A stretch of DNA of 64,000 nucleotides, from positions 1 to 64,000 of the forward strand of contig JAGHQL010000012.1 in the NCBI GenBank assembly GCA_020080175.1, given 5' to 3'. Below are positions 1 to 64,000 of the stretch, in pieces (positions within the stretch are counted from its first letter, which is position 1; each line of letters begins with the position of its first letter). The DNA comes from Glutinoglossum americanum (Eukaryota > Ascomycota > Geoglossomycetes > Geoglossales > Geoglossaceae). The notes below the pieces were generated by a model. That model did no database searches. It was not told the DNA's origin and was given only the letters and a program-made list of their open reading frames with translations. The translations under genes were made by a program, and so were the position numbers.

Positions 1-27
1 GGCGGGGTGGGGTCGTGTCTCGTGGTG

Positions 28-68
<41 letters not shown>

Positions 69-729
69 GCCGGGTGGATGGAGGAGGCCGGCGGCCGCGG
101 GGACGCCGAGTCGACTAGCTGGGTGTTCGCTGCGTGTCCTCGGGGGCTGTCCAGGCCCTGCTTGGTCCGTATCGGAATGAGCGATCGGTTCAGCCGTCCT
201 CCGTCGTTGCCCGGGTCGAGCGAGCTTCTCTGCGGAAAATGATGATTTTTTTTTTTTTCTGTGGTCCGTCACCATCAAATAAATCATGGTAAAAGCCGCA
301 AATCTAGTCCCGTTGAGGGAGGAGCGTGAAGATGCGGCGGCGTTTCCGTTTGATAGTCTCCTCTGGCTGCAGATCGGCGTCGTGACGATATTATCATCAC
401 TCCTGCTCCGGTTGTGGGTTAAGCCGGAAATAGCTGGTGCGAAGGATGATCTTCTGGCCCTAAGAGGCCAATCTTGGGAATAGTTGGTTCGTTCGCTTTA
501 TTGGATTGGTATGAACAAGTAAGAGATCTCTCAGCCCGCTTTATTGAATGCCTCCCCTTTCGCTCTCTTGGCAGCAACAGGACGAACAAACGAAAATATC
601 ACATCTCCTCTACCCATCATCGCCTTGCTTTTTTTTTTTTTTTTTTCAGTAGGATCGAGAAGAAAAACAGCCTTGCCCTCACACGCTCATAGTCTCTCTA
701 AAGTGACATTATCCTCAGAATCCTTGGAC
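1..729. other. Window edge and coronin 3' flank, no gene seen
   Basis: A run of 39 G residues lies at 29-67, followed by GC-rich and then ordinary sequence up to the coronin stop codon. Short open frames cross the G run and the T-rich patches near 250 and 635, but their composition (poly-Gly, poly-Phe) comes from the homopolymers. The part nearest 729 is probably coronin 3' UTR. I recognise nothing else. Confidence 0.6.
29..67 (+). repeat. Poly-G homopolymer, 39 nt
   Basis: Uninterrupted G from 29 to 67, embedded in a G-rich stretch at the left edge. It could form a G-quadruplex, or it could be a sequencing or assembly artefact of the kind common at contig ends. The sequence alone cannot decide. 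Confidence 0.85.
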
Positions 730-3091
730 TCAAGATCGCGACTGCTCAAGCTCCAACTCCAACTGCCGTATCCTCTCATCTTTTTCTCTACTGCTCCTCG
801 ACTCGCCAACCCTTGTCTTAAGCGTATCAACCTCGGCGGTCAGTTGGCTGATCTTCTCGCTCTGCGCGGAGATGGTGCGGTTCTGCAGCTCAAGAAGTGA
901 TTTGATTTCGTTGAGAGACTCGCGGACTTCCTCGCTGGATTCAAGCTGAACGTTGGTAACGGGCTGCTGTCATCTAGGGTCAGCTTTTGCACAAAGGGTG
1001 GGGTTTGTTTTATGCTGAAGGTGTCGAGGGGTTCTCAAACCTTAGATACTGCTGATGATGGCTCAGCTCTGGGAGGTTGTGTGGCGGTGTGTTTCATAGG
1101 GGGCTGATCTCGCGGCCTCTCTGGTGCTTTCGCATAAGCCGGAGATGGCGTCTTTCTGACTTCTGCTTTTGGAGGAGGTTGATCAAAGCTTGAGCTACCT
1201 TCATCTTCAGATCCGGAGTCATCATTGTCTGCAAATTTCGAAGCCATATCCCCAATCGAGCTCTTAGAATCTTTAATTGACGGTTGGGGCCCCCTATGCA
1301 CCGCCGCGGGTACAGGGGTTGGTTTCGGCTGTTCGGGTTCCTTTTTGATCTGTGAAGACGAAGCTGGCGCCGAGAAAACGGGGGCGGGCTTAGACTCCGC
1401 CGCAACAGCAACGGGATCTCCTCCGTCGTAAACACTCTCGAGGTCAATCTTTGGGGGGAGGGCATTTTTGCCAGCATGCCAGTCCGCCGCTGAAAGGCCG
1501 GCCTTCAGACCTGTCGCGGGAGGGTAGATGTCGTTTTGGAAGGCTTCTGCTCGCCTAGGAACAATGAATGAGATTGGCTCAATGTAAGTATCATTTACGG
1601 TCTTGTAAGCCCTAGTAACTTCGTTTTCGTGAAGCTAGACAGGATCAGCATCGTAAACTAGTCTTGGTTCGTTCTAGTACAGGCTCAGGCTCACGTTAAC
1701 ACCACGCTTAGGAACGAAAGCGACTCCGCGCTGCGGGTCTGCTGACTTGTATTCGGACAGAAACTCGAAACTATCGTTTTCGTACTCAAAATAGCGAATG
1801 TTGCCGTCCCTAGCTCACGTTAGCTGCAAAGCATCCACCATATCCCTGGGCAACGAATCCCACCTACCCTTTGCCAGCCAAGTAGAGGCACTGCGTACCA
1901 TCATCCCAGAAGGGCATGCACACTCCTGATATTGAGTCTAGCATTTGGTACCCGCCAATTGGTTCCTGCGGGGTTCTAATGTCCCAGAGCGCCAGCTGCC
2001 GGTCGCTCATCTTGGAGAAACCGGTGGTAGCCACCCTGTCGTGTTCACCCATCCATACCGCACGACTATTCTTCGCTCCAGTGTGGCCAGCAACTTCCTG
2101 TGCCGGCCTCTCTTGGCGCACATCCCAGATGCGTAGTTTCTTATCGCGGGATGTCGTGACCATGAGAGAGCCATTGGCGCTCCATGACATGCTCTGAACA
2201 ATGTCCGCGTGCCTAAGCGTCAATCGTGAAGATCCAGTTTCAATATCCCATAGTTTGATTGTGTAGTCCCCCGAGCTGGTCCCAAGGATGTTCTCTGCAG
2301 ATGGGTTGAATAGCACGTGACCGACCTTTCTGCTTGTGTGTGAGCGGGCATCCGCATGTCTGGGATACACAGGGATGCGTACCTTGAATGGCCGGAGAGC
2401 TTGCTCAGAGGTGCAACGTGCCTCGGCTCCGTATCCTTGGGAGTGTACAGGGTAAAGCCCTTGGGCACGGCCCAGATGAAAACCTTCGCGGCCGTTAGGG
2501 AAAGTTAGCTCGGAGGAGTTGGAATGCTTGCCTTCCCGTCGTCTGACCCCGATGCGATAAGTGAGTCATTGAACGGACTCCTATTAGTATCGTGAGCACT
2601 CTCCATGAGCCACCATGGTGTAAATCTTACGCACCAATCTGTATCCAACACAGGTCCGGTGTGTCCCCTGAACAGCGGGATCTGTTCGGGCAGCCTCCCT
2701 CGCTCGTTAATTGGTATGACGGCGAAGGCTCCACCTCCACCAGCTTCCCAGTTGACAGATAGGTATTGTGGATTTGCCTTTCACAACCTTGTCAGCTGAA
2801 TCAAGCGAACTATCAGGGAGACAACAACGAACTGACCTTAACAAGATTGGTATCCCAAGCATTCCTGGAGATTCTTAAATTGTCGTAGCATTGTTCCTAA
2901 GCCAGCGGCACATTTAGAAGTCCAGTCGAGATCAGTAACGGTGCGATTCAAACCTTTCTTGTTGGTCGTCCGAACACATGCCCTATAGGCGCAACCCCTC
3001 CATCAGCTAAAACAAACCAGAAGAAGACTCGATTAACGCTGGTGTTTCAAGACTTACGATATTTCGACGAACGCACAAAGCGACCAGCCAT
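730..3091 (-). CDS. crn1: Coronin, actin-binding WD40 protein
   Basis: Coronin binds F-actin and regulates Arp2/3-driven cortical actin and endocytosis. The start reads MAGRFVRSSKYRHVFG, the classic coronin N-terminus. Ten exons: 3058-3091, 2954-2982, 2837-2896, 2635-2777, 2532-2580, 2383-2483, 1868-2329, 1695-1809, 1041-1634 and 730-966, giving 607 aa in frame. A seven-bladed WD40 propeller fills the first ~400 residues (SDDGKVFIWAVP, then GDYTIKLWDIETG and LRIWDVR). A Ser/Pro/Lys-rich unique region follows, then a C-terminal coiled coil of about 50 residues that family members use to oligomerise (ending LELELEQSRS). The intron at 2484-2531 begins GC rather than GT; family conservation across the joint supports it. 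Identity is secure; the small 5' exons are hand-resolved. Confidence 0.95.
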
Positions 3092-3388
3092 CTTCGCGTC
3101 TTTTGTCCCAAGAGCAAAAGTTCAATGCAGAGAAGAATGGTGGTGGAGTGCGCAAAAGCAAAGATGAGTTCACTTGTAGCGAAACGAAATGGTGAACGGG
3201 GTGGCTTGATGCCTGTTTTTGGCGTGCTAGCGTGCTTATTATCCTTTACCGCTTTCTCATCTCAGCAGCCTGCAACAAGATTCTCCGACCGACGTTTACT
3301 TTTAGTAGTACAACACCGCATTTGCAGCTCGTGACGGGGTAGTGAGTAGGCAGGGTCGCAAAAAAAACGTAGAAAGTAAAAACTATAG

Positions 3389-3476
3389 TAACCGCGCTGG
3401 GGGTCGAACCCAGGACCTTCTCGGAAAACAACACATATCTGTGAACGAGAAATCATAACCGCTAGACCACGCAGTT
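3389..3476 (-). tRNA. tRNA-Val (CAC) with a 15-nt intron
   Basis: On the minus strand an acceptor stem AACTGCG pairs with CGCGGTT (one G-T). The D arm is GTC/GAT, the anticodon stem TCTCG/CGAGA, and the T arm CTGGG-TTCGACC-CCCAG; the discriminator base is A. The anticodon loop is 22 nt, which equals a standard 7-nt loop (TTCACA plus C) interrupted after position 37 by 15 nt. That is the usual place of nuclear tRNA introns. The anticodon CAC specifies valine. T runs downstream (complement of A runs near 3377-3382 and 3360-3367) suit Pol III termination. Total 88 nt. Confidence 0.92.
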
Positions 3477-3635
3477 GCTAAAAAAATGGCCTCTAAACTA
3501 ACTATTCGAACCCTAGAATGTGGCCCACGGCGGAGAAATTTCCCATGGGTGAGTGATAGGGGCACGCGATACAAGATAGTCCCGTCCAGACGTCCCAAAC
3601 TCCTTTTACTTTTTTGTTTTCCGTCTCCCCATCAA

Positions 3636-3674
3636 TGCACCGCTGCACCGCTGCACCGCCGCACCGCCGCACCA
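3636..3674. repeat. Short 8-bp tandem repeat
   Basis: Nearly five copies of an 8-bp unit TGCACCGC, the later ones reading CGCACCGC. It is a simple minisatellite in the H4 upstream region. Confidence 0.8.
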
Positions 3675-4392
3675 CCTTGAAAGCGAAATGCCGGATATTC
3701 CTCTTTTCTGACCACCAAAGATTGGATATTAGGGCCTGTTGCATTGAGACCATGGAAAGAGGGGTTGAGCGAAGCAACATCTCTAAGTGTGCGGCGTTTA
3801 GAGACGAACGGATGCATGAAGCCTATAGTATAGTTGATTTGCTTCTCCGTTCAACTGGGTGACTCGTGGGAGTCACAGCGATGCTAGCGGGAGGGGCTCC
3901 TCCAGCTCCTGCGCAAACAAAGCACCATGAACGCGTATGTACAAAAACACCCAATCAACAAACAACCTCACACGCAGGCAAGCAACCTCCTAAACCCGTA
4001 CGTACGATACGGCCCCCTCCCGAAGCCCCGCATCAACGCATCAGCAAAGAGAGAAGAGAAAAGAAGAAAAAAAAGACCATCCCCATCGCATCGCATCGCA
4101 TCACGCATCCGCCCGCAACCCGACCCGCTTACTAACCCCCTCTCGCTTGACCCCAACCCAACAGCCATAAGCGCCCCTAGAACTAACCCGCAGCCCTCCC
4201 TCACCGGAAAAGAAAAAAAAACACACTCGGATCCAGCACATCCTACGCCCTCCCAAAACCACCGAGGGGAAAAAGAAAAAAAACCTAATAAAATAACCTG
4301 GAAGTTCCTGAAGCCCAGGCAGCCGGCCGAATCGAGGCTAGCTCTGCGGGCAACACGCACGCACCCCCCTTCCCGGATCACTCGCCCTTTCG

Positions 4393-4400
4393 TATAAATA
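4393..4400 (+). promoter_or_regulatory. TATA box of the histone H4 gene
   Basis: TATAAATA lies 192 nt upstream of the H4 ATG, followed by a pyrimidine-rich leader. Replication-dependent histone genes of ascomycetes usually have TATA promoters. The function is inferred from sequence and position. Confidence 0.6.
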
Positions 4401-4584
4401 TGCCCCGGCGCCTCTTTTTCTTTTCCCTCCTCGCTCTCTCCCTCTCTCCTTCCCGCAACAACATCGTCCGCCCGCGTGGGAATAATCTACATACGTTTTT
4501 TGCTCGGGAAAACAAAACGCGTGGGATTTTTTTTTTTTTTTTGAGAAAGGGGAATACGTTCGACGACTCTTTTGATCTTACAAG

Positions 4585-5300
<716 letters not shown>

Positions 5301-6101
5301 GCTCAGCTCACCGCGCTTCTCGGATCTCAATTACCCTCTGCCATCTCAGCCTTTTCCCCTTGGGCCAAACCGCCTCATGACGACTTTGCCCTCTGGCGGA
5401 TGTGAACACGAAGGGTGGATGCAGATAAAGGTCCTATCGAGCATCTCATTTGTTTTTTTTTTTCTATTTTACTCTAAAGGAGGCGGTAAAACACACGGCG
5501 TTTGTTTTCTTAACTCCCTAATTCTGGGACGGGTGGGGAATGGTCTTTTTTCCCTCTAGGGTGATGAGTCGCGGTGCTTGTTTTTACCAAATACAAATGC
5601 CTTAAAAACCATCCTACAGCACTGGATTACCGCGTGACGAACCTCCCTCATCAAAATCAACACGATGCAGCATTTTCCTTTTCAAACAACACTATTCCTT
5701 GGCTCATGAAGCGTCTCCCCCAAGATGAAGGACGAGCAAAGACAAGTTAGCCCCACAGAGCAGCTGGAAAGAATATGTACATCAGACCCCTCCCTCAAAA
5801 TCTTTCCAACCCACAACCCCGCAATGCCGTGTGTTCGAGTCATCCATACCAAAAAAACGCCCCACCTCCGCATTGCATAACCGGTTACCTAGATCAAGTC
5901 ACACGTCCACCCCACCACCCCACTCGCCCATTCCTGCTTTTGAAAAACGTTGGCAAGAAGATAAGCTAATGCGTGCGTATGTACCTCTGAGTCAGTCGAT
6001 CCTTCCAATATGTATCCCGTAAAGGAGAAACCTTGTCCCTATCCCGGTTTCCTCGCACGGTATGTCCGTCACCTTCTCCTACAATGACTCACTCTAACCC
6101 C
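5301..6101. other. Convergent 3' flanks of H4 and the carrier gene
   Basis: The 800 nt between two convergent genes should hold both 3' UTRs. There are T-rich tracts near 5450 and 5555. Open frames on both strands are short, overlap each other and show no family signature. I see no gene. Confidence 0.6.
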
Positions 6102-7487
6102 TCATTTCTTCTCCCCCTTGCGACCCCCAACAAGGTCAATAACGTCCTTACTCAGCGCCCCCGTCGCGTCCACCATCCCCCAAAACACATCGTTAGCGTC
6201 CTCCCCCATTACCCCAGCCACCTCCTCAACCTCATCACCCAAATCCATCAACACATCCCTAGCCTGCTCGCTCATCTTGTCAAACGCCCCTCTCGTCTGT
6301 CCGCTAGCACTTGAGGCTTTCTCCTTAGCCCGTCCAATCATCTCGAATGCAGGATGAGATTGCAGGAGCATTGGCATGACGTAGTAGAGCTGGACGATGA
6401 ATTTGTAAATTATTTCTTTAAGCATCATAGTCGTGCCGTTGCTGAGGAAGCCTTTAATGACTTCGCCTACGACACCTTTGTAGAGTGCGCTGATGCCCTG
6501 CGTCTGGGCGATTTTCCTGAGGCTGCCGAACACGGTTTTTGGATCTGGAGTGGGCGAGCCTCCTGATTTACGTTGGTAATTTCCGCTTGCTTGACTCCGG
6601 GCTTTGGCGAGGGAAAATGGATATGTGATCGTAGAAGCGAGGGCTTTGCTGATGGCTGCGAGTAGGAATGTAGCGCGAGCGCTGGGCTTAGAATGCCGGA
6701 ATAGTGCGCGAATCAAGGTGTTGTGGAAGAGGAAGGTGAGGGATGGGTTGACCGTCAAGATAAGAGTTGCGGAATAGCCAGACCAGAAGCCTGCGAGACC
6801 TTTGGTGGTGTAGATGTCGCTCGTGATGGAGGCCACCTTTGGTTGAGCTGGCTTTAGCGATGCTTTATCTCTGGAGTGAGAACGCGATGCAATCATGCTG
6901 GCAATTTGCATCCGGGTTACAATATTCGAGATAGGCGTCGTGAAGAACTTCGAGAACGCTCCAGCCAGCATCCCCACTCCAAGTTCGTCCAATATTGATA
7001 ACGCCCTTGCTGGTTTCCCGTGAGCTGTTGAACGTCCTCGGAGCCGGCGCTGACGCAAAAAGTTATACGCCAGGAAGAAAAGGAAAGCATCAGTGATACT
7101 CTTAGCGGTATCCTGTACTGCTCCTGTATAAAACGCCTTCATTCCCCCTTCCTGGGTGTAGATCTTATATGCTGCGTCGGCGGCATTGCGGTATTCGTCT
7201 GAATCCAAATCGGAAGTCTCTTGCATGTCCCGGACGAGGCGCTGGACTTGAAGGCGGGTGATGATGAGCTCGAGAGGGAATACAGCGATATTGGAGACTG
7301 CTGTGCTAGTGGATCCCGCAAGAGCATGGCCGAGGGCTGGGAGGGCGGGACCAATGAGGGGGGAGGTAAGAGGCCCCGATTCCTCTTGGAGTTTATGGTA
7401 AATGGAAAAGGCATCCTGGCATTTATTAGCACTTCGGTATTATGCCGGATGCCAAGCGCTTACTAGCTGGGCGTTGTAGATATTCAT
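6102..7487 (-). CDS. Mitochondrial carrier family protein, peroxisomal PMP47/ANT1 type
   Basis: Integral membrane carrier of the SLC25 family. Two exons, 7464-7487 and 6102-7415, encode 445 aa; the first exon gives only MNIYNAQL. Three carrier repeats are visible, each with its signature: FPLELIITRLQVQ, TTPISNIVTRMQ and TYPFSLAKARSQ. The first Solcar repeat carries the LAGSTSTAVSN run common in peroxisomal adenine-nucleotide carriers (yeast Ant1, Candida PMP47). Those import ATP into peroxisomes for fatty-acid activation. The subfamily is my judgement from similarity recalled by eye; another SLC25 member is possible. A roughly 90-residue hydrophilic C-terminal tail rich in Asp/Glu/Lys extends beyond the third repeat and is longer than in yeast Ant1. 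Confidence 0.85.
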
Positions 7488-8141
7488 CGTTGCGTTGAAG
7501 CTCAATCTACCTGGTATTCGCAGTCGGGGATGCTCCACAGTCGCGTGACGTCATTTGTCGAAGGAATTCGCTTGTGGTTGAGGAGTTGGCTTTGGCAACG
7601 CCTGTGACGAGCAAGGTATTCCCCACACTGTAGCAGACGAATCTGAGATCCGCACGGACGCGCAGAAATGGTTTCTGTGATGATGGAGGAATGGAGACTG
7701 GAAGAACGAGTAAAAAAACAAAAGAGGGGGAGAGAGAAGGAGAATAATAACCAGACTCGAACCTTCTTGATTTGAGACTAATTGATCCACCTACTTCCTT
7801 CGGTCTTTAGCCACGAGGTACTGGGGAACTAAGAGATTAAGAGCTTGGATAAATCTACAAGGGGCCTCCTAACACGTGTGGGACGTATGCATTGAGTTGG
7901 GCACTCTAGTTATTTGCACCAGGTGGTAGGTAGGGTCACATCGAAATATTGGGAGGGATGTGTTTTATCCTAATCCTCCAGCATTCCCACATTCATGGGT
8001 AAAAAAGATATCTGGCTAAAGACGGACTTTTCGTGACATCATTCAGGCTACCCCAGGATTTTACCCCACACTAGCAGCACGGTAAACATGGCGAGATAAA
8101 AACAGTCCCAATTAACGCCCCTTTCCTACTTCGCAATGCAT
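7488..8141. other. Intergenic, carrier promoter and RING-gene 3' flank
   Basis: Holds the upstream region of the carrier gene and the 3' flank of the RING protein gene, both on the minus strand. A perfect CRE palindrome sits at 7546-7553. A tRNA-like TTCGAGTC motif at about 7749-7760 (minus) has no matching stems. Nothing else is recognised. Confidence 0.55.
7546..7553. promoter_or_regulatory. CRE palindrome TGACGTCA
   Basis: A perfect TGACGTCA sits 59 bp upstream of the carrier ATG at 7487. This is the consensus of ATF/CREB-type bZIP factors (AtfA in Aspergillus). Binding is inferred only; one 8-mer can occur by chance. Confidence 0.4.
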
Positions 8142-10999
8142 CTACAGGAGCTCGACATGTTGTGCCGGAAACATGCCTCTGCATCCTGCATAAGAACCCC
8201 AGAACCAATCCTCATTTATTCTCTCGACTTCCCTTATTTCAGCGCCCCGCGGGAATATAAGATCACGAGTATCGAACTCAGGGGGAAAGTAGCTCCATGC
8301 AGCGAACGCCCGCATTCCCACACCGCCACTGGGCGGGAATTGTGTGGTGATAACTGCTGCGCCGCCCGCTGTGCCAGATGTCGTGCGCCTCGTGAAGGTT
8401 CGAGACTCGATACGTCCATCTGGTTCTTTCCAGCGATAGACCCGATCTGTACTGGTAGCACTGCTTCCCTCGACTGCCTCACCAGCTTCACTCTCATCAA
8501 GCGTGACCCCACCGACAAGGTCTTTGATCACTATACGATTCTGCCGGCCATCGCGATCCTCAAAGCCAACGACAATCATTCGGTGGCCGCGCGGGCACCT
8601 GCGCCAGCCATTTTGACCGTTCTCCTGGCTTATGCGGCCACTAGCGGAGAGGTTATGGTAACAATTAGAGCAGATATCGTAGTCGCCGCCGTTGCAATTA
8701 GGACAGTGGAAGTGTGTGCTAGACGGTGGGATGGAGAGTTTGCAAATATTGCATCTGGTTTTAAACATGATGGGCACAAACGAGTCGTCTTCTGGAAGGG
8801 CCAGAGGCTCCGGAGGAGACGCGGAAGATGGCATGCGCGATTCAGCCGCCGGTGGCCCTTGAGGCGGCTCATCTTGGGTGCGCTTGTACCGTATGGGTAA
8901 GATAGGGTGGGTGCAGCACCGACCCCTATTCACGCAAGAATTGCAAAAACCCCACTCGCCTTCGTTGCACAGATCACACCTCCAATAGCATTCATTAGCG
9001 AAAGAAAAACAGTTGTCGCAAAACATGCCTCTTTCTAGGCGCTTTGAGGGATCTTCAGCGCCTGATTGTGAATGTTGGAGTGGGGTATGTGTTGGTTGAA
9101 GGTAGCGCTGGCCTGTCAGTTTATGCGGAAGGTCGGGTGAATGCCCTTCTGTTAGAGCCACGCGCGAATATCTTGGCATCGCTGCGTACCCAAATCCATA
9201 CCAATTAAGACATCCCTTATTAAGGCGGAAGCAGCTTAGGCAGAGGTTATAGTTCCCTCCATTGCACTTGCTGCAATTGTAATGGAGCGAATATTCGATA
9301 TGGGGTCTATTGCACCGGTCACAGCTTATCGATGGTTCCTGATGTTGAGAGGGTCGTGGGGCTGAGGGCACAGAAGACGATGGGGGCAGTTCAGAATCTG
9401 CTGAAGAGCGGCTGTTTGCTTTGTGCCTTGTCCCCGCCCGACCTCTCTGGGAATCTGGGACCTGTAAAGATTGGGGTGGGGGTAGAGCGACAGGCTGTTG
9501 GGCTCTGACTCGAACGTTACGTGGATTGCCGCCGACTGGAGTAGAGATATCTGGTGCTGTATGGGTCTGGGGTCCATCGTGAGAGTCTGAACGTGGATGC
9601 CGGTCCCCTCGATCCCGGGTTTCCCCTGAGACATCACGTCGTGTATGTTCTGCTCGGCGGCGTCCATCTGGGTCAGTTGAGCGTCTTCTGTGCCGACCAA
9701 CAGTAGACCCCGTAGTCGGTCTCTCGGATTGAGGGCGGTCGGAAAGGTCGGTAGACGAACGTCCTGCTCGCCGTGGTAAGTCGGTCGACGACCTTGAACC
9801 GGGAGAGGACCGAGGGTGGGGCGAAGTCTCTGATCGGGTGTTAGCTGAAGCTCGCCGCCGGCCGCCACTGTTTGGCGTAACTTCCAGGTGTCTACGAGAT
9901 GAAGGTCGAGAAGCCTCATCGCCGGATTGAGCGGCGGCACTGCGTGATCGTGTATGGGTCCTTGGCTCGTTTTGCTGTGCGCTCTGGGGATTTGATCGCT
10001 CTCGTTCTCGCTGGCGCTGCCGTTGGCGGTATGCCTCTGCAATCCTCTCGCTAATCTCATCCTCCTGCGCCACACCAATGTGGGCAAGATCGATCCCATC
10101 CAGATAACCACCGTCCATGATCTGCCGCATTATCTCCTGCAGCTCTCCCGACTCTAAGTCATGTACAAGGAGATCTCGCAAGCTTGACTGGTGCTCCACT
10201 TGGCGTGTGACTGATCTTGATCGTGATTGACCAGAACTGCTTCCTGGCACAGCTGGTATTGATAGCGAACCGGATTCGGCTCTCCGATGTCCTCTTCCAT
10301 GACCCCGTTCTCCTCTGCTTCGTCCTTCTGAGTTCCCGTCTCGCCCATGACCACTCCTGTTCCTCTCCCTTGCTGCGTAGTTAGATCCACTCGTCGATCC
10401 AGTAACCCCGACCTCGCGAAGGCTTAGTTCCCTCACCTCCTCCATTATCCTTCGATCCTCCTCCTCTTCCTCGTCCGGCTGCACTGTAGGGACTCGGGGT
10501 AGTACAACATCTCCGGGCTTATAGTTTTTCGCAATATCCTTCTTTTCACTTTCCAGTTTTCTATGGGTGGGGTTCGCCTGCAGGAACATATCTAGGAGTG
10601 TCGTTACCGTTGCATTTGGCTTCGTTTCGCGCACAGGAGCTCGACATGATGGGCAGGTAAACGAGTGAGGACTGGTAGGGTGGGCAGCTTGCCACTCAAA
10701 CCACTGCTTCAGGCAGAAACCACAGAAGGTATGTAGACAGTCAAGAAGAGTTAGAGGTTCGTAGAGGATTTCTGTGCATATCTGGAGGGATAGTTAGCAT
10801 CCATGGAGTCTAGAGAATGCAAAAATTATCTCAAAGGAAAAACTATAGAGATATGAACGTATTTTCCAGCCTTGAGCTATTCAATTTCGAAGCCTTTGAG
10901 CATTGAAGTCGTAGGGATGGTTCTCCAGCCATTTCGGACACAATAAGAATGCAAACCTACCGAACATGTTAATTCCCTCTCCAAATCCACACCCGCCAT
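8142..10999 (-). CDS. RING E3 ligase-like protein with three zinc clusters and C-terminal SH3
   Basis: Probable ubiquitin ligase of 892 aa, exons 10961-10999 and 8142-10781. Residues 12-59 form a canonical C3HC4 RING (C12, C15, C28, H30, C33, C36, C56, C59). The stretch just after it resembles the post-RING segment of CHFR-like ligases. Residues ~130-490 are Arg/Ser-rich and disordered. Three Cys-rich ZZ-like clusters follow near 497-545, 598-640 and 685-745 (CDRCNRPH, CDNCFSFANECYWRC and CNICKLSIPPSSTHFHC with CPNCNGGDYDICSNC). The last ~65 residues look like an SH3 domain (ALYDY-like AFAAWSYFPPEFDTRDLIF, then WFWGSYAGCRGMFPAQHVELL read as two pieces). RING plus ZZ plus SH3 suggests an adaptor ligase; substrate unknown. 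Confidence 0.85.
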
Positions 11000-11583
11000 G
11001 TTTGCGTATGTTCCGATAGAACATTCGGGGGGAAACGGGTTGAAGTTATTTGAGTCTACAGCTGGTTCACAGTGGCGAAGTCATCTCACCTCTTGGCGCA
11101 GATAGCAAAATGCGCCCACTTAAGGTGACGCCGCTTTAGCTGGATGAGCCACATAAATTCTATGTGTAGAAAGATTCCACAGGGGGGTTATCATCTTGGA
11201 AACTAATGCCCGCCGCTCACAGCCACCACAGCCTCCAGGCCCTGATACACTTGGTCGTTCTGGGACATATTCTCACTCAGGTGCGTTTATTCCTGATTCC
11301 CAGGGCTATGACTAATGGAACCTGCAAAGCCCATCATTACCCCATTCGGGTGCGTATAGACATGTACATACATTAGCTTTCATTTTTAAGAAAGCATCTC
11401 CTAAGTCAAAGACTATCTCATTCGAGGACAAGTATAACCGGGCATTCTTAGTACATGGGCTACATTACATCCCCCTTGAAGTTTCATGAACTGCACAAAC
11501 ACCTAGGTTGAAAGACCCAACATCAACAACAAACAAATTAGGAAAACCAGAGAAAGTATTCCGGGAATCGAAGCGCAATAGGT
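11000..11583. other. Intergenic between RING gene and SMC3
   Basis: Promoter side of the RING gene and 3' flank of SMC3, both on the minus strand. No open frame of note and no RNA gene seen. Confidence 0.6.
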
Positions 11584-15466
<3,883 letters not shown>

Positions 15467-15773
15467 CTTTGGAGTTCAATCACTCTTCCTGGTGGAGCGC
15501 CTGAGACGCGCTGGATTAGAGTAACGGCAGCCCGTTGCCTGATGCAGTGGTCCTATTGTTGTTTTCAAAAGCTAAGACTCAAATGGTTGATGCGCTTGAT
15601 GAAATTCGACGCGATACGAAGACGCGTTCCTTGGCCCCGCCACACAAACTTGGTTTAGGGCCCACAAAGCGCAACAAACCCTTGCAGAACAAATATAAGG
15701 CAAGTTCCGGCAATTCTCCAAAAAATTCCCCACATAAATCGTCGCAAGCCCGGAGCCCTCTCAACAACCAAAT
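15467..15773. promoter_or_regulatory. Shared divergent promoter of SMC3 and RIO1
   Basis: Only 307 bp separate the two start codons, so both genes must draw on this stretch. I see no TATA box or clear factor site in it. Coregulation is an inference. Confidence 0.5.
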
Positions 15774-17552
15774 ATGGCAGAGACTCCGATTTTACAAGAG
15801 TATGCTGCACCCCAGGTGCCGGCTTACATATACAACCCGAATAAAGGCTATTCCACAGTCTCGCAGGAAGCTGGTCAGTTTGACGATGCAAGACAAGACC
15901 TCGATTTAAACCACGCCGCCGAGGAAGCCATTAGTGATGGCGAAGAGGACTACAATGACATCTTCGCCGAAGACCCGATCGACGATATTGACTGGGCTGA
16001 GTCAGGTGGTGACTTTACAAAGTCCTATAACCGGCAAAGACGAATCCTAGAGACTTCCGCCGACCCAAATGCCCCAAAATCATCATTTCCAAAGACCAAT
16101 CCCCAGAAACCCACAGCTAATATCAGATCTTCCGTCGATGACCAGATATCCAGCCTAGCAAAACACGCCGGGAAGATCAAACTTGACGACCGCTGGGGCG
16201 CAGTGCGCGAGAAGACCGTGGATAAAGCGGACCGGGCAACCTCTGAGCAGGTACTCGATCCTAGAACCCGGATGATACTGTTGCAGATGATCAACCGTAA
16301 CATTATCTCCGAGGTTAACGGATGTCTCTCTACTGGCAAAGAAGCCAATGTTTACCATGCACTGTCTGCATCTGAAGATCCGTCATCGGCACCTCTACAT
16401 CGAGCTATAAAAGTATACAAAACCTCTATCCTGGTATTCAAGGACCGCGATAAGTACGTGATCGGTGAACACCGGTTCCGTGGGGGCTACAACAAGTCAT
16501 CGAACCGTGCTATGGTCAAAGTCTGGGCAGAGAAGGAAATGAGGAACCTAAAGCGCATATATGGCGCTGGTATTCCATGCCCAGAGCCGTTGTATCTGCG
16601 ACTCCATGTGCTTGTCATGGGATTCCTTGGTGACAAAAAGGGCTGGCCTGCCCCGCGCCTACGTGATGCGACGCTCGAAGAGGATACCCTAGAGGGGTGG
16701 CGGGAGCTCTACATGCAATTGTTGGGTTACATGCGGGTAATGTACCAAACATGCAAATTAGTACATGCGGATTTGAGCGAGTACAATGTCCTCTATCACG
16801 AGCGCAAATTGTGGATCATTGATGTCAGCCAGAGCGTCGAGCATGATCACCCCCGAAGCCTCGAGTTCCTACGTATGGATGTTAAAAATGTGAGCGACTT
16901 CTTCCGGCGAAAGGGTGTCGACACGTTATCCGAACGGGCAATCTTCGGGTTCGTCACAACAGCGGAGGGAGGGGTGGGGTCTTCAGACATAGCTGGAATG
17001 CTGGACAAACTCTATGAAACCAGGGGTGCGGAAGATGAAGATGGGAAAGACGAACGAGAAGTCGATAATGCAGTATTTCGCCAGCAATATATCCCACAAA
17101 CATTGGAGCAGGTCTATGATATTGAGCGCGATGCTGAAAAGGTCGGCAAGGGAGAGGGAGGCGATTTGATTTATCGAGGTTTGCTAGCAGAGAAGGTGGC
17201 CGGTATGAGAGAACCAGAGACTACTGCATATGAATCGGTTGGTGATGGCGGCGAAGAGGGCGAAAACGGCCTTCACTCCTCGGCAGAGAGCGGAAGTGGC
17301 GAAGATGCAGATGGCCCCTTTGACAAGAGAATTCCGCGAGGAAAGCGATTTGAAGATAAGGATGCGAAGAAGGTATCCACGCCCTCTAGGATCTACCCTC
17401 CCCCTGGCATCTCTAAGCCACTAACCCCCCCCCCCAACTAGGAGCACAAACAAAAAGTCAAAGAAGAAAAGCGCGAGGCGCGCAAGACGAAGATGCCGAA
17501 GCACGTCAAGAAGAAGCTCATCAGCAACTCGGCGAGGCAGAGAAAATCTTAA
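15774..17552 (+). CDS. rio1: RIO1 family atypical serine kinase/ATPase
   Basis: Acts in the last cytoplasmic steps of 40S ribosomal subunit maturation (20S pre-rRNA processing, Nob1 release). Exons 15774-17372 and 17442-17552 give 569 aa. The RIO P-loop STGKEANVYHA is at 186-196, the ATP-binding lysine in AIKVYK near 213, the catalytic HADLSEYN at 331-338, and the metal-binding IIDVSQSVEHDHP at 348-360. The intron removes a C-rich stretch (17373-17441). The last exon supplies a very basic tail (KQKVKEEKREARKTKM and beyond) typical of RIO1. The acidic N-terminus, ~residues 50-80, also fits. All catalytic residues are intact. Confidence 0.96.
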
Positions 17553-18094
17553 GGGCCTTTCTTCCATTCAGGTTTGCTAGTCTACAGCCTATTATAGAAA
17601 GACGCCGCGCCGCCATCTCTGCGAATTTGTCGCAAAGCGTGTTCCTAACATTTGCCCCTAAAATATCAATGATTCAAGGTACGCAACCACCAAATAACTC
17701 CCTTTTGGGCTCAGCACGCCAAAGACCCATTCCTTCTCTATATCCAGCATAACACCGCTCGGATGAAGAAAAATCCAAATGCCTGGCTCTGCACAACCAA
17801 AAGCCCTAGGGAAGTGTTTCCGCCCCTTCTGCTTCAGTGAGGTAAAAAATAACCCATCCCTGTGAGGGGAAGGATGATGAAGAAACCTCCCTGGCGCTGT
17901 TGGCGGGCAAGGTGTGAAGCCATGGCCGCGAAGAAGCCTATCCCTTACAAGGGATAGAGCTTAATGCAGCCACCGAAGAGAGCCCTGACGAGCTTCCATA
18001 TTACCCATAGCGTGTCCCTCATACCAAAACATACAAATACATATACATCTCCAATAAACCGAAGAGTTCTCACGTCTGCAGGAAATTGCTAGAC
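17553..18094. other. Convergent 3' flanks of RIO1 and ATG17
   Basis: 540 nt between two convergent genes; presumably both 3' UTRs. No gene or RNA seen. Confidence 0.6.
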
Positions 18095-19741
18095 TTAGAT
18101 TTTACCACCCAGGTCTCCCGCGCGCCGTAATGCCTGCTCGATTAGTTTCTTAGGTAGCTCCGGGAGGTCGCTGACGTCCTTGTTTAGGGGCAAAATCTCA
18201 TAGCGTGGTGGAGGGTTTGAGAGGCCGGGCCAAATATCTGAAGGGAGAAAGTCGCCTTGGTCAAGCCGGAAGGTTTCTCTCTCCGCTGCGTCTTCTATAG
18301 GCATAGGTAGCTTCGTCAGCAAGGGCTGTACGCAGAGGTCTATGGTAGGTATCTACGGGAATGGTCATGGGAATAAATGGAACGCACCATCGTGAAGCTG
18401 CTCCACCTTAGCCATTGCTTCCTGGACAATGGCCTCCATCCTGACCTGCACGCCTCTCCGGCGTCCGACCTCAATAATTAATCCATCGTAAGCCTTCAGG
18501 AATCCTTCATAGAATTCTCGCAACCCATCAAGATCCTCCATCCGTGACTCGATCGTCCCTTTCTCGTCCTCCCAGCGAGCAAGGTAATCCCGACTACTCG
18601 AAACGTACACCGGGAGCCTCGTACCAATTTCTTCGAGGAGCTGAAACGCCGCGATTGCCTCATCGTGAACGCCAGTGAGATAGTTGACATGCGAGGAGAC
18701 GGGGTCGAACTGTGTTTCCATCTCTGCGAGATGGTCCCGGATCTCGGTGACCACATCTTCAACTTCGGCGGCGTCTTTGGATAACACGTCGAGCATGTCT
18801 TCACGCTCTTCCTCGGTGATTGGCTCGGGCGGAGCGCCATCATCATCATCATCGCTACCGCCACGATTCATAACGTTCACTCCCTTGGGTAGATCACCGG
18901 TGATACTACGAGCAGCGGCTCCTCCACCTTCGGTATGCTTGACGGCAGTAACGCAGAGATCGAAATGACGGACAAGGGATTGAAGGAGGTCCGCCATTTC
19001 TTTCGCTTGGGATTCGAGGCTACGGAGCAGTAAGGGAATGGGTGATTCGAGTACGTCGCTGGATGAAGGTGAGGATACTGTGATAGACGCTATAGCTTTC
19101 TCGACAGCTTGAAGGTCGGAGTCGAAGGAAGAGATGGAGTCCCCAAATTCTTTTTGGGCTTCCTGAATTTGGTCTATCGAGCTGCGGATGCTAGCTTTGA
19201 GATTATCCACGCCTTGGCCATCGACGAAGTCGTGGAGAGTCTTAGGTTGGTCATCGGTCGGCCGGAAACCCGGCTCCACAGTAGTTGAGCGTAGAATATC
19301 AAGTGTATGTTGAAGTCTTGCATCTGCAGCATCTAGTTCGCGCAACATAGCCTGTCGGGGATACTATCAGTTAAAGTCTCCGCCCTCAAGGCTCACAGAA
19401 TACCCTACCCCGAACTCGACTTGACCCTCTCTCGCGACATCCTCAATTCCATCTCGCACTCTGCGGAGAACCTTTGCCTGCCCAATGATCCCTTGCTTCA
19501 AGAAGCCACTCCTAGCTCCGAGGATAACGCTCTCCTCCAGAGCCGCACGAGCGGAGGTGACCAGTTCATTGGCTCGCCAGACAAGGTCGATGGACGAGAG
19601 CGAGCGTTTGGATGCGACTAGGTGGGCGATGAGAGAATCAAGAACTGGTTTTGATGAAGAAGCGAGGTTGCCGTGGGTAGAGATTGCCGGGGATGGAGAT
19701 AGATACTGGCCATCACCGGTAGTGGTCGGGGGAGTTGACAT
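18095..19741 (-). CDS. atg17: Autophagy-related protein 17 (ATG17)
   Basis: Scaffold of the Atg1 kinase complex at the phagophore assembly site. With Atg29/Atg31 in yeast it recruits other ATG proteins on starvation. Exons 19409-19741, 18388-19351 and 18095-18339 give 513 aa. The protein is almost wholly helical and coiled coil, as in the S-shaped Atg17. The block around LRELDAADARLQHTLDILR followed by HDFVDGQGV is characteristic of fungal Atg17. An acidic insert (GGSDDDDDGAPPEPITEEE) interrupts the helices mid-protein. The final exon has the conserved ending with PLLTKLPMP and a proline-rich tail. Identification is from remembered family features. Confidence 0.88.
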
Positions 19742-20386
19742 GGTTTAAGCCAGAAAGCACCAGTTATATTAAGGTACTAACCACATGTGCGTCGTCTAGC
19801 TGAAAGAGCAGCAATAGTAAATAGAACAGCAGCAGCAGCAAGTAGTGTTCAGAGTACCCTACGTAGTATTTTACTAGTTAGACTGGGCAAAGCGGCAAGC
19901 CAATAGTTGCATGCTCTCCAGGGTCGATGTCGCCATCTGCAAAAATACCGGTGATGAATATCGCGATGTTGTGGTGGTCTCAAATGCTTCGCCAATGTCG
20001 TGCTTGCCCGATGGTCTCATTTCTTGGCGAACCTGCAACATGCGGTTTGAGCCTCATCTCGTCAGCCCTTCGCCCCACTGCAAAAGTCGCCATACGAGCT
20101 ACAAAACACAGCCAGCAGCTCTTGCGGTGCTTCTACTTCAGCTCCTAGCTATAACGAGATAGCCAGACAGGCCCAGCAGCCAGGCCAGGCCAAACTAATA
20201 CCATATCTAGGACTCTGCGTGATTTTCGAATTTTCCGGTCATTACGCGCAAACATCTTCCCTGTCGCATCTAGACACCCCCGACCCCCGTTCTAACGCCG
20301 CCGCCCAGTGTAAAATCCGCTGCTAAACAGCACCACTACCGGATCGTTACACACAGCACTCAGTTCATGTAGAAAGACCAATAAAA
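19742..20386. promoter_or_regulatory. Divergent upstream region of ATG17 and sconB
   Basis: 645 bp between divergent start codons. It has CAG-rich (about 19808-19845) and CCAGGC-rich (about 20160-20195) patches and no convincing coding frame. Presumed to hold both promoters. Confidence 0.5.
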
Positions 20387-22772
20387 ATGTCGTCCCGTAA
20401 CGATGGTTCGGGCGACCCATCAATCGGTCCTGGCCACAACATCCAGCGAAGATACCATAACAGGCGACTTTCTTTGCGCGAACATTCCTCTATTATGTCT
20501 CTCGATTCTTGTTCCAGTAATGCCGTCATGGAAGAGTCAACGGCAACGGACATGCCGACTGTCTTGGTAGAAGGCGATTCTGATGCGACGGAGGATATGG
20601 GCAGCCAAAATAGCAATAGTATTTGTCTGTCATCATCCTCAAAGCTGGCTGGGCAAACGGTGGCACCCTTTTTAGCAAAGCATATCCCCTTGCAGTATGC
20701 TCCTTTGGGGGCGCGGGAAACACCGCCCAACTGGGCTTCCAATACCAGATATTGTTACCGGCATAGACCCGATCTCAAGTGTAGACGTCAAGCGGATGAA
20801 CTGTCCATGGAGCAGCTACAGAAGGTTGGTTGCAAATCACGCCCCTTCCCGGCTGCACTTCCCCCATATTTGGGCCTCTGCAATTACCCTTTGCCCTTTC
20901 CATTAACCCGGCTCTTCAACCATTGACGATTAGCGTTGTCAATGTATGTAGCTGACAGGTTGTTACTAGGGGCTGGAGTCGGTCTCCCAAGATGACAAGG
21001 CAGCTATAACTCACGTTTGGTCACTCTTTTCGGCCGCCCCGGTAAAGCACCGGGAAATCATGCTCAAGGGGATTCTCACACAGTGTTGCTTTCCCCAATT
21101 ATCATTCATCTCGGCTTCGGTGCGCGACCTAATACGCATTGACTTTTTTGCGGCGCTTCCGCCCGAAATATCTTTCAAGATCCTTTGTTATCTGGACACT
21201 GCGTCCCTATGCAAGGCGGCTCAGGTCAGCCAGCGGTGGAGAAGCCTAGCGGATGACGACGTGGTGTGGCATAAAATGTGCGAGCAGCACATTGATAGGA
21301 AATGCTTTAAGTGTGGGTGGGGTTTGCCTCTCATGGAAAGAAAGCGTTTAAGGGCTACAAAGAGACAAACCCAACTGCGAGCAACAGGACGAGGACTGAA
21401 TGTTTGGTCGCCCGAGATCACGCCTCAGCCAGAGGGTCCCGGTAGAGAAACCGCTGAAGAGACAAACCGACCTAACGCTATGTCGCTAAATGCCAATGGA
21501 AAACGGGGGGCTGATGTTCCGTTGACCGACGACCAGCTCGATCAGCCTGATGACTCTGTCAAGAGATCTTGTTTCGCCTCTTCCAAGACAGGCATTAATG
21601 GGAGCTACTTTGCGCCCCGCACAAGGCCTTGGAAAGACGTCTATAAGGACAGGTTTAAAGTTGGTACGAATTGGAAATACGGCAGATGCTCGACAAAAGT
21701 ATTCAAAGGCCACACGAACGGCATCATGTGTTTGCAGTTTGATGACAATATTCTGGCGACCGGCTCTTACGACGCGACCATCAAGATATGGGATACCGAG
21801 ACTGGCGAAGAAATTCGCACGCTCAGTGGGCATGAGTCTGGAATTAGGGCCCTGCAGTTTGACGACACGAAGCTCATCAGCGGCAGCATTGATCGGACTC
21901 TGAAAGTTTGGAACTGGAGGACTGGGGAATGCAAATCGACGCTCACAGGACATATGGGCGGAGTTATTTGCTTACATTTCGATTCTACTATTGTGGTCTC
22001 CGGCTCAGTCGATAGGACGATCAAAGTATGGAACTTTGAAGACAAATCTACTTTCCTATTACGTGGACACACCGACTGGGTAAACGCAGTGAAAGTTGAT
22101 TCGGCGTCCCGCACGGTTTTCTCGGCTTCAGACGACTGTACTGTGAGGCTATGGGATCTCGACACCAGAAGCTGCATCAAAAGTTTTAAAGGTCACGTTG
22201 GCCAGGTTCAGCAAGTCCTCCCACTTCCCGCTGAATTCGAATTTGAAGAGCCCGTGGGCGGAGAGGATGATAGCGGTTCCACTGAGGCTGGTAGCGACAG
22301 CTCTGAAGCTTCTAATGGCAACGAACACCATGGAAGCGATCACTCGCCATCCAAAATCTACGGTGATGGCTTCACTCGCCACCGACCGCGTCCACCACGC
22401 TATATGCTCACTGGCGCTCTAGACTCCCACATCCGCCTCTGGGATGTCGCCACAGGGAAATGTCTGCGTACCTTCTTCGGTCACGTTGAGGGAATATGGG
22501 CCCTTGCAGCGGACACGCTCCGTGTTGTTTCAGGCGCTGAAGATTGTATGGTCAAAATCTGGGATGCCAGAACGGGGAAATGCGAGAGGACATTTGCTGG
22601 ACATGCGGGTCCGGTGACTTGTATTGGCCTAGGTGACTCGAGGATGTGCACCGGGAGTGAGGATTGCGAAGCTAGGCTTTATAGCTTTAAAAGTGGCCAA
22701 GGCTTTCAGCTAGGAGAGGGAAGAGATGAAGGGGGTTCATCATCCCCACAGTCACCACCGTTCCAGGAGTAA
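20387..22772 (+). CDS. sconB: F-box/WD40 sulfur metabolite repression protein (SconB/Met30)
   Basis: Substrate receptor of an SCF ubiquitin ligase that silences the sulfur-assimilation activator MetR (Met4) when methionine or cysteine is plentiful. Exons 20387-20824 and 20970-22772 encode 746 aa. The F-box starts at [14 protein letters not shown] near residue 208, preceded by the SconB-specific block around [20 protein letters not shown]. Seven or more WD40 repeats occupy ~390-720 ([37 protein letters not shown] and so on). A ~60-residue acidic, Ser/Glu/His-rich insert sits between the fifth and sixth repeats, near 556-618. Length and order match Aspergillus SconB and Neurospora SCON-2. Confidence 0.96.
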
Positions 22773-23482
22773 TCTGGGCTGGTATGGAGTCGAACGGCCT
22801 ATTTCCTTGTTCCCATTTCGTTCTTAATGTTTTATTTTCTATCTGGTAACGGATCGGGAGTGAGCAGCCTTTGATACCCGAGTATACGGCATTTTATTCA
22901 GCAGCATTTTTCTGGGAAGCATCGGTCATCCAATTCCCTTATTTCAACCAAGATTTCTTTCCGTTGCCTTCTCATCCCGGATAGGGCAGGGGCAAAGCTT
23001 TCCGCATCTTCGCTTCCTTCGAGGCAGGCGAACATCTACCCATTTGCGGTTTGGCCCATTCATGGAGCTTATCCCGGAGCGCACCCCTAACCCTCATTCC
23101 GCGCGGAACCTCGACGTTCTTCTAGGTGCAATGCTCACCTTTACTTCACCGGCGGAGTTTTCCTTCCTTTCACAACACACAACTAGCCGCCTTGCAAGAC
23201 TACGCTGGAAAGGGTGGGATAGACCGGCAAGACTTAGCCAGCCTTATGGCAAATATATACGCATATTTTGTAACTCAAGAGGATACTCCGTATTGGGGGC
23301 TCGTAATGTCGACGATCTTAGTTTTTAGCTATATAGTTAATACGACGGTATGGGTGGGGCGATGGTTGCAGTGTTTGACTGCTACTCCCGGTGAAATGCC
23401 AACGGCAAGGGGAGGGAGATCCCCGCCAAGTCGAAAGTAACCCCTCTCGGATCGATTCCCCGAGGTGCCTTAGCATAAGGTC
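22773..23482. other. sconB 3' flank, possible small unrecognised ORF
   Basis: The first ~250 nt should be the sconB 3' UTR. A plus-strand frame at 23126-23440 (104 codons) contains a hydrophilic stretch (GKGGIDRQDLASLMANIYAY) followed by a hydrophobic, membrane-like segment (WGLVMSTILVFSYIVNTTVW). It may be a small membrane protein or more debris of the decayed block next door. I do not recognise it. Confidence 0.3.
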
Positions 23483-24310
23483 ATGTATGAACCTGGCCAG
23501 AAAGCAGCGAGGCCGAACTTCCCCCATCTGGATCCTGGCCTCGACTCGTTCAAGCATCCCGACCATCGATTCGCCTTTCTATCGGATAAGGCGAGCGCGG
23601 AGATGGATGTGGGTGTGGGTGTGAGGAGCTATAGCGGCAGAGATGATTCGCTTCATCATGTGGAGCATCTACTCTTCTTCATGGACACCGAGAAGGTTAG
23701 TCAGGGCGGACTTGAAAGCGTTTCAAGTTCTATTTTTTTTTTTCAATTCATCTTGTAGCTACAGAACCTGACAGGTAAAAAAAAAAAAACTCCGAATAGT
23801 ATCCAAAAGAAAATAACTATTTGCAATATCTCAATGCAAACTCTGGGTGGGCGAACGCCTATACGACAGCAACATCGACCAATTTCCATTTTGAGGTGGC
23901 CGCTACGCCAAACACTGAAACACCTAACCCCTCAAACTCGAACGGTAATCCTCAGCAGTCACCCCTGTATGGTGCTCTTGACCGTTTCTCGCAGTTCTTT
24001 ATCGCCCCTCTCTTCGACCCCTCAACGTCGGATAGAGAATTAAGGGCAATCGACGGAGAATAAGTCGAAAGAGCCGGGGGTTGATGTCCGTGATGAATTC
24101 ACGAAGCTCCATGAGAGGGAGTATTCGGCAAACAGAGTGGAACTGGTCGTCCTCGGCCGTGAGTCTCTGGATGTCCTCGAATATTGGATTGTAAACATGT
24201 TCTGGGCGGTTCCGAATAAAGACCTACCAGCGAGGAAATGGGATAACGGACCGCTCCTAACGGAGGAGGATCTGCTAACACAGGTCTTCGCAAAACCAGT
24301 CGCCACGAAG
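23483..24310 (+). pseudogene. Decayed M16 metallopeptidase (STE23/insulysin-like), N-terminal part
   Basis: Matches the start of fungal STE23/insulin-degrading enzymes. KASAEMDVGVG is followed by the zinc motif HHVEHLLF, an HxxEH with both His and the Glu kept. An intron at 23696-23799 joins DTEK to YPKENNYLQYLNANSGWANAYT (read as two pieces), exactly as in the family. SPLYGALDRFSQFFIAPLF and VVLGRESLD also match. It is broken: the frame meets a stop at 24061 just after RELRAIDGE, while the next frame resumes ENKSKEP. About 35 family residues are missing at that joint, and homology ends near 24310, far short of the usual ~1000 aa. The intact zinc motif suggests recent decay. An intact copy is expected elsewhere in the genome. 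Confidence 0.8.
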
Positions 24311-24439
24311 ATCTTGGTTGACAGGCCCACCAAATGCCCCAAGATGATCCGTAACGGCGATCTCGCTTGCCTCACCACCGCCGCCTCGCGGGTCCATCCA
24401 GGATCTTACGTCGCAGCACCGCGAATAATCACTGGTTCA

Positions 24440-24954
24440 AGCTTGCTGACTTCTACGTATGTTAACCATATCGTGACAGCCAATGACGCCTTGCGCCTCT
24501 TCGAGGAGTGTATTCAGAGCCAACACCACCACATTCCTAAACGTCCGCATCAATACAAACGAGGTTCCCTCACCCGAAGCAGTAATGTTTTTACTTACGA
24601 AGAGGATGGGTCTGGTATTAAGTATTGGGCGGATGGTGTGACCTGGAGCCCCAGCAGGATTCTAGACAATTTCCTAATCTATCGTGGATTGGAGAGGCGC
24701 TTTTCCCAGAAGAGAAAATGAAAGCTACAAAGCGGGTCAAGCGACTCGCAAAGTCGAGGTCCAGTACCATCCTAGGGTGTAGATTCCTTCCTCGTGTGAC
24801 GGCATCCATACTCGGCCCTCCCCTAAAAAAACTAGAGCAAATGGTGGATGAGCTTGAAAATAGTTCATCCTCAGTCAGCTTGAGTGAGTTCAAGTTCCCG
24901 CAATCCCCATCAAAGAACTGCCTCTCCGTATACCGAGCAAGGAGGCTACGCTAA
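24440..24954 (+). pseudogene. WOPR-domain (Gti1/Pac2) fragment, broken
   Basis: Resembles the first half of the WOPR DNA-binding domain of Wor1/Ryp1/Sge1 and Gti1/Pac2 regulators. NDALRLFEECIQSQHHHIPK, then GSLTRSSNVFTYEEDGSGIK and WSPSRILDNFLIYR, align in order with the family. The frame shifts near 24700: one frame ends at RRFSQKRK while LFPEEKMKATKRVKRLAK, the next family block, lies in another frame. No proper start is seen; the frame is continuous upstream with the M16 remnant. Family members control dimorphism and effector genes; this copy is probably dead. Host-gene debris, not a transposon. Confidence 0.72.
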
Positions 24955-25013
24955 CCATACACTAGCCAAATACCCTATCTCTACCCTCCCCTGATTCACG
25001 TCTGCATCCGCAT

Positions 25014-28000
25014 TCAACCGCTTGTCTCAGGAGGCTCTGGAGTGGAACCATCGCTTGATGTTTCCCTTGGAACATCCTCAGGTTCTGGATTTTGCTCATG
25101 AACAGCATTTCTGGAGCCCGAACCTTCACTAGGCCTTCCCCGCTCAGAGCCGTCATGTTCTGAAAGTGAAAGCCTATCCAAAACAGTTTCCAATCGCGCG
25201 CCCAGGCTTGTTCTGCTTACAGGGTCACGATCAAGTACCGCACATAGTTGTACTCGCGGGGTCCGGGACGTGCGATCGGTCTTCCTAGCATCGGCACCAG
25301 CATCCAAGAGAGTTGTAATGACGTCTAAATGGTGACCGCTTGCCGCATAATGGAGCGGAGTCCACTTGTATCTACCTTGGCTATCCAATGGTAGATTTTT
25401 TGAGATGAGATATTTTACCGTCTCTACCTGTCCAGTTTGGGCAGCATGATGCAAGGCGGTTTGTCTAATACCATCTTCCATATCTAACTTCACGCCATTT
25501 TCCTCTAAAACTTTTATGAGGTCAAGCAGCCCATTCCAAGCAGCCGAGTGGAGAAGGTGATTTCCGAATTCGTTCTTTTGATCGAAGCTATTACCGGCCT
25601 TGATCTGTGCAATTGCGAGCTTCTCCAGGCCCCATTCAGATAGTTTGTGCGGTAGATCAATATCTTTCCCGTGTACGTGAGGAAGGCTCCGAATGAAAAT
25701 CTGGAAAGCGAGCTCTAGGTTTTCTTTCAAGCCTATAAGCTGGTTAAGGCCCTTCTTGACTTTTGGATGGTCCTCGCCAGCCCGCCGAGCATGATAGGCC
25801 CAAGATGTTGCAGCATATTTTAGGAACGGGAAATTGTCCAGCAGTCCGGATTCTTTCAGGAACGGGAATTTCCTTAATAATGGTATAGTCTCATCGGCTG
25901 GGTTTGGGTCCGACAGGTTTACTGTTTCGAATTCACGGAGTGTGAATTGCGGAAGACAAAGATAGTCGAGGCATGTAAAGGCAATTTCAGCGTGTTCTTC
26001 TTCAGGTGGCTGGCATATTTTCATGAGTTTCTCGCAGGGCGGCTCGCTCTTGCCGAGCAAAGCTCCTCTCAGAGACGAATGGAAGAGTCGCACGCGGGAA
26101 GAGGTTTTTTCAATGGTTACGAGTGGGCCGAAGTTAAGGCTTAGGTCCTTCTCCAGGTTCCCAGTACGACATAGATGGAATGGGATTGTTGGATTTCTTC
26201 GATGGGATTGCATCGCAAGTGCATCTCGTAGCTCATCACGCGTGAGAGGTTGCTGTGCGAACAGAATCCAAGGGAGTTTTTGGCTGATCGCCTCCGACTG
26301 ATCCTTCTGCCTTCGGCTGAACATTTCTGTGTAGAGCGAGATCAGACCCTTCGGGAGGCCTTCCAACTCTTTCCGAATATCTCCAGGAGAGGTGGACTGC
26401 AAACGCCTCAAGCGATCCATGAAAAGGTAAACCCAGAGAAACATATGGTCGGCTTTTTTTGTTAGTTCAGCTACAAGGTCAGGCAGGAGATCCTCGTACC
26501 CCTTTCGGAGGGACTTAAATCGTAAGAGACGTGTATCGCTCCGCCGGCGACCCCCCTGCTCATCCTCGGAGGATTCACCGCCCTCGGGCAATTCAGCTTT
26601 CTGAAGTTCCTCGAGGTAGTCATTAAGGAACCCGTTTACTTGATCATTGATATAGGCTTCGACTGCAAGTTTGACTTCTTCCCGAGCCTCGAGATCGATG
26701 GTCTTACGTTTCGGGAAGCCAATTGAAAGCTCGTCGATTTGTTGAGTCGTGATTATAAAATGTCTAGTAACACCGCAATCGAGATGGCGGAGCTTGTCCA
26801 TGAAATCTTTTAAGGGTTTGAAGTCTCTTCTGGCGCCATGTGTTCGGGGCTCGTTGTCGCACTCGTTGAGAGCGTCAATTACAATGATGGTAGACTCGGA
26901 TGCTCCATCTGCCATCATGTTTTCGAAGACGTCAAGCAGGATTTCTAGAGTCCATTCTGATTGCTGTTCATGACGTTTTTGAATATGACGATAGAGCGTA
27001 TGATTTTCGGACAATAATTGATAGATTAGCCATAGCATCGCTGGTGTAGGTTGAGATGTTGTAGGACTAGCCTCTTTGAAGATGATGTATTTTACGTTAA
27101 ACCCAACTTTTTCTCTTATATGTTCCGTTATGAACTTTGAGAGGACAGATTTGCCTGATCCTGGTCCTCCACGGAAGATAAGAGCCTTGGAAGCAGCCTT
27201 CTTATCAGAGAGATTTTGAAGGAACTTTTCCACTTCTCGCACAACCCAGTCACACGTCCCGGCCACGGGTTTCGAAATTTCAGCCCGTAAGGATTCATGG
27301 CTTTTCATATCGACCCCGAGGCTCTCGAGGCAGTCCTTAATATCAGCATCATATCTGCGGATACTGGTTGAAATCAAATCAACTATCTCCCGAGCGACAA
27401 GGTTGTAGTTGGAGTCCTTGGTGGCAAACTTATTCAGATGTGAATGGTCGGTCTTGAGTTCCACGTTTTTATTGTTGTTCGTTTTCATGATGGCGGAATG
27501 TCTATCTACTACCATCTATGTTTATGCCACAGTTAGAAAGGAGAGGAAAGGAGCAGTTCCAGCACTACTTACAATGGGTAGGAGATTATATATGCGGGTC
27601 CTATCAGTTTCAAAAAAGCAAACTGTCTTTCTGCGAAACTTCTCCCTGAAACTATCATCCAAAGCCTCTAGTTTCGGGGACTGAAGACCCAAATCATCCA
27701 GAATTTCAGAATTTCCACCCATAAACCGGGTAAAGCTAGTGACGAATCGTACTAAGACCGATGGCCATGTGCCATTATGTGGTGTCCCTAGAAATAAGAT
27801 ACCCCAAGTGGACTGGAAGATAGCCGAATATGGAGAGTCGAGATTACTTTCGGCCGCTAAAACTATGGCCTGTGGTATTGCCGTGTTAGAATATTCTCAG
27901 GAGGATATCGCGAGGGTATCCACCTGTTTAATTACAAGCCCACCGAAACTATGCCCGATGAAAATGATTGGCCGTTTCTGTTCCTGTTGTATTATGTGTA

Positions 28001-28706
28001 TTAGAACAGCTCTTTTGTAACTAGCATATAGGGTAAGGCGGCAGTACTTCTTTCCCTCTCCTAACCCTTTCGACGTCATTCAATAGTTGATAGGCACAGT
28101 CTTCGACAGATTTGACCGGTGCATCGATCAAATATGAAGAGTTCTGCCGAAATGGTATAATGCGGGCGGTTGGAGCATTCTCGGGGAGCAAGTCATGTAG
28201 CCAAGATATATATCTTTTCTGTTTGCTAGCTCCCGGTGTTTGAGAAACAGCTGGCGACTTCCATGTCCAGTCAGGGTGGGCCCCCAGTCCATTCACGGCG
28301 ATAATGCTAGTAAGCAAGTTGAGTAGGCCTCAAAGTTTGGCCGGGATAGTGCTTACTCTACTTCAATCTCAGGTCCTCCACCCGGCGGCACATGTATATC
28401 ACAATCAAGGATTCCCACTTCTTTTGAATCGAATTTTGTCTTGCGCAATAAAGGAAGAAGTAATGGGCGTTGCAATGGTGTAAGAAGCAATGAAATCAAA
28501 CATAGAAGTAGAGATGATATGGCAAACAGAATGAGGGCAAGAATCCGGGTGATGGAGAAGTTGACTTCTTCCGCTAAATATGTTGCTGATAACAGTGAAC
28601 AGAGATATAGAGCCGCCCAGATCCTTGCGGTGATATGTTGTGACCAGAAGAGTATCAGTATCGGTGGGGCAAGAGGGAGTACATTAGGCCCCCATGCTAT
28701 TGCCAT
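25014..28706 (-). CDS. NLR-like protein: membrane segments, alpha/beta hydrolase, NACHT, ankyrin repeats
   Basis: Five exons, 28357-28706, 28048-28306, 27924-27983, 27573-27869 and 25014-27515, add to 1155 aa in frame. Residues ~13-85 hold two hydrophobic, membrane-like segments. Residues ~117-300 form a lipase/esterase-like hydrolase (IIAVNGLGAHPDWTW, then the GxSxG nucleophile elbow IFIGHSFGGLVIKQ near 210-223). A NACHT NTPase follows, with Walker A GGPGSGKS at ~438-445 and Walker B TIIVIDALNECD about 100 residues on. At least three ankyrin repeats lie near 970-1080 (TALHHAAQTGQVETVKYLIS, TPLHYAASGHHLDVITTLL), then a polar Ser/Pro/Glu tail. This is the architecture of fungal STAND/NLR proteins linked to non-self recognition and cell death. 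An ATG at 28853 in the same frame would add 49 residues. The ligand is unknown. Confidence 0.85.
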
Positions 28707-29452
28707 GCCGAAACAGGCCGTGCGTCTATGGGAGTTACGGGCGCAGAATTGTTGCAAACTGCAGTTCGAATCGAGGCGTGGTGATGGTGATGGCCTCAGG
28801 ATTATTAGATGAATCCAGCCTGGCAGAGGCTTCGGGGACAGTACTACACCCACAGTGTACCGTATTTCGAATCAATAGCCCCCAAGCGACCATGGATCTC
28901 GGAAACACATTAAAGACAAGGGTGGGCTGGCGGCTTCAGTGAGAAATCGTATTTGGTCGGCTGACTGTCAATCTCACCCCAATACAGCATCCAAGTGGCG
29001 CTTCCACCTCCCAATCAGATAGCTTAGAGTACCCTATTCGGTCAAGCCAAAAACAAGCTCTTTTCCTTCACCCAACTATGCGGAAGTCAGGCTACAGAGC
29101 GGGGGTTTGCCATTTTCTCCGGTCTTCAAAGGTCTATCACATAGCCAATTGGATGGGCCTAAAGCAGTAGAGCGGCCCGGGCCCCTCTAGAGCTGTCAAG
29201 AATGTGGTTGAAACTTCATCAACGTGGTTTAAATTGGAAGGGAACCGAGCAAATCCCTGGATCTCTAAGTGCATCCAGCTGGAGATCCACTTCTCTGACC
29301 CACTCTTGGTGTTATTTGTTCATTTGTCATTCGAGGTTCATAACGCTAGCGATAGCCTCTTGTAAATCTTGAGCTGCGGTCGTTCGTGAAACCGACCGTT
29401 TTCAGTATTTCCGTGTGGACGCAGTGGAGCGTGATTCTGTTGTGACTCGGAG
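28707..29452. promoter_or_regulatory. Divergent upstream region of the NLR-like and DUF6601-like genes
   Basis: About 745 bp between divergent starts. No strong TATA box or known site stands out and there is no coding frame of note. The two genes may share regulation, by position only. Confidence 0.45.
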
Positions 29453-30606
29453 ATGGCACCTGTGAGTAAGGTATACCAACTTGGTGGATAACAATCAGGT
29501 ACTGAAAAGTGGTGGCCAAGTATCAGCCGAAGCCTCCCTTCGGTGAGACGGATATCAAAAATCTTAGAAAGGATTCAAATGCCGACTATCCTCATGGAAC
29601 GTCTTCTAGCCCGAATATCGCTCAAGAAACGATTAAAGAAGCAGCAACAGCTTCCGACACCTCGCCTTTGAGGGCTCTCCTTCCAGCATCGTATCGCATT
29701 AGCAATAAGAATGGTATACCTAAGATTGTCGCAGCCAACACCATGTATATCAAAGATGACCTAAGCGTCAAAAGGCTCAATGATATCCATAGCTGGCTCT
29801 GGCTTGCTGGAAGGCCGATGCCTCCACGGCCACTGAACTACCAGCTAGCTAGCTCTCGGGCGATTGTCATCAGCGAGCAGATGGATCTACATCTCGTTTG
29901 GACAACCGCCCCTCGCAGAATATTTGTGAAACCGATCCCTAGCTACCTTCTAGACCAGCGGTTTTTTACGGAGGATCTCGTCGGCCAAAAGGAAGGCCTC
30001 TATGGCTGTGCGTTGGGTTTTTTGTTGTCGTATACAGCTTTGATTCAATATGAGAGCGACTTCAATATCGCTAAAGACAAACACCTCCTGCCGAAGAGCT
30101 TGACGTGGGACTCGTGGGTCGACCTCGTCGAGCAGCTGCTCGCGAATGAGCACGACAACATCAATATGCGTTACCTCTATGGTGAGCTCCGGTTGTCTCG
30201 ATTAAACAAAATATGTTGGGCACACGGTCGCCTAAGAGGATATCGCTTCTCCTATCAAAGTTACGGGGAGATGTTTACAGCGAATCTAGCACCCGTCACG
30301 GGGATCACAGTATATATTGCATTGGTTCTAACGGCCATGCAAGTTGGGCTGGCTACCCATACACTGGGTGGCAACGACATCTTCCAGGAAGTGTCATATA
30401 AATTCTCTGTGTTTTCGATTCTTGCGCCGGCGATACTCCTTTTGGTTGTCATCCTCATCATATTAGTTTTCATGTTCTATAACTGGATGGCCACGGCACT
30501 CTTTAGAAGACAAGCTTTGAAAAGAAACATGGGGATTAGTACAGCAGCACCCCATCCTTGCACGGAGCCCTCGTCTGGTGGCAATCGTGGAAGTTCAACT
30601 GTCTAG
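29453..30606 (+). CDS. DUF6601-like fungal membrane protein
   Basis: Two exons, 29453-29461 (MAP) and 29521-30606, give 364 aa. The 59-nt intron starts GTGAGT and ends CCAAG, keeping the frame MAP-YQPKPPFGETD. The conserved core reads NDIHSWLWLAGRPMPPRPLN, LHLVWTTAPRRIFVKPIPSY, then ALGFLLSYTALIQYESDFNI and YLYGELRLSRLNKI. Two transmembrane helices follow (VTGITVYIALVLTAMQVGLA; FSILAPAILLLVVILIILVF) before a short basic tail. I recognise it as the uncharacterised fungal family DUF6601; function unknown. Without the tiny first exon the earliest in-frame ATG is at 29743. Confidence 0.75.
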
Positions 30607-31815
30607 GATTTTCTGTTGGTTAGAATAATGAGCACACAGCATTTCTCTACAATAATGGGGGGGGCGCAATATTTGTTGATGATTGAAATTCCGCAGTTCT
30701 TCCGGAACAGGTTGACCCGTTACTAAAGTGATGTATAAAAGTACACTCACTGCTAGTTCTACTTAAGACTGAAGATGCCTGGGCTTACCCATGCTCGCCA
30801 GGTGGGAAAGGACCCTCTACAATACCTGAGTTGGAACTGACTGGATAAAAGCGGGTCCCGGATTTGGGATTAGACTGGCTGGCTATACTGGATTGTGAAT
30901 TTCACGGCATCAGGAAGGAATCTTCTTGCAACTTGGTAATTAATCATCATTACACGCAAGCAATCATCAACCGAACCTCGAGAAAACAACACAATCCAAT
31001 ACACTTTCCAACCTATCCATTGGATCAACCATTTTGAACTGTTCAGCTCAAAGTGCGCTATTGATCTACTAGGCTATTCAAATTCACCCTAGACATACGG
31101 TTGGACAATATATGGTCTAACTAGCTAAAGCATGGTTTGCTCGCCCGCTAGAACGGGAAAGGAAATCTTACAAACGCCGGCAGATATTCATTCTATAGGT
31201 AAAGTTAGGCCTGCTTTTCGCGTCTATGGCATTACAATAGCACGTACTGTTTACTACCGAGCTGTGTCAGGCGTGTTTCGCATCATTTCAACCACCACTA
31301 TTTCCCTTTTTTGTGGGGTCTGACAGCAAGGAGCTAAGGTACTACTATCAGACGTATTCTGTGACAAGCGTCCTCCGACTACTGTCACTCCTTTTGCTCT
31401 AGCGCCGAGGAACCAGGGTTGGTAGTAGTACTGAGGTGCCAAGCTAATCCCTGACCAGCACGACATTGAAGGTGGTTCGAATCTATACTTATGAAGAGTA
31501 GTTCCTTTTTCTGTTTTTATTTCTGTCTGGACGCATGCTCTGTCTCTAAGGAAAAGAACAAAGAAAAAGAAAAGTAAAGAGAAGAGGTGTGACATTTCTA
31601 TAGAAGCTCCATTCGTTTTTATTCGTTTGATGAAACCCAGGCCAAAACCGGCGGTGGTGGGTGGTGAAAAAAAAACAAATGGGAAAGGCTGGAGTGACGA
31701 ACCCCCATGGCCGTATCCTAGGATCTCCCACCCCCCCCCCCCCTCTTACAAAGTCTATCGTGAAAACAAGGGCAATACATCTACATACCCATTTCCTTCC
31801 ATCTCTATGACCCCT
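30607..31815. other. Intergenic, no gene recognised
   Basis: 1.2 kb between the DUF6601-like gene and the convergent SLC1 gene. It contains a G run (30656-30664), a C run (31729-31742) and short overlapping frames without recognisable content. The right end should include the SLC1 3' UTR. Confidence 0.55.
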
Positions 31816-33013
31816 TCACATCCTCCGTCCTCTCCCGGCATCCACACCAGACGCCTTCGCAGTGTCACCGCCATCGGCGCTAGCAGTCTCCCGCTCAACT
31901 CCAGCCTCCATCCTCGCTTTATCCGTAAGCTTCAACAGCTCCTTGAGCATCACATCGTGGGTATCCCTAGCTAGATCCTCCACATCATCCGCAGTGAGGT
32001 GAGATGTCGGTATAGGGGATAAGACTATCCCGAAACCAAAAATTTTTTCGTTAGTTCCTCATATAAGGGAGAACGCGAACGCTTCCAGCCACTCCCGCAA
32101 GGGCCTAAAGAAACACACCTTTAACAGGGATCACCCCGCTCCTGAAAATCCACCTCTTCACGCTCATCACATGACTATAATTCGCAACCACCACGGGGAC
32201 AATTGGGACCTTTGCCTGAATCGCCAGGTGAAATGCGCCCTTTTTGAAGGGCAAGAGATCTGGCTTCTCAAAATAACTCCTTGTGCCCTCCGGGAAGATG
32301 AACACGCTCTGTCGATGTTTCCGCATCTCGGCCGCAGCGCCGTCGAATGCTGCGACGGCAGTACGGCGATTGGTGCGGTCGATGAAGACGGTGCCGCTTA
32401 ATGACACTGTGGTTGTGATGTTAGTAGTTTGTTTTTGGTAGATAGGTGGGGAGGAAACACGTACTGAACCACCCAAGGAATGGTATACGCTTTAGACTCT
32501 TCTTTGCCGTCACAGCGCAGTTTTGTGGAAATATTGTGCCTAGCATTAGAACGTCGAGTTCCCTGTTTCCGCAACAACAAGATCAGCATTCGTGCTCCCA
32601 TAGAAACCAACACCCATTACTCGGAGTATTCATGGCCCATGTGCGGGGTCTCTCTACAAAAAATGACCTAGCAGCACTCACGATTGATGATTTCCCACAA
32701 AAACCGCTGGCCTCGTCCCCTTCAATATCTCCTTCCCCTCCAGCGTAAACCTAACCCCTACCGCCCACCCCATCGCCCACGCAAAACCCCTCCCGACCGC
32801 CCACTGGCTACTCCGTCCGAATCCCACTAGCTGCAGAAAAATAGAGGCGAAAACACCATAGCTCGTGATGGCTATCAGAGCGAGGTATGAGGCTAGCAAC
32901 CGTGCGAAGAAGCCGGCGGTCGTGGAGCCTATGTAGGAGAAGAGGTAGAGGGTAAGGGTTAGGAGGAGGTAGCTTAGGAGGAAGTAGAGGAGGTATGTAA
33001 GGATCGCCGACAT
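31816..33013 (-). CDS. slc1: 1-acyl-sn-glycerol-3-phosphate acyltransferase (SLC1/PlsC)
   Basis: Acylates lysophosphatidic acid to phosphatidic acid, the second step of glycerolipid synthesis, in the ER membrane. Exons 32682-33013, 32465-32562, 32119-32406 and 31816-32024 encode 308 aa. The N-terminus is a strongly hydrophobic membrane region (residues ~1-75). The catalytic HX4D motif is HQSELD at 109-114, split by the first intron. The FPEGTR substrate-binding block is at 181-186, and FKKGAFHLAI follows. The last exon encodes an acidic, Ala/Asp-rich tail ending GRRM. The PlsC motifs are complete, so the protein should be active. Confidence 0.94.
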
Positions 33014-34170
33014 GTTGTTATTTACCGTTGGTTGGTTAGGGTATGTTGTTTCGTATTGAGAGTTCGTGGAACCGTCCCTCCTCCGTCTAGACCAGAATCA
33101 CTTGTTGCTCACGAACTCCCCGCTATAAAGCTCCACACGACCAGCCCGAGCCCGTCTCTATCCTGTTTTTCTGTCCCCGCCCCCCGTTGGGTCGTATGTC
33201 TCGTTTTCCGTCGGCTGCTTGATCACAAGGAAATCTTTGAAACCCGGATCTTCATGACCAAGCTACTCAGAAACAAGTGAATTGGATTTTTCAGGTGAGA
33301 GCAGCAACAGCAACAGCACTCACCCAACCCGCCATTGACCGAGGGAAGGAGTTATCACGTTCACCTTGCGACTCGGAGTTAAAAAGCGGTGGGCTGGTGG
33401 CTGGTGCTGGCGTTGGTGCTGGCGAATTGTGGGGCAGCAGTGAACTGGGTTAAGTATGGAGTAACGGTTGGGCTTGTGCGGTGAGAGGTCTGACGGCTTG
33501 CATTGGTCCCCTCGGCTGTGGCTTGGCTGGAATGGTGAGCCTCAATGGGTGATTTGTTGGGCAAGTCGTTTCAACTCAACACGTCTCACCCGTCTACAAA
33601 CGCTCTATTGTGCATCGTCATGAAATATTTTGCCGACAAAACTCCCACCTTCCCATTCCCCAATTATCGACATTTTTAGTTGTGTCTCGGTATGCAACCA
33701 AATCCATTCGGATTGAACCTCATCACCACCAGGGACGAGGCCCAAACGCAAAAACAAACTCCATGCTTATCGTACACAACCTTATTTTCGTAGAATGAAT
33801 AGGGAGGATATAGACCTCCCTGGCATTGCGCCAATTCTCCGGGAACAAAAAGACAAGTAGCCCCTTTCCCATTGATACGTTTATGCTCTGTCTAGAGACT
33901 TCTCATGAAGCCACTAGCCCGCGAACGACCCCCGCCATGCAAGCCTCATTAGCAAAGCAAGAAGTAGCAACCCAGTAGAGAGATATTCGAAAGCGAGAAA
34001 ATTTCATCAGCATGCCCGCCATCAAATGCATAGCCCAAAAAAGAAAATCTCATGTAATGCCATCGATGCCAGAAGTAACAAGGCGCCAGAAGAAGTTAGG
34101 ATGTAACAAAGCCCTAAGGCAAAGTAGTTAATTCCCTTCAGAGGAGGGTTGCCATGCACGTGACAAGTAA
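33014..34170. other. Intergenic between bimA and SLC1
   Basis: Holds the SLC1 promoter and the bimA 3' flank. Short GGTGCTGGC-like repeats lie near 33390-33425. No coding frame with recognisable content. Confidence 0.55.
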
Positions 34171-36901
34171 TCACATTTGATAGTCCTCATCATCATCGTC
34201 ATCTTCCAAGGACTCAATCGCTTCCTTAATTTGTCCACTCGCCTGCAGTTGTTACATCGTTAGCCACATTCTAGCAATGTGAATTATGAATTCAAACGGC
34301 CAGTCACGACTTGCCTTGGGATCTAAATTCAGTGCGATTGTGAAATGCTTAATGGCATTCGCCTTCTGGTGTATCATCTTATAGAGCTTTCCAAGAAGAA
34401 AATGTACAATCGCTTCGTCGGGTGCCATGTCCTTCACGGCCGTTAGCTCCACATGCGCCATCTCAAGCTCACCAATCTGCATGAGGACGCGAGCTTTTTT
34501 GTACCGCAAGTGGGCTGAACGCGGTTGCAACTCGCTAGCCTTTGCGTACTGCAGGAGTGCTGCTCGGGGGTTCTTGAGCTTCTCCATAATCTAGCAAGTC
34601 ACTGTTAATACTCTCCCACTATGGTATCCTTCTGATGGCAGTGTGTCTCTTACCATCCCAATACAGCAGATCAACACGGCGTTTGTCGGATTTATCGCGG
34701 CGGCAGTTCTAAAATGTTTCTCGGCGACATCGTACTTGCCCAGCTTCTCATATACCTTTCCTAGCCCATACCACCCATTGTAGTGCCGGCTCTCCGCCGC
34801 AATTGCGCTTCTATACGCAGCCAGTGCCTTGTCGTATTCTTCATTTAACGTGTGTTCATGGCCTTGCAGCGTGAATCCATATGCAAATTTAGGATCCAGT
34901 TGCGTTGCACGCTTGAAGCATTTTATTGCTTGGTCATGCTCTCGTTGGACGGAAAAAGAATTTCCGATTGCACACCATGCTTGTGGCGACAGCCGATCTT
35001 GCTCAATGAGCTCATGTGCAAGGAAAGCAAGGTCGACGTCTTTCTTCTGGTGCCAGAGCACGGTAGAGAATACCTCCATGTCTTCCATCCTTGTTGAAGC
35101 CATTGCGCGAACTTTCAGGAAATACTTCTCAGCCTCTGCGTATGAAGACAGCTCGTGGTGAGCTCGAGCAATTTGTGCCAAAACCCACGGGGTTTCTCGT
35201 TGAGGTGCCGTGATAGAATTGAATATCTGAAGAGCGTCATGAGACTGGAAATGAGTCAGGGTAAAGTATCCACTTCCTAGTTTCTTGAATAAATCCAAAA
35301 GCCATTGCAAGGCTTCTTCTTGCTTTACAATTTCCTGGGCAATAGGTTTCGGCGCCCCCGTAGAAGAGGCATTTGTGAAACCCGCTAGCCGTGTGTCCTT
35401 CGGTTCGACCTCCGTCTCATCGTTGTACTTGCGATTTCCGCTCACTACACGGCCAACCGTCAAGGAACTTGGCCCGGTTCGACCTTTCGTGCCTGTCGCC
35501 TTAACCTTCTTTACTTCTCGACTTTCTCGCGGTCCGGTGCTGCCTATGGATGATGACAATTTATTACTCGTGGGCCGGATTTGATTGAATAGCCGGATGC
35601 TCCGTCTCACGGCAGTGGGGTCATTCACATGAGCCGAGCTGGCGTGAGTGACCGCCCCCGAGATCGTCCGTTTTCGCTCACCCGCTGTAGCTGTCGAAGC
35701 TTGATTCCTCACGGTTGAGGTGCTGTCTGATGTGTCATCGGTATCGCCACCTCTAGCTCGATTCCTTGATCTTGAAGACGTGGGCCGCATCTTTGGTGGT
35801 GCATCTATGCTAAAGTCGAGACCTAGGCCCTGTAGCGTCCGTGTCTTCCTCATGGGCGCGCGTGGTGGCTCTAATGTCGTGGTAACGGCAACAACGCCTT
35901 CGCTAACATCAGGACCCGCTCCAGGACCTGTGGGAGTTCCCAAGCCCTCAAAGGATAGAGATACATTGCTTGTTGATCCATTAATACCACTGGAAGAGCT
36001 TTCATTGAACTTCTGAAACAATCCAGAGGGATTTCCGTCATGGTTTAGTGTACGACTTGATGATAAGCTGAATAGGTCTGAATGGGGTGATAGGTGATTA
36101 GGATTATTGTTATTACGATTTGATTGTAATGGGCCGTTGTTCGATTCGTCTGAACTGGTTTGAGAGCTTGGAGGGATTCCGGAAGGCATCACCGCAGAGA
36201 GAAGAGCCGCCATTTCCGGTGTCATCTTAAATATATTTTGTATTCGAATACTGGCACCTGTGATGGTCGTTAGCAGCGCCTGATACCAGATGTGCAAGCG
36301 ATACCAACCAGTATTGCAAAGACCAAGAAATGCATCCCACATGAATGGATTCAACTTTAAAGCCTCTACATAACAATCAACAGCCTTCCTGATATCGTCG
36401 TAGGAGTGCCACAGCTTCCCAAGTAAACAGTACACCGCTGCAGCGTCAGGGAGGTGTCTCCGCGATGATTCCGAATGTTTGTCTGTAAAGCCAAATGAAT
36501 TAGCCGCCCGCCCGTCACTCCAAAATCACTAAACCTTCATGCCACTAGAGAGGGAGTCGCTCACTCCAGTGGTTTGTTCCACCCCAAAGGCCCCTACTTC
36601 GTTCCAGCGCGCCGATCCCCTCCATGGGTCGACCCAAGCCCCGACATGCCTCTGCAAACACATATGCACACCCCAAATGAGCGCCTTTTGTCCCTGAAGT
36701 CCTGCCGTACTCATACGCCGCCTTCAGCTGACCCAGGCGGAGGTGGCAAAGCGCGAGCAGGTACCACGAATCCGCCGAGCGAGGCTCATAGGCATGCAAC
36801 CGCTCCGCCAGAAACAGAGCATTCTCGTGAAGGTGATTGTCTAGGTGATAGTAAACCAAGTATCGGAGCTGATATACGATGTACGGATTTGTCGGTGACA
36901 T
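34171..36901 (-). CDS. bimA: Anaphase-promoting complex subunit 3 (BimA/CDC27)
   Basis: TPR scaffold of the APC/C ubiquitin ligase; it binds the IR tails of coactivators and is required for mitotic exit. Exons 36565-36901, 36309-36482, 34654-36257, 34315-34590 and 34171-34242 give 820 aa. N-terminal TPRs begin YQLRYLVYYHLDNHLHENAL. A disordered Ser/Asn/Arg-rich middle spans residues ~210-440. At least eight TPRs follow (KCFKRATQLDPKFAYGFTLQ, KVYEKLGKYDVAEKHFRTA). It ends in an acidic stretch with a run of five Asp. The intron at 34243-34314 starts with GC, joining LNLDPK to ASGQIKEA, as conservation requires. Confidence 0.96.
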
Positions 36902-37641
36902 GATTCCAACAGCGAGCTGAGGGGAAGCTGAGAGAGGTCAAGAGGCGGTGAGAATTGTTGACCAAATTTCCAGCGTGAGCCGTTTCGCACTTATTTCATG
37001 GAGGCGGAGCTAGCCACGAAATTTGTTGCTTGTCCAACGTTCGTGTGTAGTAGATATTTGGTGGCTGGGAATCGAACGCTTCGCTGAACGAAGTGGCGGG
37101 AAAAACAAAGAGCCCAGGAACACCGAAACTGCCCCAGCGCAGGAATCTGATGGCCAACGGTGAATTGTAGAGATCCACGGAGCTAGATCAATGTTATGGT
37201 GTCGCAACAGCTATTAGTGCTGTATTAGCTAAGAGTCGTGGTCCGCGAGGCTTGTTTCTTTCGGGCTAATGTTCAAAGGTACCAGTTGAACGTCGCGCAA
37301 AGAGGCTCTTAAAGAACGTCAAAGAAAAAAAGACAGAGGTTGGCGACTATGCACAATCCGTCCTCGAAAGTATGTATGTGAATAAGACCGACTCTAGTAT
37401 ATTAACAAGCCATGACATATGTGGTTGCGTTCCGAAGGAGAAAAGAACTTTCCTGTCGTTGTTTCTTGATCGACCCGAGCGTGTTTTCTGCTGATGTTGT
37501 GGTGAGGGAATCTCGGCTGTTGGTTGGCTGGGCAGCTTTTGTGTGTGGTTCGCTGCTTGTTGCTAGTGAAGCGCAAAAACAAATTCCGCTGCAAGCACCA
37601 CGAACGCAACTTCAATTGACATATATCTATATGTGGTGAAC
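36902..37641. promoter_or_regulatory. Divergent upstream region of bimA and SND2
   Basis: 740 bp between divergent start codons. Short frames lack recognisable content. No clear regulatory motif identified. Confidence 0.5.
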
Positions 37642-38329
37642 ATGGCAAATGTACGTTTACAAGGTTTCATCGGTGCTCTCAATTACTCATTCTTCTCTAT
37701 ATGATAATGTCCCAATAATGAGAATAAAGAAATTAACAAAATACACTGCAGAAAGCAGCCAAACAAATCGCTCGACGCAACATTGCCATACTTAAACGTA
37801 CACATCTCACTAGCCTCTCCGTACACGCCCTCTTCCTCCTCCTGCGCATCTTCCTCTACTCCTCTCCCCGCTCCTCCTACCTTATCTACGCCGCTCTCTC
37901 TTCTCCAAGCATAGTCTTCGAATTCTATCTAGAGCGCCTCGGTCGACCCGGCTTTGCACCTGATGGCGAGATGCGCCGTAGTGGCGAGGACCTGGAGGCC
38001 AAGGGGTTGACCGAGTATATGTGGGATGTCGTGTACTGGACGTGGGGATGCGTAGCCGTGGCAGGAGTGTTGGGGGATCGAGCTTGGTGGTTGTGGGTGA
38101 GTACTTTTTAGTCACCTTTCGTTCCTGAGTGGGGAAGGGTGATGGTAGCTGATATCTCGTTTCACAGGCTATCATACCGCTGTATTCTGCCTGGCTAGCC
38201 TATACAACATTCACAGGAATGCAACAAGGTATTAGCGGACTGTCTGGTGGCGCAGAACCAGCTGCGGGGAGCAGCAATAGGCAGAAAAAGATGGAGAAAA
38301 GAGAAGGACAGAAGATACAATATCGGTAA
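37642..38329 (+). CDS. snd2: SND2/TMEM208 family ER-targeting protein
   Basis: SND2 (Env10) acts in the SRP-independent pathway that sends proteins with internal signals to the ER; TMEM208 is the metazoan relative. Exons 37642-37650, 37752-38096 and 38168-38329 give 171 aa. The first exon is only MAN; the second resumes KAAKQIARRNIAILKRTHLT, the family N-terminus. Hydrophobic segments around residues 25-55, 95-115 and 120-140 suit three to four membrane spans. The C-terminus is Lys-rich (RQKKMEKREGQKIQYR). Length and layout match the family (~170 aa). Confidence 0.88.
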
Positions 38330-38652
38330 CTTTCATGCATATCTTTACTAGTAGAAGTCTCTCGTGCTTTCCAAAGATTTGATTATAGTAAGGTTGAGCT
38401 GTTGCGCTTAAAAAAAACCAATATTCAGGGCCTAATGGAATCAATGTCAACTCGTAGGATGGGTTGAATCTCTCATTAATATCGGCTACCATCATAGACT
38501 AAGCTAATGACAACAATCACTGAACGAAAGACAAAGCATTAAAAGATACAAAGCTGTTAGACAAAGCAACCCCTCTAGGTAAACACAGGTACACTCCACC
38601 TATTACTTGGTTTTTGTACGACCTCCTAGGAGAGTTGGACGACCAACCTCTC
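38330..38652. other. Convergent 3' flanks of SND2 and accA
   Basis: 320 nt between convergent stop codons, A/T-rich in places. No gene seen. Confidence 0.6.
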
Positions 38653-41600
38653 TCATGCAGACGAAAGGAATTTCAGTACAGACTCTTTCTCACCAACCGG
38701 CAACATCGACAAAACCTGCGCAACACCCTTCAAACCACCCTCTTTATTGCCTCTGAGGAGGGCCGCAACATCACTTGCCACGCTCTCTTGTTTAAGCTGT
38801 TCGAGCTTGGAGTGAACGTCTTTCCTGTTCTCCTCATACCACGTTGCAACCGCACGGTCGTCAGTGTCGAAGCTGGGAACGCCACACCATGCCTCAAGGG
38901 TCTGAAGATTGCGAGCGCGCGGTATTGGGCCTCTGCTGGAAGCCGAGGCCATCTTTTTGAGGAGGTACTCTTCATTCAAGCGTCTTCTCAGCCTCCAGTA
39001 GAAGAAACGCCTAGCCTCTTGCCATCTCAATGGCTGTCGGATGGTACCCTTTGCTTCCATACGTCCAGCACGGTCATGCAAGTCGGCGAACTGGAGGGAA
39101 ACCTGTGAATAAACCGGCAATAGCAGAGCTTCTCTTTGGGCCATTTTAACCTTGATGTTGGATTGTTCATTAGGGGTGAGATCCTTGTTAGCAAGAGCAC
39201 GTTTAAGGTTGCCGTAAGAAGGATCGAGGCGAGCCATGGTATCAAGCTGTCGGTCGCGGCGGAACTTAATGTTAACGATTCCTTCTGGCTCAAGTATACC
39301 GCCACGAGATTCCTCGTCCGCATACATTTCCATCATATCCGCATTTATGGTTGGGTCAACCACGACCTAGCAAAGTATGAGCGATTGCGGAAAGAGATCG
39401 TTTGGAAATACTTACCCAAGAACCACCACGCAGTTCGCCAAACGGAGGGATGTATACAAATACAGGCTGTTCGTATTTGACCAGAGCGTCAACGATATAA
39501 GAACCATATTTGAGTACTTCGTTGTACATGTCACGTTGGCCGCCGGAAAAGCCTCTCCAGTTAGCCAGAATCATCAATGGGAGTTGCTCCCCATTGTTAA
39601 AATCCTTAATTGCTTGAGCCGTCTTAAACGCGGAGTTGGGGTACCACACCCCACCGGCCTCATTCGTGATCTGTTCGATGGAGTCGGGGTTGGCTGGGTC
39701 CGCGGGGGTGATATTCTCGACAGAACGTGACTCGACGCCAATGACACCGATAGGTATACCACCCAAGCGAGCACGACCAACCACGACAGTCTTGGCCCAT
39801 CCAGCCAGAGTTTCTTGGAACGAATCTTTATCAAAGAGGCCCGAGAGAAACCCTTCATCGTCTTCTTTACCGCCAATAAGCCATCTGACATCGATTGCCT
39901 GCTTTGGCGGAGGCATGTACGTCACATCTCGATCCCAAGTATCAACAGACGGTGCTATGGGTACTGGCGAGTTCTTCTTGTCCGGAACGTAAGACATCCA
40001 CTCGACTATCTTTGAAACACCCTCAAAGTCGTCGTTTGCAGTCATATGTGACACTCCGTTTTTGTACATAATTTGAGTGCCACCCAGTTGCAAATTAGAT
40101 GTATAAACCTCACGTCCTAGCAACTTGTTGATAGCAGCAGCTCCAGTTAGAATAATAGGTTGACCCTCAATCTGGATAGCACGTTGGCCAAGACGGACAA
40201 GGTATGCACCAATACCTATAGGGAATGGTTAGCACAGAGCAGATGTGATAAGACTTTGGTAAAACTGACCGACTGATCGACAAGTCACAAGCGTGATGGT
40301 GAAGATGTCCTCATATGCTTTAGAGGTGGCCCCAGCAATGAGCCCGGAGCCCTTGAGACATTCCACCCCAAGGCCATCCTCTGCACCAATGATGGTAGTA
40401 ATCTTGTGTCTCTCCTCGCCATCCTCTATAATCCTCTCCGTGATTACGTCTCTTGTCTTACCGTCCTCAAACCGCTTCTTAACTTCAGGTGTTAGGTAAA
40501 GATACTTAAATCCCGCCTCAGGCTTTTCTGGGTCATTCCAAGCAACTGAGAAGTGTGGAATTAGCTCTTCAGCCATCCCAATTCGTGCCCCTGAGTTAGC
40601 GGACAGGTAGATCCTTGGGATGCCAAGCTTCCTAGCAAGCTCAGTGCACATATGGAAGAATTTATCCTCCGTCGGGCCAAAGGAACCAATCTTGAACGTG
40701 ATGTCGTTGGCAATAATGATAAATCGTCGACCACGAGGGTACTCTGGAGTCTTTGCGGTGATAATCCACCCAACCATGCCATGGGTATTTGTGCCTGGTT
40801 CGCGCGAGACTTCGACTAGATTGTCGTTGTCATCCAATACAAGCTCGCTATATTCAATGCATTCGCCAGTTGGTGGCTGCTTTTCTGAGAGAATCGAATG
40901 CTTAGCAATAGCCTTAGTCCAGCTGTTCTGGAAGGCTTGTCTGAACAGCTCTGGAAAATCGTAGACATATTGCGTTCCCATCAAATGAGCCTTATATCGC
41001 TTCGGCTGTAACCATTCTTTGGTAGGATACGGTGTCGAAACAGATCTAAGATGCATCGAACCAGTCTTTGTTGTCCCGCCAATGCTTTGGAAAACCCACT
41101 CTCCACTCTTCTTCTCTGACTTCCTCTCTGCATAGAGCTCAACCTGAATGATGTATCCTGAGGTGTTGGTGATAACCACGCGTAGAGGGTATGGCAGCCC
41201 AGTCGTCGGTTCGGTACAGATAATACGGATCTCCGCACCGGTGACTCGGAGCCTCCAGGCACGACGACCGAAGCGCTCCAGGAAGCCAGCGAGCGCCTCC
41301 TCGACCTCTTGCGGCTGTAAGGGAAACACAGGAGAAAAGTTGATAAAGATGTGGTTAAGGTCAGAGTTATTGTTTCCAATAATCTCCAAAGCATCAAGGA
41401 TATCGTTCATCAATCTGTCCGCCTCCGAAATTAAGTATTCTGTGCCAGGAATATCGTCTCTCAACCGTCCGGCGCGGACCACTGCACGAGTGAAGTATCG
41501 CTTGTCGCTCTCCACGCCCTTGCCGATGGCTTCGTAAACATGGATATTTCTATTCTCCGTGAATACGGGTTTGATATTGAATTTCGAAAGTCGCCCTAGC

Positions 41601-44600
41601 TCAAGCTGGAAGGCCAGGGCTGGTTCGATATGCCGAATGCTCTTGTCTTCCTCATAAGTTGGGCCCCTAAATGTAAAGTAGCCAGGATATGTACCATCCG
41701 CATGGCCGCAGATGAATGTAAGTCGACGGACTCGTCTCGAAAGAAGTTCCCCCTTGTAGTCTTTGACGATGGGTGTTATTTTCGCAAGGATCTCTCCATC
41801 TTCAAGGCTTTCGACATCACGGATAGCCACATTACAAACCGCGGTAAGTTCATCGTCGCTGTCCAGTCTCGGAATAGGAATCCTACGCCTTCCAGTTAGG
41901 TCCGGCATCAGACCATTGGGAGCCCGTCTCTTAGATCCCGGAATAGCCAACTGCTCGAGGGCCCTCATCAGATATTCTTCAGCCTCGTCAATGTACTGAA
42001 TTGGAACAATAACACCCTTTCGAGTGGGCTCGCTCTCATTCCTATTCACGAGATATGACATGTCGCTAATCGAATTTATTTTTCTGAACGAACTGCCATC
42101 CCCCAATGTCGGTGTTGACGGGGAAGAGGTGAAAGCCGATGAAGCCGGCATCCCAAACTCAGAGTGGCCAACTTTTCGAAGTAAAAAGTCCCACGAGATT
42201 AGGTACGGTGGCTCACTATCGTTGTGATAGCAAATATCTTTCAAGGTGTATGCACGATACGCGCGGCGGACGTATACTTCTAAAGCAGCCAGTGAGACCC
42301 AGGGATCATTATGGCCGAAAAAGATGGGAAGTACGTCAAAGACTGTGTACTTCGAATCAACAACCTCTTTCATGACCTCCAAATTTGGTTCACGGTGCTC
42401 CCATCCAGTCTCACCATATCTAGATTCCACGACAGAAGATCGGAGAATATGCTCCATTTGGGCAGCTCGCTCTTCTAAAGAAGGCAATGCGCATTGTATG
42501 AGCACCTCTCGTGCCTTCAACGCGACCTTTGTGGCAGGCCTCGACTCGAGCTCCGTCAGTTTCTTGAGCAACGGTCTGAAATGCTTGGCAACATTCCCAG
42601 CATTCGGCTTGTTAGGCTTATATTCATCAAGGATAGCAAGAATGAGGTTGTTTTTCGCCCCGATTCTGCTATGAGACAAGACCACTTGCACAATCTTAAA
42701 GACGTCATCTTTATGTTCGTCCCTGAGTTTTAAGATGACGTCTTCCTCTCGAGCGTTGCGGCCGGAGAAAAGTCTCTCACACTCCCAATACTGATCGAGT
42801 AAGGATGTGAAAACATGATATTCGTGAACTTTGGCGCCTTCCGCATACCGATTCATAACATCGACCAGTGGCGATAGCGCAGATCGCAAGAGCTCAGCAT
42901 CGCTAGGCCTGACATTCTCATCAATAAACCTCTTCAGCGCTTTCGATAGTTGTTTAGCCGGGAACTCGGCCTTTCGTGCCTTAGCCCGATCCACAATGTG
43001 ACTGAACTGTGCGTCCAACTTTTGGGGCATGCGGGCATGTAAGGCAGAGAATTGGGCGGACCATTCTCCATACGGTAGCTCCGGGGTTTGGAGCACTTCA
43101 ATGAGCTCTTTGAGTGTCGATGACATGATGACCGAATTGTCAAAGCCCATAAGGATGTTTTTCAGGATGTTGTATAGCAGAGTAAATCGCTGTGACGGTT
43201 TGTTTCCAACAACTTGCGGTGGCCCCAATTCCGGAAGCTGGCCCAAAAATGGCTTTGCCTGCTTAATCCTCGATGGGTCGTCAAGAGCCAAGATACCAAG
43301 GATATCCCCAGCCTCGAGAGTAGCCCCTGGTTGCTTAATTAGTTGTACAATGCCGTCTTCCTGTGCCAGAAGAGGCATGTACATCTTCATCACTTCAACT
43401 TCGGCGAAGGCCTGGCCCGCTTTCACATGCTCTCCGTTCTCAACGGTAAATTTCACCAGCTTTCCAGGGCTAGGAGTGCGGAGCTGGGTCGGGTCATTCT
43501 CCTGCTCGAGTAGGCAAGTCTTCCCATCAACACTTAGTCGAGTTGCGCCAACCTCCTCTTTCCAGTAAAGGTTGTGGCTCTTGCCGCCGAGAAGCACAAG
43601 CAGACCGCCGTCAGCAAGTGCTCTGACGCCAATAGAGCATTTAGAACCATTGATAAAAAGGTGGTAGCTGTCCAAGCTTGATCTAGTCGCAGTAAACTTG
43701 TAGCGGTCTCCTTCGTAAATAAAGTCGATGGGGAAGACTGTTTTCAGAATATCTTTCGCTGGGACCTGACCCTTCTCAAGGCTCGCGCTGTACTCTGCAA
43801 TGCAGGCCTCGCTTGCGGCATGGGCTTTGGTGACAGCCCCGCAGATGACTGCGAGCACGGGGTCGGGGCGTTCGGCCGTCAACTTCTTAGAAATCAATTC
43901 ATCAAGCCACCCGGTTGTGATGGTATTTTGCTCGAAAGCCGGCGTCTCCAAAAGTTTTATCAGGTATTCGACAGTAGTTCTGAAGTCACCACGGATGCTC
44001 AATTCCTTCAGAGCAACAACCATATGTTTGCGAGACGCGGATCGGTTTTCGCCGTATGCAAAGATATGACCAAATTGGCTGTCAGAGAAGCTGTGGATCC
44101 CACCTTGTGAGCTGACAGAAAAATAGCCCCAGACGTTGGAGCTACTTCGGAAGTTGAGTTCGTGCATCATGCCACTGGACGGCTTGAAGCCTTCCCCAGG
44201 ATCTTCCGAGGTGATACGGCAAGCAGTGGTGTGGCCTTTTGGCGTTGGTCTCCTTTGCGTTTTTATGCTATTCTCGCTAGAAAAGTCAAAATCGATCTCT
44301 GATGCAGAATTCGGATCGGCTCCATAGAGTAACCGGATATCACGAATGCGATGCAGTGGGAGGCCCATAGCAATCTGAAGTTGCGCAGCTGGAAGGTCGA
44401 CGCCAGTGACCATCTCAGTGGTTGGGTGTTCCACCTGCAACCTAGGGTTCAGCTCCAAGAAGTAGAACTTGTCTTCCGCGTGCGAATAAAGGTACTCGAC
44501 TGTTCCTGCGGAGACGTAGCCGACCAATCTACCCAACCTCACCGCAGCTTTCTCCATGGCATGGAATGTCTCAGGTCTCGCAATCGTTACGGGAGCCTCT

Positions 44601-45907
44601 TCGATGATCTTCTGGTGTCTGCGTTGAACGGAACAATCTCTCCCGAACAGGGAGATGTTGTTACCATACTCATCCGCAAGAAGCTGAACTTCCAAATGTC
44701 TTGCATTGCCGGCAAGCTTCATTATGAAAATTGGGGATCCTGGGACTTCGCTAGACGCAGCATTGTATAGGCTAACGAAGTTCTCCTCGCTATCGACTTT
44801 TCGAATACCTTTACCACCTCCACCTTCCGACGCCTTCACCATTACAGGAAAACCAATCTCCTTGGCTTTTCGCAGGCCTTCTTCTGGCGAATGCGTGCAG
44901 CCCTTATCATACACGCTATCATCGACAGTAACAAGTCCGGTGTCCTTGTGGACATGCACTTGGTCCACCCCTGTACCAGACCAAGGAATGCAAGGGACTT
45001 TGGCATGCTGGGCAACAATAGTCGAAGAAATTTTATCTCCTAGGGACCGCATTGCCGATCCTGGAGGACCAATAAAAACGATCTTCTTGTGTGATGCGGC
45101 CAGCGATTCCGGTAATTTTGGGTTCTCCGAGGCGTGGCCCCTACATACTCATTAGCTGTGCCCAAAAACAGTCCAAGGGAGAATGTGATACCATCCGGCC
45201 CACACCGCATGGACGCCCATCCTCTCTGCAACATCCACAATCAGCTCGACATTTGCGTAGTTGTTATTATTGGTTCCTCCCGGCACCTATAATTTCTGGC
45301 GTTAGGCGCTGTAATTTGCTCTACTCTGTCAAGCAAGCCAAAAAAAAAATTTTTTTTTCCAAAAAGATCAACCACCTTCCAGCCCAACCAATCAGGAGTT
45401 CAGTTCCTCGGGCTTCTACATTCCCAGAAAAATGGAATCCTCGAAATCAAGAGTCGGACATACCTCAACATATCGATCAGCCATTCTGATGTAGTCTGCA
45501 TTAGCCTGCAAATCCTCCGGGGTAGCCATCACGGTAAATTGAATCGCCCTCTCATCTCCAAACGTCTCGTATGCCCATTTTCTTACAGATCTGATCTCCT
45601 TTACGGCAGCAATACCGTTATTGGCGATGAGAACCTGCATGGATCAAGCAGTTAGACAAAACCGTCCCTATTTTGGCTTGCAGGTAACCCGGGTGGAGCG
45701 AGAACTTACAGAGGTAATGACTGTGTGGCCGTCATGGCTTGCCACAAAGTCCTTTACGGCGCTGGGTGCTGCAACGTCTAATCTATTGCCCCCGATAAAA
45801 TGAGACGGAAGGTTGTGTTTGGCTGCGTACGCAGAGGGAGCGCCATTAAGAACGGGCTTGGTCACCCCGTTCGTATGCGAGGCCGAAACAGCGTCTTGAC
45901 TGGCCAT
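38653..45907 (-). CDS. accA: Acetyl-CoA carboxylase
   Basis: Biotin enzyme that makes malonyl-CoA, the committed step of fatty-acid synthesis, in the cytosol. Exons 45710-45907, 45464-45634, 45192-45286, 40270-45140, 39416-40215 and 38653-39366 total 2282 aa, the expected size. Biotin carboxylase comes first ([23 protein letters not shown]-grasp loop [26 protein letters not shown]). The biotinyl lysine sits in [12 protein letters not shown] near residue 736. The large central domain follows, then the carboxyltransferase (N part with [14 protein letters not shown]-type sequence, C part with [20 protein letters not shown]). Five introns, four of them near the ends, leave a 4.9-kb central exon. 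Intron 2 contains an A-run/T-run near 45341-45358. All signature motifs are intact. Confidence 0.98.
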
Positions 45908-47249
45908 AGTTCCGGTGCTGTTGTTGCTCGGTGACGAGCGAATGTAAAGGAGCTCGCCAGGTGAATGGGCGGTTGTAAGGACGACGAGCTTTCAATCGTG
46001 ATACGTATGAACAGTAACGGGAGCGAACAAAGGGGTTAACCTGACGTGCGTCAGAGCAAGAATCGTGAGTGTATTGAACTCGCAGCTTGGGGATCGGGAC
46101 GTAATGAGAGAGAAGAGCGAAGAGTGTCGAAGTTTTGTTTCGGAAGAGAGTACCTCTGCTACGGAGTCCGAAGCTGAAAGCTCCAATAAGCAGCAGCAAT
46201 CAGCTCCTTAAAAAAGGAAAGTCCGCTTCCCTCCCGACAAAGCTGTTGGGCAGTCGGCTAACAGGGGCCGCAGGGATCGCTCTGGTGTAAAACCCCCCCA
46301 ATGACGTTTTGTTCCACACCCTGACCCTCCGGACCCGCAGAAGCCTTGCCAGTCCAATGCGAGCCTGCGCCTCCTTGTGGAGGGTTCCCGATCTGGTTTG
46401 AATGGTTGATGGTTGGCGAGTTGGTGCGATGGGGCCTGCGTGCAGGTTGTGCGATCGGGAGCAAGGGGGGGTGCCGATGCAAGGACCCAGAACTGTTGGG
46501 TCCAGTTCCGAGAAATTTGCGGAGGTTCAAGTAAGGAGGCTACGCGTGCTAAGCGTTCGTTGGGGCTGAGCGGGTCTACGCCGACCCGTCCGACTATTCC
46601 TGTCCCGCAACGCCATTCGCCATTCAACCATTTATCGACCTTATTATGGGACTTCTCAATCCCATCCCATCCGCCAGTTTACCAGTTCTCACGTGGCAAA
46701 ACCAGCGTCGCAGATCCTAAGCCTGTCAGCGAGAAACGCTGTTACGCAAGGATAAAGTCTCTCTTGACGTTCCACGGCTTACTCAGATACCCGCGCTAAC
46801 TGACACTTACTGTATCTGTATATATATACGTGTCCTCAGAGGTGAGTTCCCTATCACTCGATCTATTCAACAGAGTTACTCGCCCCGAAATTCCGGAATT
46901 TCATTCTGCGCATACAGCGGCATTATCCGCGCGAACGTATGTATATACACACATGCAGCGAAGGTAACTATGTAGTGGTATTATGTGATCGTAACTAAAA
47001 GAGCCCTGTTACCATCATTGCTATACCAGCCATCCAAGCAAACGCGCCTCATGACAGCCAAGAAACACCGCAATGACGAACTACTCCCTCCCCAGGCAAA
47101 AGCGCAATGAAAAGCAAATGGAGTTCGCGTTAACGCAGCCCCCAAATGCTCCCGGTCGAAAGCCATGAAAGAAACGTCAGCGCTCAGTTGTAGATGCGTC
47201 GAATCCTTCCGATGACAGAACATTTCAAGAGAAATCCAAGGCCACACAT
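45908..47249. promoter_or_regulatory. accA upstream region and nudE 3' flank
   Basis: 1.34 kb, both neighbours on the minus strand. It should hold the accA promoter and 5' leader and the nudE 3' UTR. Overlapping frames on both strands at 46208-46800 are Pro/Arg/Gly-rich with no family signature. A short TATATATA run lies near 46819-46829. No gene called. Confidence 0.55.
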
Positions 47250-49130
47250 CTAATACGTTTCCCCAACGCCGCTTAGTTTTCTCCTTACCGGGGGTCCCAT
47301 TTCTCCCTCTACATCTCGCAGTCCTAGACCTGAGCTCGTCCGCCTTGCGCTCGGGGTCATTGCTAGACCGAACCCTGGGCCACCGCCGCTCTGCCGTTTT
47401 GGTATTCCCGATGGTGTTGGAATGGCCGACCCCTGTAGCAAGTCACTTTTGTTTATCGTACTCCGTCGAGATGTAGGAGTAGAAAAGCCGAGATCCTTTT
47501 CCTCAATGCCATTTACACTTGCCGAGTGTCCATGCATTGAGGCGTAGCTCCCCCCAACAGAGGAGCGTGGCCGTCTGCTATCAGCCACAGCACTGCTAGA
47601 ATAATGCCCAAGAGGAGTTCTCGAACCAGAAACACTTGCGCGGCTACTCGGTCGTTGAGTCATGCTGGCGTGGCTAATAGAACTACGGCTCGTCGTACTA
47701 GCTCTGCTGCTGGGGCGACTCCCACTAGGTCTCCTATCTCCTCCAGCGCCATTCAAAGACAAACGACTAACGTGTTGTGCCGACAACGGAGTAGTCTCTA
47801 GGCCATCTCTGACGGAGGACGCGGTACTCGCGTTGCTGCCACCAGTTCGTTTCTTATGGCTGCGCACTGTCACTGTAGCAGGGATGTATGAACTCTGACT
47901 GAGTGTATCCACAGTTGTTGGAGATAGACGCGGAGGCGTATGAACCGGAGCCGGAAGCTTAGAGCGTGCTGAATGGACCCGTTGTTCAAGGCGTTGCATT
48001 TGACCAATGAGACCGCGGATTTGACGGAGCGAGCTTGAAGATGGTAAAGTCGATGCTATTGGCCCATTAGGTCTAGATACAGTACGGCTAGTGACAGACG
48101 GAGTAGAACGACCACTGCTGATAGGGATGGAGGGGCCCCTAGAATGCCGAGGACGAGCAGATTGGAAGTGAGAAGGACGGGGTGTGGTATTCGCGTCTTC
48201 CGTCACAGCTCTCGATTTCGCTGGGGGGTTCGGTGTTTTGGGAGGTGCGACCGCTGTTGCCGAGGCCTCGGATATCGGAGGTGATGGCGGAGTTGCCGTC
48301 TTAGAGACTACAGTAGAAGCTGACTTTGAAGGAGGGGTTGACATCATGGGAGACGAAGTGGTAGAAGTGGGAGACGACTCAGATACTGGGGAGTGTGGAG
48401 CATTTCCACCCGTCACAAGTAGTGGTGGGTGACGGTGCCTTTCCGCCGCTGTCTCCAAGTGTCGTAGTTTCTCCTGGTTTATCTCTGCTTCGATTTTGAG
48501 ATCCGACAACTCGTCTCTTAATCGTTGTGTCTCGATTCGCAAAGACTCTCGCTCTTGCTCGCCAATCTGGATTTCTGACTCGAGCATAACTGCTCGCTCT
48601 ATCGCAACGTTGTACTTGGATTCTAGGTCTTCTAACGAGGATGTCGTATTCCTTGCTTGACGCTCAAAATCATCATTTGCAACCTCGATGTCCCTCAGTT
48701 TAAGCTGGATAGTCCTAGTTGTATCACGTAGAGTTGTGATCTCCTTCTGGAGGGTGTTCTGAACCGCATTTGCCTCCGACTTGGATTGCTTGTATTTTGT
48801 CTGGCGCGCGAGTCAGCCGCAGGTGTCGAAGTTTCATCCACTTAGAGAAGGCCGGTTGTAGACCATTCGGGTTTATAAGAACGCTAGACTAACCTTCCAT
48901 TCATCGACCTCAAACCCCAGACTCTCCACCTTCTCCTGTAACTGTCTCTCCCTCTTCTCCGAGGCTTCAACATCCTTCTCTAATTCTGTCTCGAGCTCTC
49001 GACTTGAAGCCTGAAACTCGGCAAGTTCTAGCTCCAGCTGTTCGTATTGCGATTTATAGTAAGCGAGCGCGTGCTCCAAAGATGAAGACTCATTCGGAGG
49101 AGATGAAGGCAGTTCATCCAGCGACGGCAT
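47250..49130 (-). CDS. nudE: Nuclear distribution protein NudE
   Basis: Links LIS1 (NudF) to cytoplasmic dynein for nuclear migration along hyphae. Exons 48894-49130 and 47250-48800 give 595 aa, close to Aspergillus NudE. Residues ~15-190 are a continuous coiled coil ([40 protein letters not shown]), the LIS1- and dynein-binding part. The rest is Ser/Thr/Pro/Arg-rich and disordered, with SxIP-like and RxS sites. Such tails carry phosphorylation and microtubule-tip contacts in the family. Start [20 protein letters not shown] fits NudE homologues. Confidence 0.92.
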
Positions 49131-50223
49131 GATCCGTAGTTATCCTGTTCTGGTGGTCGAAATATGCGATGAGAGGGTTCGAGGTTTTAGACCAAGGCTG
49201 GTCGGTAGCGTTCTAAAGCAGGTCTACGGTGTTGCGAAAGCTCCTGTCGTGAGGTGTAAAACTATCCGCTCTACTCTCCTGTCGCAATAAGCCGCTTGTT
49301 TGTTGTTAAGATCCTCTGGAGCTCTCCCTCTCTCTCTATCCTTAATCCAAGACCGCTGCGTCCTAATTTAAGCCTCTGGTGCCTTCCCGTCGTAATCACA
49401 CGTCTCCTAGGAATCCGTCCGGTAGCCGTAGGATCTATCGTCGACAAGATCGTTGGTTGTTGTTCTCGTGGATGATCTCGCTGCTCAGGGGTGGCTGACA
49501 TGGCAACGAAAGCAGAGGCTTGGCGTTCGGCCCAGCCTGCCTCGATGAGCAACACAGCGACGTCAAGCGACATTCGATACACGTTGCACGAAGGTCCGAA
49601 TTCGACTCATAGTTCCCTCAAGAACCTATCAACCACTCCCAAATCCGACGATCGCAATCTAAGGCTAGGGGACCAGCATTCAAGCCCTCGGCAAGAAAAA
49701 TCGAAGACGGTCCCCAGATAATCGAACACCACAACCCAATGTCTAACATAAGTCAAGTACTGGCAAAGCTATAGTCTACCTATGTAGATCGCTCCACGAT
49801 TTCTATGATTAAAGCTATGAAAAGACTTCTCCACCAACGTCTCTTACATCTTTGCGTATCTCCTACAACGAGTTTAAAATAGGCTGTCACTACAGAGATC
49901 CTTTAGTTGTGGTCTACATGTCCATCGACAACCGATCCTACTATTCTAAGTTGCATGTACTAATATTCCTAAATGGTTGACCACCACGCGTCTATGACTT
50001 TGCCCGTCTCGATACACTTTTCCATGTTTCTGACTCAGTCACATTAAAATGGAGTGCTTGTCACATCAAACAGAACACGCCGACGCAGCCGTAATACCCA
50101 CAACACCCAGTTCTAAATAAGTGGGATAGGAAAAAGACCTTATGCTATACTCCGAACCTACCCCGAGTCTATCCCTACTTTCTACCCGCGCGAACCTCCC
50201 TCTTTCGTTTTGCTTTTCTTTTT
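49131..50223. other. nudE upstream region and gene-poor flank
   Basis: 1.1 kb with the nudE promoter near 49131-49400. A CT-rich tract lies at 49320-49340. One modest plus-strand frame (49500-49721) is listed separately. The rest is featureless to me. Confidence 0.5.
49500..49721 (+). CDS. Possible small ORF, 73 aa, unrecognised
   Basis: A polar, Ser/Thr-rich frame starting MATKAEAWRSAQPASMSNTA with a balanced amino-acid composition, divergent from nudE. No domain, signal peptide or membrane segment. It overlaps a minus-strand frame of similar length, so it may be chance. Confidence 0.22.
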   Translation: MATKAEAWRSAQPASMSNTATSSDIRYTLHEGPNSTHSSLKNLSTTPKSDDRNLRLGDQHSSPRQEKSKTVPR

Positions 50224-50900
50224 CTATTTCACTTCGGAGAAACTCACCAAGTAGTCTTCTTCCAAGCCGCGAGCCTTACTACCAGACCCCTCTTCAAGCT
50301 TCTTTCCAAGCTTGTCTTCTCCATCGCCTAGCTGGTCCCGTCCGAGTAGTGAAGCTGTACTATTGTGCGATGCGAGCAGACTGTTCCGCTGAGCAGGTAC
50401 CTCTTGCGTCTCGCGAAAAGACTGTTTGACGCAGGCAATGCTGGACCGCGATGGGGTTTCGCTTGGCTGGACAGATATCTCAGAGTGACCATCTATCTCG
50501 AAATCCCTCGGATTTATCGCAGAAACCTGACCGACTCCACACCACGGACTATCCTTCCTGGTTTGATCCAACCAGAGCTGCAGAGGGCTCTCTCCAGGGA
50601 TGGCAGAAGACCCAAAACCTGTCCCACCAGGTCGCCAGCTTCTGTCCACAGTATGGAATGGCGCTTGCGCTCCGTCTCCAGGGGTGTTGTCGTCCTACGG
50701 TCAGAAGCTCCATCAGCCGTGGACCATGTCATCGTGACGGTGCAACACCTGAAGAAAGCGGCGGAACCATCAAAAGAAAGTATCCATAAATTGGTTACCT
50801 TGAGAGGAACCACTTTTTTCATAGGGCTTCGTCCGCCATTTTCCTTGCTCCCGTTACCAACAGAGCAACTAATGCCACGCCCTCCATAGAAGTATGGCAT
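50224..50900 (-). CDS. Hypothetical protein, about 190 aa, unrecognised
   Basis: Proposed exons 50799-50900 and 50224-50694, joined by a 104-nt intron (GTAACC ... CTGAC ... CGTAG). The product starts MPYFYGGRGISCSVGNGSKE and continues DDNTPGDGAQAPFHTVDRSW in frame. It is polar and mostly disordered, with a Gly/Lys/Glu-rich end (GDGEDKLGKKLEEGSGSKAR). A strong donor, GTGAGT, after EEDYL near 50239 suggests a further downstream exon I could not find; otherwise it ends VSFSEVK. Open frames also exist on the plus strand over the same DNA. I do not recognise it. It could be a lineage-specific gene or a spurious model. Confidence 0.4.
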
Positions 50901-53350
50901 TGAGTCTCCGTCCCGCAACTAAGATTCTATACCAAAGCCACATCAGTGCTTGGGCCCACAACACATCGCCAGAGGCACGGGAAGGAACTAACCTAGCCGT
51001 TGCTGGTTTAAAGAATTGCACGAAATTATGTTGCGTGGTCCGCCAAAGTTCCCTACTGCAACAGTCGAAAGATACCGCGATTGGACAGTTTAGAAAGGCA
51101 GATTCTTTATATATCATAATGACAGCTCGGCGGTACGTCCTCATAGATATATGGCTAAGCGGCCGCATACACAAAGGGGCAGGGTTTGTCTGTATATGGG
51201 GTATGTTGTGTCTGCAAAGTGATTGGATGTAGCTCAACGGCCATAGAGCGGGCCAGGGGCCTGCCCTGCCATCCCATAGTCTACCAAAGATGGGTATGTG
51301 CCTTGCTACTAGCCTTTGGCGTTTTGCGAATTGATAAAAACAACCCATTTTGGACTAAGTTCGTTTTTTCTGTGAAGCCGCCCTGTTTCCAACCGATGGA
51401 TGTCCGTACAACGTGAAACCCGGTGCACGGCTCCCGTGGGTCAGCCTATGGGCCGAAGCTTTGTTCCTCCAGCTTAGCGTGGAAGGTCGGATCGCTCGAT
51501 TTCAATAGCAGTCACGACGTTCGGGGTCACGCACGGTTGTATGTGCAATGTGCATACCCCCCTTCACTTAGACCCGCTAATACCGCGGCTTCAATGTCTG
51601 GGCTTAAGGCAACCCCCATTGATGCATACCCAGCTCCATGGGTTGGGATATCGATTAGATTCAGAGCTTGTTGGTTCGGCGCAGATCGTAAACGCCCTAC
51701 GCCTCGCCTTATACCAGTTACCAACAGCTTACTACGGTACCAGGGGTTACAACGTTGGCTCAGGCAACCGCTGGTTTAAACGCGCTTAGAGAAAGGACGG
51801 TCAGCACTCTGAAATTGCTCATATTACGCCAAAAACCAAGAGGCAAAGCAGCATTGGTTTCGCTCCACCATGCTAACGTTATCTACTATATACCCATCCT
51901 ACAGTAGTATGTCCCGGAAGCATGCATGCGTAGTGCTTACGATGCACGCCCAGCGATCATACGATGTACATACATGTACAAGCCCATCGCCTTGGGCACA
52001 GGATTATGGCCATGTATATCGCCGACTAAGTAGAATTCCCCGCATCAGCATGAGAACCGAACAACAATGGGCCGAAACTAGGAGCCCACACCAGTCACAC
52101 GAGCACTAATAGTCGTATAGCAGAGTATAGCAGACCACGACTCTGACAGGAGATCAGTGACCAAAATTCTGACCGCATCATGGTCCAACTATTTCATAAA
52201 TGATGTGCAATAGTACATGTAGATTTGAGTTCCGAACGCGGTGAAGAGCTATGGAATAGAGTTGAGCGGACGGCACGTTCATTCAAGCGATGTTCAATGC
52301 AGCCAATCCCTACCTGCTTCAATGGCTGCCTGCACGACCTAGTTCAAGTCGAGAAAATACCACCGCCAAGTCCGCCGGCCAGAACTAATGAACTTGGAAG
52401 GAGGAGAAACGGGGTCCAGCACAAATCCGACAGATCCAACTCGAGAAATGCCTTGCCAATCAAACAAACACGAGCGCATCGAACGCAGCCTGAGCACTAA
52501 AACCTGAGGCTGATGGGAGATCAAGGAGAGGTTGCTTTTTTTCCTCTCTTCCCATCTCTCGAAGATTCCAGAAAACCTCCGCGAAGGGAAGGTGTGATGT
52601 GGGCCAAAAAAGGGGGCAGAATGACCTGCATGAGGAGGACGTTCGACGAGATGAGGGGGAACTTTGCCGAGGGGGAGGCGTCCGCACCTGCATGAGCACA
52701 CCCTGGTAACGACAGGGAGCTATTTACCCCACCACGAACCCCCAGGACAGACCTCGAAGGAGATTTCTAAAAACTTCACATTTTGGATCGACAGCTACAC
52801 GCTATTCTAGAGCTTGGTAAGAAAAAAAAAAAGAAAGGGCGCTCGTGCGCACACGGAGAAAAGAGGTTGAACGGCCAGCGAAAAAAAAAACTACCTCATA
52901 TATCCTTCCGTCGCGAACGCTGGGCGAAAAGAGTATCCTGAGGAATGCTCATGCAGCTCTAGAAGAGATTAAAAGAGAAAGGGCTATGCAGGCAGGGTTG
53001 ACCTTCCACCTCTAGGCGAGTGCTCGCCGTAGAGATGGAAATTGAAATCATTTAGGAAGGTCTAGTTCCTTCCACTGCGCGTTCCATGACCTCTTTCAAT
53101 CACTCTCCGCCCCAGCCACCCCAGCCTTGCTCTTCAGCCCGCTCCCCAGCAACCGCCGCACCGGCCGGTGACCTCCAGGCCACGGGCGATGCGGCGACGG
53201 AGGAGGCATCGACAGCCGGGTTTTGGCTCGAGCTAAGATCTCGACTGACAGGCGCGTGCGATACCGGAGGGTCGGGGGCGTCGATATCGCTCACGTCATT
53301 GCAGGAGCCGCTCGCTGTCATCCGCATGCTGCATCGGACGGCGGGACACG
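50901..53350. other. Gene-poor stretch, nothing recognised
   Basis: 2.45 kb with only short overlapping frames on both strands. No RNA gene, repeat family or transposon signature is visible. Isolated A runs occur at about 52822 and 52881. The Lys/Ser-poor frames at 51423-51789 and 52225-52500 show no domain. Confidence 0.5.
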
Positions 53351-55009
53351 TCAGCCTCGCACAGGAATCTGATGTGCTGCGCGATAAGATAAAAAAGAAG
53401 CGAACCGTCTTTCCTCATTCATATACCGGGCCGCCGGACCGAAGAGCTCTTTGAAATCATCGTCGCTCAATCTCGTAGAAGTATTCCTATTGCTATTTAT
53501 TTTAGCTTGTGTCACGGTGGGGGGCGTTTCCTGAGGGGAAGTAGGTCTCACTTGGTTGTAGGAGGAGGCGGAGAAGAGTGGCTGTACATCGGAATACGAG
53601 GGTCCGTCGTTGGACTGCGCATACGGACGGACATGTCAGGATATCCTTTGTTTTCGTCGAGGGGGCCATAGCTTCAAGCAATTCTGGAGGCTTTTTCTCA
53701 AGGATATACTCACCTGCGTTGGCGAATCTGCCCAATAGAGCTTGAGGGCATGCTTTTATTTTTCAGCTTAGCGTCCGACCACATAGGTTCATGTTCATTG
53801 GAGGAGAGGTTAGAAGGTCTTACGTCTCACCAGATCCACCAACACCCCAAATATCATCGATTTGAGTATTGGCGGCTGAGCTTGAAATTGCACTGTGGAA
53901 AAGGGTCCCTTAACTTCCACCGTGACCGTAGAACGCACCAAGAGAAAGGGGTGGCTCTCACATCTGGTCGGTAACGCCGCCCCAACCGTCGTCGCCGTTA
54001 TTAGGCTGGGCACCTGCTATGCTCGAGCCTGAAGGCAGCCTGTACCGTGTCATTTAGAATAGCTTTGGTAGATCGGGGGATGTCGGAATAGAAGAGATCT
54101 CACGACTCGTGGGTACTGGCTCCCCAGCCGAGCTCATCATCAATCGCTGGTGTCCGGTGGCGAGTTCTGCACAACACATTGTTAACGCCAGACATGAGAT
54201 CCAAGACTGCTAGAGTATATCTCACTGTTTGCTAGTAGCTCCCCAACTGGCATCGATACCGAACCCGGGTTCCGTGTTCCTGTGGAATATAGTTTAGTGT
54301 TATGTGAGGATGATCTAAAAGGACCAGACCCACTTTTCCCGAGAGTCTCCCCAACCGCCATCAGACTGTGCGTCTTCAGTGACTCCGCTGTGTTTTTCTG
54401 TTTAGCTTTCAACCCCAAGGTCTACGAGATATCCGCAAGCCCACTTGTTATTAATGTTACTGCCCCAGCCAATAACTTCATCCGGTCCGGTGCTCAGAGG
54501 AACGTCTCTGCTATCCCAGCCTTCAGGTGCCTGCTGTTCGGTGGTCCTACGATTTGTCGCGCATCAGTTTCCGAGACCTGCAACTACAAACTGAGGCCTC
54601 ACCCCACATGGCTTCTCTGATCTTCTCCCTCTTCGCCCGAATACTTTAAAGCGCGGCGATATACCTCCTTGAGGCGGCGTGTCACCCTGCCTGCTCCAGT
54701 CCTGACCAGAAAGCCCGCGAAAGCCGGTCTGTCCCGGAGGATTTCCTTCACCTTCTTCTGGATCTCGGGTGTGCTGATATCGCTCCGATAATCAAGGTCA
54801 TGGAGGGACGAGTTGAGCATGGTGGCTAAGTTGAGCGGGTCGCCCTGGTGATGCTGACGAGCCATGAGACCCAGAAGGGCCTCTTCCTCAAAGGTGGACC
54901 ATCTATGGCTAGGTTGAGTTGCAGGCAATGCGCGCCGATATGTTATTGATGGGTCTGGGTATCGCCAGTCCATAGCCTCTCTGAAACTCCCCATAACGTT
55001 TGGGGTCAT
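53351..55009 (-). CDS. Multi-exon protein with SANT-like N-terminus and seven Trp-Gly motifs
   Basis: Ten exons resolved by eye: 54603-55009, 54445-54546, 54334-54387, 54226-54279, 54104-54166, 53962-54039, 53831-53892, 53714-53740, 53552-53645 and 53351-53492. They total 1083 nt, exactly 360 codons plus stop. Residues ~35-130 are helical with a Myb/SANT-like opening (HRWSTFEEEALLGLMARQHH; STPEIQKKVKEILRDRPAFA). From 145 to 272 the chain is acidic and disordered, with tryptophans at 146, 163, 182, 200, 220, 246 and 268, all next to Gly (GWDS, IGWGS, GGWGD, SWGA, LGWGA, DGWGG, IWGV). Exons 3 to 6 each carry one motif and begin and end in the same phase. Such W-G repeats resemble Argonaute hooks of GW/WG proteins; that function is inference. 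The C-terminus has LSDDDFKELFGPAARYMNEE. Not recognised by name. An untranslated 5' exon is possible (TTTATAG precedes the ATG). Confidence 0.72.
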
Positions 55010-55546
55010 CTATAAATATTTAGGTTGACAAGAGTCAGTGTTAACCTCTTAAGTTGCGACTGTTTAACAGTGCGAATCACCCATAGAGAAAATGAAAGCG
55101 AGAGCGATAGGTGGGCGACGTGGAAGAAACTATGGTGAGTGATGCTTGCCTTTGCTGAATGAATCGTCCCACTGGCGTTTCTACGTATGTTGACGAGAAT
55201 GCAAGTAGGGGGTTTACTAGCTGGCCCAGCCAGATGTGACCGCCCCGTGAGTCCAAGGCAACAATACACGGGGTTAAGTCCGTTTATGAAGGAACCAGCA
55301 ATAACACCGAGGGTCAGATAAAGAATGTTTAAGAAATATTAAAATATGTTCAATATGTTCGAGACCAGCCAACATACGGGTTTTAAACAAAACAGAACCT
55401 GGAGCCATAACTCAAAATATTCACTTCCGATTTTCCAATGGTATAACATCCACGGTGATACACGACAGTAGCTCATTTAGGCAACAGATACATGCTGCAC
55501 TGCTACAGCAGTTGGAATGTCCAGAGATTTTACCCTATTTTAGACA
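55010..55546. other. Intergenic between the WG-repeat gene and pik1
   Basis: 540 nt; upstream region of the WG-repeat gene and 3' flank of pik1, both minus strand. A minus-strand frame at 55006-55269 looks accidental. Nothing else seen. Confidence 0.55.
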
Positions 55547-58500
55547 CTAGTAGATCCCTTGAGTTCTGTACTGAAAGGTATCGTAACTATCCACGGGCAG
55601 TCAGCGCTTTTAGTCTTAAGCTCTAAAGTCAAGGCACTAGAAAGGGCTCTCACAGTCGTGTGTAGTAACTACCGAGAGACTTCCCAATAAGGTCGGTCTC
55701 AACAAATTGTTCAGCATCGTCCTGGCTAAGCTGAAGCTGGAATCGTTGCCGTAAGCTAGCGGTAGCCTGTGCTACTCCTGCGGCGAAACAAGGCATGCGG
55801 GACTGTTTCCCCATCATCTCAACGAGCGTGATGATGTTGTCTGCTTGTTTACGTAGAGCTAAAAATCGCTTAGTAAAAGATGCACCAGCATGAGCAGACC
55901 CATTTCCTATACCTTGGAAGGCTTGTTTACATAGTTTCTTGAACCCTTCAAATTGTGGAGATCCGACGCCTCCTAAGACGTCGACATAGTCTTGGGAGAG
56001 CTTAAAAGGCGCTGCCTCGAAGCCGACAGACCCAGGAGAATTCGAGAGCATAAAGCCGAAATCGATATGGATGATGTCTACTCTAAATTTAGTTTTAACC
56101 AGCAAGAGGCGCGGATCTAGAACTCACGGCCCTGATCGTCAATCAAGATGTTGCCATTATGTCTGTCCTTGAGCTGAAGAATATACGAGATGATGCTATA
56201 CGCCGCTAAAGATCGCATAAATGCATCCCCTGCAGCTTTGTAGCTCTCACTTTCGGGCTCGCCAAATGCCTGTTTTTCGTCTAAGCTACGCTAGACCAAG
56301 ACAATTCGCTACTGTGAAATACGTGCCTTGATGAAGTGATCTCTTAGTGTTGCAATTCGGCTGCGGGGGTTTTTACCTGAGGCTATCGAAGCAAGTGTAA
56401 GGCTCCGCTTGAGCGAGTGGAGTGAGACACCATTTGTGATGGTCTCAATAAGGCCAGATGACTATAAGAGCTGTCAGCAGGCTCACCAGAGGGTATACAA
56501 AGTGAAGACTTTACCTCTCCCGTCACGAGAATCCTCATACGTTTGACCCAAACAGGTACATCAGCGTCTTGCCAAATATTTCCACACACTTGGATAAGCT
56601 GGCAAGCAAATGCTTCTTGCCTGAGGTCCGCCCCAGTCTTCACAATCACACTAAGCAGATCCCAGTTCTTCATCCAGCCATAGGGAGAAGATTTTTTAAT
56701 CCTTTCTTTCTTAGTGGTCCACTGTTCTCCAAACGTAGCCGCACTCGGATCGTCTCGATCTCCTCTTCGCTCGATCCCCCCAGTTTTCTGGTCATTCTCC
56801 ATCCGTGCAGCCCCAGCACCAGAGTCCAGACTTGCCTCCAGCGTTTGCTCGTCTTCAATCTCTGTAGAATCGGCGTTTGTGGTGACTTTATTTGCATTAG
56901 CCATGATTGAATCAAACGTCGGTGCTTGGTTGGTTTCATCAAAGTAGAAGCTTTGCTCCTCAAGACTTTGCATACTCGCGATTATCTTAGCCTTGATGGC
57001 TGCAACCTCGTTCTTAGGGCGTTTTGATCCGCTCGAGTCGAGCTGGGCTAGCATATGAGCAGCAGTTCTCATGTGGGTCGCCAACGCTGAGAAGTCAGGC
57101 TGGTCTGGCCCTTGATTTCTGTTGTTGGTCGGTAGTGTCATTACTCGCAGTGGCCCAGGACTTCCAGCTCTACTACTCGACAAATCAGAAGTCCTTGGCG
57201 TTGCCAGAGACGAATTTGGGCCACTCGAGGGCCGCAGAGGGTACGTCGTTATAGGGACACCCGGCACAACGTTGGGTCTAGGATGGCGCGCATCGCCTTC
57301 GAACTCGTTCATCAACGGGGAGCTCCCTAAGTCCCCCGACATAGGCTCGAATACACTATCTGCCGTTTCTGGACCCCGCTCAGGAAACTGTGCTGTTGGT
57401 GCCTCTGTTAAGTCAAATATCCTCCGGCGGCTTGATCCCTTATCCGATAGTAGTGTTGCGAGCAATTGCTCGTTGTTCTTGGAATCGGGATCAAAATTAA
57501 AATCGTCCCTCAGTACCTCTACCATCAAAAGATATGGCACTCGCTCAGCACTATTGAGCACAGTAGCTTCTGCTGGGTTAATCCGGACGATACGGTGGTG
57601 ACTCGTTCGTCCCGGAGATCCGCCTTGAAGGGTGGCAGGACAAATGACTGGTACATCTACTTCAGCGGGTAAATCTTGCGATATCAAGGCTAATTCCGCA
57701 CGCAATGCACTAAGGCGAGCAGGCTTCAGTACCAAAACAAGCCGGTTGGAAATATCCATGAGGGCTGTGAGAAACTGCATCTCGCTTCTGAAATAGTTTG
57801 ATCTCAACAAGCGGACTTTCTGCAGATCTGACAACGAAGAAGGGTTGAGGAGCCGGAGATTTTGAGAGTGGCGCCTAACGCTACGGTGCTGCAGACGATG
57901 GGGCCGAGGGGTGAGCACAGGGATCGAAGGCCTCGAGGTTCGCATATCTGGTAGAGAGGACGAACTTAGTCTTGCGTCCCCGGATTGAAGATTGGGAAGC
58001 GAAGGTCTCTTCGATTCCTTCAGGGTTCGGCGATGGTCTGATTTCGCAGGGTGAGATCTAGGATCTGAGGGTAGTGAAGGTGCCTTGGTTTTGTTGTTTG
58101 ATACCTGCGGTTGTTTTGGGACCGTCTGTTCTACATTCGCATGCGGCGCCCTCTCCCTCCTTCCCCTGTTAGAGCTAGATGAGACCGTATGGCTTCGCCC
58201 CAGCTGCCGTGTTTGACTCGAATCCGATATTGTCTCGCTCACATATCGTGGCTTTCGGGCTTGTGCGACAGCGAGCGGTCCAGCATATTTAGGGAGAAAG
58301 GGTGTCGCTACACCCGCAAGCACAAAGCTAGCCAGTAAAGACACTGGGAGAACGTTTTCCGAAAGCTTTTCCCGTCGGGTAGGATCTGTCCCACCAAAGA
58401 CTATATGCTGTACCTTGTTATGAATCCTTCGACAGGTCCGAAACGAGTTTGATTGGGGGTTGCCTGCAAGGTCATGTAGGTAGGTTTGGAAAAGCCAAAA

Positions 58501-58915
58501 CGTCTATGCAAAATCCCAAGTCAGTACAATTTTATTGTACCAGTCAAGAAGGTATTTACACTGAAGCATGTGTTGGAGACCGCAGCTTACAAGTAATGCG
58601 CCATTCACCGATTCCTCGCACAAGTCTATTATAAATTCTTCCAGCGCCATCGACTCATTTTCGACGCTAACCAAGAGGTGGCATAGCTGTGGTAAGAAGA
58701 AATCGATCTCTTCGGAGCCGAAGTTTCGGAGCTTAGAGCATAACACATATTGGATTCCAACATGATCAGCGTAACGTCTAAAGAATAAGAACTTTTATAA
58801 GTTGTCTCCTTATGAATACGGCAGGGAATACACACGACAAATATGCTACTGAAAGAAATGGATCATGGTTGAAGTGGTCGGACTCAATGAAGCGCTTCAG
58901 CAAGTCCCACGACAT
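55547..58915 (-). CDS. pik1: Phosphatidylinositol 4-kinase, PIK1 type
   Basis: Makes PI4P at the Golgi for secretion and signalling. Exons 58836-58915, 58591-58777, 56515-58503, 56327-56461, 56128-56269, 55654-56077 and 55547-55586 give 998 aa. The start [20 protein letters not shown] is the PIK1 N-terminus; a helical LKU region follows ([20 protein letters not shown]). A long disordered Ser/Pro/Arg middle spans residues ~125-640. The kinase domain has ATLRDHFIK, the catalytic [15 protein letters not shown] and [20 protein letters not shown]. The intron at 56270-56326 starts with GC. The last 40-nt exon supplies [12 protein letters not shown]; without it the protein seems to end early at SYYTRL. 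All key residues are present. Confidence 0.96.
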
Positions 58916-59310
58916 TGGTGACTACCGTAAAGGGAAATGCGAATCGAGAGGCACTGAGGAGCAAGTCCTCTAGGCTGTGACCAGCATGAGTTCGTGAGAA
59001 TCGTTAAGGATCGTTAAGGAATCTCAGACAGAGCCATGTGAATTCTCATGCTGAGAGTAAATAGGAATAGCTCAGGTCGAACATTGACATTGAAAATGGT
59101 CGTTGTGGGGAAGGTCTTCGGAATTCCCCACTGGGCGCTAGCGAGCTGATTTTCTAGTTGTTTTTTCCCATTAATCTGTGCATTACGATCCAGGGCCTCA
59201 ATGGCCACCGCCAGTTCTCGTAAACTTTTGGCCAATAAGAGCGCACCAGCGACGCTAATACCTGATTGGACATTAAATCTAAGAACTGCATCTAAACCTA
59301 TACATTGAGT
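58916..59310. other. pik1 upstream region
   Basis: 395 nt between pik1 and the hydrolase gene, both minus strand. A 73-codon minus frame (59014-59235, MAKSLRELAVAIEALDRNAQ) is open but has no recognisable family; it could be chance or part of the pik1 leader. Confidence 0.4.
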
Positions 59311-60497
59311 CTAACTACGCTCTTTTGAACCAAAATTTCGATTCATGCATCCCCACGTAACCTGGACAATCTCTTTAATCCCTTTCTGCCTCTCAGCCTT
59401 CGAATCGCTCAAGAACAACGTAGCCACAGGCCATGCATGAATGAGGCCCTCCTCCTCTCTGGCTTGAATAACCCTTCCAGTTTGTTCAAGAAGAGCCGCT
59501 AGATCACGAATCTCCTGACAAAAAACCTCCTCTGAGCCATAGTAGAACACAATTCCAGCCGAGGGTACCGCCCTGGACCACCAGCTAAGATCTTTGCACA
59601 TTCCAGGAGACACTAATGGGTCATTCAGGGAGGCACTTGAACCAGCATATTGCCGCGCATATAGATGGAGGCTCTCGGCATTCAAGTAGTCACTCCTAGT
59701 ATTGTGATTCTTTGGAGATACCAGCGTCACCCACGGTGAAACCAGTATAGCCAATCCAGGACGCTGTATCTCGTAACCTGGCGAGTTCGCAAGGTAAAGG
59801 AGAAGACTCAGTATCAAGGTGCCTCCGGCGGAATCGCCGCCAACGCAAACGCGGGACGGGTCTTGTGTAATAGATAGGACATGCTCATATCCGGCCACTG
59901 TTTGCACAAGCTGGGTGGGATATATGGCATCCGGAACCAAGGTATATTCCAACGCGAAAAGCGCTGGGTTCCGAAACCCAGCTTGTTTCAGTGAGCTGAC
60001 CCAAGCAAAGAGGAATTCCATATAAAAGTAACTTGAACCCATTAAAAAGCCGCCGCCTGAATGGTCTTTTATTAGACGTGTTGATGCCCATTGGAGGCAA
60101 GCTTGACTCACCATGACAATAATACACAACTATGTCAGGTCGTTCAAGTCCATCCGCAGCGATCCATATGCCTCTCAACCCATTCTTTATATGGACTAGT
60201 TAGTCATAGCAGCCTTGAGACACCTCCTCACCCGTCGGGGACATACGATGTCCACCTCTCGCCAATAAAGTGGAGATTGCAAGTAGCCGTGTCTTAACAT
60301 TCGGAACCGCAGAAATGGCAGCACCACATTTTTGGAGAAAAAGACTCTGCAAATCTTTGCGGGGACCTGGGCAAAGGCGTAACGAACACACCTGATCACA
60401 ACATCCTGAAACCATGTTGACTTACGCACAAATGGTGATTGATTTCCCGACCGGATAAGGTATCTCTCTAAGCAAAATTGAAAAGGTAACTCAAGGA
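59311..60497 (-). CDS. Alpha/beta hydrolase, hormone-sensitive-lipase (arylacetamide deacetylase) type
   Basis: Predicted ester hydrolase. Exons 60247-60497, 60112-60184 and 59311-60056 encode 356 aa beyond an unresolved N-terminal exon (the first listed exon begins mid-codon after CTGCAG). The oxyanion-hole motif HGGGF spans the second intron. The nucleophile elbow is GDSAGG, with a later His in GLIHAWPV; an Asp in the expected area completes a plausible triad. The N-terminal block around ELPFQFCLERYLIR and VRYAFAQVPAKICR is typical of fungal steryl-acetyl-hydrolase-like proteins. The start codon could lie near 60549-60562, but no exon there keeps both frame and a normal intron length. The gene looks intact otherwise. 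Substrate unknown. Confidence 0.8.
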
Positions 60498-61525
60498 CTG
60501 CAGAAATGATGCAAAGTTAGTGCAAGATCCACAAACCTCCAGACCGCATCAACCTAATGCCCCGAGAACAGGTAGGCATGATAGGGCTCATCTCTGAAAT
60601 TCAGACTCAGGCGTAATGATATTAAGGAATTAGGTTTTCACCAAGGAAGAGCAAAGCCTGTAGTCCACAAACTAGAGTACCCCATAACCCAGCTTGGAAA
60701 AGCAACTGCGGTGTTAGGCAAAGAAGGAAGACAAAGCAGTCAAGATAGGACACGGGCCCTAGGATCATGGTGAATTTGGGTAAGCAGTGGGGTTATCGCA
60801 GACCACGCTTACCTATGGGCGGCGTCGCGAAAATAAAAACTCGAAAGGATATTTATTGAGATAGATTTCTGTGAGCACCACAATTTCGATATTTGCCCGA
60901 TTACCTTTCGAGGGTATTCCTTCTACCTATCTTTTTCATTTTCTGATGGCATGAACATGGTTATGGAGTTCTTCTTACGCTATAGCTCTCGGGTCCCTCC
61001 TGAGCCACGATAACAATGGGGTATACAACGGTGGCTTCCTGGAACACGCATGTGACCATGGGAGCCTCTAAAGTTATGACCCACTGACAACACTGTGATG
61101 TTTTGCGCGTTCACTTTTATGTTATCCTAACAAACTTTATGTGGTATCTGAGGTGCTCAAGTAATTATCCCTTGAAAAATCGAGCTTGTGGTATACTGAC
61201 CTAAACATATAACATTATAACATTAAATGAGGTGGTGAATTCATCTTAGTTATCACGTGCTAAGCTCCATTTTTTCTGGTGGAACATCGTCTAATAGAGG
61301 GAGGCGTTGCAGTGTTGCAGTATCGCGTTCCTTTCAATTCCAGGATCACTCAGAACTACTCAGAATTCCTCTCACAGGACTGTGAATCGTACAGCGTTAC
61401 TTTAAGCGTGCAGGATGGACATTTGATCAGGAAACGTCTGAGGACAAAGTTTAAGAGATTTCTGTCTTGTGACGAAATCTCCTGTTCCTTTTAAATCCAC
61501 GTCGTGCAGTCTCTTACGCGACACC
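60498..61525. other. Divergent upstream region, hydrolase and RING/SR gene
   Basis: 1 kb between divergent genes. It should include the missing first exon of the hydrolase (left end) and the promoter of the RING protein gene. No other feature recognised; a frame at 61279-61494 looks accidental. Confidence 0.45.
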
Positions 61526-64000
61526 ATGGCCGCGGTGGAAACACCATCCGTGGTTCCTGATGTGGCTAGGTGGGTAGTACTATCTCCAGTAGTCTAATAG
61601 CTATTGATGCTGATATTCCGGCATAGCTTCCTAGCTCCTGCCGACGTTCCGACCAAGCTTCGCTGCGCGATTTGCAATAAGCTTGCCGTCAACGCTTTCA
61701 GACTTCCTTGCTGCGATCAGTCCATATGCGAAAGCTGTAAGTGCGCCAGTCTAATATCGCATCTGCTCTCTAACCGCCTGTTCTCTGTTCTGGAATCCTG
61801 ACTTTAGCAGGCCAATCTACACTGCCGGCCTCATGCCCAGTGTGTGAACACAGTCCTCTATCCGCAGAAGATTGCAAACCGAACAAACCTCTTCGCACTA
61901 CTATCACAGTGTTTTTACGGACGGAAAAGAAGAAGAGAGAGCTTGTAATCGAGCATGCCGAAAGCCCCCGCCCGTCAACACCGGTCGCCGTGCCTACTCT
62001 CAGTGCACCTCTGGCAAACCTTAACAGCTCCACCAAGAGTAGTCTTAAGGAACAGGAAATCCAGCTAGATGGTCCAAAGAGTGGTTCGAGCACCTCAGAA
62101 GAACAGCGGCAACCTCACTCTGAAGACAAAGAAAGCCAAAACTACCCTCCAATAATAAGTAATGAGGTAATTATTGGGTTATTAATCCCTGCTTTTGTCA
62201 AGGACAAGCTAACGCCTCTCAAGCATACCGACGGAATATCAGGTCCAACCGCGCCTAGCAAGAATTTGGACCGTGAAAACGCGGAGAAAGTATTAGAACT
62301 AGAACGGCAGGGGAGCGAAGCGGGTGCTCAGCGGCCTGCTAGCCAGGAAGATTTAAAGGTTGGAATTGAAGGACAGCTAGGTCAATGGGGAACTGGGCAG
62401 GGACAACAGCAGATGATGGGTGCTGTTGGTGTTGGATTTGATGGTTCAGGCGTCGGATTTCCAAACATGGGTTGGAATGGCCCGGGTGACTTTAATCCTA
62501 TGATAAATGGAATGCAAACCGTTATGCCAAGTGCAAACTGGGGATCGTTTTCGAACGCGATGGGTAAGAATCACCGATTGGATTTCCATCCAAACTTCGT
62601 GCTAACGGTGACCCCTTCATAGCTATGCCGGGCATGAACATGGATCCGATGGCCATGTCACAGGGTATGTACGGAAGCGGATTTGGGGGGCAAGGCATGA
62701 GTATGGGTGGTATGAATATGGGAATGGGGATGGGCTTCAATGGGGGGCAGAGTGGATACGATGGGTGGAACGGGCAGTCCACGTGGAGTGGAGGCCATGA
62801 TAAATTCAATCCAAATGCAAATGGCACTAATGCCGGTGGTATGGTTGGTGACTTTGGAGCTAATACTGGATATCATCCCGCTGCTGGTGGATATAATCTG
62901 CAATCGCACGGGAATTACAGTCAGATGCATCAACCGCAATATCAAAACAATGATTATCAGGATAGCTTTCAAGGGCAAGGCTACCTTCCGAGAGGAGGCC
63001 GCGGACGTGGCCGGGGGTTCAGCTATGGTGCCCGTGGTCGTGGTGGTTACGGCTATGGCTATGATGGTAATAACGCCCCGTTCCAACAGCAATTACCTCA
63101 GCAGTATTTACAGCAGCCCGTCGATCAAGTCCATCACCAGCATGGTTTTGGAAATGAGACAAATTTGTTACCAAATGGAACAGATGATACCTCTAGCCTG
63201 CATATCGTTGGGTCTGTCACCCCTAAGGGTCCAATGAGTGCGGACGGTGTTGAATATGAGATGTCAGAGGCAAAATCAGAGGCAAAGACTCTTGTTGAAA
63301 CAATAGCTGACATAGCGCCGAGCGAGACCTCAAAACAAGCGAAGGAAGTTGAGATGTCTAGGGTAGAAAAGAATGCATCTGAACCTACTGCAGCAGAACC
63401 TGAAGTTGCTGCTGCTACAGCAGCCGATATGAGCAAGGAGTCCACAGCTCCGCCGGCAAAAGACTTTGCGCCCCCTCTTGCGCCCATTTCAACATATCAA
63501 GGAGAACACCCGCAGGACTTTGCTGCTAGAGGTAGAGGTAGTAATGTTCTACGCGGGCCCTTCCGGGGTGGTGGTGAATTTAGGGGGAACTATCGGGGTC
63601 GAGGAGGCGGGTTTTGGTCTAGCTCTAGTGGAGTTACCGGCCATAGCCCTAACCAGTCTATTCCAACGAGCCAGTTTCCCATAGTCACACCCACAGAACC
63701 AAAACCCGTTCAAGGGCTCGGAGTCCCAGGTGCGCCGTCAGCTCCCAAAGCACTTAGAGAAGGATTCCCGAATAGACCTCGGGGTCGCGGCGGATTTGGC
63801 ACATTAGGGAGGGGTGGGTTTGAAAATAGAGGAGGGCTTGCAGCTCCAGCGCCTCCAGTGTCTCACAGGTTTGTGGCCCATAATCCCTCCCATCCCCCAA
63901 ATCTTACTCATCGTATCTCACGCATTATGTATCGTAAAGCGAGGAACCGGCTACACGACCTAAATCGCCCTCCCGATCAAGATCAAAATCTCCGGAGAGT
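61526..64000 (+). CDS. RBBP6/Mpe1-type RING protein with Gly/Met-rich, RGG and SR-like regions (partial)
   Basis: Runs off the right edge. Exons 61526-61569, 61627-61736, 61811-62563, 62623-63868 and from 63941; the intron at 63869-63940 fits an exon reading EEPATRPKSPSRSRSKSPES. Near the N-terminus is a compact RING/U-box: CAICNKLAVNAFRLPCC, DQSICESC, then CPVC. The PCC-containing form is that of RBBP6/Mpe1, a pre-mRNA 3'-end processing factor. There is no DWNN ubiquitin-like domain or CCHC knuckle before it, so it is not Mpe1 itself. A Met/Gly-rich repeat region follows (GMSMGGMNMGMGMGFNGG), then RGG boxes (RGGRGRGRGFSYGARGRGGY, RGRGGFGTLGRGGF) and an Arg-Ser tail. Probably a nuclear RNA-associated ubiquitin ligase; the role is inferred. 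Confidence 0.82.

Follow-up and report, generated by a model that had tools for sequence, protein, structure and literature searches.

A minus-strand gene in the window, that is, the whole 64,000-nucleotide stretch of Glutinoglossum americanum DNA analysed here, encodes in our corrected model of 11 exons (1.28 kb coding) a protein of ~426 residues, in which a SANT/Myb-like head is followed by an acidic tail with a regular series of Trp residues, each beside a Gly and mostly one per exon. We tentatively propose, at something short of even chances, that this protein serves as a WG scaffold on which Argonaute docks, carried by the SANT-like head; Argonaute binding, chromatin tethering and a role in silencing are what we infer from this architecture. 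The head would anchor the protein at DNA, at chromatin or at a partner protein, the Trp residues of the tail would each enter separately a Trp pocket of an Argonaute, and the tail would thereby collect one or more loaded Argonautes in the fashion of an Argonaute hook. Fungal WG proteins of RNAi are an already known kind, and what the first-pass annotation of this DNA had put forward as an undescribed system seems to be a new version of it.

The gene was rebuilt on the minus strand, with the following features:

54603..55009, minus strand: exon 1, 407 nt, with the start codon and the SANT/Myb-like head (residues 1–135); based on the ORF, the relatives and the AlphaFold core.
54547..54602, minus strand: intron 1, GTGAGG...TAG, phase 2; five relatives end here and three switch to RWVP.
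54445..54546, minus strand: exon 2, 102 nt, with W146 and W163, both also Trp in G. umbratile.
54334..54387, minus strand: exon 3, 54 nt, with W182, retained in G. umbratile.
54226..54279, minus strand: exon 4, 54 nt, with W200, retained in G. umbratile.
54104..54166, minus strand: exon 5, 63 nt, with W220, which is Trp in G. umbratile and Cys in G. simile.
53962..54039, minus strand: exon 6, 78 nt, with W246, which is Trp in G. simile and Gln in G. umbratile.
53824..53892, minus strand: exon 7, 69 nt, with W268 and a GTAAG donor at 53823; ungapped match to G. simile.
53714..53752, minus strand: exon 8, 39 nt, with an unusual AAAAG acceptor; MPSSSIGQ is common to G. simile.
53552..53671, minus strand: exon 9, 120 nt, a linker rich in Ser and Pro; resembles G. 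simile over a short SPxxDPR stretch.
53427..53492, minus strand: exon 10, 66 nt, with a weak putative GTATAT donor at 53426; scattered similarity to G. simile only.
53100..53328, minus strand: exon 11 (putative start), 229 nt with the stop, ...EEQGWGGWGGE, with W420 and W423; G. simile ends in EENGDGWGGE.

Each of the ten introns in the model is in phase 2, and exons 3–7 are each a multiple of three in length, with phase 2 on both sides of exons 3–6. The chance of introns 1–7 sharing one phase is ~0.001–0.004 under two assumed phase distributions, a soft figure, since some of the splice sites were chosen by us. Donors of introns 4–9 are GTGAG, with the sole exception of intron 7 (GTAAG). The rebuild thus reproduced exons 3–6 of the first-pass annotation (54, 54, 63 and 78 nt, one motif each, all in the same phase), and bore out its statement that GTGAG donors run nearly throughout from exon 4, intron 7 excepted. 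Judging from the sequence, skipping of any of exons 3–7 would preserve the reading frame, and retention of any intron with a GTGAG or GTAAG donor, as seven of the ten have, would place a stop codon directly at the exon boundary.

The 3' part of the gene had to be revised. The end previously placed at 53351 is probably wrong: in our model, an intron at 53426–53329, with a weak GTATAT donor, shortens the former last exon and joins it to a frame that stops at 53100. We rejected the ending at 53351 because a relative terminates in the same WGGE as the 53100 frame, and we replace it by the stop at 53100 as the probable gene end. Two other splice choices were discarded. Splicing exon 2 to exon 3 at 54460/54398 is in frame, but would remove a stretch with residues that are present in G. 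umbratile; the donor at 54444 is favoured over 54460 because G. umbratile has both Trp residues, as well as NN after GWG. Use of a GTGAG donor at 53830 for exon 7 would change the phase, and 53823 is preferred because G. simile matches there without a gap. The gene looks unusually intron-dense for its surroundings, the same window having ORFs that run for as many as 1607 aa without interruption, and a neighbouring ORF (55650–56105, minus strand) contains part of a PI3/PI4-kinase domain (Pfam E 3.1e-08). A scan of the window against Rfam at the gathering threshold gave no match.

Three protein searches retrieved ten relatives in all, three of them with a species name: Geoglossum simile (P0003), Geoglossum umbratile (P0004) and Trichoglossum hirsutum (P0009). 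Geoglossum and Trichoglossum belong to the Geoglossomycetes, the earth tongues, and the remaining seven relatives are taken as metagenome proteins. The exon 1 head, whole or in part, aligns with all ten. Within the reach of these searches, which need shared five-residue words and scored only the top 7997 (profile search) or 7994 word-sharing candidates, the family looks confined to the earth-tongue group, since the weakest relative has an E of 2.1e-35 in a profile search that allowed E up to 10. A region-restricted protein search yielded P0001 and P0002 only, among 240 candidates, and the viral contigs held no relative (71 pattern matches, 0 confirmed). No second copy was found among the best candidates scored in the own genome with P0001 and P0004 as queries: the latter recovered this gene alone, and the other match to P0001 (E 0.136) lies inside a long same-strand ORF without any WG or GW and was judged to be due to chance.

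The spliced model is backed, up to exon 9 or so, by the protein models of two of these relatives. P0004 (G. umbratile) aligns over exons 1–6 and keeps W146, W163, W182, W200 and W220, with W182 hinging on gap placement, while W246 is replaced by Gln; over the tail, 44 of 114 residues are identical (39%) and 5 of the 6 alignable Trp are kept. P0003 (G. simile) can be aligned over the beginning of the head and over exons 5–11 (73/186 residues identical), and keeps three of six alignable Trp: W246, W268 and one of the two C-terminal ones, with Cys at position 220 and W402 missing. Its annotated model is without most of exons 2–4 and the end of the head, so that the motifs of exons 2–4 cannot be judged in this species. 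The G. simile segment DDMWGGGSSYDTMPSSSIGQ is an ungapped match to DDIWGVGGSGETMPSSSIGQ over the exon 7–8 junction and, as far as sequence comparison goes, the corrected model draws its strongest support from this match and from the common WGGE terminus.

The ends of the other relatives point to the same introns, whose positions in these proteins are read off from where the proteins end. P0005, P0007, P0008, P0009 and P0010 stop precisely at the position of intron 1, as expected if the phase-2 GTGAG intron is read as TGA, whereas P0001, P0002 and P0006 switch to RWVP at this position, and P0004 terminates in DQM at the position of intron 6, which is also what read-through into this intron would give in the window sequence. 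The public automatic models look incomplete: that of T. hirsutum comprises exon 1 only, that of G. umbratile reaches intron 6 and that of G. simile has gaps. We consider it barely credible that the mini-exons are an artefact of the reading frames, or that the W motifs are without function. Several donors or acceptors are indeed weak (GTATAT, AAAAG) and half of the alignable Trp are lost in G. simile, but the same protein segments are found over most junctions in the gene models of two Geoglossum MAGs, and G. umbratile retains five of six Trp at an overall tail identity of 39%.

The motifs of the tail form one series. Trp residues are located at positions 146, 163, 182, 200, 220, 246 and 268, with gaps of 17, 19, 18, 20, 26 and 22 residues, and an evenness of spacing equal to this was obtained in 32 of 100,000 random placements. 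Within residues 136–276 all seven adjoin a Gly, a result matched by 4 of 20,000 composition shuffles, and all seven have an Asp or Glu within the four preceding residues (reached in 188/20,000 shuffles). The seven Trp that had been reported at 146–268, all beside Gly, 17–26 residues apart and mostly preceded by acidic residues, were found again; the WG motifs of exons 2 and 7 extend the series formed by exons 3–6. The distance from the last Trp codon to the donor is nearly constant in exons 2–7 (20, 17, 17, 20, 20 and 23 nt), while that from the exon start to the last Trp codon varies (79, 34, 34, 40, 55 and 43 nt); a range of Trp–donor distances this tight occurred in 20 of 200,000 random placements.

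This layout would fit an old exon duplication, or a repeated gain of introns at one place in the repeat. The DNA similarity among the mini-exons is weak, with 2/15 exon pairs reaching a shuffle p < 0.01 versus 1/15 intron pairs (300 shuffles per pair), and a recent exon duplication is therefore not demonstrated. Since most exons carry one motif each, the gene offers a clean case for how multivalent arrays grow and for whether splicing alters valency. A bolder version of our proposal, in which the earth tongues would have their own chromatin-tethered Argonaute platform and alternative splicing would set the number of Argonautes held, is a long shot in our estimation.

The main rival to an Argonaute scaffold, unlikely but to be taken seriously, is a transcription factor, whose SANT/Myb-like head would sit on DNA and whose acidic, Trp-bearing tail would act as an activation domain built from acidic-aromatic repeats. 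The nature of the head, the net charge of the tail (-17 over 141 residues) and the acidic residues in front of every Trp all speak for such a protein. Activation domains, nevertheless, cluster Trp with Phe and Leu, whereas the tail has 0.7% Phe, 2.1% Leu and 17% Gly, and the presence of a Gly beside all seven Trp is a feature of WG proteins and not of activators. The tail, Gly/Ser/Asp-rich and acidic, is probably unfolded, and it presents the feature of the WG class, namely several Trp beside Gly, at least 10 residues apart, in a low-complexity region of acidic and small residues. A spacing of ten or more residues between Trp is the criterion given for Argonaute-binding GW/WG motifs in a passage of PMC9262622.

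A SANT/Myb-like fold of the head is supported by structure prediction, the AlphaFold core resembling Myb/SANT domains with a moderate structural score. The model used comes from a run with ten sequences (mean pLDDT 59), which replaced one with four sequences (51), and Foldseek alone gave a best E of 2.3 for it. Of the SANT-like head proposed by the first-pass annotation, the structural resemblance, of moderate degree, could thus be added, but a profile match could not: no Pfam match to a Myb/SANT profile was obtained, whether for the protein of exon 1, for the 426-aa model or for any of the ten relatives, the head had no Pfam match over the cut-off, and a sequence-profile search of solved structures gave no match at E up to 10. 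Weak matches to the PAH family (PF02671) were observed in 5 of the 11 members scanned (best E 0.0011), which would suit a PAH-like (Sin3-type) helical module and a Sin3-complex-like scaffold with a WG tail. The best of these matches, however, scores 19.1 bits against a cut-off of 21.3 and spans only 24 residues, and no PAH structure was recognised among the 50 structural matches listed, so that we regard this identity of the head as very unlikely.

Several known systems resemble, by their description, the Argonaute scaffold that we propose. Tas3, of the S. pombe RITS complex, is a chromatin-linked protein whose WG motif(s) bind Argonaute, and shares with the present protein its fungal origin and WG motif(s), and on our proposal would share the link to Argonaute and chromatin; here, by contrast, the SANT-like head would be a built-in chromatin link, the array is long and most exons hold a single motif. 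In plant RNA-directed DNA methylation, the reiterated WG array of NRPE1 and SPT5L is an Argonaute platform near chromatin; an array of this type is also present here, joined to a small SANT-like head and not to a polymerase or an elongation factor. Cryptococcus neoformans, a basidiomycete, provides two further fungal proteins of the GW/WG type that belong to the RNAi pathway, Gwo1 and Gwc1, likewise likened here by description, whereas the relatives of our protein are from Geoglossomycetes and presumed metagenomes. Neither Gwo1 nor Gwc1 occurs as a name in the set of ten relatives, the majority of them being unnamed. A Cryptococcus table in PMC4778953 gives GWO1 (CNAG_00520) as "GW182-like" and GWC1 (CNAG_06486) as a "GW/WG protein", a passage of PMC6643885 places Gwo1 in a P-body complex with Ago1, and Tas3, Ago1 and Chp1 are tabled together in PMC7763443. 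The earlier remark that no such fungal protein was known does not hold, given these Cryptococcus entries and given that Tas3, which it named itself, is from fission yeast.

GW182 contains an Ago hook, a UBA and an RRM domain. Its Argonaute-binding domain, as that of TNRC6, resembles the tail described here in having Trp at intervals, next to Gly, within a sequence rich in Gly, Ser and Asp. The 426-aa model, however, matches no Pfam family, even with E values as high as 10 allowed, and so presents no Pfam-detectable GW182 domain that would place it in the GW182/TNRC6 family. We know of no GW-type Argonaute partner with a head of this kind described in filamentous Ascomycota. If the tail binds Argonaute, the protein would be such a partner, equipped with a head that probably binds chromatin or DNA; in the titles and the beginnings of abstracts listed by our searches of open-licence papers, this combination, in this lineage and with this layout, is not apparent.

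The first-pass annotation had held that absence of RNAi genes would weaken the Argonaute idea, a concern that does not apply, as the same 25.8-Mb genome has Argonaute, RdRP and Dicer-like loci. We identified four Argonaute loci, their contigs (C45, C131, C241 and C62) each giving both a Piwi and an ArgoL1 match. RdRP exceeds the cut-off at five loci (C190, C81, C306, C133 and C285), with one further match falling short of it, and RNase III is matched at three loci, of which two show a second stretch as in Dicer. Four Argonaute and five RdRP loci are a rather large RNAi set for an ascomycete genome of this size. Cytosine methylase matches were found on four contigs, and 12 of 13 chromodomain matches were over the cut-off. 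One Argonaute locus (G000:C62:6939-9584) is divergent, its Piwi domain being matched in three pieces only (E 2e-8 to 1e-9).

We compared the Trp pockets of these Argonautes with residues K660/E695 and P590/F659 of human AGO2, derived from the ALG-1 pocket residues reported in a passage of PMC5147811 through a numbering shift of 143 that is our own mapping, and with C691/P700, named in part of PMC9262622. By BLAST pairings, which are approximate, the pocket 3 residues are kept, C691 in all three covered loci and P700 in 4/4, whereas those of the animal pockets 1 and 2 are for the most part missing (K660 0/4, E695 in none of the three covered loci, F659 0/4 and P590 1/4), which also sets the local Argonautes apart from the partners of GW182/TNRC6. 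The absence of most of these animal-type residues would suit a tail that recruits, through its Trp, mRNA decay or other machinery and not Argonaute, for instance through the CAF40/NOT9 pockets of CCR4-NOT; W-binding pockets in CNOT9 are mentioned in a title cited in PMC9262622. This recruiter, for which we found no specific support, seems improbable to us. The Argonaute scaffold, if true, would be a test case for fungal Argonautes using Trp pocket 3 alone. QDE-2, in equally approximate BLAST pairings, has C691 and P700 but lacks the four remaining pocket residues, and the pattern of residues observed here agrees with a 2025 analysis, a passage of which describes the third pocket as distinctly conserved in fungi and the sites as otherwise variable (PMC12477606).
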